Positions 1 through 39,092 of a stretch of 39,092 nucleotides of DNA are shown here, in pieces (positions within the stretch are counted from its first letter, which is position 1; every line of letters starts with the position of its first letter). The DNA is taken from assembly GCA_947652735.1 (NCBI GenBank), contig CANTEG010000021.1:1-39092 (forward strand), written 5' to 3'. The DNA comes from an uncultured Lachnospiraceae bacterium. Its GTDB lineage: Bacteria > Bacillota > Clostridia > Lachnospirales > Lachnospiraceae. The translations under genes were made by a program, and so were the position numbers. Below the pieces are notes generated by a model. It was not told the origin of the DNA. It saw only the letters and a list, made by a program, of their open reading frames with translations, and made no database searches.

Positions 1-2
1 CA

Positions 3-479
3 CCATCAGCACCGACACCAAACATGCCAAAGCCACAGGGAATGCAGCCAGCGCAACCAATGCAGGGACAGCAGCCAGTGCAGCCAATGGTAAAACCACA
101 GGGGATGGGCACACCTGCTCAGCCAATGTCTGCTATGCCGAATGGAAGCTTTGTGGGACAGATGGGAAGCAAGCCGATACCTCATATGGTGAGAAAAAAG
201 ACAGGCGAGACAATAAATATAACAAAAGCCGAATTTTCTATAGGAAAATCCAAGACAAAGGCGGATTATTCTATTGAGGATAACCCTGCAATAAGCAGAG
301 TACACTGTATTATTGTACAAAAGGAAGGGGTTAATTACATAAAGGATAATAACTCCACAAATCACACATATTTAAATGGTGTGGAGCTTGCTCCGGGTAA
401 AGAGCATTTGCTTAAAAACAAGACATTGATTCAAATGGGTGATGAGGAATTTGTTTTCCTGCTGAGAAAGGGAGAGTAA
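3..479 (+). CDS. FHA domain protein, 5'-partial
   Basis: The reading frame is open to the window edge, so the true start lies upstream; the first ATG seen is at 24. The visible N-terminal part is a low-complexity linker rich in Pro, Gln and Met (repeats such as PAQPM and QPVQPM), followed by a C-terminal forkhead-associated (FHA) domain of about 95 residues. FHA hallmarks are present: IGKS (usually GR, here GK), SRVH, and an N-x-S-T-N-x-T-x-L-N-G run. FHA domains bind phosphothreonine peptides, so this is probably a cytoplasmic reader of phosphorylation. It is 61 nt upstream of a PP2C phosphatase and a Ser/Thr kinase in the same direction. The Arg-to-Lys change in the first motif may affect phosphate binding. 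Its N-terminal domain cannot be identified from this window. Confidence 0.85.
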   Translation, partial: PSAPTPNMPKPQGMQPAQPMQGQQPVQPMVKPQGMGTPAQPMSAMPNGSFVGQMGSKPIPHMVRKKTGETINITKAEFSIGKSKTKADYSIEDNPAISRVHCIIVQKEGVNYIKDNNSTNHTYLNGVELAPGKEHLLKNKTLIQMGDEEFVFLLRKGE

Positions 480-540
480 CATAATTATCGCCTGATAAAA
501 GGAACGGGATATACATATATTCAATGAAAGGGAGAACGGG

Positions 541-1311
541 ATGAATTATATTGCAACGTTCCATACGGATGTTGGGATAACAAAAAAAACAAATCAGGAT
601 TCTCTCGCAATAAAAATTGTGGAGACAAATAAAGGCCCTGTTGCATTTGCTGTCGTTTGTGATGGTATGGGAGGTCTTGAAAAAGGAGAGCTTGCCAGCA
701 AGGAGGTAACGCTTGCGTTTTGTGAGTGGTTTGAGAATACACTCGTTGATGATATACAGGATGGAAGCTTTACGGAAGAAAGACTGATTTATCAATGGAA
801 TGAGCTTGTGAAAGCCCAAAATAAAAAGCTTGGGGATTACGGTGAAGAAAACCACTTACAGATTGGAACGACTGTATCAGCCATTTTGATGTTTGGAAAT
901 GAATACTATATTGTACATGTGGGAGACAGCCGGGTATATCAGCTTACAAAAAGTGTGAACCAGCTCACACATGACCAGACATTTGTGGCAAGGGAAATCG
1001 CTGCAGGAAGAATGACACCGAGACAGGCGAAAATTGACCCGAGGAGAAGTGTGCTTCTTCAGTGTATTGGAGCATCTTCCGTTGTTGAACCTGAATTTGC
1101 GAAGGGAAATATAGAAAGAAATGCTGTTTATATGATATGCTCGGACGGGTTCAGACATCAGATTTCGGAGGAAGAAATGCTGGAAAAAATAGGACCGGCT
1201 GGCAGTACGGATGGAGAAAAAATGAAGTTTGGCTGTATGTATCTTACAGAGCTTGTAAAGAGCAGAAACGAGTCAGATAACATAACAGTGGTTTTAATCA
1301 GGACAATATAA
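541..1311 (+). CDS. PP2C-family Ser/Thr protein phosphatase (first copy)
   Basis: A 256-residue single-domain PPM/PP2C phosphatase, the usual size for bacterial PrpC/Stp enzymes; it would remove phosphate from Ser/Thr residues in the cytoplasm. Visible motifs are NQDS near residue 18, VVCDGMGG with metal-binding Asp41, GTT, VGDSRVY, LTHDQTF, CSDGF and ESDNITVV near the C-terminus. The phosphate-contacting Arg of the first motif (R in the R-x-x-N-E-D of PrpC) is replaced by Lys15, which may alter activity. The start is supported by AAAGGGAG at 527-534. It lies between an FHA protein and a receptor-like kinase, so the kinase and its scaffold are the likely substrates. No signal peptide or membrane segment is present. 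Confidence 0.93.
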   Translation: MNYIATFHTDVGITKKTNQDSLAIKIVETNKGPVAFAVVCDGMGGLEKGELASKEVTLAFCEWFENTLVDDIQDGSFTEERLIYQWNELVKAQNKKLGDYGEENHLQIGTTVSAILMFGNEYYIVHVGDSRVYQLTKSVNQLTHDQTFVAREIAAGRMTPRQAKIDPRRSVLLQCIGASSVVEPEFAKGNIERNAVYMICSDGFRHQISEEEMLEKIGPAGSTDGEKMKFGCMYLTELVKSRNESDNITVVLIRTI

Positions 1312-1317
1312 TGATTG

Positions 1318-1343
1318 TGTCAGGGCTACAGGAAAACCTGACA
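1318..1343 (+). other. Short hairpin between PP2C and kinase
   Basis: TGTCAGG (1318-1324) pairs with CCTGACA (1337-1343) around a 12-nt loop. There is no T-run directly after it; a TTTTT occurs about 10 nt further on. It is not a convincing terminator but could lower read-through or affect mRNA stability between the phosphatase and kinase genes. Confidence 0.4.
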
Positions 1344-1398
1344 GACAGAATCAACCCATCTTTTTAGTGGGGGATTTAGAATTGGGAAGGACATAGAC

Positions 1399-3561
1399 AT
1401 GACGAAGGAAGGTACTGTATTAGACGGAAAATATGAGATATGGAAAGAAGTAGGACGTGGGGGAATGTCCATCGTTTATCTCGCCAGAGATAACCGTCTG
1501 AACAAGCAGTGGGCGGTTAAGGAGATAAAAAATGACGGCTCTAAGTCTACGCAGACGTTATTAAAGGGATTGGAACGGGAAGCAAATATCCTTAAAAATG
1601 TTGACCACGCTGTACTTCCGAGAATCGTAGACATTATAAATCAGGACGGCACAATTTATGTCGTGATGGATTTTATAGAGGGAACAACAATCAGTGACAG
1701 ATTAAAAAAAGAGGGAGCCCAGCCACAGGAAACCGTTATTGAGTGGGGACTTCAACTTGCCAGTGCACTTGATTATCTTCACAACATGAATCCGCCTGTT
1801 ATTTACAGGGACATGAAGCCTTCTAACGTTATGATTAAGCCGGAGGGCGGTGTAAAGCTGATAGACTTTGGAACTGCAAAGGAATATATTGTCGAAAACA
1901 ACGCTGACACCACGGCTCTCGGAACACGTGGATATGCAGCACCTGAACAGTTTGGAGATAAGCAGGGACGTGGTATATATAACACGGATGCAAGAACGGA
2001 TATATATAATCTGGGAGCAACCCTTTACCATATTGTGACGGGTATGAATCCTTGTGAGCCTCCATATGAGATAAGACCGATAAGAGAGTGGAATCCTGCA
2101 TTGTCATCGGGATTAGAAAAAATAATATTAAAATGTACACAGGCAGATCCAAATGACAGATATCAGAACTGCAAGGAGCTTATGTATGCACTGGAGCATT
2201 ATAATGAGCTTGATGATGAGTACAGAAAAAAGAATAAAAAGAAGCTTGGACTGTTTATCACCACATCGGTGCTTACAGTTGCTGCTGCAATCACATCCAT
2301 AGTAGGTTATAGCGGCCTTCAAAGAATTAAAATGGATAATTACAATAGTTATATCGAAACAGGAAACGATTACAGGATTGAAGAAAAATATTCTGAAGCG
2401 GCGGAACAGTACAAGAAAGCCTTTGAACTGGACGGAAAGGATTCGGAAGCGTACAACAAATATATTCAGACCTATATTGATGCGTCCAATGTTGTAAATG
2501 AAGACAATGTACCAGTACTTGATTTGGAGAATGGTCTTAACGTTGTCTCAAACAGAGTGAAGTCAGGGTATGATGGGGTAGATAAAAATTCTGCGGTTTT
2601 ATATAAGCTTGCAATTACATATTTTGATGAGCTTGGTGATTACAAGACTGCAACAAAATATTTTGACATGATAGACTCAAATGATGATGAGTATGGTGAG
2701 CTGGCAGGATATTACGGCTCCGTGTCTTTGATACTTTCAAGTACAGACCCTGATAAGCAGGAGCTTATTGAGCAGGTTAACAACTTTGCGTTGTATAATC
2801 AGAGTGAATATACAAACCAGAATGTAGATAAATTTATTAACTACAAGACCATAGGTAGAATTTATGCCACATATATTACATATGAGGGTGTAGCCGAACA
2901 GGCGGAACAGATTATGAATCAGGCAGTGGCAGACTTGGAGGAATATACGGGAAGTGACATAGATGTCAATGACTATTTCTACGCATATTACGACAATTTG
3001 ACAGTTATATACGAAAGTCTTGCAAGAACTGCCGAGGATGAAGCTGACGCAACACAATATTATCATGATGTAATTACATATTGTGAAGAATACATCAACG
3101 TGAACGATATTAAGGTGGAGAATTCAGGTCAGGTTGGAATCGGCGGCACAAACGACAATGTATATAACACAGCCTACTATAACAAGATTTCTAAGATTGC
3201 GGCTTGCTATAACATTTTGGGGAAATATGAAGAGGCTGTTGGTACATACAAAAAGGCTGAGGAGAGACTTGGCACTAATAATGTGATGAGCAATAAAATA
3301 TATGCAGAGCACCTTGATTACATATATTCCTATTGTGAGTCAAAACAGCAAAATCCGACAATGTGGGCACGTGAACTTCCAAATGAACTGTCAGAGCTTT
3401 TAAGCGTTTACGAGAGTGGAAAAGGTGTGTCGGATATAGAGTCAAATAAGACGTGGAAAAAGAGAAAAGAGAATATGGAAATGCTGTTAAATGGCAGATA
3501 CGACACTGACGTTGAAGATGGAGACACAGAGAACGACGCAGAAAGTAATACTGCGGAGTAG
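1399..3561 (+). CDS. Membrane Ser/Thr protein kinase with extracellular TPR-like domain
   Basis: A 720-residue Hanks-type kinase. Residues 10-270 form the catalytic domain: glycine loop GRGGMS near 19-24, VKEI with Lys41, YRDMKPSN with catalytic Asp138 (Tyr in place of the usual His of HRD), DFG at 156-158 and APE at 181-183. A juxtamembrane basic stretch leads into one transmembrane helix at about 283-305. The remaining ~410 residues would be outside the cell and show helical, Tyr-rich TPR-like repeats, for example one around 318-350 (YSEAAEQYKKAFELD) and another near 600 (YEEAVGTYKKAEERL). PASTA repeats, the usual sensor of PknB/PrkC kinases, are absent. The start is backed by GGGAAGG at 1384-1390. 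An Asp/Glu-rich tail ends the protein. It probably phosphorylates the product of the next gene. Confidence 0.92.
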   Translation: MTKEGTVLDGKYEIWKEVGRGGMSIVYLARDNRLNKQWAVKEIKNDGSKSTQTLLKGLEREANILKNVDHAVLPRIVDIINQDGTIYVVMDFIEGTTISDRLKKEGAQPQETVIEWGLQLASALDYLHNMNPPVIYRDMKPSNVMIKPEGGVKLIDFGTAKEYIVENNADTTALGTRGYAAPEQFGDKQGRGIYNTDARTDIYNLGATLYHIVTGMNPCEPPYEIRPIREWNPALSSGLEKIILKCTQADPNDRYQNCKELMYALEHYNELDDEYRKKNKKKLGLFITTSVLTVAAAITSIVGYSGLQRIKMDNYNSYIETGNDYRIEEKYSEAAEQYKKAFELDGKDSEAYNKYIQTYIDASNVVNEDNVPVLDLENGLNVVSNRVKSGYDGVDKNSAVLYKLAITYFDELGDYKTATKYFDMIDSNDDEYGELAGYYGSVSLILSSTDPDKQELIEQVNNFALYNQSEYTNQNVDKFINYKTIGRIYATYITYEGVAEQAEQIMNQAVADLEEYTGSDIDVNDYFYAYYDNLTVIYESLARTAEDEADATQYYHDVITYCEEYINVNDIKVENSGQVGIGGTNDNVYNTAYYNKISKIAACYNILGKYEEAVGTYKKAEERLGTNNVMSNKIYAEHLDYIYSYCESKQQNPTMWARELPNELSELLSVYESGKGVSDIESNKTWKKRKENMEMLLNGRYDTDVEDGDTENDAESNTAE

Positions 3562-3572
3562 ATGGGAGAGTG

Positions 3573-4316
3573 ATGAAAATGGCAGACATTTATAGTATAT
3601 GTTTTTATGGCGGACTTGTTTTAGCTTCACTACTCCTGATAACCTCTATCGTCCTGTTTATTGTTTTGAAAATACCGAGTGTAATTGGTGAACTTACAGG
3701 AAGAACAGCCAAAAAGAGCATGGAGGAAATGAAAACAAGCAATAAGGGGTCAAGTGCAGTATCCAAGAAGGAGCAGGGTAAATATTATAATCAGGCAACT
3801 GGAAAAATTAAAGTAAGACAGGCAAAGTCGGCTGAAGAAATTAAGAAAAATAATGACAATACCACAACGATACTTGGCGATGGTGTTGCACCTAATGTTA
3901 AGGCACCAGCTTCCAAGCCTAAGGCAGCAGTCAAAAAGACGGAAACTGTGCCTGACAGGGCAGTGGATAGTGACGAAAAAGAAACAGTTGTTTTGCGGGA
4001 TGATGAGGAAGTAACAGATGTTCTTCGGGACGATGAGGAAGTAACGGATGTTCTTCGGGACGACGAGGAAGCAACGGACGTTTTGCGGGACGATGAGGAA
4101 GCCACAGATGTTTTGAGAGACGACGAAGACGAGACAAGCGTGTTAAGTGCAGAGGCGGAAACAAGTGTTTTAGGCACGGATGATGAGGCGGAGACGAGTG
4201 TGTTGAGCAGAGAGGAGTCAACCACGGTGCTTACGGGTATGGTGAGCAGTGGATTGTCATCGAAGGTTAAGGTTACATATAATGTAGTAGTAATTCATAC
4301 AGATGAGCAATTATAA
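3573..4316 (+). CDS. Membrane-anchored acidic protein with ten T-x-(V/I)-L motifs
   Basis: A 247-residue protein that I do not recognise as a named family. An N-terminal hydrophobic helix (about 11-33) is followed by a basic, Lys-rich segment and then a strongly acidic region. That region holds ten copies of Thr-x-(Val/Ile)-Leu, with the Thr at residues 98, 138, 148, 158, 168, 178, 188, 197, 208 and 217. Five copies form a strict ten-residue tandem ending in LRDDEE. Thr with a hydrophobic residue at +3 is a known FHA ligand pattern, so the protein may be a multi-site phospho-scaffold for the neighbouring kinase and FHA protein. GGGAG at 3564-3568 lies 4 nt from this ATG and 10 nt from an in-frame ATG at 3579, so either may be used. 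The GTG at 3570 is too close to that site. Confidence 0.85.
   Translation: MKMADIYSICFYGGLVLASLLLITSIVLFIVLKIPSVIGELTGRTAKKSMEEMKTSNKGSSAVSKKEQGKYYNQATGKIKVRQAKSAEEIKKNNDNTTTILGDGVAPNVKAPASKPKAAVKKTETVPDRAVDSDEKETVVLRDDEEVTDVLRDDEEVTDVLRDDEEATDVLRDDEEATDVLRDDEDETSVLSAEAETSVLGTDDEAETSVLSREESTTVLTGMVSSGLSSKVKVTYNVVVIHTDEQL
3984..4133 (+). repeat. Five tandem 30-bp coding repeats
   Basis: Five in-frame 30-bp units begin at 3984, 4014, 4044, 4074 and 4104, each encoding a ten-residue T-x-V-L-R-D-D-E-(E/D)-x unit. Units 2 and 3 are nearly identical at the DNA level, so copy number could change by slippage or recombination without breaking the frame. Confidence 0.9.
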
Positions 4317-4329
4317 AGGAGGCAAATTT

Positions 4330-7300
4330 TTGAAAAGATTATTCTTTTATAAAAACAAAAAGATAAGAATACTTGCATTTGCACTGGCAGTTATTATGAT
4401 GCTGACGCCTTTTTTTGCCCATGCAGGTTTGAAAAAGGACAGTAGGGCTGCATCGGATGATATCGTTTTAGATATTGAAAGTAAGAATCTGAAACCAAAA
4501 TGGTGTGTTTATGACAACAGCGGTAATTCGGTGGATGCTGATGCTAACATATTTTACAAAACAGCGTATGTTGACTACACGGCTGATGACACGATTAATG
4601 TCAATGACGGAGAATTGGTATATGGCTATGATGACAGCGGAACATTTGTGTCTTTGAAAGAACAAGGTAATACCATTAGCGTTACGGGTGTGTACATGCC
4701 TGCAATTGCATATTACGAAAATGATGCTGAGGGGAATCCAACTGTTTATGTAAAACACTGGAAGGGTGACGCAACAGTAAAAATAGATGGGGATGCACCG
4801 ACTGCTACATACGTATTAAAGGAAATTGGCAAGAAGGATACAGCAGTTTATCCTGACGAAACAGGTAATATAGGTGAAATTTATATAAGCCCAACGGGTG
4901 AAAACTGTGCGTTTAAGTTGCATATTCTTGCAAGTGACGGAACAGGAAGTGGACTATCTAAAATATTGTTTGACGGAAGCGAGCTTACGGTAGAAAATGG
5001 AAATAATGCTTTGACGCCTGAACTGACCTCGGACGCAAGCACCCAGCATACAATTACCCTTGAAGATAATGCGGGTAATCAGCGGGTGGTTACCTTTACA
5101 TTTGTTGTTGACGGCACGAAGCCTGTAATATCTTCCTTAGACGCCACAAAACTTGAAAATGGAAGCCAGGTAAGCATAATGAACGGTGTGGCGAAAGCTG
5201 ACAGCGTAACCATCAGTGCAGCAGTTGTGGAAGACAATATTAAGAATGTTATTTTGCATCTTACTACAGGAGGCAGTACAACAGATTACAGCCTTTTGGA
5301 TGGCACATTAACTATAGATGGAAGCGGTAAATATTCTGCCATAATAAACAATCTTCAGACAGGCGATTATTTGTTCAGCTTTGAGGCTGAGGATAAGGCG
5401 GGAAATCAGACAACGACAGTGCCAAGCGGTAATCCAAGCTTTTCGATAGATAACACTCCTCCTGAGGTTTCAAATTTAAAGCTGCAGTACAAAGAGCAAA
5501 ATGGTGCTTGGACGGATGCAGTTGCGGATACAGACGGCGGTTATGTAATTAATCCTACAAAAAATAGAGAGTATCGGCTGGTTATCACTGCTGAGGATAA
5601 CAATACTGCATCAACAGTGAGTGTTCAACTGCAAGGTGGCAGTTCATTTACAAGGATTGGTAATACAAACAATTTTTCGTATACAGTTGATGTGAATGAT
5701 TTAAACAGTAATCCTATATCAGGAATAGTGATAGTAGCTTCCGATGATTTGGGAAATATAAACGACAATCTTACCGTTCCTGACATCAGCATTGCGGACG
5801 CCGAAATAACTGTTAAAACGAATAAGTTTGGCTGGGATGGAGAAGTACAGACAGATTTGGACGGTATACCTGATTACATTAACAGTAAGCATGAATTTAC
5901 AGTTTATGTTGAATCTCTTTACGATATTGATGGTGATAACACAGTGCTTACGAATGGGACGGATACGATTTCCTGTAAGCCGATTGATGCGGGCAGTGTC
6001 ATATATGAGGAGGCAACAGGAAAATATGTAACCCCGGTAACCTTTGTTATCGGAGACATGCCGGCAAGTACGTTGTTTGAAAATTATAAGCTAAAGGTTT
6101 ATGATACACAGTCAAATGGAAATGAAGACTTTGCTTTAAAGAAAATACTCCTTGACCTTGACAGACCATATCTTAAAAAGGCTGAGGTAAAAGACGGAGA
6201 AGGAAACGTTATCACAGACTTTTCCAAGTGGTATCAGTCTGCGGAGCTTTCATACATTGTAAGCGGTGGCGATAATTTGGATGACACATTAAAGGCACCA
6301 CTTGAAACAGCAAAATACATAATCAGTAATGCAGGTACATTCAATGGTACGAATCAGATAGATGTTACGGGAGATAAAACTGAGGTACAGGGGGAACTGG
6401 AAGTACCTGAGTCAAATAACGCTACAGGAACTGTTATTACATTTGATGCGAAGGATAAGGCAGGAAACACAATCCAGACAACAGATGCATCTAATGTTGT
6501 AACGGTAAAGGTGGATGGAACAAAGCCTGAGATAACAGGTGTTAAAGTAAATGAAACTGTTATATCTAAGGGCGATGGAACGCCTGATGCATGTATGATT
6601 GTCCCAGTAAAACGGCAGACACCGATAGTAGTTACCGTAAGAGACAATCTTTCCATTGAGAGCATATCAGTAAGTCTCAAGGACCCTGAGGGAAATACTG
6701 TTGCACTTGTAGATGCTTCAAAGCAATTTTCAGCCGGGGAAGCCCTTAAGAAGGGAAATACGGTATTACAGGAGACACTGAATGCACGACTGAATGTTAA
6801 CGGACTGGCTGATGGAAGATACAGCCTTACCGTTAAGGTCGTGGATAAGGCAGGAAATGAAACAGAAATTTCAGGCTATGAGTTTATTATTAATACAGCC
6901 ATACCTGCTATTCTTGACAAAGCAACAGGAAAAACACCTGAAAGTGATAAAAGCTGGCACAATGAGACATCATTTAAAAAGACCTTTGCAGTTCAATTAA
7001 GCTCTGCCGAGGGAAAGTTAAAGAACATAATTTACACGCTTGAAGACAGTCAGGGCAATGTCAGGGAAATGAATGTTGTAAGTAACGGAATGATATGTGA
7101 TGAGCAGGGAAATCCGACACGTGTTCCTGCTGCGGGCAGCATGGAGTTTACCGTTACTATACCTGAAGCGGCAAGGGCATCAGGTACAAAGCTTACGATT
7201 CATGTGGTGGATATGGGAGAAAATGAGGCGGTAAGTACCGTTAACTATTTGTATGACAAAACAAGACCATACACCGATCGTTTGACCATAGACGGAAACG

Positions 7301-9414
7301 ATACATTCAGTGCCCCGATTGCAACAAAAAATCCTGAGATATCAATAAAAGCAGGAGATTTACTTACCCTTGGAACGGTTAATGTAAGTGTAAGGGGACC
7401 GAAAGGAACCACAGCTAAGAGCTTTGATTACAAATACAATGCTGCAGGAACCGCAGGTGTTGAAAGAATCTTTAAGAAAAAGTTAAGTGACATAATAGGA
7501 AACAATATTTCGGATGGAAGATATACGGTTGTTGTAACAGTTAAGGATAAGGCAGGAAACGCATCTGTAAATGACCGAATTTCCTTTGATATAGACAGAA
7601 CGAAACCGGTTGTATCCATAAAGGCAGTGTCGGGAAAGGCAAGTAAAAAGACGAAAACCCCATATTACTACAATACGGATGTGGGAGTTGAACTGACATA
7701 TACGGAAAACAATATTGATAATGTTACGGTAGCGGATAACAACGTGCTTGTCCAAAATATTGACTGGAAGCCTGTCAAGGGTATGGACGGAAAGTACAGG
7801 GCAACACTCACGGTAGGCACAGAGGGAATACACAAAATAACAATAGTTGCGGTTGACAAAACAGGGAATTCATCAGCAACAAAACAAATTTCATTTGTCG
7901 TTGATAAGAGTGTTCCTGACATAACCGCAGTGGTAAATGGAACAACGGTGTACACTGACAACATGGGACAGCTTATGCTTACAGGTGCGGTAAACGTGGC
8001 AATGACCGTCAGTGATGCCAATATTGACACCGCAGATAATTATGTTCAGATTATAAAAAAGGTTCCTGACAGGGACGATATGACAACACAGTATGCAAAA
8101 ACGTCAAATCTCAACATGTCTTTTGATGAAGAAGCTGATTATGTTGTAAACTTCTATGCGGTTGATATGGCAAACAATAAGAGTAACGTTAAGACAGTGA
8201 ATTTTAGGGTGGATAAGGAAGCACCGAATCTTACAATATCAGGAGCAGTTGGAAGCGGTACGTCATCAAGCTCTGCGGTAGTTACATTTACAATGCGGGA
8301 AGCATTCTGGTGGGATGCAGGCGGAACCATAAATATATACAGAAAAGCAGGCGATGCAAACGCTGAGGAGCTTTATAAGACAATTGAAATAACGCCAACG
8401 GCATATGAGACATCCGTGTCTGAGACACTGACGGAAACGGGTGTGTACAGATTTGAGGTTGAGGCGTCTGACAGGGTAGGCCATACGGCAAATGCAAGCC
8501 AGACATTTACCATTGACAGAGATGCACCTGTCATTACGTTGAACGGTGTCAATGATTATGATAAGACAAATACAAATGTAGAGTTTATGGCACAGATAAC
8601 GGATGAATTTTACACTTCAAAGAAGGTTACAATAACCGGTACAAGAACGGATGAGACAGGCAAGGTAAATGATATCAGCTTTTCAAGCTACAGCCAAAGT
8701 GCAAATCCTACCGTAATAAATGAGAACTTTACGGAGGATGGAATTTATGATGTAACAATAGTTTCATCAGATGCGGCAGGGAATGAGCAGACAAGTCAGG
8801 TACATTTTACAATTGACAAGAGTGCTCCCGTAATAGGAGATTTATCTTCGTATGACGGAAAGGTGCTTACGGGATTTGACTGGAACACAAGTCTTGATGA
8901 CATAGTTTCAGACCTTACCGTATGTGATGTTCATATGTACTTAAACGGAAGTGAGTATGATGGTGTATCGGAGATAGAGGATGGCTCATATGTGCTGCTT
9001 ATAGTGGCAACTGACGAGCTGGGACATACGACTGAAAAAGAGGTAAGCTTTGAGCTTGATACAAAAGCACCTGTATTTATAGTGACAGGAGTAGAAAAAG
9101 ACGAGGTTAAAGACGAGCCATATACAATAGAAGTTTCACTCCAGCTTAGCGAGGATATGCTCACTGATGTCATATTAAACGGAAAACAGATGAATATCAG
9201 TGAAAATGTATGTCGGTTTGATGTGACGGAAAAGGGCGATTACACCCTTGAGCTTAAGGCGGTGGACAATGCAGGCAATGAGGCGGCAGATACCATAGAG
9301 TTCAGGTATGGACAGGAAAAAAACCTGTGGTGGTTGTGGATAATTATTTTGTTGGCAATTGTCCTTTTGACAGTTATAATTATTATTGCAAAGAGACGCA
9401 AGGATAAAAGATAG
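4330..9414 (+). CDS. Large Ig-like repeat surface protein, membrane anchored
   Basis: A 1694-residue exported protein. A perfect AAAGGAGG at 4315-4322 lies 7 nt before a TTG at 4330, while the upstream in-frame ATG at 4303 has no ribosome site, so TTG is the likely start. A signal peptide follows (basic start, hydrophobic core, cleavage near AHA-G at about 31-32). The body is a string of bacterial Ig-like domains. Thirteen strand motifs of the D-x-x-G-N type (for example VDKAGN, EDNAGN, SDRVGH) occur, mostly followed by a D-x-T-x-P linker. One C-terminal transmembrane helix (LWWLWIIILL onward) and a KRRKDKR tail anchor it in the membrane; no sortase LPXTG motif is present. It probably projects through the wall as an adhesin, structural stalk or ligand. 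It sits between the kinase genes and a second phosphatase. Confidence 0.9.
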   Translation: MKRLFFYKNKKIRILAFALAVIMMLTPFFAHAGLKKDSRAASDDIVLDIESKNLKPKWCVYDNSGNSVDADANIFYKTAYVDYTADDTINVNDGELVYGYDDSGTFVSLKEQGNTISVTGVYMPAIAYYENDAEGNPTVYVKHWKGDATVKIDGDAPTATYVLKEIGKKDTAVYPDETGNIGEIYISPTGENCAFKLHILASDGTGSGLSKILFDGSELTVENGNNALTPELTSDASTQHTITLEDNAGNQRVVTFTFVVDGTKPVISSLDATKLENGSQVSIMNGVAKADSVTISAAVVEDNIKNVILHLTTGGSTTDYSLLDGTLTIDGSGKYSAIINNLQTGDYLFSFEAEDKAGNQTTTVPSGNPSFSIDNTPPEVSNLKLQYKEQNGAWTDAVADTDGGYVINPTKNREYRLVITAEDNNTASTVSVQLQGGSSFTRIGNTNNFSYTVDVNDLNSNPISGIVIVASDDLGNINDNLTVPDISIADAEITVKTNKFGWDGEVQTDLDGIPDYINSKHEFTVYVESLYDIDGDNTVLTNGTDTISCKPIDAGSVIYEEATGKYVTPVTFVIGDMPASTLFENYKLKVYDTQSNGNEDFALKKILLDLDRPYLKKAEVKDGEGNVITDFSKWYQSAELSYIVSGGDNLDDTLKAPLETAKYIISNAGTFNGTNQIDVTGDKTEVQGELEVPESNNATGTVITFDAKDKAGNTIQTTDASNVVTVKVDGTKPEITGVKVNETVISKGDGTPDACMIVPVKRQTPIVVTVRDNLSIESISVSLKDPEGNTVALVDASKQFSAGEALKKGNTVLQETLNARLNVNGLADGRYSLTVKVVDKAGNETEISGYEFIINTAIPAILDKATGKTPESDKSWHNETSFKKTFAVQLSSAEGKLKNIIYTLEDSQGNVREMNVVSNGMICDEQGNPTRVPAAGSMEFTVTIPEAARASGTKLTIHVVDMGENEAVSTVNYLYDKTRPYTDRLTIDGNDTFSAPIATKNPEISIKAGDLLTLGTVNVSVRGPKGTTAKSFDYKYNAAGTAGVERIFKKKLSDIIGNNISDGRYTVVVTVKDKAGNASVNDRISFDIDRTKPVVSIKAVSGKASKKTKTPYYYNTDVGVELTYTENNIDNVTVADNNVLVQNIDWKPVKGMDGKYRATLTVGTEGIHKITIVAVDKTGNSSATKQISFVVDKSVPDITAVVNGTTVYTDNMGQLMLTGAVNVAMTVSDANIDTADNYVQIIKKVPDRDDMTTQYAKTSNLNMSFDEEADYVVNFYAVDMANNKSNVKTVNFRVDKEAPNLTISGAVGSGTSSSSAVVTFTMREAFWWDAGGTINIYRKAGDANAEELYKTIEITPTAYETSVSETLTETGVYRFEVEASDRVGHTANASQTFTIDRDAPVITLNGVNDYDKTNTNVEFMAQITDEFYTSKKVTITGTRTDETGKVNDISFSSYSQSANPTVINENFTEDGIYDVTIVSSDAAGNEQTSQVHFTIDKSAPVIGDLSSYDGKVLTGFDWNTSLDDIVSDLTVCDVHMYLNGSEYDGVSEIEDGSYVLLIVATDELGHTTEKEVSFELDTKAPVFIVTGVEKDEVKDEPYTIEVSLQLSEDMLTDVILNGKQMNISENVCRFDVTEKGDYTLELKAVDNAGNEAADTIEFRYGQEKNLWWLWIIILLAIVLLTVIIIIAKRRKDKR

Positions 9415-9431
9415 AAGGATCAGGAGCAAAT

Positions 9432-10163
9432 ATGATAGAACAGGCACTTCTTACAAATCCCGGCGGACGGGGAAATAATGAAGATTATGTGATAATGGCT
9501 GAATACGGTGAAGAAAAATGCTTTGTGCTCTGCGATGGCCTGGGGGGACATGAGTGCGGAGAAGTGGCATCTTCTTCCGTTGCAGAATTTGTTGCCGGAC
9601 TGTTTCGTAAGTCCGGCGATTACCCTGCGTTTATTGATGATGCATTTTTGTTGTCTCAGGCAATGCTGCTTGATCTTCAAAAGCAAAAGGGTATGGAGAA
9701 TGCCATGAAAACGACAATGGTCGTCCTTGTTGTCACCCCGGAACAGATAAAATGGGGACATATCGGAGACAGCAGACTTTACCACATATATAATAACGGA
9801 ATGAGCTACGAGCGAACGAAGGACCACAGCTTAGTGCAGATTCTTGTAGATATGGGAGAAATATCTGAGGATGAAATGAGAAAGCATGCGGATAGAAACA
9901 AGCTGTTAAGGGTTATGGGAAGCGAGTGGGGCAACAAGTCCTACGACAAAAGCGGAGTGCTGGAGCGGGATGGCTCTAGCCATGCATTTGTACTTATGAC
10001 GGATGGCTTTTGGGAATATGTCCATGAGAATGAAATGATGACACTCCAAAACCAGTCTGTATCCTGTGAGGAATGGCTCCGAAATATGGAAAAGCTTGTT
10101 TTGGAACGTGCAGATATGTCAAGAACAGATAATTATTCCGCCATATGTGTAAGAGTAGGGTGA
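9432..10163 (+). CDS. PP2C-family Ser/Thr protein phosphatase (second copy)
   Basis: A 243-residue PPM/PP2C phosphatase distinct from the one at 541-1311. It keeps the canonical Arg of the first motif (GRGNNED, Arg13), then LCDGLGGHECGE, HIGDSRLYH, TKDHSLVQILV, a RVMG turn, MTDGF and RTDNYS. All metal-binding Asp positions appear intact. The start is supported by AGGAG at 9420-9424. It begins 17 nt after the Ig-repeat gene with no terminator between them, so it probably belongs to the same transcript. Two phosphatases flanking one kinase suggests different targets, for example the kinase and the repeat scaffold. The protein is soluble. Confidence 0.93.
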   Translation: MIEQALLTNPGGRGNNEDYVIMAEYGEEKCFVLCDGLGGHECGEVASSSVAEFVAGLFRKSGDYPAFIDDAFLLSQAMLLDLQKQKGMENAMKTTMVVLVVTPEQIKWGHIGDSRLYHIYNNGMSYERTKDHSLVQILVDMGEISEDEMRKHADRNKLLRVMGSEWGNKSYDKSGVLERDGSSHAFVLMTDGFWEYVHENEMMTLQNQSVSCEEWLRNMEKLVLERADMSRTDNYSAICVRVG

Positions 10164-10170
10164 GGTAAAG

Positions 10171-10824
10171 ATGAACGAATTTGATGCAGTTATTTTTGAC
10201 ATGGACGGGGTCATCTTTGATACCGAAAAGCTGTATAGAAAGTATCAGCTTTTGGAGGGTAAAAAAAGAGGGATACCGGATGAGGTAATGCACCGTGCCT
10301 GTGAAAGAATTGCAGGCGGCAACAAATATACAAATAAGAAGCCCTTTGAAGATATTGTTGGGAGAAATATAGATTATTTTGAATTCAGGGAGCATGTCAT
10401 GGAAGGGCTGGACAATCACATAAGGGAATTTGGCGTAGATATCAAGGATGGCGTGAAAGAGCTTTTAGCTTACCTTAAGGAAAAAGGGGTTAAAATCGGG
10501 CTTGCAACCTCAACCGTGCGGGAGAGAGCAACGCTTTATCTGAAAAACCATGAAATATATGATTATTTTGACAAGCTTATATTTGGTGACATGATAGAAA
10601 ATGGTAAGCCTGCACCGGATATATATTTAAAAGCATGTGAGTTGCTTGAAGTCGTACCAGAGCGTGCCATTGCCGTTGAGGATTCCTTAAACGGAATCAA
10701 ATCCGCAGGACTTGCAGGAACATATCCGGTTATGGTGATAGATTTGATTTTACCTAATGAGGAAGTGGAACCTTATATAAAAAAGGTTTACAATAAAATT
10801 ATAGAAGTGAGAGAACTTATATAA
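10171..10824 (+). CDS. HAD-superfamily hydrolase (beta-phosphoglucomutase-like)
   Basis: A 217-residue HAD subfamily IA protein. Motif I is FDMDGVIFDTE with nucleophile Asp10 and Asp12; a helical cap follows (about residues 18-85). Motif II is ATST, motif III is the Lys of NGKPAPDIY, and motif IV is VEDSLNGI. The closest broad relatives are beta-phosphoglucomutases and small-molecule phosphatases such as phosphoglycolate phosphatase; the substrate cannot be read from the sequence. The GAGG ribosome site overlaps the stop of the preceding phosphatase (gap 7 nt), so the gene may be co-transcribed with it, but a role in the phosphosignalling locus is not evident. Confidence 0.88.
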   Translation: MNEFDAVIFDMDGVIFDTEKLYRKYQLLEGKKRGIPDEVMHRACERIAGGNKYTNKKPFEDIVGRNIDYFEFREHVMEGLDNHIREFGVDIKDGVKELLAYLKEKGVKIGLATSTVRERATLYLKNHEIYDYFDKLIFGDMIENGKPAPDIYLKACELLEVVPERAIAVEDSLNGIKSAGLAGTYPVMVIDLILPNEEVEPYIKKVYNKIIEVRELI

Positions 10825-10836
10825 AAATTGTAGAGA

Positions 10837-10875
10837 TGAGTAAAACGGATTTCTTTAAAAGTATAGTTTTGCTCA
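10837..10875. repeat. Intergenic hairpin sharing a motif with the one at 21540
   Basis: TGAGTAAAAC (10837-10846) pairs with GTTTTGCTCA (10866-10875) with one G-T pair around a 19-nt loop. The loop begins GGAT and holds AAAAG at the same spacing as in the hairpin at 21540-21583. Identical 11-bp direct repeats TATAAAAATTG flank it at 10820-10830 and 10880-10890. No T-run follows, so it is not a standard terminator. Confidence 0.55.
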
Positions 10876-10909
10876 GGGCTATAAAAATTGACGTTAGAAG
10901 GTGGCATAT

Positions 10910-11248
10910 ATGAATTTATTGATTGTAATTTTGAAAAAAGCAGAGCTGATTACGGAGATTTGTAAGGAACTGGCAGAGGAAGGCGTACACGGCGGTACGA
11001 TACTTGATGGAACAGGTATGGCAAGTGTCATTGAAAAAATGGATGACCTGCCTATATTTGGAATGCTCCGCTCCATACTTGCGGACGATGATGAGAACGA
11101 AACGGTTAAGGTAATGCTTTTTGTTATGGACGACAAGGAAATGGAGAAGGCAAGAACAACAATAAGACAGGTTGTAGGCTTAGACGAGCCGAACACAGGT
11201 ATTATGTTTGCGGTTCCTGTGTCGTTCGTTGAGGGATTGGGGGCATAA
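10910..11248 (+). CDS. PII-like regulatory protein paired with antiporter
   Basis: A 112-residue protein with the ferredoxin-like pattern of PII/CutA-type proteins: an N-terminal strand LLIVILKK, a glycine turn (GGTILDGTGM) where PII has its ligand pocket, and a C-terminal GIMFAVPV strand. The classical PII signature with the uridylylated T-loop Tyr is not present, so it is not GlnB/GlnK. It starts 4 nt before the antiporter gene. This resembles other PII-like proteins encoded beside transporters, such as SbtB next to the bicarbonate transporter SbtA, and suggests nucleotide-responsive control of the antiporter (inference). ATG at 10910 is preferred over the in-frame GTG at 10901 because GAAGGTGG (10896-10903) is correctly spaced only for the ATG. 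Confidence 0.75.
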   Translation: MNLLIVILKKAELITEICKELAEEGVHGGTILDGTGMASVIEKMDDLPIFGMLRSILADDDENETVKVMLFVMDDKEMEKARTTIRQVVGLDEPNTGIMFAVPVSFVEGLGA

Positions 11249-11252
11249 GGTT

Positions 11253-12422
11253 ATGCTTAATACGATGACTTATGTTGCCATTATGCTCTTGGCAGCTTTG
11301 CTGGCAGGTAAGCTGGTTAAGAAAATGAAGCTTCCGAATGTAACGGGATACCTTGTTATCGGATTGCTTATCGGTCCAAACTGCATAGGCATTTTGCCGG
11401 AGGAATTTCTTGGAAGTATGTCAATTGTTACTGATTTAGCTCTTGGCTGTATTGCGTTTTCCATAGGAGCAGAATTCAGAATAAAATTTTTGAAAAGGGT
11501 CGGAAAGGCGCCAATTGTCATAGGAGTTCTTGAGGGTGTGGGAGCTGTACTTGTGGTGGATTTGGTGCTTTTAATTTGTGGTTATGATGTTACATTTGCG
11601 CTCGCTATGGGGGCTATTGCAAGTGCGACAGCAGCAGCATCCACACTTATGATTGTGAAACAGTATAAGGCAAGCGGACCTGTGACGAATACACTTTTGC
11701 CTGTAGTAGCACTGGATGATGCAGTAGCACTTATGGCATTTGGTATTTCAATGGCGGTGGCTAACGTTGTTTCATCGCATGGAACTGCGTCTGTGGGAAA
11801 GCTTCTGCTTGAGCCGTGTATTGAGATAATAGGCGGTATCGCATTTGGTGCGCTGCTTGGAATCATCATGGTATTTGCGGTAAAGTGGTACACGGGAAGA
11901 GGAAACCGGCTGGCGGTTACGATTATGATGATAATGCTATGTGTCGGAGTCTCTAACATGGTAGGCTTTTCGTCACTGCTTGCATGTATGGTGCTCAGTA
12001 TGGTGTTTGTAAACTTGTCTGGTTTCAGGGAAAAAATATATGAGCCGCTGGACAGAATAACACCGCCTGTATATATGATGTTTTTTATCATATCAGGTGC
12101 TTCCCTTGATGTGACGATAATTGCATCTGTCGGAGCGGTTGGAGCAATCTATGTTATCGGCAGGGTTGTGGGGAAGGTGCTCGGTGCGGCACTTGGAGCA
12201 CATATCTCCAAGGCACCAAAGATTGTAAGCAAATGGCTGGGATTTACCCTCATTCCACAGGAGGGTGTTGCAATTGGACTTGCAACATCAGCAGCAGCAA
12301 CATTACCTGAATATGGAAAAAAGATACAGACAATTGTTCTTTGCGGCGTAGTTATATATGAGCTGATAGGTCCTATTATTACAAAGATGGCACTGATAAA
12401 AGCAGGCGAGATTAAGGCATAA
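11253..12422 (+). CDS. CPA2-family cation:proton antiporter
   Basis: A 389-residue polytopic membrane protein with about 11-13 hydrophobic helices, of the monovalent cation:proton antiporter-2 type (Na_H_Exchanger/KefB-like). An LDDAVAL segment carries two adjacent Asp residues (155-156), the pair found in electrogenic Na+/H+ antiporters such as NhaA and NapA. No C-terminal TrkA-N/RCK nucleotide-binding domain is present, unlike KefB/KefC. The separate PII-like protein just upstream may supply that regulation. The ATG at 11253 is 4 nt after the PII-like stop and preceded by a G-rich site (GGGGG at 11239-11243). A longer TTG start at 11208 would overlap the upstream gene and has no ribosome site. 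Confidence 0.88.
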   Translation: MLNTMTYVAIMLLAALLAGKLVKKMKLPNVTGYLVIGLLIGPNCIGILPEEFLGSMSIVTDLALGCIAFSIGAEFRIKFLKRVGKAPIVIGVLEGVGAVLVVDLVLLICGYDVTFALAMGAIASATAAASTLMIVKQYKASGPVTNTLLPVVALDDAVALMAFGISMAVANVVSSHGTASVGKLLLEPCIEIIGGIAFGALLGIIMVFAVKWYTGRGNRLAVTIMMIMLCVGVSNMVGFSSLLACMVLSMVFVNLSGFREKIYEPLDRITPPVYMMFFIISGASLDVTIIASVGAVGAIYVIGRVVGKVLGAALGAHISKAPKIVSKWLGFTLIPQEGVAIGLATSAAATLPEYGKKIQTIVLCGVVIYELIGPIITKMALIKAGEIKA

Positions 12423-12431
12423 TGGCATTTG

Positions 12432-12466
12432 CCCCAACATACATTGTACTATTGAAGTGTTTGGGG
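12432..12466 (+). promoter_or_regulatory. Hairpin covering the ribosome site of the next gene
   Basis: CCCCAACA (12432-12439) can pair with TG-T-TTGGGG (12458-12466, one bulged T). The right arm is the only G-rich ribosome site of the following membrane protein gene. This could couple or limit its translation, or act as a weak read-through hairpin. Confidence 0.35.
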
Positions 12467-12476
12467 GATGCTTAAA

Positions 12477-12839
12477 TTGACGAAATCAGGTTATGTTGTA
12501 AGTATGGTTAAGGCGTTGCTGATATCATATCTTGTCACCGCAGTTTTACTTATGCTGCTTGCCCTTGGAATGTATAAGCTGGGACTTTCTACCGGCTTGG
12601 TTGGGATATGTATTACGTTTGTGTACATATTTGCAGCATCTGTGGGGGGATTGATTATCGGAAAAAAGGTCAAGCAAAAGAAGTTCCTGTGGGGAATGGC
12701 TATGGGGGTACTTTATGCCGCAGTTATATTTGCAGTTGCACTTCTTATGGGAAACGATGGGGCAAGAGTTGTGCAAGATGGAGTGAGCACTGCAATGCTC
12801 TGTGTGAGCGGCGGACTTTTAGGCGGTATGATAAGTTAA
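12477..12839 (+). CDS. Small four-helix membrane protein, TIGR04086 type
   Basis: A protein of about 120 residues with four predicted transmembrane helices (roughly 8-30, 35-57, 67-87 and 98-118) and small basic loops. It matches the TIGR04086 family of clostridial membrane proteins in size and topology, and it lies directly upstream of the SCIFF peptide gene, the usual setting as I recall it. Function is unknown; a link to SCIFF export or to the Sec system is only suggested by position. The in-frame ATG at 12468 abuts the GGGGG sequence with no spacing, so the TTG at 12477, 9 nt downstream of that site, is the more plausible start. The gene ends 71 nt before scfA. Confidence 0.75.
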   Translation: MTKSGYVVSMVKALLISYLVTAVLLMLLALGMYKLGLSTGLVGICITFVYIFAASVGGLIIGKKVKQKKFLWGMAMGVLYAAVIFAVALLMGNDGARVVQDGVSTAMLCVSGGLLGGMIS

Positions 12840-12866
12840 AAAAAGCTTTTATTTACAAATATGATG

Positions 12867-12875
12867 TGATATAAT
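12867..12875 (+). promoter_or_regulatory. Extended -10 promoter of scfA
   Basis: TGATATAAT fits the extended -10 consensus TGnTATAAT exactly. No good -35 hexamer is present, as expected for extended -10 promoters. It sits about 36 nt before the scfA start and would drive the SCIFF peptide separately from the upstream membrane protein gene. Confidence 0.7.
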
Positions 12876-12910
12876 GCGGTGAGGAAACATGAATAGGAGG
12901 AAACATGATT

Positions 12911-13051
12911 ATGAAGAGAATAAAAACATTAACAAATAAGACTTTAAACAGTACAGTAGTAAAAGGCGGCTGCGGTGAGTGCCAGACATCATGCCAGTCA
13001 GCATGTAAGACTTCATGTACAGTTGGAAATCAGAGCTGCGAGAATAAGTAA
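12911..13051 (+). CDS. scfA: SCIFF ranthipeptide precursor (six cysteines in forty-five residues)
   Basis: A 46-residue ribosomally made precursor peptide with a basic leader (MKRIKTL onward) and six Cys at 21, 24, 28, 32, 36 and 43. This is the SCIFF layout found widely in Clostridia. The neighbouring radical SAM maturase is expected to make Cys-to-Thr thioether bonds. In the studied homologue the link joins Cys32 to Thr37, and both residues are present here at the same positions. AGGAGG at 12895-12900 precedes two in-frame ATGs, 12905 (4-nt spacing) and 12911 (10-nt spacing). The second gives the standard 46-residue length and is used here. The mature product's role is not established; signalling has been proposed for ranthipeptides. 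Confidence 0.95.
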   Translation: MKRIKTLTNKTLNSTVVKGGCGECQTSCQSACKTSCTVGNQSCENK

Positions 13052-13094
13052 TTTGCTTAAGCAGTTTCATACATAAGTGTTATTTACCTTGATT

Positions 13095-13124
13095 AAAGGG
13101 GACCATCAGTGGATAGTCCTCTTT
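13095..13124 (+). terminator. Hairpin between scfA and scfB (possible attenuator)
   Basis: AAAGGGGAC (13095-13103) pairs with GTCCTCTTT (13116-13124), nine pairs with one G-T, around a 12-nt loop. The following bases (AGTTGCGTTATT) form only a weak T-tract, so termination would be partial. Such a hairpin would let the precursor be made in excess over its maturase. Confidence 0.55.
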
Positions 13125-13150
13125 AGTTGCGTTATTGTAAGGAGTGTCGC

Positions 13151-14533
13151 ATGATCCATCAGTATAAGAATAATGGATATAACATCGTCCTTGATATAGC
13201 AAGCGGTTCAGTGCACGTGGTTGATGATTTGGTATATGATATGATAGAGTTATATCAGGATTTACCTGAGGAACAGATTGCAGATGCAATTGTTGCAAAG
13301 TATGATTCTACATATAGCAGCGAAGATATTCACGAGGCATATGAAGATATAACTGCCCTGAAGGAAAGCGGGCAGCTATTTACTGAGGATGTATATAAAG
13401 ATGTTATTATAGATTTTAAAAAGAGAAAAACAGTTGTGAAAGCACTTTGCCTTCATATTGCCCATGATTGTAATATGGCATGCAAATATTGTTTTGCGGA
13501 TGAGGGTTCATATAATGGTAAGCCAAGGGAGCTTATGAGTGCGGAGGTAGGAAAGAAAGCACTTGACTTCTTGGTTGAGAATTCAGGGAACAGGGTAAAT
13601 CTTGAGGTTGATTTCTTTGGCGGTGAACCGCTTATGAACTTTGAGGTTATAAAGGAAATCGTTGCGTATGGCAGAAGCATTGAAAAGACAGCAGGGAAAA
13701 ATTTTCGGTTTACCCTTACGACAAACGGTATTTTACTAAATGATGAAGTGACTGAATTTTGTAATAAAGAAATTTCAAATGTAGTTTTAAGCTTAGACGG
13801 AAGAAAATGTGTCAATGATAATATGAGACCATTTGTAAACGGAAAGGGAAGCTACGATGTGATTGTTCCTAAGTTTCAAAATTTTGTCGCCAAAAGAGGT
13901 GACAAAAGCTATTATGTCAGGGGAACATTTACACGGAATAATCTTGATTTTCTTGAAGATTTTAAGGCTATGGTTGATTTGGGTTTTCAGGAGATTTCAC
14001 TTGAACCTGTTGTTGCTGGCGATGATTGTGATTATTCCATAAGGGAAGAAGATATTGAGGCAATATGTAATCAGTATGATGCACTTGCGGCTTATATGAT
14101 AGAGCTTACAAAAAAAGGAAAGCCTGTAACATTTTTCCATTACATGCTTGACCTAAATGGCGGTCCTTGTGTGTACAAGCGTCTGTCAGGCTGTGGTTCA
14201 GGAACGGAGTATCTTGCGGTTACACCGACAGGGGACTTGTATCCGTGCCACCAGTTTGTCAGCTATGATGAGTACAAGCTGGGCAATGTATTTGACGGTA
14301 TTCAAAAAACGGAAATAATAGATGAATTTAAGCTTTGCAATGTATATGCCAAGGACAAATGCCGTGACTGCTTCGCAAGATTTTATTGCAGCGGGGGCTG
14401 TGCGGCAAATTCATTCCAGTTTCATGGTAATATACTTGATGCATATGATATAGGCTGCAAACTGCAACGCAAACGTGTTGAGTGTGCAATTATGATAAAA
14501 GCGGCACTTGCCGAATTTGAAGAAGGAGAATAA
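13151..14533 (+). CDS. scfB: SCIFF radical SAM maturase
   Basis: A 460-residue radical SAM peptide-modifying enzyme. The N-terminal ~85 residues, starting MIHQYKNNGYNIVLD, match the SCIFF maturase start and probably form the RRE-like leader-binding domain. The CxxxCxxC cluster motif is Cys107, Cys111 and Cys114 (DCNMACKYC), followed by FFGGEPL. The C-terminal SPASM region is Cys-rich (GPC, SGCGSG, YPCHQF, CRDCFARFYCSGGC, GCKL) and would hold two auxiliary [4Fe-4S] clusters. The enzyme installs thioether bonds on the SCIFF peptide encoded 99 nt upstream. AAGGAG at 13139-13144, 6 nt from the ATG, fixes the start; a TTG at 13127 would fall beside the upstream hairpin. The secDF ribosome site lies within its last codons. 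Confidence 0.96.
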   Translation: MIHQYKNNGYNIVLDIASGSVHVVDDLVYDMIELYQDLPEEQIADAIVAKYDSTYSSEDIHEAYEDITALKESGQLFTEDVYKDVIIDFKKRKTVVKALCLHIAHDCNMACKYCFADEGSYNGKPRELMSAEVGKKALDFLVENSGNRVNLEVDFFGGEPLMNFEVIKEIVAYGRSIEKTAGKNFRFTLTTNGILLNDEVTEFCNKEISNVVLSLDGRKCVNDNMRPFVNGKGSYDVIVPKFQNFVAKRGDKSYYVRGTFTRNNLDFLEDFKAMVDLGFQEISLEPVVAGDDCDYSIREEDIEAICNQYDALAAYMIELTKKGKPVTFFHYMLDLNGGPCVYKRLSGCGSGTEYLAVTPTGDLYPCHQFVSYDEYKLGNVFDGIQKTEIIDEFKLCNVYAKDKCRDCFARFYCSGGCAANSFQFHGNILDAYDIGCKLQRKRVECAIMIKAALAEFEEGE

Positions 14534-14537
14534 CAAA

Positions 14538-16775
14538 ATGAAGAAAGCAAGGAGAAAGGCAATACTGGTCTTGTTGGTATTTTTGGCACTGTTAGCCGGA
14601 GGTATCTACATGGCAGCATATGGTGTGGGAGAAAATGATGCTGGAAAAGCAGCAAATATTCCTTTGGGTCTTGATTTGCAGGGGGGGCTTAGTGTAACCT
14701 ATCAAATCGTTACACCAAATGCTTCGGAAGAAGAAATCAATGCAACTGTTGACAAGCTCCAGCGAAGAGTAGATTCCTACAGCTCAGAGGGTGAGGTTTA
14801 TCCTGAGGGAGATGACAGGATAACGGTTGAGGTTCCAATCAAGGATGCAGAGAAGATGGATGCATATGCAATTCTTGAGGAGCTCGGACAGCCTGGTACT
14901 TTGGAATTTCTTGATTCAACAAACTTTGAATTGTGGGCATCAGGTGCTGAATATGAATATGCCTTAAATGGTGCTGACATTAAAAATGCCAGTGCAGGAG
15001 TTGACGATTCGGGTGTTGTAAAAGATTATGTGGTGCAGCTTCAGTTTACCGATGAGGGTACAAAAAAGTTTGCAAAGGCAACAGCAGAAAATATAGGAAA
15101 GCCTATTTACATTATATATGATGGACAGGTACAAAGCTATCCTACCGTACAGACAGAGATAACAGACGGTAATGCAGTTATCAATGGAATGGAGGATTAC
15201 GAGAGGGCAGACCAGCTTGCAAGTACAATCAAGATAGGAGCACTTCCTCTTGAGCTTGAACAGCTCCAGTATAATATCGTAGGTGCAAAGCTTGGTACGG
15301 AAGCTATATCAACAAGTATTAAGGCAGGTGTTATCGGACTTGCAATTGTATGCTTGCTGATGATTATTATATATCTTGTCCCGGGATTTATTGCGGCAAT
15401 CGCACTTGTTGCATATGTTGTGCTTATGCTGTTATTCCTGAACATCAGAAGTGTTGTTCTTACACTGCCTGGACTTGCAGGTATTGTTCTTTCGATAGGT
15501 ATGGCGGTTGATGCGAATGTTATCATCTTTACCCGTATCAAGGAAGAAATAGCAGCAGGAAAAAATGTTAAGACAGCAGTTTCATCGGGATTTTCCAAGG
15601 CACTTTCGTCCATTGTTGACGGAAATATAACGACATTGATTGCGGCATTCGTGCTTATGGCTCTCGGAACGGGAAGTATTAAAGGTTTTGCAAACACACT
15701 TGTAATTGGTATTGTGCTTTCCATGTTTACGGCACTTGTCATTACAAAGATGCTGTTAAATGTAGCAGTTAATTTAGGAGTTACAAATAAAAAGTTCTAC
15801 GGACAGGCAAAAGAGCCGAAGATAAGAAACTATGTAAAGAATTCAAAGATATGCTTTGCCATCTCAGCGGCACTTATTATACTTGGGCTTGTCTTCCTTC
15901 CAATTAACAAGTCAAAGCATGGAGACATACTCAACTTTAGTCTTGAGTTTACAGGTGGAGCATCCACTACAGTAGAATTTACGGAGCAGTATGATTTGGC
16001 ACGTGTTGAGAATGAAATTATTCCTGTAATTGTTGAAAAAACAGGGCTCAGTGCGGGTGATATCCAGATACAGACGGTTGAGGGAACCAATCAGGTTATA
16101 TTTAAGACTGTAGATCTTTCTGTTGATGACGGTAAAAAGGATGACAACGCTTCTGCAACTGATGCGGCAGAGCAGAATGTAAATGAGGGCGGGCTTGAAA
16201 AGGTTATAAGAGATAACTTTGAGGTTTCATCCGTAAGTACAAGTAATATCGGTTCCACAATAAGTGGTGAAATGAGAAAGGATGCCATCGTTGCAATTAT
16301 TGTTGCATCTGTGCTTATGCTTATATATATTGCCATAAGATTTTCGGATGTTAAGTTTGGTGCCAGTGCGGTACTTGCACTGATACACGATGTCATGGTA
16401 GTATTTATGATATATTCAGTGGCAAGATTGTCAGTGGGTAATACATTTATAGCATGTATGCTTACGATTGTAGGTTACTCAATCAATGCAACGATTATCA
16501 TATTTGACCGTATTAGGGAAAATATGAAGCTGATGGGTAAGGATGACTTGGAGAATGTTGTAAATACAAGTATTTCCCAGACATTTACAAGAACAATTTA
16601 CACCTCACTCACTACATTTGTCATGGTATTGGTGCTTTTTGTCATGGGTGTGGCTTCACTTAAAGAGTTTACGCTCACGCTGATGGCAGGTATCGTATGT
16701 GGTGCATACTCGTCTGTATGTATTACAGGACCGCTTTGGTATGTGTTGAAAAAGAAGTTTACAAAGAAAGCGTAA
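14538..16775 (+). CDS. secDF: Fused protein translocase subunit SecDF
   Basis: A 745-residue fusion of SecD and SecF, the usual arrangement in Bacillota. It uses the proton gradient to help pull secreted proteins through SecYEG. The SecD half has an N-terminal helix (about 8-28), GLDLQGG at 44-50, a large extracellular P1 domain to about 250 and five further helices. The SecF half starts near residue 440, with FTGG near 471 and the conserved YSINATIIIFDR helix near 647. A low-complexity insert (DDGKKDDNASATDAAEQN) interrupts the SecF periplasmic domain. The start ATG follows AGAAGGAG at 14521-14528 inside the end of scfB, so the genes are probably coupled. Confidence 0.95.
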   Translation: MKKARRKAILVLLVFLALLAGGIYMAAYGVGENDAGKAANIPLGLDLQGGLSVTYQIVTPNASEEEINATVDKLQRRVDSYSSEGEVYPEGDDRITVEVPIKDAEKMDAYAILEELGQPGTLEFLDSTNFELWASGAEYEYALNGADIKNASAGVDDSGVVKDYVVQLQFTDEGTKKFAKATAENIGKPIYIIYDGQVQSYPTVQTEITDGNAVINGMEDYERADQLASTIKIGALPLELEQLQYNIVGAKLGTEAISTSIKAGVIGLAIVCLLMIIIYLVPGFIAAIALVAYVVLMLLFLNIRSVVLTLPGLAGIVLSIGMAVDANVIIFTRIKEEIAAGKNVKTAVSSGFSKALSSIVDGNITTLIAAFVLMALGTGSIKGFANTLVIGIVLSMFTALVITKMLLNVAVNLGVTNKKFYGQAKEPKIRNYVKNSKICFAISAALIILGLVFLPINKSKHGDILNFSLEFTGGASTTVEFTEQYDLARVENEIIPVIVEKTGLSAGDIQIQTVEGTNQVIFKTVDLSVDDGKKDDNASATDAAEQNVNEGGLEKVIRDNFEVSSVSTSNIGSTISGEMRKDAIVAIIVASVLMLIYIAIRFSDVKFGASAVLALIHDVMVVFMIYSVARLSVGNTFIACMLTIVGYSINATIIIFDRIRENMKLMGKDDLENVVNTSISQTFTRTIYTSLTTFVMVLVLFVMGVASLKEFTLTLMAGIVCGAYSSVCITGPLWYVLKKKFTKKA

Positions 16776-16788
16776 TGTAAATAATAAA

Positions 16789-16816
16789 GGGGTTGGCAGT
16801 CTGCCGGCTCCTTTTT
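16789..16816 (+). terminator. Rho-independent terminator after secDF
   Basis: GGGGTTGGC (16789-16797) pairs with GCCGGCTCC (16803-16811) around a 5-nt loop, followed at once by TTTTTAT. It closes the scfA-scfB-secDF transcript. Confidence 0.9.
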
Positions 16817-16886
16817 ATATTGCAATACAGGAAGATTGTTTAAAGACAATTCGTTCATAGAAAATCAGTTACATTTGGGAGAAAAT

Positions 16887-18662
16887 ATGGATACAAAATG
16901 GACAGTCTGCGGGAAAAGGGCAGACTTTAAGGGAATAGGAAAAAAATTTGGTATCGACCAGGTTGTGGCACGGGTGATAAGAAACCGCGATGTAATAGGC
17001 GATGATGCCATAGATATGTATTTAAATGGTACCCTTGATATGGTTCACGATCCAAGGCTTATGGCAGATATGGAACAGGGCTGTATGATTATGGCGGAAA
17101 AGATACGTGGCAGAAAGTCTATCAGGATTATCTCCGATTATGATGTGGATGGTGTCATGTCCAATTATATTTTGCTTGATGGTCTTAAGGGCTTAGGTGC
17201 GGAGGTTACATACGAAATTCCCGACAGGGTGGCAGACGGATATGGAATCAATGAACGGATGATTGAGGATGCTTATAAGGATGGTGTTGACACCATTATA
17301 ACATGCGATAATGGCATTGCTGCATTTCCTGCCGTATCACTTGCAAAAAAATATGGCATGACCATTATTGTCACTGATCACCATGATATTCCGTATGAGC
17401 TTGATGGGGCAAACAACAGACAGTATAAGCTGGTGGATGCAGATGCGGTTATTGATATAAAGAGAGAAGACTGTACATACCCATATAAGGGGCTTTGTGG
17501 TGCAGGAGTTGCATACAAATTTATCAGATGTCTCTATGATACTATGGGAGTGGCGTGGGATGACCCTGAGAAATATATTGAAATGCTGGCGATAGCGACC
17601 CAGTGTGATGTGATGGAGCTTACCGGCGAAAACAGAATATATGTCAGAGAGGGACTTAAACTGCTCCGCAGGACAAAAAACATTGGTTTAAAAAGTCTGA
17701 TATATCAAAACGGTCTTACAGGGAAACAGATATATTCCTACCACTTGGGATTTGTTTTAGGACCATGTATAAATGCCGCAGGCAGACTGGAAAGTGCACG
17801 TGAGGGACTAAAGCTTTTGCTGTGTGAGGATGAGACGGAGGCTATGAATATGGCAGCGTCACTCATGGAGCTTAATACAAAACGGAAAGGAATGACCAAT
17901 GACGGTGTTACGGATGCAGTGGAAAAGGTGGAGCAGGAGCTTAAGGATGATACGGTTTTGGTAATTTATCTGCCGAAGCTCCATGAAAGTCTTGCAGGCA
18001 TAGTTGCAGGAAGAATAAGGGAACAATATTATAAGCCTGTATTTGTTATGACGGATTCAGAAGAAGGGATGTTAAAAGGTTCAGGGCGTTCCATAGAGGG
18101 ATACCACATGTTTGATGCACTAAGTGAGATAAAGGATATTTTGGAAAAGTTTGGCGGACATGAGCTGGCGGCAGGCCTTTCCATTAAGGCTGACAGGCTT
18201 TGTGATATGAGGCGGCTGTTAAATGAAAAACAAAGACTTACGAAAGAGCAGCTTACACCTGTTGTGAGAATTGATGTTCCGATGCCGATATCATACATAT
18301 CCATTCCACTGGTGGAGCAGCTAAAGCTGCTTGAACCGTATGGTAAGGGAAATGAAAAACCTCTTTTTGCACAGGCGGCACTGGGCATAAAATCAGCCAG
18401 AGTGTTTGGCACTGATGGCAAATATATCAGGATATACTTTCAGGATGATGATGGAAATACCATTGAGGCAGTGGATTTTGATGGAATAAAGTTCCAACAA
18501 TGTATAAAAGTGTGGTTTAATGACGAAGAATGTGGTAAAATGTTAAAAGGTTTGCCTAACCATATAAAATTAGATGTGGCGTATTACCCTGATATCAATG
18601 AATATGGTGGCAGAAAAACAGTTCAGATAAAACCAGTCATGTATAGAAAAAGTGAAGCTTAA
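16887..18662 (+). CDS. recJ: RecJ-like single-strand DNA exonuclease (DHH family)
   Basis: A 591-residue DHH/DHHA1 phosphoesterase, the size of a short RecJ. Motif I is DYDVDG (84-89; usually DYDADG), motif II is CDNGI, motif III is DHH (164-166), and the C-terminal DHHA1 region has GSGRS and FGGHELAAG. RecJ degrades single-stranded DNA 5' to 3' in recombination and base-excision repair, with metal ions in the DHH site. The C-terminal ~140 residues fit the OB-fold domain. ATG at 16887 with GGGAG (16877-16881) is chosen over an upstream in-frame start at 16836 that would lack a ribosome site. It is the first gene after the secDF terminator and probably leads a recJ-apt-rel unit. Confidence 0.93.
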   Translation: MDTKWTVCGKRADFKGIGKKFGIDQVVARVIRNRDVIGDDAIDMYLNGTLDMVHDPRLMADMEQGCMIMAEKIRGRKSIRIISDYDVDGVMSNYILLDGLKGLGAEVTYEIPDRVADGYGINERMIEDAYKDGVDTIITCDNGIAAFPAVSLAKKYGMTIIVTDHHDIPYELDGANNRQYKLVDADAVIDIKREDCTYPYKGLCGAGVAYKFIRCLYDTMGVAWDDPEKYIEMLAIATQCDVMELTGENRIYVREGLKLLRRTKNIGLKSLIYQNGLTGKQIYSYHLGFVLGPCINAAGRLESAREGLKLLLCEDETEAMNMAASLMELNTKRKGMTNDGVTDAVEKVEQELKDDTVLVIYLPKLHESLAGIVAGRIREQYYKPVFVMTDSEEGMLKGSGRSIEGYHMFDALSEIKDILEKFGGHELAAGLSIKADRLCDMRRLLNEKQRLTKEQLTPVVRIDVPMPISYISIPLVEQLKLLEPYGKGNEKPLFAQAALGIKSARVFGTDGKYIRIYFQDDDGNTIEAVDFDGIKFQQCIKVWFNDEECGKMLKGLPNHIKLDVAYYPDINEYGGRKTVQIKPVMYRKSEA

Positions 18663-18693
18663 TATATAAAACTATGGATAAGGAGCTGATAGA

Positions 18694-19218
18694 ATGAAAA
18701 AGGTTGAAGATTACATTAAAAGTATTCCAGATTTTCCAAAAGAGGGAATAATATTCAGGGACGTGACAAGCGTGCTTGAAAGTCCAGAAGGATTTGCACT
18801 GGCTATGGATGCCATGAACAAGGAACTGGAAGGACTTGACTATGATTGTATAGCAGGCATAGAATCCAGAGGCTTCATATTTGGCGCAGGTATTGCATAT
18901 ATGAATAAAAAAGGATTTATTCCTGTTAGAAAAAAGGGAAAGCTTCCGAGAGAAACAGTGGAGATGGGATATGATCTTGAATACGGACAGGCAGTGATTG
19001 AAATGCACAAGGACTCAATAAAGCCGGGAGATAAGGTTGTGCTTATCGATGATCTGATTGCCACTGGCGGTACGGTGGAAGCAGCGGCAAAGCTTGTGGA
19101 ACAGCTTGGCGGAGAAGTTGTAAAGATGGTGTTTCTCATAGAATTAGTTGATTTAAAGGCAAGAAATTTACTGACAAAATACGACATAGCATCTGTTGTC
19201 AAATATGAGGGCGAGTAA
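18694..19218 (+). CDS. apt: Adenine phosphoribosyltransferase
   Basis: A 174-residue type I phosphoribosyltransferase that turns adenine and PRPP into AMP and pyrophosphate (purine salvage). The PRPP-binding motif VVLIDDLIATGGT is at about 115-127. The adenine-site region IESRGFIFG and the flexible loop with RKKGKLPRE are typical for Apt. AAGGAG precedes the ATG with 8-10 nt spacing. The gene is 31 nt after recJ and 36 nt before rel, an order common in Bacillota. Confidence 0.96.
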   Translation: MKKVEDYIKSIPDFPKEGIIFRDVTSVLESPEGFALAMDAMNKELEGLDYDCIAGIESRGFIFGAGIAYMNKKGFIPVRKKGKLPRETVEMGYDLEYGQAVIEMHKDSIKPGDKVVLIDDLIATGGTVEAAAKLVEQLGGEVVKMVFLIELVDLKARNLLTKYDIASVVKYEGE

Positions 19219-19254
19219 AACATACGGCATATGCTGTAGAAAGAAGTGATTGGT

Positions 19255-21519
19255 ATGGCAGAGGAAATTAAAAAAGAAGATGCTCTGAAAAAAGAGTTAA
19301 GCAAGCCGGACGATTTTACGCCGCCGGAGGAACTATATGATAAACTTATCAACACGATAAAAAGGTATCATCCGTCCTCTGATGTTTCATTGATTGAAAA
19401 GGCATACAAAATCGCATATGAGGCACACAAGGATCAGCGCAGGAAGTCTGGTGAGCCGTATATTATTCATCCGTTGTGTGTGGCACTCGTATTGGCAGAG
19501 CTGGAACTTGATAAGGAGACTATCGTTGGTGGAATTCTCCATGATGTAGTGGAGGACACGGTTATGACGATAGACGAGATTGCAACCGAGTTTTCGGACG
19601 AGATTGCACTTCTTGTTGACGGTGTTACAAAGCTTACACAGTTGGACTTATCACAGGATAAAATTGAGATACAGGCTGAAAACCTGCGTAAGATGTTTCT
19701 TGCCATGGCAAAGGATATCAGGGTTATACTGATAAAACTGGCGGACCGTCTTCACAATTTAAGAACCCTTCAGTATCAGTCGCCGAACAAGCAGATTGAA
19801 AAAGCACGTGAGACAATGGATATCTATGCACCTATCGCACATAGGCTTGGTATATCCAAGATAAAGATAGAGCTTGATGATTTATCCATGAGTTATCTCT
19901 ATCCTGACGTTTACAAGTCACTGAAGGAGGAAGTCAATACCAGACTTTCTTCCGGTGAGGAATTTATAAAAGGTATCGTCAATGAAGTATGTGAGTACAT
20001 GAAAGAGTCGGATATCAAGTGTGAGGTAGATGGCAGGGTCAAGCATTTATTTAGTATTTATAAGAAAATGATTACCCAGAACAAAACACTCGACCAAATT
20101 TATGATATCTATGCCATACGAATTAAGGTTGACACGGTTCGTGACTGCTATGCTGCACTTGGTACAATCCATGAGAAGTATAAACCGATTCCGGGCAGGT
20201 TTAAGGACTATATAGCCATGCCGAAGGAAAATATGTATCAGTCACTGCATACAACATTAATCGGACCAGGCGGTAAACCTTTTGAGATACAGATAAGAAC
20301 CTATGAAATGCACAAAACAGCCGAGTATGGTATTGCGGCACACTGGAAGTATAAGGAGGGACCTGTCAACCAAAAGGAGCAGGAGGAGCAGAAGCTGAGC
20401 TGGCTCAGACAAATATTGGAATGGCAGACGGATACGGCAGACAACAAGGAGTTTATGAGCTTTGTAAAAACGGATTTGGATTTGTTTTCCGATCAGGTGT
20501 ATTGCTTCACTCCGGCAGGTGATGTAAAAAATCTGCCTAAGGGTTCCACGCCTATCGATTTTGCCTATAGTATTCACACGGCGGTGGGTAACAAAATGAT
20601 AGGCGCACGTGTAAACGGACGTCAGGTGCCGATTGAGACGGAGCTTCATAATGGTGACAGGGTAGAGATTATCACCTCACAAAACAGTAAGGGACCAAGC
20701 CATGACTGGCTGGCTCTTGTAAAAAGCTCTCAGGCAAAAACAAAAATTAACCAGTGGTTCAGAATAGAAAATAAGGTTGATAATATACAAAAGGGCAAGG
20801 ATGCTTTAGTGGCATACTGTAAATCAAAGTCCATTTCACTCTCGGACCTTCTAGTACCTGAGTTTAAGGAAAGTGTATTAAAGAAATACAATTTTACCAC
20901 ATGGGATGCCCTTCTTGCATCCATCGGTCATGGTGGAATGAAAGAGGGACAGGTTGTAAACCGTCTGCTTGAGGAGTACAACAAGGAGCAGGCGGAAAAG
21001 GTTACGGAGGAACAGATTGTTGACAAGATAAACACGCCGGGACGCGGGAATTCGCTTCCTAAGGGTGGAATTGTCGTAAAGGGAATTGATGATGTTGCGG
21101 TAAGATTTTCCAAGTGCTGTACACCTGTACCTGGTGATGAAATAGTAGGCTATATTACAAGGGGCAGAGGTGTATCCATACATCGTACCGATTGTATCAA
21201 TGTACTTTGTATGGACGAGTTTGACAGAGAGCGGCTCATTGAGGCTGACTGGGCCGACGGACCGTCACAGGTTTCTAATCTGTATAGTACGGAGATTATA
21301 ATATATGCCTCAGAAAGTACGGGGCTTGTGTTTGAACTGTCCAAGATATTTAACGAGGAAAATATCAACTTAACAGGTATGAATGTAAGGACAAGCAAAC
21401 AGGGCAAGGCTACCGTGTCGGTAAAGTTTGAAATCCGTTCTAAGGAGCAGCTTACAAAGCTTATCGCCAAAATCCGCTCTATTGAGGGTGTAATCGATAT
21501 AGAGAGAGCTGCGGGTTAA
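19255..21519 (+). CDS. rel: Bifunctional (p)ppGpp synthetase/hydrolase Rel
   Basis: A 754-residue long RelA/SpoT homologue that makes and degrades the alarmone (p)ppGpp. The N-terminal HD hydrolase is intact: His72, His96-Asp97 and Asp164 (LADRLHN). The synthetase domain carries GRVKHLFSIYKKM and RFKD (315-318); the basic R-x-K-D form is the mark of bifunctional Rel rather than RelA. A TGS domain follows (CFTPAGDVKNLPKGSTPIDF), then a helical region, a Cys-containing segment (FSKCCTPVPGD) and a C-terminal ACT domain. Both activities are predicted. ATG at 19255 is used; an in-frame GTG at 19246 is possible but overlaps the weak AGAAAGAAG site. Confidence 0.96.
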   Translation: MAEEIKKEDALKKELSKPDDFTPPEELYDKLINTIKRYHPSSDVSLIEKAYKIAYEAHKDQRRKSGEPYIIHPLCVALVLAELELDKETIVGGILHDVVEDTVMTIDEIATEFSDEIALLVDGVTKLTQLDLSQDKIEIQAENLRKMFLAMAKDIRVILIKLADRLHNLRTLQYQSPNKQIEKARETMDIYAPIAHRLGISKIKIELDDLSMSYLYPDVYKSLKEEVNTRLSSGEEFIKGIVNEVCEYMKESDIKCEVDGRVKHLFSIYKKMITQNKTLDQIYDIYAIRIKVDTVRDCYAALGTIHEKYKPIPGRFKDYIAMPKENMYQSLHTTLIGPGGKPFEIQIRTYEMHKTAEYGIAAHWKYKEGPVNQKEQEEQKLSWLRQILEWQTDTADNKEFMSFVKTDLDLFSDQVYCFTPAGDVKNLPKGSTPIDFAYSIHTAVGNKMIGARVNGRQVPIETELHNGDRVEIITSQNSKGPSHDWLALVKSSQAKTKINQWFRIENKVDNIQKGKDALVAYCKSKSISLSDLLVPEFKESVLKKYNFTTWDALLASIGHGGMKEGQVVNRLLEEYNKEQAEKVTEEQIVDKINTPGRGNSLPKGGIVVKGIDDVAVRFSKCCTPVPGDEIVGYITRGRGVSIHRTDCINVLCMDEFDRERLIEADWADGPSQVSNLYSTEIIIYASESTGLVFELSKIFNEENINLTGMNVRTSKQGKATVSVKFEIRSKEQLTKLIAKIRSIEGVIDIERAAG

Positions 21520-21539
21520 GTTATTTTGAAATAAATAGG

Positions 21540-21583
21540 CAATTGCGAAACGGATGTTTTCAAAAGACAGAGTTTCGCAATTG
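21540..21583. repeat. Perfect 12-bp inverted repeat between rel and MBL gene
   Basis: CAATTGCGAAAC (21540-21551) and GTTTCGCAATTG (21572-21583) are exact complements around a 20-nt loop. The loop starts GGAT and contains AAAAG at the same distance as the hairpin at 10837-10875. No T-run follows on either strand, so it is not a typical terminator. It could be an RNA stability element, a protein-binding site or a dispersed repeat. Confidence 0.75.
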
Positions 21584-21615
21584 ACTATTGAGACGAATTC
21601 AAAGAGGAGTTATCA

Positions 21616-22248
21616 ATGGCAAATATAATCGTTATTACAAATATGCTTGGTTCATTTGCAACCAATTGTTATACAATCGCAAATACGGACACAAGGGAAG
21701 CAATTATAGTGGATCCTGCTGACAGGGCTGATTTTCTTGTGCAGATGTATGCAAATCAAAATCTGAAGCCTGTTGCTGTGCTTCTTACCCATGGACATGC
21801 TGACCACATAGGAGCACTTCCGGGTATAAGAAAAGCATATCCTGAGATTACGGTGTATGCAGGTAAGGCGGAGGAAGCCCTTCTTAAAAATCCGGCAACC
21901 AATCTTTCGGCTATGTTCGGTTACCCGACGGAGGTGGAAGCGGACAAATATGTGGAAGATGGTGACGTAATAGAGCTTTTAGGAGTAGAGATTACGTGCA
22001 TTCATGTCCCTGGTCATACAATAGGCGGAACCTGCTATTATATCGCAGAGCAGGAGGTTCTGTTTTCAGGTGATACATTATTTGCGGGAAGTATAGGACG
22101 CTCTGACTTCCCTACAGGTGATGAGAAGGCACTTCTGGAAAATATAGAGAAGAAGCTTCTTGTTTTGCCTGACAATGTAACGGTATATCCGGGACATAAT
22201 TCAAGAACTACCGTGAAACGGGAGAGAGAGACAAATCCATATTTTTAA
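21616..22248 (+). CDS. MBL-fold metallo-hydrolase (glyoxalase II-like)
   Basis: A 210-residue metallo-beta-lactamase-fold hydrolase. The metal-binding set is complete: LTHGHADHIG (His59, His61, Asp63, His64), HVPGHT, FSGDTLF and the C-terminal YPGHN. It resembles the small hydroxyacylglutathione-hydrolase-like proteins (YqgX-type) common in Bacillota, whose true substrates, possibly thioesters, are mostly unknown. GAGGAG precedes the ATG. It lies between rel and hemZ. Confidence 0.92.
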   Translation: MANIIVITNMLGSFATNCYTIANTDTREAIIVDPADRADFLVQMYANQNLKPVAVLLTHGHADHIGALPGIRKAYPEITVYAGKAEEALLKNPATNLSAMFGYPTEVEADKYVEDGDVIELLGVEITCIHVPGHTIGGTCYYIAEQEVLFSGDTLFAGSIGRSDFPTGDEKALLENIEKKLLVLPDNVTVYPGHNSRTTVKRERETNPYF

Positions 22249-22267
22249 AATATGTAATGGATGATGT

Positions 22268-22335
22268 CAGTTCATTTGCTGAGCAGTGATTTGGTTTTAT
22301 AGGAAACTGCTAATTATTTACAAAAGCATGAACTG
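22268..22335 (+). other. Nested inverted repeats in the hemZ leader
   Basis: CAGTTCAT (22268-22275) matches ATGAACTG (22328-22335). Inside them AGCAGT (22282-22287) matches ACTGCT (22306-22311). The 113-nt gap before hemZ could fold into one long two-part stem. No T-run follows; a leader RNA structure or a regulator site are both possible. Confidence 0.4.
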
Positions 22336-22361
22336 ATGTTGAAGAATAAAGGTATAAAAAC

Positions 22362-23804
22362 ATGATACAGCTTATTCAAAATAAACAGGATTATAACAAT
22401 GATTTAAGAGCCATGCTTATGGCTTTTTTTCCTGGGAAAAAAATAGTGGAAAAAATGTCAGAGGGGCAGACAGTAGAGCTTGTAATGTGTGTGCATTATG
22501 AGAATAATGTGACCAATTTGAGCCTTGATACAGAGGATGGTTTTCGTGCACGCCGGACACTTGATATGGATTATCAAATTAGGGAGCGCTTTAGGAATAC
22601 GCTTAAAATGGCAGCCTATGAGCTTTTGTGTGAGCTTACGGGAAGAAAACTTCCGTGGGGGGACCTTACAGGTGTCAGGCCGACAAAGATAGCAATGAAG
22701 CAGCTAAGGGATGGTGCAGGAATTGACGGTGCAGTAAAACATTATATGAAAGAATATGGTGTGTCCGAAAAAAAGGCAAGGCTTGGTGCGTTGGTTGCAG
22801 AACGTGAGATAAGCCTTACTTCGGATTTTGATTTTGAGAGGGATTATTGTCTTTATATTGGAATCCCGTTTTGTCCAAGTAGGTGTCTTTATTGTTCCTT
22901 TACATCCTATCCGATTGCGGCATACAGGGATAAGGCAAAACTATATATAGAAAGGCTTAAAGAGGAGATAAGCGTTGTAAAGGACATGCTTCATGGCAAG
23001 AGACGGCTTGTATCCATCTATATAGGGGGAGGTACTCCCACATCCATAAGCCATGAACTGTTAGATGAGCTTCTTTCCCATGTAGAAACTGTATTTGACT
23101 TAACCTATTTAAAGGAGTATACGGTTGAGGCAGGAAGACCTGACAGCTTTACGGAAGCGAAGCTTAAGGTGTTAAAGGCACACGGAGTAACTAGAATAAG
23201 TATAAATCCCCAGACAATGAATGATGCCACCCTTGAGAAAATCGGACGGGCACATACATCCGCACAGACTGAGGAGGCATTTTCGCTTGCAAGAAAATGT
23301 GGTTTTGACAATATAAATATGGATATTATAGCAGGACTTCCAGGTGAGGATATTGGCAGTATGGAGCATACGCTGAAAAAGCTTAAGGAGCTTGGACCTG
23401 AGAGCATCACCGTCCATTCCCTTGCTATAAAGCGGGCGGCGAACTTAAACCGTCAGATGGATGAATTTGCAGGAGAGATACACCGTGATACGGACAGGAT
23501 GTTAGATGCGGTGGGAGGTGTGGCGGCATCCCTTAACATGGAGCCATATTATCTCTACAGGCAAAAAAATATAGGCGGCAATCTTGAGAATGTAGGGTAT
23601 GCCCTGCCGGGTATGGAATGTCTTTACAACATTCTTATCATGGAGGAATTGACAGATATTATTGCATTAGGGGCAGGTGCATCCACAAAGCTTACATTCC
23701 ATAAGGAAAACAGGGTAGAGCGGGTCGAAAACTGTAAATCGGTTGACGATTACATAGACAGATTGGATGAGATGCTTGACAGAAAAAGGAAACAATTTCC
23801 GTAA
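22362..23804 (+). CDS. hemZ: HemZ-type radical SAM protein (coproporphyrinogen III oxidase-like)
   Basis: A 480-residue radical SAM protein of the HemN/HemZ family. The cluster motif is Cys171-x3-Cys175-x2-Cys178 within IPFCPSRCLYCSF, followed by YIGGGTPT and INPQTMN, which are typical of the family. An N-terminal domain of about 160 residues (THUMP-like position, with LPWGDLTGVRPTK) matches HemZ rather than HemN. HemZ is annotated as an oxygen-independent coproporphyrinogen III oxidase. Whether this anaerobe makes haem is not visible here, so the true substrate is open. AAAGG sits 9 nt before the ATG. The gene ends 3 nt from the convergent regulator gene. Confidence 0.88.
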   Translation: MIQLIQNKQDYNNDLRAMLMAFFPGKKIVEKMSEGQTVELVMCVHYENNVTNLSLDTEDGFRARRTLDMDYQIRERFRNTLKMAAYELLCELTGRKLPWGDLTGVRPTKIAMKQLRDGAGIDGAVKHYMKEYGVSEKKARLGALVAEREISLTSDFDFERDYCLYIGIPFCPSRCLYCSFTSYPIAAYRDKAKLYIERLKEEISVVKDMLHGKRRLVSIYIGGGTPTSISHELLDELLSHVETVFDLTYLKEYTVEAGRPDSFTEAKLKVLKAHGVTRISINPQTMNDATLEKIGRAHTSAQTEEAFSLARKCGFDNINMDIIAGLPGEDIGSMEHTLKKLKELGPESITVHSLAIKRAANLNRQMDEFAGEIHRDTDRMLDAVGGVAASLNMEPYYLYRQKNIGGNLENVGYALPGMECLYNILIMEELTDIIALGAGASTKLTFHKENRVERVENCKSVDDYIDRLDEMLDRKRKQFP

Positions 23805-23807
23805 CAG

Positions 23808-24569
23808 TTACTGGCGGTTGTTTTTCCCTATGTCAGTGCTTCTAAAATACAGGCTTTGATACTTTTTAGGTGTCAGGCCTGTTTTTTTTCGAAATATTTC
23901 CGTGAAGTAGCTCTGGCTCGGAAATGCAAGAATAGATGAAATTTCCGCAGGTGTGTACTCGGAATATTTCAGCATATTACATGCAGTTTCTATTTTTTTA
24001 TCCCTGATATAACCACTGATTGTCTGCCCTGTTTCTTTCTTGAACAGGGTGGAAAGGTACGATGCGTTCAACTCCGTATGCTTGGCAAGGACGTCAATTG
24101 TGATGCGGGTGTGCAGGCTGTCACATATGTAATCGATACATTTTACGACGGGCAGGGAACAAATTTTAGCCTTTCTTAAGTTTTTCATGCGCTGTGTATA
24201 GTCAACACAGGCAACAAAATGAAGCTCGGATACTTCACGTGCATGCTTGCATTTGTCAGCTTTTTGGATGTAAAAATCACTGATTCCGTATGCCTGGGAC
24301 AACTCCATTCCGCCCTCGATGCAGTATCGTGCGGCAAGTGCAACGGTTACAACAAAATGATATTTCATATGTTGCAGATAATCATCGGAAAGCTTGCCAA
24401 GTCCTTTTTTGGACAGCAGAGGCTCCGCCTCACAAAGCTGTTTGATTTTTTTGACATTGCCCTCCTTGATACAGGAATAAAATTCCAACTCTGGATTGTA
24501 GGGAGCATGTAAAAGGTCGTTTTCCCTTTGTACAAATTCCTTGTAAAACATTTCTTTTTGTATGTCCAT
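23808..24569 (-). CDS. AraC-family transcriptional regulator
   Basis: A 253-residue protein. The C-terminal ~100 residues form an AraC/XylS double helix-turn-helix (IDVLAKHTELNASYLSTLFK, then AEISSILAF and YFTEIFRKKTGLTPKKY). The N-terminal ~150 residues are mainly helical and do not resemble the usual cupin sensor; I cannot assign their ligand. GAGG lies 6 nt before this ATG, so it is preferred over the GTG four codons upstream. It is divergent from the GH16 gene across a 287-nt AT-rich region with several palindromes, so it probably controls that glucanase, perhaps in response to a glucan breakdown product. Confidence 0.9.
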   Translation of the reverse strand: MDIQKEMFYKEFVQRENDLLHAPYNPELEFYSCIKEGNVKKIKQLCEAEPLLSKKGLGKLSDDYLQHMKYHFVVTVALAARYCIEGGMELSQAYGISDFYIQKADKCKHAREVSELHFVACVDYTQRMKNLRKAKICSLPVVKCIDYICDSLHTRITIDVLAKHTELNASYLSTLFKKETGQTISGYIRDKKIETACNMLKYSEYTPAEISSILAFPSQSYFTEIFRKKTGLTPKKYQSLYFRSTDIGKNNRQ

Positions 24570-24856
24570 AATGTACCTCACAGTGTTTTAATTGTTGTTC
24601 GTTAAGTGAATGATAATTAATTATAGTTTTAAGGTTACCATTAAAATGCAAGTGCTTTTGATGATAATTTACGGAATATGACAAATGCTTTTTCATATTC
24701 CAAATAAATATTTTAAACATAAGCTTATCATATAATAAAAACGATAAGAAAACAATTAAAAAGATATAAAAAATACAAATACTCTGATATAACAAAGATA
24801 CATAATATTACAGGGGTTTGCTCATAACTACTGAAATGAAAAAAGGAGGAGTGGAC
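24570..24856. promoter_or_regulatory. Divergent AT-rich control region with three dyads
   Basis: This 287-nt gap separates the AraC-type regulator (-) and GH16 (+). It holds a 12-bp palindrome ATAATTAATTAT (24613-24624), an 8-bp inverted repeat GGAATATG/CATATTCC (24673-24680 and 24694-24701) and CTTATC/GATAAG (24724-24729 and 24743-24748). The last pair encloses a TATAAT (24731-24736) that may be the GH16 -10 box, though no good -35 is seen. These are candidate operators. Confidence 0.5.
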
Positions 24857-27800
24857 ATGAAACAATTCAAACGCACACTGGCAGTTTTGATTGCTTTGGT
24901 TTTAATGGTAAGTGCCATGCCTGTAACTGCACAGGCGGCTACCAAAAAGGGAACTGTTAAATCAGTTACTATTACGAATCCGAGCACCAAAACGCTGGTA
25001 CTGAAAAAAGGTCAGACGTTTAGAATGAAGACGAAAATAACGACTACAGGTAAGATAAGCAAGAAAATAACATTTTGGTCTTCAAACAAAAGCATTGTAA
25101 AGGTAAGCAGTAAGGGAACCATCAAGGCTTTGAAAAAAGGAAAAGCATGGATAACGGTAAGAAGTGTTGCAGATATCAAGAAGAAAGCATCTATCAGAAT
25201 TATCGTTGGTTACCCTGTGACAAAAGTAAAGCTTAATAAAACCAGCTTAAAGCTGACGGAGGGCAATACGACAACGCTGAAGGCAACGTTATCACCGAAA
25301 AAGCCGTCTGTAACGAAAGTAAGCTTTACTTCAAGTAATCCAAAGGTAGTAAAAGTAAACAGTAAGGGTAAGGTAAAAGCAGTGAAAGCAGGAAAAGCAA
25401 ACATCACCGTAAAGGCAATGGACGGAAGCGGAAAAAAGGCTGTCTGCAAGGTGACTGTTACCAAGAAGAAAACGCCAAGCAAACCGAGTACGGAAACACC
25501 GAGCAAGCCAACTACGGAGGAGCCGACTACAGAAGAACCGACCACGGAGGCACCAAGCTTATCCTACGACGGTTATGATTTAAAATGGCAGGATGATTTT
25601 GAGGGCACGACATTAAACAGGGATGACTGGAATGTAGAACTGCATGAGCCGGGCTGGGTAAACCAGGAGTGGCAGGAATACGTTGACAGTGAAGAAAATA
25701 TTTATATCGAGGACGGAACCCTCGTATTAAAGCCTGTAAAGAAAACCGTAGACGGTAAGGATGTTTACACGTCAGGACGTATCAACACACAGGGTAAGCA
25801 TGACTTTACATACGGATTGTTTGAGGTTCGTGCTAAGGTTCCTACAGGTAAGGGATATTTACCTGCATTCTGGATGATGCCGACAGATGAGAATTTGTAC
25901 GGACAGTGGCCACGGTGTGGTGAAATTGACATCATGGAGGTTATGGGACAGGAAAATGATAAGGTATATGGTACGATTCATTACGGAGAGCCACATGCTG
26001 AAAGTCAGGGAACGAAGAAGCTGACAGAGAGTAATTTCTCAGATGAATACCATACATTTAGCTGTGAGTGGCAGCCGGGCAGTATAAAATGGTATGTTGA
26101 CGGCGTGCTGTACCATGAGGAAAATGATTGGTTTTCTGCAACAGAGGGACAGGGAACCGTGTCATATCCTGCACCGTTTGACCAGCCGTTCTACATGATT
26201 TTGAACCTTGCGGTAGGCGGAAGCTGGGTTGGTTATCCTGACGGGGATACAGACTTTGCAAATCAGAAATTTGTGATTGACTATGTAAGGGCATACCAGA
26301 AAACGGAGGGCTACGATGACTCTAATGTAACAAAGCCTGAGAAGCCGCCTGTGACATTAAGAGATCCAGATGCTAATGGAAATTATGCAAATAACGGCAA
26401 TTTCTCAGTTGCAGAGGATTTGACAGACGAAACAGACTGGCAGTTTATGACAGCACTTGGCGGTGAGGCAACTGCTGCGATTGTAACGGACAGTAAAATG
26501 GGTTCAGCAATCAAGGTTGCAACGACTGATAAGGGTACGGTAGATTACAGTGTACAGCTTGTACAGCATAAGGTGCCTTTAAAGCAGGGTGCAAAGTATA
26601 AGCTTACATTTGATGCATATGCAGATGAAGCAAGAACAATGTCAGCAGGTATCGGTGCAATCGGTGACCGTAGCTGGAAGAAATATGTAAGCAGTGAAGT
26701 GAACCTGACAACAGAAAAGCAGACCTATTCCTGTGAATTTGACATGAGCGATGAGGATTATGCAAATGCCCGTATTGAGTTTAACATGGGTAACATAGAG
26801 CCGACAGCAACTATTTATATCAGTAATGTTAAGCTTGAGAAAACAGGAGAGTTTGAGATTGATGACAGCAAAACAGTAAGAGCTGATGGAAATTATGTAT
26901 ATAACGGAAGCTTCCAGGAGGGCGCAGACCGAATGGAATACTGGGAGGTTGCAGATGCAGGAAAGAAAGCGAATGTAAGCGTAACAGGCATAAATGACGG
27001 ACGTAGATTTAAAGCTGTAACCTCAGGCTGCGCAAATGCAAATGAGGTATTGTTGAAGCAGACAGAGCTCCCGCTTACAACAGGAAAGTATGAGCTTAGC
27101 TTTGATGCAGAGCTTACTGCCCCTGCTGTCGGTGATACAGCAGAGCTTACGGTTCGTGTAGCAGGCGGAACAAAGGTATTTACACTGAATAAGGATGAAA
27201 AGAAAAATTACACATACAAGTTTGAGATTGCAGATGACGCAACAATTGCAGATATTGATGATATCATATTTGAGCTTGGTGTGAATGGGACAATATTATT
27301 AGATAATGTTCGTCTTGTAGAAGATACACTGATTAAGAACGGAAGCTTTAATGCAGGCTTTGCCGGCTATGAGCCGTTTGCTGATAATTCCGCAAAGGCA
27401 TCATGGGTGGTAGACAGTCAGAGTGAGGATAATGCAGCAGACTTCTCCATTGAAAATACAGGCGATGCAGACTGGAAGATACAGTTGAAGCAAAACAATA
27501 TACCATTGAAAAATGGTCAGTGGTACAGACTTTCCTTTGATGCAAAGTCAAGTATAGCAAGAAAGATTATGTATGCAATACAGCGGGATGGCTCCAAGCA
27601 TGATGATGACTGGACACCTTATGTACAAAATACAGTAAGCCTTGATGCAGATATCAACAATTACACACCGATAAGCGTTGAGTTCCAGATGAAGGAAGAT
27701 GATGATTTGGAGGCCGTCTTAAGTATCAGCATGGGTGCAGTAGGTGGCACACAAATCACGGAAAAGCACAGAATCTGCTTTGACAACTTTGTCCTTGAGG

Positions 27801-28324
27801 AGATTGAAGCACCTGAAGTGCCAGATGTTGAGGAGGGTGTAAATATACTTAAAAATGCAGATTTTTCTGATGCGGATGACAGCATGGCAGGCTGGACGGA
27901 AACAATCGCAAATTGGGATGACCTTACGGCACAGGCAGTAAGGAGTATTTCCGAAGGTGTAATCACATATGCCATTGAAAACGTGGGAACGGAGGATTGG
28001 CATATACAGTTGAAGCAGAGCGGACTTTCCCTTAAAGCAGGCGGTAAATATAAGGTGACATTTACAATGTCCTCGACAGAGGCACGGTCCGTAAAATCAG
28101 GAGTAATGTCAACAACGTATGCATGGTATGGCGGAAGCACGGTTGCTTTAGAGGCAAATCAGGAGCAAAAAGTAGAGTACGAGTTCACAATGGATGCAGA
28201 TGACATTGCAGCAGACTTTTTCATCTCAATGGGTCAGCTTGCTGATGACGATGGCAACGCAATTGATACGCCTGCATCGACAATTACAATTTCCGGCATT
28301 TCAATAACGAAAGTTGTTGAATAA
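24857..28324 (+). CDS. Secreted GH16 beta-glucanase with Big2 and CBM4/9-like modules
   Basis: A 1155-residue secreted multidomain enzyme. In order: signal peptide (1-27, cleaved near AQA-A); two Lys-rich Big2 Ig-like domains (about 31-118 and 119-202); a Pro/Thr/Glu linker (203-234); a GH16 domain (about 235-482); and four CBM4/9-like modules to the end. The active site is EIDIME with nucleophile Glu356 and acid/base Glu361, the laminarinase/lichenase form of GH16, so beta-1,3- or mixed-linkage glucan is the likely substrate. Modules 1, 3 and 4 share a QL-x-Q-x5-L core; module 2 differs. No dockerin, SLH or sortase motif is present, so the Big2 domains may hold it at the cell surface. AAAGGAGG at 24842-24849 sets the start. 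Confidence 0.93.
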   Translation: MKQFKRTLAVLIALVLMVSAMPVTAQAATKKGTVKSVTITNPSTKTLVLKKGQTFRMKTKITTTGKISKKITFWSSNKSIVKVSSKGTIKALKKGKAWITVRSVADIKKKASIRIIVGYPVTKVKLNKTSLKLTEGNTTTLKATLSPKKPSVTKVSFTSSNPKVVKVNSKGKVKAVKAGKANITVKAMDGSGKKAVCKVTVTKKKTPSKPSTETPSKPTTEEPTTEEPTTEAPSLSYDGYDLKWQDDFEGTTLNRDDWNVELHEPGWVNQEWQEYVDSEENIYIEDGTLVLKPVKKTVDGKDVYTSGRINTQGKHDFTYGLFEVRAKVPTGKGYLPAFWMMPTDENLYGQWPRCGEIDIMEVMGQENDKVYGTIHYGEPHAESQGTKKLTESNFSDEYHTFSCEWQPGSIKWYVDGVLYHEENDWFSATEGQGTVSYPAPFDQPFYMILNLAVGGSWVGYPDGDTDFANQKFVIDYVRAYQKTEGYDDSNVTKPEKPPVTLRDPDANGNYANNGNFSVAEDLTDETDWQFMTALGGEATAAIVTDSKMGSAIKVATTDKGTVDYSVQLVQHKVPLKQGAKYKLTFDAYADEARTMSAGIGAIGDRSWKKYVSSEVNLTTEKQTYSCEFDMSDEDYANARIEFNMGNIEPTATIYISNVKLEKTGEFEIDDSKTVRADGNYVYNGSFQEGADRMEYWEVADAGKKANVSVTGINDGRRFKAVTSGCANANEVLLKQTELPLTTGKYELSFDAELTAPAVGDTAELTVRVAGGTKVFTLNKDEKKNYTYKFEIADDATIADIDDIIFELGVNGTILLDNVRLVEDTLIKNGSFNAGFAGYEPFADNSAKASWVVDSQSEDNAADFSIENTGDADWKIQLKQNNIPLKNGQWYRLSFDAKSSIARKIMYAIQRDGSKHDDDWTPYVQNTVSLDADINNYTPISVEFQMKEDDDLEAVLSISMGAVGGTQITEKHRICFDNFVLEEIEAPEVPDVEEGVNILKNADFSDADDSMAGWTETIANWDDLTAQAVRSISEGVITYAIENVGTEDWHIQLKQSGLSLKAGGKYKVTFTMSSTEARSVKSGVMSTTYAWYGGSTVALEANQEQKVEYEFTMDADDIAADFFISMGQLADDDGNAIDTPASTITISGISITKVVE

Positions 28325-28362
28325 ATAAAAAACACACACTTTTACATTTCTTAACTCCTTTG

Positions 28363-28404
28363 CAACGGTCTTTGGGTTCTCCAAAGGCCGTTGTTGCATT
28401 TATT
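28363..28404 (+). terminator. Terminator after the GH16 gene
   Basis: CAACGGTCTTTGG (28363-28375) pairs with CCAAAGGCCGTTG (28381-28393), 13 pairs with one G-T, around a 5-nt loop. A weak T-rich stretch (TTGCATTTATT) follows. Confidence 0.8.
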
Positions 28405-28428
28405 GGTGTTCGGGAATAGAGAAAATGC

Positions 28429-28457
28429 TTGACATTTTGTATTGTGAAAAATATGAT
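28429..28457 (+). promoter_or_regulatory. Sigma-A type promoter of hisS-aspS
   Basis: TTGACA (28429-28434) and TATGAT (28452-28457) are separated by exactly 17 nt. It lies just after the GH16 terminator and about 100 nt before hisS. The leader has no visible T-box or terminator hairpin. Confidence 0.85.
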
Positions 28458-28561
28458 GGTATATAGTTGTCATGTAGTTATACTTGTGGAAAAGAGTAAT
28501 TATGGAAAGTATACATACTGACAGTGGAGACATAAGGCATGGCAATGAAGGAGGAAATGAA

Positions 28562-29827
28562 ATGGCAATGAAAAAAAAGCCTGTGACAGGCATGAAGGAT
28601 ATTTTGCCGCGTGAGATGGCAATTCGTGATTATGTCATGGACATGATAAAGAAAACATATAAGCAGTTTGGTTTTACATCAGTGGAGACTCCGTGTGTGG
28701 AGCATATTGAAAATCTTTCCAGCAAACAGGGTGGAGAAAATGAAAAGCTGATTTTCAAGATTTTGAAACGAGGGGACAAGCTTGCATCTGCCATTGAAAC
28801 TGTTTCTTTGGATGATGTTAACGTGTTGGTAGACGGAGGGCTCCGTTACGATTTGACGGTTCCGCTTTCCCGTTATTATGCAAATCATGCAAACGATTTG
28901 CCGAGTCCGTTTAAGGCATTGCAGATGGGAAATGTATGGAGGGCTGACCGTCCGCAGAGAGGACGTTACCGTCAGTTTATGCAGTGTGATATCGATATAT
29001 TGGGTGAACCATCTATTTTGGCGGAGATAGAGCTGATTACGGCAACGACTACATTACTTGGCAAAGTGGGCTTTTCCGATTTTACCATTCGCCTGAATAA
29101 CAGAAAAATGCTAAAGGCAATGGCTGCCTACAGCGGTTTTTCGGAAGACGATTACGACAGTGTGTTTATTACCCTTGACAAGATGGACAAGATTGGTATG
29201 GATGGTGTAGCGGAAGAGCTGGTTTCACAGGGCTACCCGAAGGAAAATGTGGATAAATATTTAGAGCTATTTAAAACTGTGTCCTCTGATATTGAAGGAG
29301 TCCGCTATTTGGGCGAGACACTGGGGACATATTTGGATGCAGATGTTGCTTCTGATTTGGAAACGATTATGACAAGCGTTGAGGCGGCAAAGTCGGCTGA
29401 TTTTAAAATCGTGTTTGACCCTACCCTTGTAAGGGGAATGTCTTACTACACAGGGCCGATTTTCGAAATTTCCATGGATGAGTTTGGCGGTTCCGTAGGC
29501 GGTGGTGGACGTTATGATGAAATGATTGGAAGATTTACGGGTCAGGACACGCCTGCATGTGGATTTTCTATAGGCTTTGAACGAATTGTAATGCTTCTTT
29601 TAGAAAGAGAAGATTATGAAATTCTGGGAAATGCAGAAAAGAAGGCATACCTGATTGAAAAGAATATGCCGACCGACAGGATGACGGACATTTTGAAAAA
29701 GGCAAAGGCGGAGCGTGAGACAGGTATGCAGGTGAACGTAGTTATGATGAAGAAAAATAAAAAGTTCCAAAAGGAGCAGATGGAGAAGGAAGGCTATACT
29801 TCCTTTGAGGAATTTTTTGTGAAATAG
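28562..29827 (+). CDS. hisS: Histidyl-tRNA synthetase
   Basis: A 421-residue class II aminoacyl-tRNA synthetase that charges tRNA-His. Motif 1 region is MKDILPREM onward; RYDLTVPLSRY and the motif 2 region RADRPQRGRYRQFMQCDID follow. The histidine-specific LVRGMSYYTGPIFEI and GGGRYDEM stretches and motif 3 (GFSIGFERI) are all present, then a C-terminal anticodon-binding domain of about 85 residues. AAGGAGG at 28548-28554, 7 nt from the ATG, fixes the start. An in-frame ATG at 28502 would add 20 residues with two His codons but has only a weak ribosome site. The gene is 9 nt upstream of aspS. Confidence 0.96.
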   Translation: MAMKKKPVTGMKDILPREMAIRDYVMDMIKKTYKQFGFTSVETPCVEHIENLSSKQGGENEKLIFKILKRGDKLASAIETVSLDDVNVLVDGGLRYDLTVPLSRYYANHANDLPSPFKALQMGNVWRADRPQRGRYRQFMQCDIDILGEPSILAEIELITATTTLLGKVGFSDFTIRLNNRKMLKAMAAYSGFSEDDYDSVFITLDKMDKIGMDGVAEELVSQGYPKENVDKYLELFKTVSSDIEGVRYLGETLGTYLDADVASDLETIMTSVEAAKSADFKIVFDPTLVRGMSYYTGPIFEISMDEFGGSVGGGGRYDEMIGRFTGQDTPACGFSIGFERIVMLLLEREDYEILGNAEKKAYLIEKNMPTDRMTDILKKAKAERETGMQVNVVMMKKNKKFQKEQMEKEGYTSFEEFFVK

Positions 29828-29836
29828 GAGGCAGAT

Positions 29837-31633
29837 ATGGCAGAATCAATGAAGGGTTTGAAAAGAACCCATAGATGTACAGAGGTAAGCAGCAAAAATG
29901 TGGGTGAAACCGTTACCGTCATGGGCTGGGTGCAAAAAAGCAGAAACAAGGGCGGAATTATATTCGTGGATCTTCGGGACAGGAGTGGTATTCTTCAGGT
30001 AATATTCGAGGAGGCAAATGTAGGAGCCGAGGGGTTCGCAAAGGCGGAAAAGCTTAGAAGTGAATTCGTGGCTGCCATTACGGGAACCGTGTCAAAGCGT
30101 GAGGGAGCCGTAAATGAAAATCTTGCCACAGGTGATATTGAGATTATTGCAAAGGACATAAGAATTCTTTCAGAGTCGGAAACACCTCCGTTCCCAATTG
30201 AGGAAAACAGCAAGACAAAGGAGGAGCTTAGACTTAAATACAGATATCTTGATTTGAGACGCCCTGATTTACAGAGCAACTTAATAATGAGAAGCAGGGT
30301 TGCCACACTGACAAGAGCATTTCTTGCAGATGAGGGCTTTATAGAAATAGAGACACCGACGCTTTGTAAATCTACTCCTGAGGGAGCAAGAGACTACTTA
30401 GTGCCAAGCAGGGTGCACCCGGGCAGCTTTTATGCACTGCCGCAGTCGCCGCAGATATATAAGCAGCTACTGATGTGTTCCGGATACGACAGATATTTTC
30501 AGGTGGCAAGATGTTACCGTGATGAGGACCTTCGTGCTGACAGACAGCCTGAATTTACCCAGATAGATATGGAGCTTTCCTTTGTTGATGTTGATGACGT
30601 TATAGATGTAAACGAGAGACTGCTTGCAAAGCTGTTTAAGGAGATAATTGGTGTTGACGTTGCACTTCCGATACAGCGTATGACATACAGGGAGGCTATG
30701 GAACGCTTTGGCTCCGACAAGCCGGATTTGCGGTTTGGCATGGAGCTTCAGGATATAACGGATATCGTAAAGGACTGCGAATTTGGCGTATTTAAGGGCG
30801 CAGTTGATGCAGGCGGAAGCGTCCGTGGTATCAATGCAAAGGGACAGGGTGCGATGCCGCGTAAGAAGATAGATGCACTGGTTGATTTTGTAAAGGGATA
30901 TGGTGCAAAAGGACTTGCTTACATTGCACTTGGAGAGGATGGCACAGTGAAATCTTCCTTTGCCAAGTTTATGAAGGACGAGGAGATGGATGCAATCATA
31001 AAGGCAATGGAGGGCGAAGCAGGAGATTTACTTCTTTTTGCTGCTGACAAGACAAAGCTTGTTTATGATGTGCTTGGTGCACTTCGTTTAGAGATAGCAG
31101 AAAATCTTGGATTGCTAGACAAGAACGAATACAAATTTGTATGGATTACGGAGTTCCCATTACTTGAGTGGAATGAGGACTTAAACAGATATCAGGCAAT
31201 GCATCATCCGTTTACGATGCCTATGGAGGAGGATTTGCCATATATCGATACTGACCCTGGAAAGGTACGTGCAAAGGCATATGATATTGTGTTAAACGGA
31301 ACAGAGTTAGGTGGCGGCAGTGTCCGTATCCATCAAAATGATGTGCAGGAGAAAATGTTTGAGGCACTCGGCTTCTCAAAGGAAACCGCATACAATCAGT
31401 TTGGATTTTTGCTTAACGCATTTAAATATGGTGTTCCACCGCATGCAGGACTTGCATATGGGCTTGACCGTCTGATTATGCTCATGGCGAAAGAAGACTC
31501 TATCCGTGATGTGATTGCATTCCCGAAAGTAAAGGATGCATCCTGCCTGATGAGTGAGGCACCTAACGTAGTAGACCCAAAGCAGTTAGAAGAACTCGGC
31601 GTAGCTGTAGCACTAGAAACCGCTATGCCATAA
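29837..31633 (+). CDS. aspS: Aspartyl-tRNA synthetase
   Basis: A 598-residue bacterial-type class IIb AspRS, the normal length with the GAD insertion domain. An N-terminal OB-fold anticodon domain (to about 105) is followed by QSPQIYKQLL, motif 2 (FQVARCYRDEDLRADRQPEF) and motif 3 (GLAYGLDRLIMLM). It attaches Asp to tRNA-Asp; whether it also charges tRNA-Asn cannot be told by eye. AGGAGG sits just before the ATG. It forms an operon with hisS, as in many Bacillota. Confidence 0.97.
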   Translation: MAESMKGLKRTHRCTEVSSKNVGETVTVMGWVQKSRNKGGIIFVDLRDRSGILQVIFEEANVGAEGFAKAEKLRSEFVAAITGTVSKREGAVNENLATGDIEIIAKDIRILSESETPPFPIEENSKTKEELRLKYRYLDLRRPDLQSNLIMRSRVATLTRAFLADEGFIEIETPTLCKSTPEGARDYLVPSRVHPGSFYALPQSPQIYKQLLMCSGYDRYFQVARCYRDEDLRADRQPEFTQIDMELSFVDVDDVIDVNERLLAKLFKEIIGVDVALPIQRMTYREAMERFGSDKPDLRFGMELQDITDIVKDCEFGVFKGAVDAGGSVRGINAKGQGAMPRKKIDALVDFVKGYGAKGLAYIALGEDGTVKSSFAKFMKDEEMDAIIKAMEGEAGDLLLFAADKTKLVYDVLGALRLEIAENLGLLDKNEYKFVWITEFPLLEWNEDLNRYQAMHHPFTMPMEEDLPYIDTDPGKVRAKAYDIVLNGTELGGGSVRIHQNDVQEKMFEALGFSKETAYNQFGFLLNAFKYGVPPHAGLAYGLDRLIMLMAKEDSIRDVIAFPKVKDASCLMSEAPNVVDPKQLEELGVAVALETAMP

Positions 31634-31711
31634 TATAAAAAATTTGAAGACATAGTGGCATTAAAAGTTGTCTGCGTGCAGGATATATGCAGGAATAAAA
31701 AACCGTTATGA

Positions 31712-31794
31712 GAACGTTGGCACTTAAATTGCCGGTCTAAGATATCCTTACTTGGAATTGTCTTAAACCGGCAATTTTTAGTGCCGTTACGTTC
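31712..31794. terminator. Long bidirectional terminator between aspS and the kinase gene
   Basis: The arms 31712-31742 and 31761-31794 are nearly complementary over about 30 bp. The core is ATTGCCGGT with ACCGGCAAT, and an outer GGCACT/AGTGCC and GAACGT/ACGTTC extend the stem. A TTTTT inside the right arm follows the core hairpin on the + strand. It separates two convergent genes, ending next to the stop at 31796. Confidence 0.85.
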
Positions 31795-31795
31795 T

Positions 31796-33271
31796 TTACA
31801 AGTCGTAGCTCGTAAGCTTTGATGTTTCTCCGGGACGTGGTTCGGGTCTGTAAGTTTCAGGCGTTATTTTCTTTAGGGAGAAAGTAAATTCGCTTCCCAC
31901 GCCCTCCGTGCTGACCACGTTTATGTTTTCGTTGTGGGCTTTAATTATTTCTCTTGTGATGGCAAGCCCAAGACCTGTGCCCTGCTTGTCACGTCCGCGT
32001 GAAGTATCTGCCTTGTAAAAACGAACCCATACTTTGTTTAAGGAATCGCTTGGAATACCACAGCCCTCATCCTTGACGGATACAAAAATTTTCTCGCGTT
32101 TTTCTTCCAGCGTAATGTAAATGCTTTTACCCTCAGGGGTAAATTTAATGGCATTGTCAAGAAGATTGTATATGACCTGTTGGATTTTTGTTTTGTCAGC
32201 ATTTACGGTCGTTATTTCGCAGTGGTTGTTCAGGATTAGGGAAATATTTTTCTCCTGACATTTGCCCTCAAACGTATTGATTGCATTTCTCACAAGGTCT
32301 ATAATATCGAAATCCTTTGTAATCAGCCACAAGCCGTAGGAATCGTAGTTATTAAGCTCAAGAAGGCTTGATGTAAGCTTCGTCAGGCGTTGGGTTTCGT
32401 TGAGGACAATACTAAGGTATTTGTCCTGCTTTTCAGGTGGTATGGTGCCGTCCTGAATGGCTTCAATATATCCTTTAATGGATGTGAGAGGAGACCTGAA
32501 ATCATGTGATATGTTGGAAATGAATTCACGTCTGTACTCGTCCAGCTTTGAAAGCTCGGATGCCATATACTCAAGTGTTGTAGCGAGCTGTCCGATTTCG
32601 TCGTTTGAGGTAATCTCCATTTTTGTTTCAAAATTCCCTGTAGAATATTCCTCTGCCACAGAATTGATTTTTTTAATCGGTCTCATGATTTTTCCTGATA
32701 TGAGAGCCAGCAGCACAAAGGAAATGATTACAAGAATCAGGAATGGGATATATATAACCTGGAGCATGTCTCTTTGAACACTTCGGATTTGCGAAACCGT
32801 GGAATGTATGAGTATCATTCCGTTTGACTCTCCAGCGGTTTCGATTGGCATCGTAACAGTGATTACCTCATCATTGAACAGGCCATAAAAATCACCTGTT
32901 AATGTCTGCCCTTTTGTTATGTTAAAATCTTGGTCCACAAGAAATATATTTGTTGGTACCTTGATATTTTCTTTGGTACTTGTTGCCATAATTACGATAC
33001 CCTTGGTGTCAACTACCCATATGCTGGCATCCAGTCTGTCACCGTAGTATTCCAAGTTTTCCTGTGTGTATTCAAGGCTGTATGCACCGCGTATAAAGTT
33101 TGATATTGTCTGCTCGCCTATCAGGTATGCCTCATTTGTAAGTACTTCCGATTTTTCAGCAACCAATGCCTTTTTTGTGGCGTAGGAGGAATAGAAAATC
33201 AGTACAGTAAATGTGGCAAGAAATATAAACAGGAAACTCAAAAAAATTCTGTCAAACAGGGAATGTTTCAT
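31796..33271 (-). CDS. Membrane sensor histidine kinase
   Basis: A 491-residue kinase of the PhoR/ResE-like HPK1 type. A transmembrane helix (about 9-29), an extracellular sensor domain (30-170, possibly PAS/CACHE-like) and a second helix (174-194) are followed by a HAMP domain. HisKA has phospho-acceptor His256 in SHDFRSPLTS. The HATPase domain has NLLDNAIKF (N box), DEGCGI (G1) and GTGLGLAI (G2). The start codon is 1 nt after the stop of the response regulator gene, with GAGGTGAG within that gene's end, so translation is coupled. The signal sensed is not evident. Confidence 0.95.
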   Translation of the reverse strand: MKHSLFDRIFLSFLFIFLATFTVLIFYSSYATKKALVAEKSEVLTNEAYLIGEQTISNFIRGAYSLEYTQENLEYYGDRLDASIWVVDTKGIVIMATSTKENIKVPTNIFLVDQDFNITKGQTLTGDFYGLFNDEVITVTMPIETAGESNGMILIHSTVSQIRSVQRDMLQVIYIPFLILVIISFVLLALISGKIMRPIKKINSVAEEYSTGNFETKMEITSNDEIGQLATTLEYMASELSKLDEYRREFISNISHDFRSPLTSIKGYIEAIQDGTIPPEKQDKYLSIVLNETQRLTKLTSSLLELNNYDSYGLWLITKDFDIIDLVRNAINTFEGKCQEKNISLILNNHCEITTVNADKTKIQQVIYNLLDNAIKFTPEGKSIYITLEEKREKIFVSVKDEGCGIPSDSLNKVWVRFYKADTSRGRDKQGTGLGLAITREIIKAHNENINVVSTEGVGSEFTFSLKKITPETYRPEPRPGETSKLTSYDL

Positions 33272-33272
33272 G

Positions 33273-33983
33273 TTATCTCACCTCAAATTTGTAGCCCTTG
33301 CCCCAAACGGTGCTGATGGACCAATTATGGTTTTCATTAAGCTTTTCACGAAGCCGTTTAATGTGGACATCAACGGTTCTGGAATCTCCAATGTATGCAT
33401 AGCCCCAAAGCGTATCAAGAAGCTGGTCTCTTGTAAAAACCTGGTTTGGTTTCTTTGCAAGAAAATATAACAGTTCAAGCTCCTTTGGCGGCATTTCAAT
33501 CTGGTGTCCCTCAAAGGTAACCGTATAGTTTGTGATGTTGACAAGCAATCCATCATATTCAACAAAATCACCCTGATGTTCCGTCTCAATTGCCACGTTT
33601 GTTTTATCCGTGTCAACCGTAGTACGCCGTAAAACAGCTTTTACCCGTGCAACAAGCTCATTTGAGTCAAAGGGTTTAATCATATAATCATCGGCACCGA
33701 TTTTAAGACCAAGCACCTTGTCAAATACCTCACCCTTTGCCGAGAGCATGATAATCGGAGTATTTTTGGTCTTTCTGATTTCCGTGCAAACCTCGTAGCC
33801 GTCTATATCAGGGAGCATGATATCAAGAAGAATCAGGTGGGGATTGTATGTCTTCGAAAGTCTTAGGGCATCTTTCCCGTTATATGCTATTTCCGTGGCA
33901 AAGCATTCCTTTACGAGGTAAAGGGAAATCAGCTCCGCTATATTTTCATCATCATCAACAATCAGTATTCTTTGCTTTTCCAT
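33273..33983 (-). CDS. OmpR/PhoB-family response regulator
   Basis: A 236-residue response regulator. The receiver domain starts ILIVDDDEN, has phospho-acceptor Asp54 (LLDIMLPDIDGYEV), Ser/Thr switch (IIMLSAK) and Lys (MIKPF). The C-terminal winged helix (PPKELELLYFL, then RTVDVHIKRLREKL and GKGYKFEVR) binds DNA. GGAGGTC lies before ATG 33983, so the longer frame upstream of it is not used. It is partner to the histidine kinase encoded directly after it. Its targets are unknown. Confidence 0.96.
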   Translation of the reverse strand: MEKQRILIVDDDENIAELISLYLVKECFATEIAYNGKDALRLSKTYNPHLILLDIMLPDIDGYEVCTEIRKTKNTPIIMLSAKGEVFDKVLGLKIGADDYMIKPFDSNELVARVKAVLRRTTVDTDKTNVAIETEHQGDFVEYDGLLVNITNYTVTFEGHQIEMPPKELELLYFLAKKPNQVFTRDQLLDTLWGYAYIGDSRTVDVHIKRLREKLNENHNWSISTVWGKGYKFEVR

Positions 33984-34058
33984 GAAAGACCTCCAATTTT
34001 TATATATTTCCAGAGATGAGTACAACTATACTTTGGAATAGTACGTTTTACCCATATC

Positions 34059-36464
34059 TTATAATTCTACAATTGTAACCCCGTGTTCGCCCTCGCCGTA
34101 CTCACCTGGGCGGAAGGATTTGATGTATTTCAGTGTTTTCAGATATTTGTGTATGCCTGCCCGTAAGGCACCGGTTCCTTTTCCGTGAATGATTGTCACC
34201 TTTTCAATATGTGAGAGGCAGGCATCATCAAGAAATTTATCTATTTCCATAATTGCCTCATCCACTGTCATGCCCATAACATTAAGTTCAGGTGAAAATG
34301 TCATTGCTTTATTTATGGAAGTGCGTCCTGAGCTGTGGTGTCCCCCTCCAAGTGCAGGACCTCTTTGCTTGTACTTTTCGGCATCTGTCGTGAAGTCTGG
34401 TTCGTTCACGATAAGCAGGTCACTTATGTGCAGTCTTGAACTAAGTATACCCATCTGCACGGTGACGTTTCCCTTTTGGTCAGGAAGTGTACTTAAGGTT
34501 CCCTTGGCGTTCATGCTAAGCACATGAACCCTATCGCCGATGTGAAAGTCGGATGCTTTGTGGTTAGAGGTTTGCTTTTTGGCAGTACTGTTTTCGGAAT
34601 TGTAGGATTTTAGCTTATCACGCAGCTTGCCGCGCGCGTCCTCCATTGATTTCATGTCAGCTTTTTCAGGATTGCTGCGCCATTTGTTGTAATCACTTAT
34701 GGTCTTGTCAGCTACATTTTTTGCCTCATCAATAATGTCGCGTGCCTCGCTTCTTGCTTTTTCCAGTATCTCAGTTCTTTTTTTGTCAAGGCTTTCTTCC
34801 TTTTCCGAAATACGCTTTTTTAATGTTTCAATTTCTTTTTTGTAATTCTCAATTGCTGCCTTGTCGGTATCAATTGCTATTTTATTTTTTTCAAGCTCAG
34901 ATATCAGTGTTTCCATGTCAACGGCATCACTGTCAAGCTGTGTTTTTGCACTTTCAATAATATAATCAGGCAGTCCCAGTTTGTTTGATATGGCAAATGC
35001 ATTGGACTTGCCAGGGATACCAATCATAAGCTTGTAGGTAGGCTTTAATGTGGCAACGTCGAACTCACAGGATGCATTTTCAACGCCATCGGCGGACAGT
35101 GCAAATGTTTTTAACTCACTGTAATGTGTTGTTGCCATACATCTTGCACCCATATCCTTAAGATGTTTCAATATTGCGATTGCAAGTGCGGCACCCTCTA
35201 TGGGGTCAGTACCTCCGCCAAGCTCATCAAACAGACAAAGTGAGTCAGAAGTAGCATGGTTTACTATATATACGATATTGCTCATGTGGGAGGAAAAGGT
35301 TGAGAGGCTTTGCTCTATACTTTGTTCGTCACCGATATCCGCAAAAACATCGTCAAACACGGAAAGCTTAGAACCCTCCAAGGCAGGGATATGTAAGCCT
35401 GCCTGCCCCATCAGCGTAAACAGCCCTAAGGTTTTTAAAGAAACCGTTTTTCCACCAGTATTTGGACCTGTGACAATAAGTAAATTGTAGCCCTCGCCAA
35501 GTCTGATATCGACAGGGACAACCGTGTGCTTATCAAGAAGCGGATGTCTGCCGCTTTTTATATCAACAATGCCTTCCGTGTTAAAAATTGGTTCACTGGC
35601 ATTCATTGTACGGGCCAGTTTTGCCCTTGCAAAAATAAAGTCAAGTTCAGTCAGCAATTTGGAATCATAGTCAATATCCTCCACCACATCGGCTGCCATT
35701 TTGCTAAGGTTTTCCAGGATATTTTCTATTTCTAAAAGCTCTGCACCTTCAAGCTCCTTTATTTCGTTGTTCAGGTTGACAACTGACATAGGCTCAATAA
35801 AAAGTGTTGAGCCTGTTTGCGACCTGTCGTGAATCATGCCGGGAAAAGCGGAGCGGTACTCCTGCTTGACAGGTATACAATATCTTCCGTTTCTCATGGT
35901 TATCAGACTGTCCTGAAGCTGGTCCTTTGTTGCATCATTTTTTATAAGTTTACTGAGTTGCTGGTGCAGCTTATCGTTTGTAAGCTTAATGTTTCGCCTT
36001 ATGGATTTAAGATTCGCAGATGCATCATCAGGAAATTCGTTTTCAGCAATGATGCACCTTTTTATTTCTGAGGAAATATGTATGAGGGGTATGAGCTGGT
36101 TAAAACGCTCTGACAGGCTGTCAGCAGGCTTTTCCTCCGGGGTGTCATCATATGCCTTTGCATTTTCACAGACGGTCAAAAGAGCGGCAATATCTAAAAG
36201 CTCTTTGGATGTAAGCGTTGCATTGACATAAAGTCGCTTGATGGAAGCACCCGTATCGGAAAGTCCCGAAAAGGATAAATTTCCATACTCCTCAAGGCGA
36301 AGATATGCATCCCTCGTCTCACCTTGCAGTGTCTTTATTGTATGAATGTCCTTTTGTGGCTTCATTCTGTCACAACGGCGTTTTGCCATCGGTGATGATG
36401 CATATTCTGTAAGCATGGATAATATTTTATTGTATTCAAGTAATCGTAAACTGCGTTTATTCAT
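34059..36464 (-). CDS. mutS2: MutS2 family ATPase/endonuclease
   Basis: An 801-residue MutS2, full length. The clamp/lever region is followed by a Walker A GPNTGGKT near residue 330, Walker B LCLFDELGGGTDP, a long coiled coil (about 510-610, rich in Glu and Lys), a KOW-like part (FHIGDRVHVLSM) and a C-terminal Smr nuclease domain with HGKGTGALR. MutS2 lacks the mismatch-recognition domain of MutS. In Bacillota it limits homologous recombination, and it has been shown to rescue collided ribosomes in Bacillus. It is divergent from yhaM, with AAGGA before the ATG. Confidence 0.95.
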   Translation of the reverse strand: MNKRSLRLLEYNKILSMLTEYASSPMAKRRCDRMKPQKDIHTIKTLQGETRDAYLRLEEYGNLSFSGLSDTGASIKRLYVNATLTSKELLDIAALLTVCENAKAYDDTPEEKPADSLSERFNQLIPLIHISSEIKRCIIAENEFPDDASANLKSIRRNIKLTNDKLHQQLSKLIKNDATKDQLQDSLITMRNGRYCIPVKQEYRSAFPGMIHDRSQTGSTLFIEPMSVVNLNNEIKELEGAELLEIENILENLSKMAADVVEDIDYDSKLLTELDFIFARAKLARTMNASEPIFNTEGIVDIKSGRHPLLDKHTVVPVDIRLGEGYNLLIVTGPNTGGKTVSLKTLGLFTLMGQAGLHIPALEGSKLSVFDDVFADIGDEQSIEQSLSTFSSHMSNIVYIVNHATSDSLCLFDELGGGTDPIEGAALAIAILKHLKDMGARCMATTHYSELKTFALSADGVENASCEFDVATLKPTYKLMIGIPGKSNAFAISNKLGLPDYIIESAKTQLDSDAVDMETLISELEKNKIAIDTDKAAIENYKKEIETLKKRISEKEESLDKKRTEILEKARSEARDIIDEAKNVADKTISDYNKWRSNPEKADMKSMEDARGKLRDKLKSYNSENSTAKKQTSNHKASDFHIGDRVHVLSMNAKGTLSTLPDQKGNVTVQMGILSSRLHISDLLIVNEPDFTTDAEKYKQRGPALGGGHHSSGRTSINKAMTFSPELNVMGMTVDEAIMEIDKFLDDACLSHIEKVTIIHGKGTGALRAGIHKYLKTLKYIKSFRPGEYGEGEHGVTIVEL

Positions 36465-36616
36465 GGTACTGTTCCTTCGTTTTATAATATATACATATAT
36501 TTTATAGTATAATGGTCAAAATATAAAGCTTAATTTTACTTGCTTTCAAGGAAATATAGTGTTATCTTGGTTGATAGGCTAATATTAAGAAATGAAAAAG
36601 GAGCATATAAAGCATA
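36465..36616. promoter_or_regulatory. Divergent promoter region of mutS2 and yhaM
   Basis: A 152-nt AT-rich gap between divergent genes. A TATAAT at 36508-36513 reads toward yhaM without a clear -35 at 17 nt. On the other strand TTGACC (complement of 36514-36519) reads toward mutS2 with only a weak -10. No precise promoter can be fixed. Confidence 0.35.
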
Positions 36617-37558
36617 ATGAATTATATAAATGAACTCCGTGAGGGAGACATGATATCAGAGGTTTATCTTTGCAAGTCAAAGCTTGATTTAAAAACTAAG
36701 GCAGGAAAAAGCTATTACTCCCTTTCACTTCAGGACAGAACGGGAACAGTTGACGCAAAAATATGGGAGCTTAACAATGGCATATCACATTTTGAGGCAA
36801 TGGATTACATAAGGGTTGAAGCACAGGTTACAACATTTAACGGAGCATTGCAGCTTAACGTAAAGAGAGTCAGGGTTGCAGACGATGGGGAGTTTGATCC
36901 GTCTGATTATATGCCATGCTCTGAAAAAAACCTTGATGGAATGTACAAGGAACTGTTAGGACTGGTTGACAGTATAAATGAGTCGCACATTAAGGAACTC
37001 TTAAAAATGGTATTCGTTGAAGATAAGGATTTTGTGGAAAAATTTAAGAAGCATTCGGCAGCAAAATCAATTCACCACGGATTTATCGGAGGTCTGCTTG
37101 AACATTCTTTATCTGTGGCAAAGCTTTGTGATTATTTTGCGAAGCAATATCCTATATTAAAGAGAGATTTGCTTGTGGCAGCAGCACTTTTGCATGATAT
37201 AGGAAAGGTGGATGAAATATCCGATTTTCCGGAAAACGATTATACGGACAAGGGGCAGTTGATTGGCCATATTGTTATGGGGGCTATGCTGGTAAATGAG
37301 AAAATAAAGAAAATACCTGGTTTCCCGACAAGTATTGCTGACAACCTTTTACATTGTATACTTGCGCATCATGGGGAACTTGAATATGGTTCGCCAAAGA
37401 AGCCTGCAATTATTGAGGCACTTGCCTTGGCACATGCAGATAACATAGATGCAAAAATACAGACGTTTACTGAGCTGCTTAACGCAAACAAGGATAAGAG
37501 CGGATGGCTTGGTTACAACAAAATGTTTGAGTCAAATGTGAGAATGACAAATGATTAA
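36617..37558 (+). CDS. yhaM: 3'-5' exoribonuclease YhaM
   Basis: A 313-residue protein with an N-terminal OB-fold (about 10-95, with RTGTVDAKIWE) and an HD phosphohydrolase domain (about 150-290). Metal ligands are visible in HHGFIGGLLEHS and LLHDIGK (His193-Asp194), and a later ILAHHG and ALAHADNID. This matches YhaM, a Gram-positive nuclease that trims RNA 3' ends and also cuts DNA. AAGGAG at 36598-36603 is 13 nt from the only suitable ATG, a longer spacing than usual. The gene overlaps rlmD by 8 nt. Confidence 0.93.
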   Translation: MNYINELREGDMISEVYLCKSKLDLKTKAGKSYYSLSLQDRTGTVDAKIWELNNGISHFEAMDYIRVEAQVTTFNGALQLNVKRVRVADDGEFDPSDYMPCSEKNLDGMYKELLGLVDSINESHIKELLKMVFVEDKDFVEKFKKHSAAKSIHHGFIGGLLEHSLSVAKLCDYFAKQYPILKRDLLVAAALLHDIGKVDEISDFPENDYTDKGQLIGHIVMGAMLVNEKIKKIPGFPTSIADNLLHCILAHHGELEYGSPKKPAIIEALALAHADNIDAKIQTFTELLNANKDKSGWLGYNKMFESNVRMTND

Positions 37559-39011
37559 GAATGATTGTTATGAGGTTTACATTGAAGATATAGGAAATGA
37601 CGGCGAGGGAATTGGTCATATCAAGGACCGCCAAAATGGACGCAGCTTTGCTCTGTTCGTAAAGGATACCCTTATTGGCGACAGGGCACTGGTACGCATT
37701 GTTAAAGTTAAGAAGACGTATGCATATGGCAGGGTGGAGCAGATTATAGAGCCATCACCATTTCGGGTTCAGGCTGTATGTGACAAAGCAAGAAGCTGCG
37801 GCGGGTGCAGCCTTATGCATATGTCATATGAAAAACAGCTTGAGTATAAGTGGAATAAGGTTAAGTCATGTCTTGAAAGAATCGGGGGCATTAGCGGAGC
37901 CGATGCTCTTATGGAGCCACCATGTGGAATGGAAACACCGTATTTTTACAGAAACAAAATGCAGCTTCCTGTGGGACGGGATAGGGATGGCAGGATTGTA
38001 ATCGGATTTTATGCAGGAAGAACCCATTCTATTGTCGATTTAGATAAATGTCACATCGGTCATTCCATCAACGATTATATAATAAAATATATGAGAAAAT
38101 GGCTTGAGGAATTTGACAATGGAACCATTGCTTATGATGAGGAAAGCCACAGAGGGCTTGTGCGTCATATTCTGACTAGGGTGGGCTTTCGTACAGGTGA
38201 GCTTATGGTGTGCCTTGTAATAAACGGAGACAGGCTCAAGCAAACAAGTAGTGATGCACTTGTTGGTATGCTTGGCGAGGCGGTCAGCAAATATAATTCA
38301 TCCAATAACCCTGAACGTGAAATAATATTAAAAAGTGTATGCATAAATATAAACAAGGAAAAGACCAACAAAATTTTGGGTAACCGCTGTGAGGTTGTAT
38401 GGGGACGTGGGTACATACAGGATTATATAGGAGATGTTTTATTTAACATATCTCCAATGTCTTTCTATCAGGTGAATCCTGTGCAAACGAAGGCTATTTA
38501 TGACAAGGCAATCGAGTATGCGGAGCTTAAGGGCGGAGAGACTGTGTGGGATATGTACTGCGGAATCGGAACCATTTCCCTTTGCCTTGCCGCTAAAGCA
38601 GGAAAAGTATTTGGTGTTGAGGTTGTTCCTCAGGCAATTGAGGATGCGCGGGAAAATGCACGGATAAACAAGATTGAAAATGCTAAGTTTTATTGTGGAA
38701 AAGCGGAGGAGGTTGTACCCCGGTTTTATCAGGAGGCTGATGGCAGTGAGGAGAAGCATCCGAATGTTATCGTTGTTGATCCTCCAAGAAAAGGCTGCGA
38801 AAAGGTGCTCCTTGATACGATTGGTGCTATGGCACCTGACCGCGTTGTCTATGTGAGTTGTGACCCTGCAACCCTTGCAAGAGATATAAAAATATTATCG
38901 GAACATGGATACAAGCTTGAAAATGCGGCTGTTTTTGATGCTTTCTGCCAGGGAACCCATGTGGAGACGGTGGCGAAGCTTCTGCGGTCAGCTTCCGTGA
39001 AAATTGTTTAG
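37551..39011 (+). CDS. rlmD: 23S rRNA (uracil-5-)-methyltransferase, RlmD/RlmCD type
   Basis: A 486-residue RumA-family methyltransferase that adds a methyl group to uridine C5 in 23S rRNA (or tRNA in some members). A TRAM domain (about 1-65) is followed by a [4Fe-4S] ligand set Cys77, Cys83, Cys86 and Cys167, the SAM site WDMYCGIGTISL, VDPPRKGC and the catalytic Cys437 in YVSCDPATLARD. The exact target base cannot be told from sequence alone. The start overlaps the yhaM stop (ATGATTAA), showing translational coupling. Confidence 0.92.
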   Translation: MIKNDCYEVYIEDIGNDGEGIGHIKDRQNGRSFALFVKDTLIGDRALVRIVKVKKTYAYGRVEQIIEPSPFRVQAVCDKARSCGGCSLMHMSYEKQLEYKWNKVKSCLERIGGISGADALMEPPCGMETPYFYRNKMQLPVGRDRDGRIVIGFYAGRTHSIVDLDKCHIGHSINDYIIKYMRKWLEEFDNGTIAYDEESHRGLVRHILTRVGFRTGELMVCLVINGDRLKQTSSDALVGMLGEAVSKYNSSNNPEREIILKSVCININKEKTNKILGNRCEVVWGRGYIQDYIGDVLFNISPMSFYQVNPVQTKAIYDKAIEYAELKGGETVWDMYCGIGTISLCLAAKAGKVFGVEVVPQAIEDARENARINKIENAKFYCGKAEEVVPRFYQEADGSEEKHPNVIVVDPPRKGCEKVLLDTIGAMAPDRVVYVSCDPATLARDIKILSEHGYKLENAAVFDAFCQGTHVETVAKLLRSASVKIV

Positions 39012-39040
39012 GTAATGTTTAAACAACCGCCACTTGGCAG

Positions 39041-39092
39041 TGATATGATACCTCTAAAGTAGACAGATTAAATATAAAAATCTGTTACTTTG
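39041..39092. mobile_element. Possible end of an IS3-like insertion sequence (partial)
   Basis: After rlmD the sequence from TGATATGATACC at 39041 reads into AAAGTAGACAGATT (39056-39069), repeated inverted as AATCTGTTACTTT (39079-39091). A 5' TG and an AGTAGACAG block recall IS3-family terminal sequences. The window ends before any transposase, so a simple intergenic hairpin after rlmD is the alternative. Confidence 0.3.

Follow-up and report, generated by a model that had tools for sequence, protein, structure and literature searches.

The window, which is the whole stretch of DNA analysed here (39,092 nt from an uncultured Lachnospiraceae bacterium), begins with a gene cassette in the order FHA protein, PP2C-type phosphatase, kinase, repeat protein, Ig-like protein and PP2C-type phosphatase. 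The genes, together with one feature of the kinase that is needed below, are as follows:

3..479, plus strand: C-terminal part of the FHA protein, with the FHA domain at about 237-440; the contig edge cuts the gene
1-479 of the window joined with 19030-19919 of L143: the split FHA gene, joined at a proline-rich repeat
541..1311, plus strand: PP2C-type phosphatase, predicted eraser
1399..3561, plus strand: Ser/Thr kinase, predicted writer, with a kinase domain, a membrane helix (by eye) and a TPR-like C-terminal part
1906..1926, plus strand: activation loop D-T-T-A-L-G-T of the kinase, with the same acid-Thr-x-x-Leu pattern as the tail sites described below
3573..4316, plus strand: repeat protein of 247 aa, with an N-terminal membrane helix, an acidic tail and a conserved C-end
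4303..9414, plus strand: large Ig-like-domain protein (Pfam Big_13 and others), with a C-terminal membrane helix by eye
9432..10163, plus strand: second PP2C-type phosphatase, downstream of the Ig-like protein

Contig C2 ends with the N-terminal half of the FHA protein; a proline-rich repeat there matches, by eye, the first residues of the window. Directly upstream of the split gene, C2 carries a second FHA gene. The Ig-like protein may start at the TTG at 4330, after AAAGGAGG, as judged by eye. The second phosphatase is also present in the close relatives L022-L025. The cassette may sense signals or act at the cell surface, to judge by the TPR-like part of the kinase and by the Ig-like protein. 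Further along the window, 13127-14533 encodes a Cys-rich protein that, by eye, resembles a radical SAM peptide maturase, perhaps a SCIFF maturase.

The repeat protein matched no Pfam family above the cut-off and no NCBIfam family. Its net charge is 0 ahead of the membrane helix and +2 across the 26 residues behind it, and from these flanks we infer that the acidic tail is cytoplasmic. A basic juxtamembrane stretch lies between the helix and the acidic tail. The features of the protein are:

3609..3674, plus strand: hydrophobic membrane helix, about residues 13-34, predicted from sequence
3864..3875, plus strand: site 1 (NTTTIL), 40 residues ahead of the others
3984..3995, plus strand: site 2 (ETVVL)
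4014..4025, plus strand: site 3 (VTDVL)
4044..4055, plus strand: site 4 (VTDVL)
4074..4085, plus strand: site 5 (ATDVL)
4104..4115, plus strand: site 6 (ATDVL)
4134..4145, plus strand: site 7 (ETSVL)
4161..4172, plus strand: site 8 (ETSVL)
4194..4205, plus strand: site 9 (ETSVL)
4221..4232, plus strand: site 10 (STTVL)
4263..4313, plus strand: conserved C-end KVKVTYNVVVIHTDEQL

A sequence-only reading of this DNA had described ten T-x-(V/I)-L motifs in an acidic setting as a multi-site scaffold for an FHA protein. We recovered the ten sites at exactly the Thr codons it gave, and nowhere else in the repeat protein; the threonines are residues 98, 138, 148, 158, 168, 178, 188, 197, 208 and 217, at spacings of 40, 10, 10, 10, 10, 10, 9, 11 and 9 residues. 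The acidic surroundings were likewise as described, with D or E at 37 of the 93 positions from residue 130 to 222 and a net charge of -30. Shuffling of the tail gave a mean of 0.19 motifs, and at least ten motifs in 0 of 2000 shuffles, so the array is not a product of chance. Tandem Repeats Finder reported the core alone (3979-4123, 4.8 units of 30 bp, 85% matches); the outer copies diverge from this core array in both DNA and flanks, and the codons of the sites vary between copies (ACA, ACG or ACC for Thr; CTT, TTG or TTA for Leu). Several relatives of the genus read D-T-T-D-x-L or similar, by eye, at the place of the site at 3864 (NTTTIL), which is therefore a looser member of the array. The protein ends in VVVIHTDEQL; the family pattern there is roughly (V/I)-x-(H/N)-(T/S)-x-E-x-(I/L), with exceptions, and the conserved C-end is perhaps a docking strand. 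A search of the genome with a DNA pattern for a single motif was set aside as uninformative, with 28 matches vs 32 for the reversed control.

We then asked how widely the repeat protein occurs. Counting the window's own genome in every case, relatives were found in 16 of 150 family genomes by single-sequence search and in 59 of 397 by profile search. Within the genus, 35 of 37 genomes contained one, including 18/18 of those with completeness of 90% or more and contamination of 5% or less. The search of the class returned 10 of 391 genomes (three of the ten outside the family), and that of the phylum 5 of 398 (two outside the family); homologues in other families of the phylum keep the motif. 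Common to the relatives are the membrane helix, a segment resembling K(I/V)P-x-V-x-G-(D/E)-L-T-G-x-T-A-R-K and an IHTDExL-like C-end. Between these shared stretches the tail aligns poorly, motifs aside.

In all, 64 homologue sequences were collected: 30 loci from the family profile search, 30 from the genus search, and L022-L025. After removal of L006, which is identical to the window, and of the fragment L025, a cut at 80% identity reduced the remaining 62 to 50 non-redundant sequences, on which conservation was measured. Their tails contain 265 matches to T.[VI]L vs 5.0 expected from shuffling. Thr occupies 265 of the 269 x-x-(V/I)-L sites, and Leu 258 of the 279 T-x-(V/I)-x sites, the latter count being limited to sites with one of DEANGSTQKPV directly ahead of the Thr. 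Ser never takes the place of Thr (0 S.[VI]L vs 3.2 expected). The complete set of 64 has 38 S.[VI]L, none of them in a tail: 35 fall in the first 60 residues, in the region of the membrane helix, and the other three at residue 64, ahead of the acidic tail. As a control, 494 other ORFs of the fetched loci, three of them members of the repeat family (L117, L161 and L120), gave 189 T.[VI]L and 187 S.[VI]L, a ratio of about 1:1, and solely those three members reached at least 3 T.[VI]L within 100 residues.

The expectation of the sequence-only reading that Thr and the +3 Leu would stand out in an alignment of homologues was strongly supported, as they are the best-conserved positions of the tail. 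They are also kept, as it had argued, despite varying flanks and spacing: 218 distinct 10-mer contexts hold the motif, 216 of which have an acidic residue at -4 to -1 or at +1, and the spacing is mostly 8-19 residues. Loss of the Thr from a retained repeat, which the reading had named as evidence against itself, was seen by eye in single copies only (Ala in L087, Asn in L085, Lys in L188), and one copy in L042 is without the Leu. At least one T.[VILAMF][LM] is present in 49 of the 50 proteins; the fiftieth, L063, has only ETVPL. Four of the 50 trimmed tails are without T.[VI]L: L063 itself, L068, which has one past the trim, and L043 and L050, which have T-x-A-L instead. Because the relatives keep Thr and Leu while the rest of the tail changes, the tail of the repeat protein probably serves the FHA protein as a docking strip.

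The number of scaffold sites ranges from 0-1 to 15 across relatives. With a variation of about fifteen-fold, ten sites are evidently not needed for function, and since some homologues have 0-1 canonical sites, multisite avidity is not general. The repeat units themselves differ, for example GSEATDVLEPSMM in L117 and DAGDESDAATDVLKS in L094, so arrays probably have more than one origin. An array of GETTVM-like units in L058 has Met in place of Leu at +3. One genome, G153, carries two copies of the cassette (L161 and L162), with the flavours (E/D)ATMVL and ETELL.

The setting of the gene is conserved as well. We annotated 55 loci, from 15 non-own genomes of the single-sequence search, 20 further genomes of the profile search and 20 genus genomes, and read five loci beyond these. 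A kinase gene lies directly upstream of the scaffold gene in 55 of 55, preceded by PP2C in 54; the fifty-fifth, L119, is cut off by a contig edge and retains kinase and scaffold. An FHA gene was present upstream in 46 of the 55 loci, one of them a 69-aa fragment (L117). No FHA gene was seen upstream within the fetched stretch at the other nine; a search of eight of those nine genomes found FHA genes elsewhere in each.

Secretion and surface genes accompany the cassette in some relatives. In L030 it stands beside two WXG100 proteins, YukD and a partial EssC-like ATPase, the ATPase being called by eye and the second WXG100 match being barely above the cut-off. In L033 and L037 it lies near TadE-like genes, the match in L037 again barely above the cut-off. 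About 4 kb upstream of the cassette in L033, 16231-17670 on the minus strand encodes an N-terminal TadE-like segment with a C-terminal TNT domain, a combination suggestive of a polymorphic toxin with a pilin-type leader. A search of the window's genome for WXG100 (PF06013) at E <= 0.001 gave nothing, and inspection by eye of the 20 kb of C2 upstream revealed no secretion gene. The cassette thus has the look of a module that can accompany various surface machines or do without them.

The acid-Thr-x-x-Leu pattern of the tail recurs in the predicted writer. A [DE]T..LGT activation loop is present in 53 of the 55 cassette kinases (52 by pattern, L032 by eye), and the remaining two, L113 and L121, have Ile for Leu. 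A comparison across 14 genomes, covering 31 of their 62 kinase matches, L102 included, found the loop in 13/13 readable cassette kinases and in 0/15 readable other kinases, 14 of these 15 being PrkC-like; L207, L214 and L217 had no readable loop. The window's kinase gave TPR-like matches only and no PASTA match. L102, the third kinase of the window's genome (G000, contig C3), has the loop KTYTVILKHGYAP, with T-x-I-L and no LGT, and a start that looks by eye like a zinc ribbon.

The predicted reader retains the residues of the FHA binding pocket in nearly all relatives: with L117 left out, [VIL]SR.H is present in 44 of 45 FHA domains, and N.T likewise in 44 of 45. The N-terminal half of the window's FHA protein also scored 24.5 bits against DUF6382, whose cut-off is 26.7, and the relative L022 passed it with 29.9; among solved structures, DUF6382 had no match up to an E of 1. 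The five FHA matches of the window's genome sit in four proteins, none of them EssC-like by eye.

Among the 46 FHA proteins of the relatives, 18 have a T.[VILMAT]L motif just ahead of the FHA domain, 16 of them with two matches. Chance-like T-x-x-L occurrences ahead of the domain in L137 and L121 were excluded from this count, and the second match in L036 (LTSAL) also looks chance-like. In an alignment of 17 rows, without L112, whose kinase and FHA are as in L109, the Thr and Leu of the nearer cis motif are at least 90% conserved, as are the pocket residues. No cis motif precedes the FHA domain in the sequenced parts of the window's FHA protein or in the FHA proteins of its clade, several of which are cut by contig edges. 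Several of the FHA frames without the motif are short (from 161 aa, plus the 69-aa fragment), which makes absence less sure in them. That fragment lies at 5442-5648 of L117, next to an array that expanded independently; no continuation of the gene is present in the upstream sequence.

Cis motifs match the scaffold motifs of their own genome better than those of other genomes (1.54 vs 1.12 matches of 3 over 20 loci). By a permutation statistic that ignores relatedness, this likeness was reached in 0 of 5000 permutations, in 0 of 10000 without L112 and in 8 of 10000 without L159, where QTVIL occurs in both the FHA protein and the scaffold. When the loci with the most distinctive shared motifs (L159, L122 and L118) were left out, the effect was weaker, at 263 of 10000.

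Loci with cis motifs have 0-5 scaffold sites, and those without have 6-15, except L028 (4) and L121 (0), where L137 and L121 are counted as without. We rejected a rank test on this trade-off as independent evidence, because it amounts to about one event on the kinase tree. A single clade of that tree contains 26 of the 28 array-only rows, and the change from cis motif to array is therefore one main transition rather than a repeated correlation. The pattern fits a replacement of FHA self-binding by binding to a membrane array.

The absence of Ser, the gene order, the cis motifs in relatives and the kinase loop all point to a reading by FHA domains. We consider it likely that the repeat protein is a membrane-anchored multisite scaffold, which would be written by the kinase, read by the FHA protein and erased by the phosphatase. 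A signal sensed by the outer part of the kinase would lead to autophosphorylation of the D-T-T-A-L-G-T loop, and the activated kinase would then phosphorylate the similar acid-Thr-x-(V/I)-Leu sites that the scaffold tail presents to the cytoplasm. The resulting pThr-x-x-Leu sites would be bound by the FHA domain of the FHA protein or proteins encoded nearby, which would gather at the membrane beside the kinase and the Ig-like surface protein. PP2C would take the phosphates off again, and copy number may tune the strength of binding. Phosphorylation, binding, recruitment and tuning by copy number are all steps that we infer. A broader proposal, possible though somewhat doubtful, is that one acid-Thr-x-x-Leu code is common to the kinase loop, the FHA cis pair and the scaffold array, and that the FHA domain moves among them. 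Evolution would have shifted the balance from self-binding in cis towards a long membrane array, the length of which would set the response, in a cassette that could work without a secretion system and that also occurs beside type VII secretion and Tad pilus genes.

Several other explanations were weighed. The phosphorylated tail might act as a sponge that titrates the FHA protein and withholds it from its true ligands, which would be the kinase loop or the protein's own cis motif, in which case more copies would mean more titration and not more recruitment. The tail sites resemble both of those ligands, the FHA proteins examined in the long-array clade have no cis motif, and copy number varies about fifteen-fold, all of which would suit titration. 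The sponge makes the same sequence predictions as the scaffold model; however, the scaffold is membrane-bound like the kinase, which suits local recruitment, and we regard titration as unlikely. Less probable still is that the motif serves the kinase and leaves the FHA protein uninvolved, holding its neighbour as a docking site or pseudosubstrate that mimics the activation loop. Acid-T-x-x-L does occur in both loop and tail, and the kinase gene is directly upstream at all 55 loci. Nevertheless, pure docking should tolerate Ser or Val, whereas the tails have 0 S-x-(V/I)-L against 265 T-x-(V/I)-L, and like motifs stand directly ahead of the FHA domain in 18 partners.

A neutral origin of the array, as a side effect of tandem DNA duplication within an acidic linker, seems very improbable to us. 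The central 30-bp array, with its 4.8 copies at 85% matches, and the array units peculiar to several relatives do speak of duplication. Yet Thr and Leu are kept in 218 distinct contexts, their codons differ in 53% and 63%, respectively, of within-protein comparisons (where amino-acid change, unlike codon change, is zero by construction), and distant homologues without arrays keep single motifs. We give equally little credit to a reading of the V-L core and its acidic flanks as a SUMO-interaction-like site, to be bound by the ubiquitin-like YukD of linked secretion systems: L030 does encode a YukD-like protein near the cassette, but WXG100 matches are absent from the window's genome and the strict Thr would be left unexplained.

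To our knowledge, the physiological ligand of many bacterial FHA proteins is unknown, and here one can be proposed from sequence alone. The proposal comes with a natural series of 0-1 to 15 sites, with candidate writer, eraser and reader encoded side by side, and with relatives that have like motifs in cis. Multisite avidity in a bacterial phosphothreonine circuit would thereby become directly testable. The sites would also offer a candidate phosphosite for T7SSe-type systems, for which control by threonine phosphorylation was suggested, as stated in the available part of the source (PMC11217815).

The account of T7SSe in that part of the source includes a kinase (TseD), a phosphatase (TseF), a protein with N-terminal DUF6382 and C-terminal FHA (TseJ) and an Ig-like protein (TseI), along with TseK and TseH, two proteins that each combine a single membrane helix with a short unstructured region in the cytoplasm; it names no phosphosite or motif in TseK or TseH (PMC11217815). 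The related T7SSj has TsjF, TsjJ, TsjK and a kinase, TsjD, with a predicted TPR C-terminal domain, and TseH is absent from it, according to the same portion of the text (PMC11217815). The window resembles these systems in its adjacent membrane Ser/Thr kinase and PPM phosphatase, in the TPR matches of the kinase (as in TsjD) and in the large Ig-like protein with a C-terminal membrane helix (as in TseI). Its likeness to TseJ is clear for FHA, with DUF6382 below the cut-off (24.5 vs 26.7 bits). The scaffold, compared by description only, fits what has been published of TseK and TseH. L030, a relative, carries these genes next to two WXG100 proteins and YukD, whereas the window's genome has no WXG100 match. 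As T7SSj is without TseH and has TsjK, TseK/TsjK would be the likelier counterpart of the single such protein in the window.

Open-access literature on FHA/TTVL, DUF6382, FHA-PP2C clusters, Clostridia T7SS, Hanks-kinase FHA and TseK described no such motif array in the titles and abstract openings among the matches listed. In mycobacteria, the MviN-FhaA and PknB-PstP-FhaA/B systems have a membrane protein that is phosphorylated by a membrane Ser/Thr kinase and bound by FHA. We know of no repeated sites in these systems, and the window's kinase differs from theirs in giving no PASTA domain match. The link between Rv0020c and MviN is mentioned in the accessible portion of one paper (PMC4238996). 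In the actinobacterial FHA switches GarA and OdhI, as excerpted, a Thr N-terminal to the FHA domain is bound by that same domain (PMC2784874), and the tail of Bdellovibrio DgcB offers, in the section available, another such example, with Glu at -2 and hydrophobic residues at +2 and +3 (PMC6733907). The Thr motif before the FHA domain in 18 of the 46 FHA proteins of relatives is similar to these; in contrast, none is seen in the FHA proteins of the window's clade, and the motif is multiplied on a separate membrane protein. Several acidic Thr (SDTD) motifs of MDC1 dock the FHA protein NBS1 when phosphorylated, as the available text describes (PMC3280358). MDC1 differs in being a eukaryotic nuclear protein with CK2 as its writer, so the likeness is one of working and not of homology; in the working proposed here for the scaffold, MDC1-NBS1 is the closest known system.
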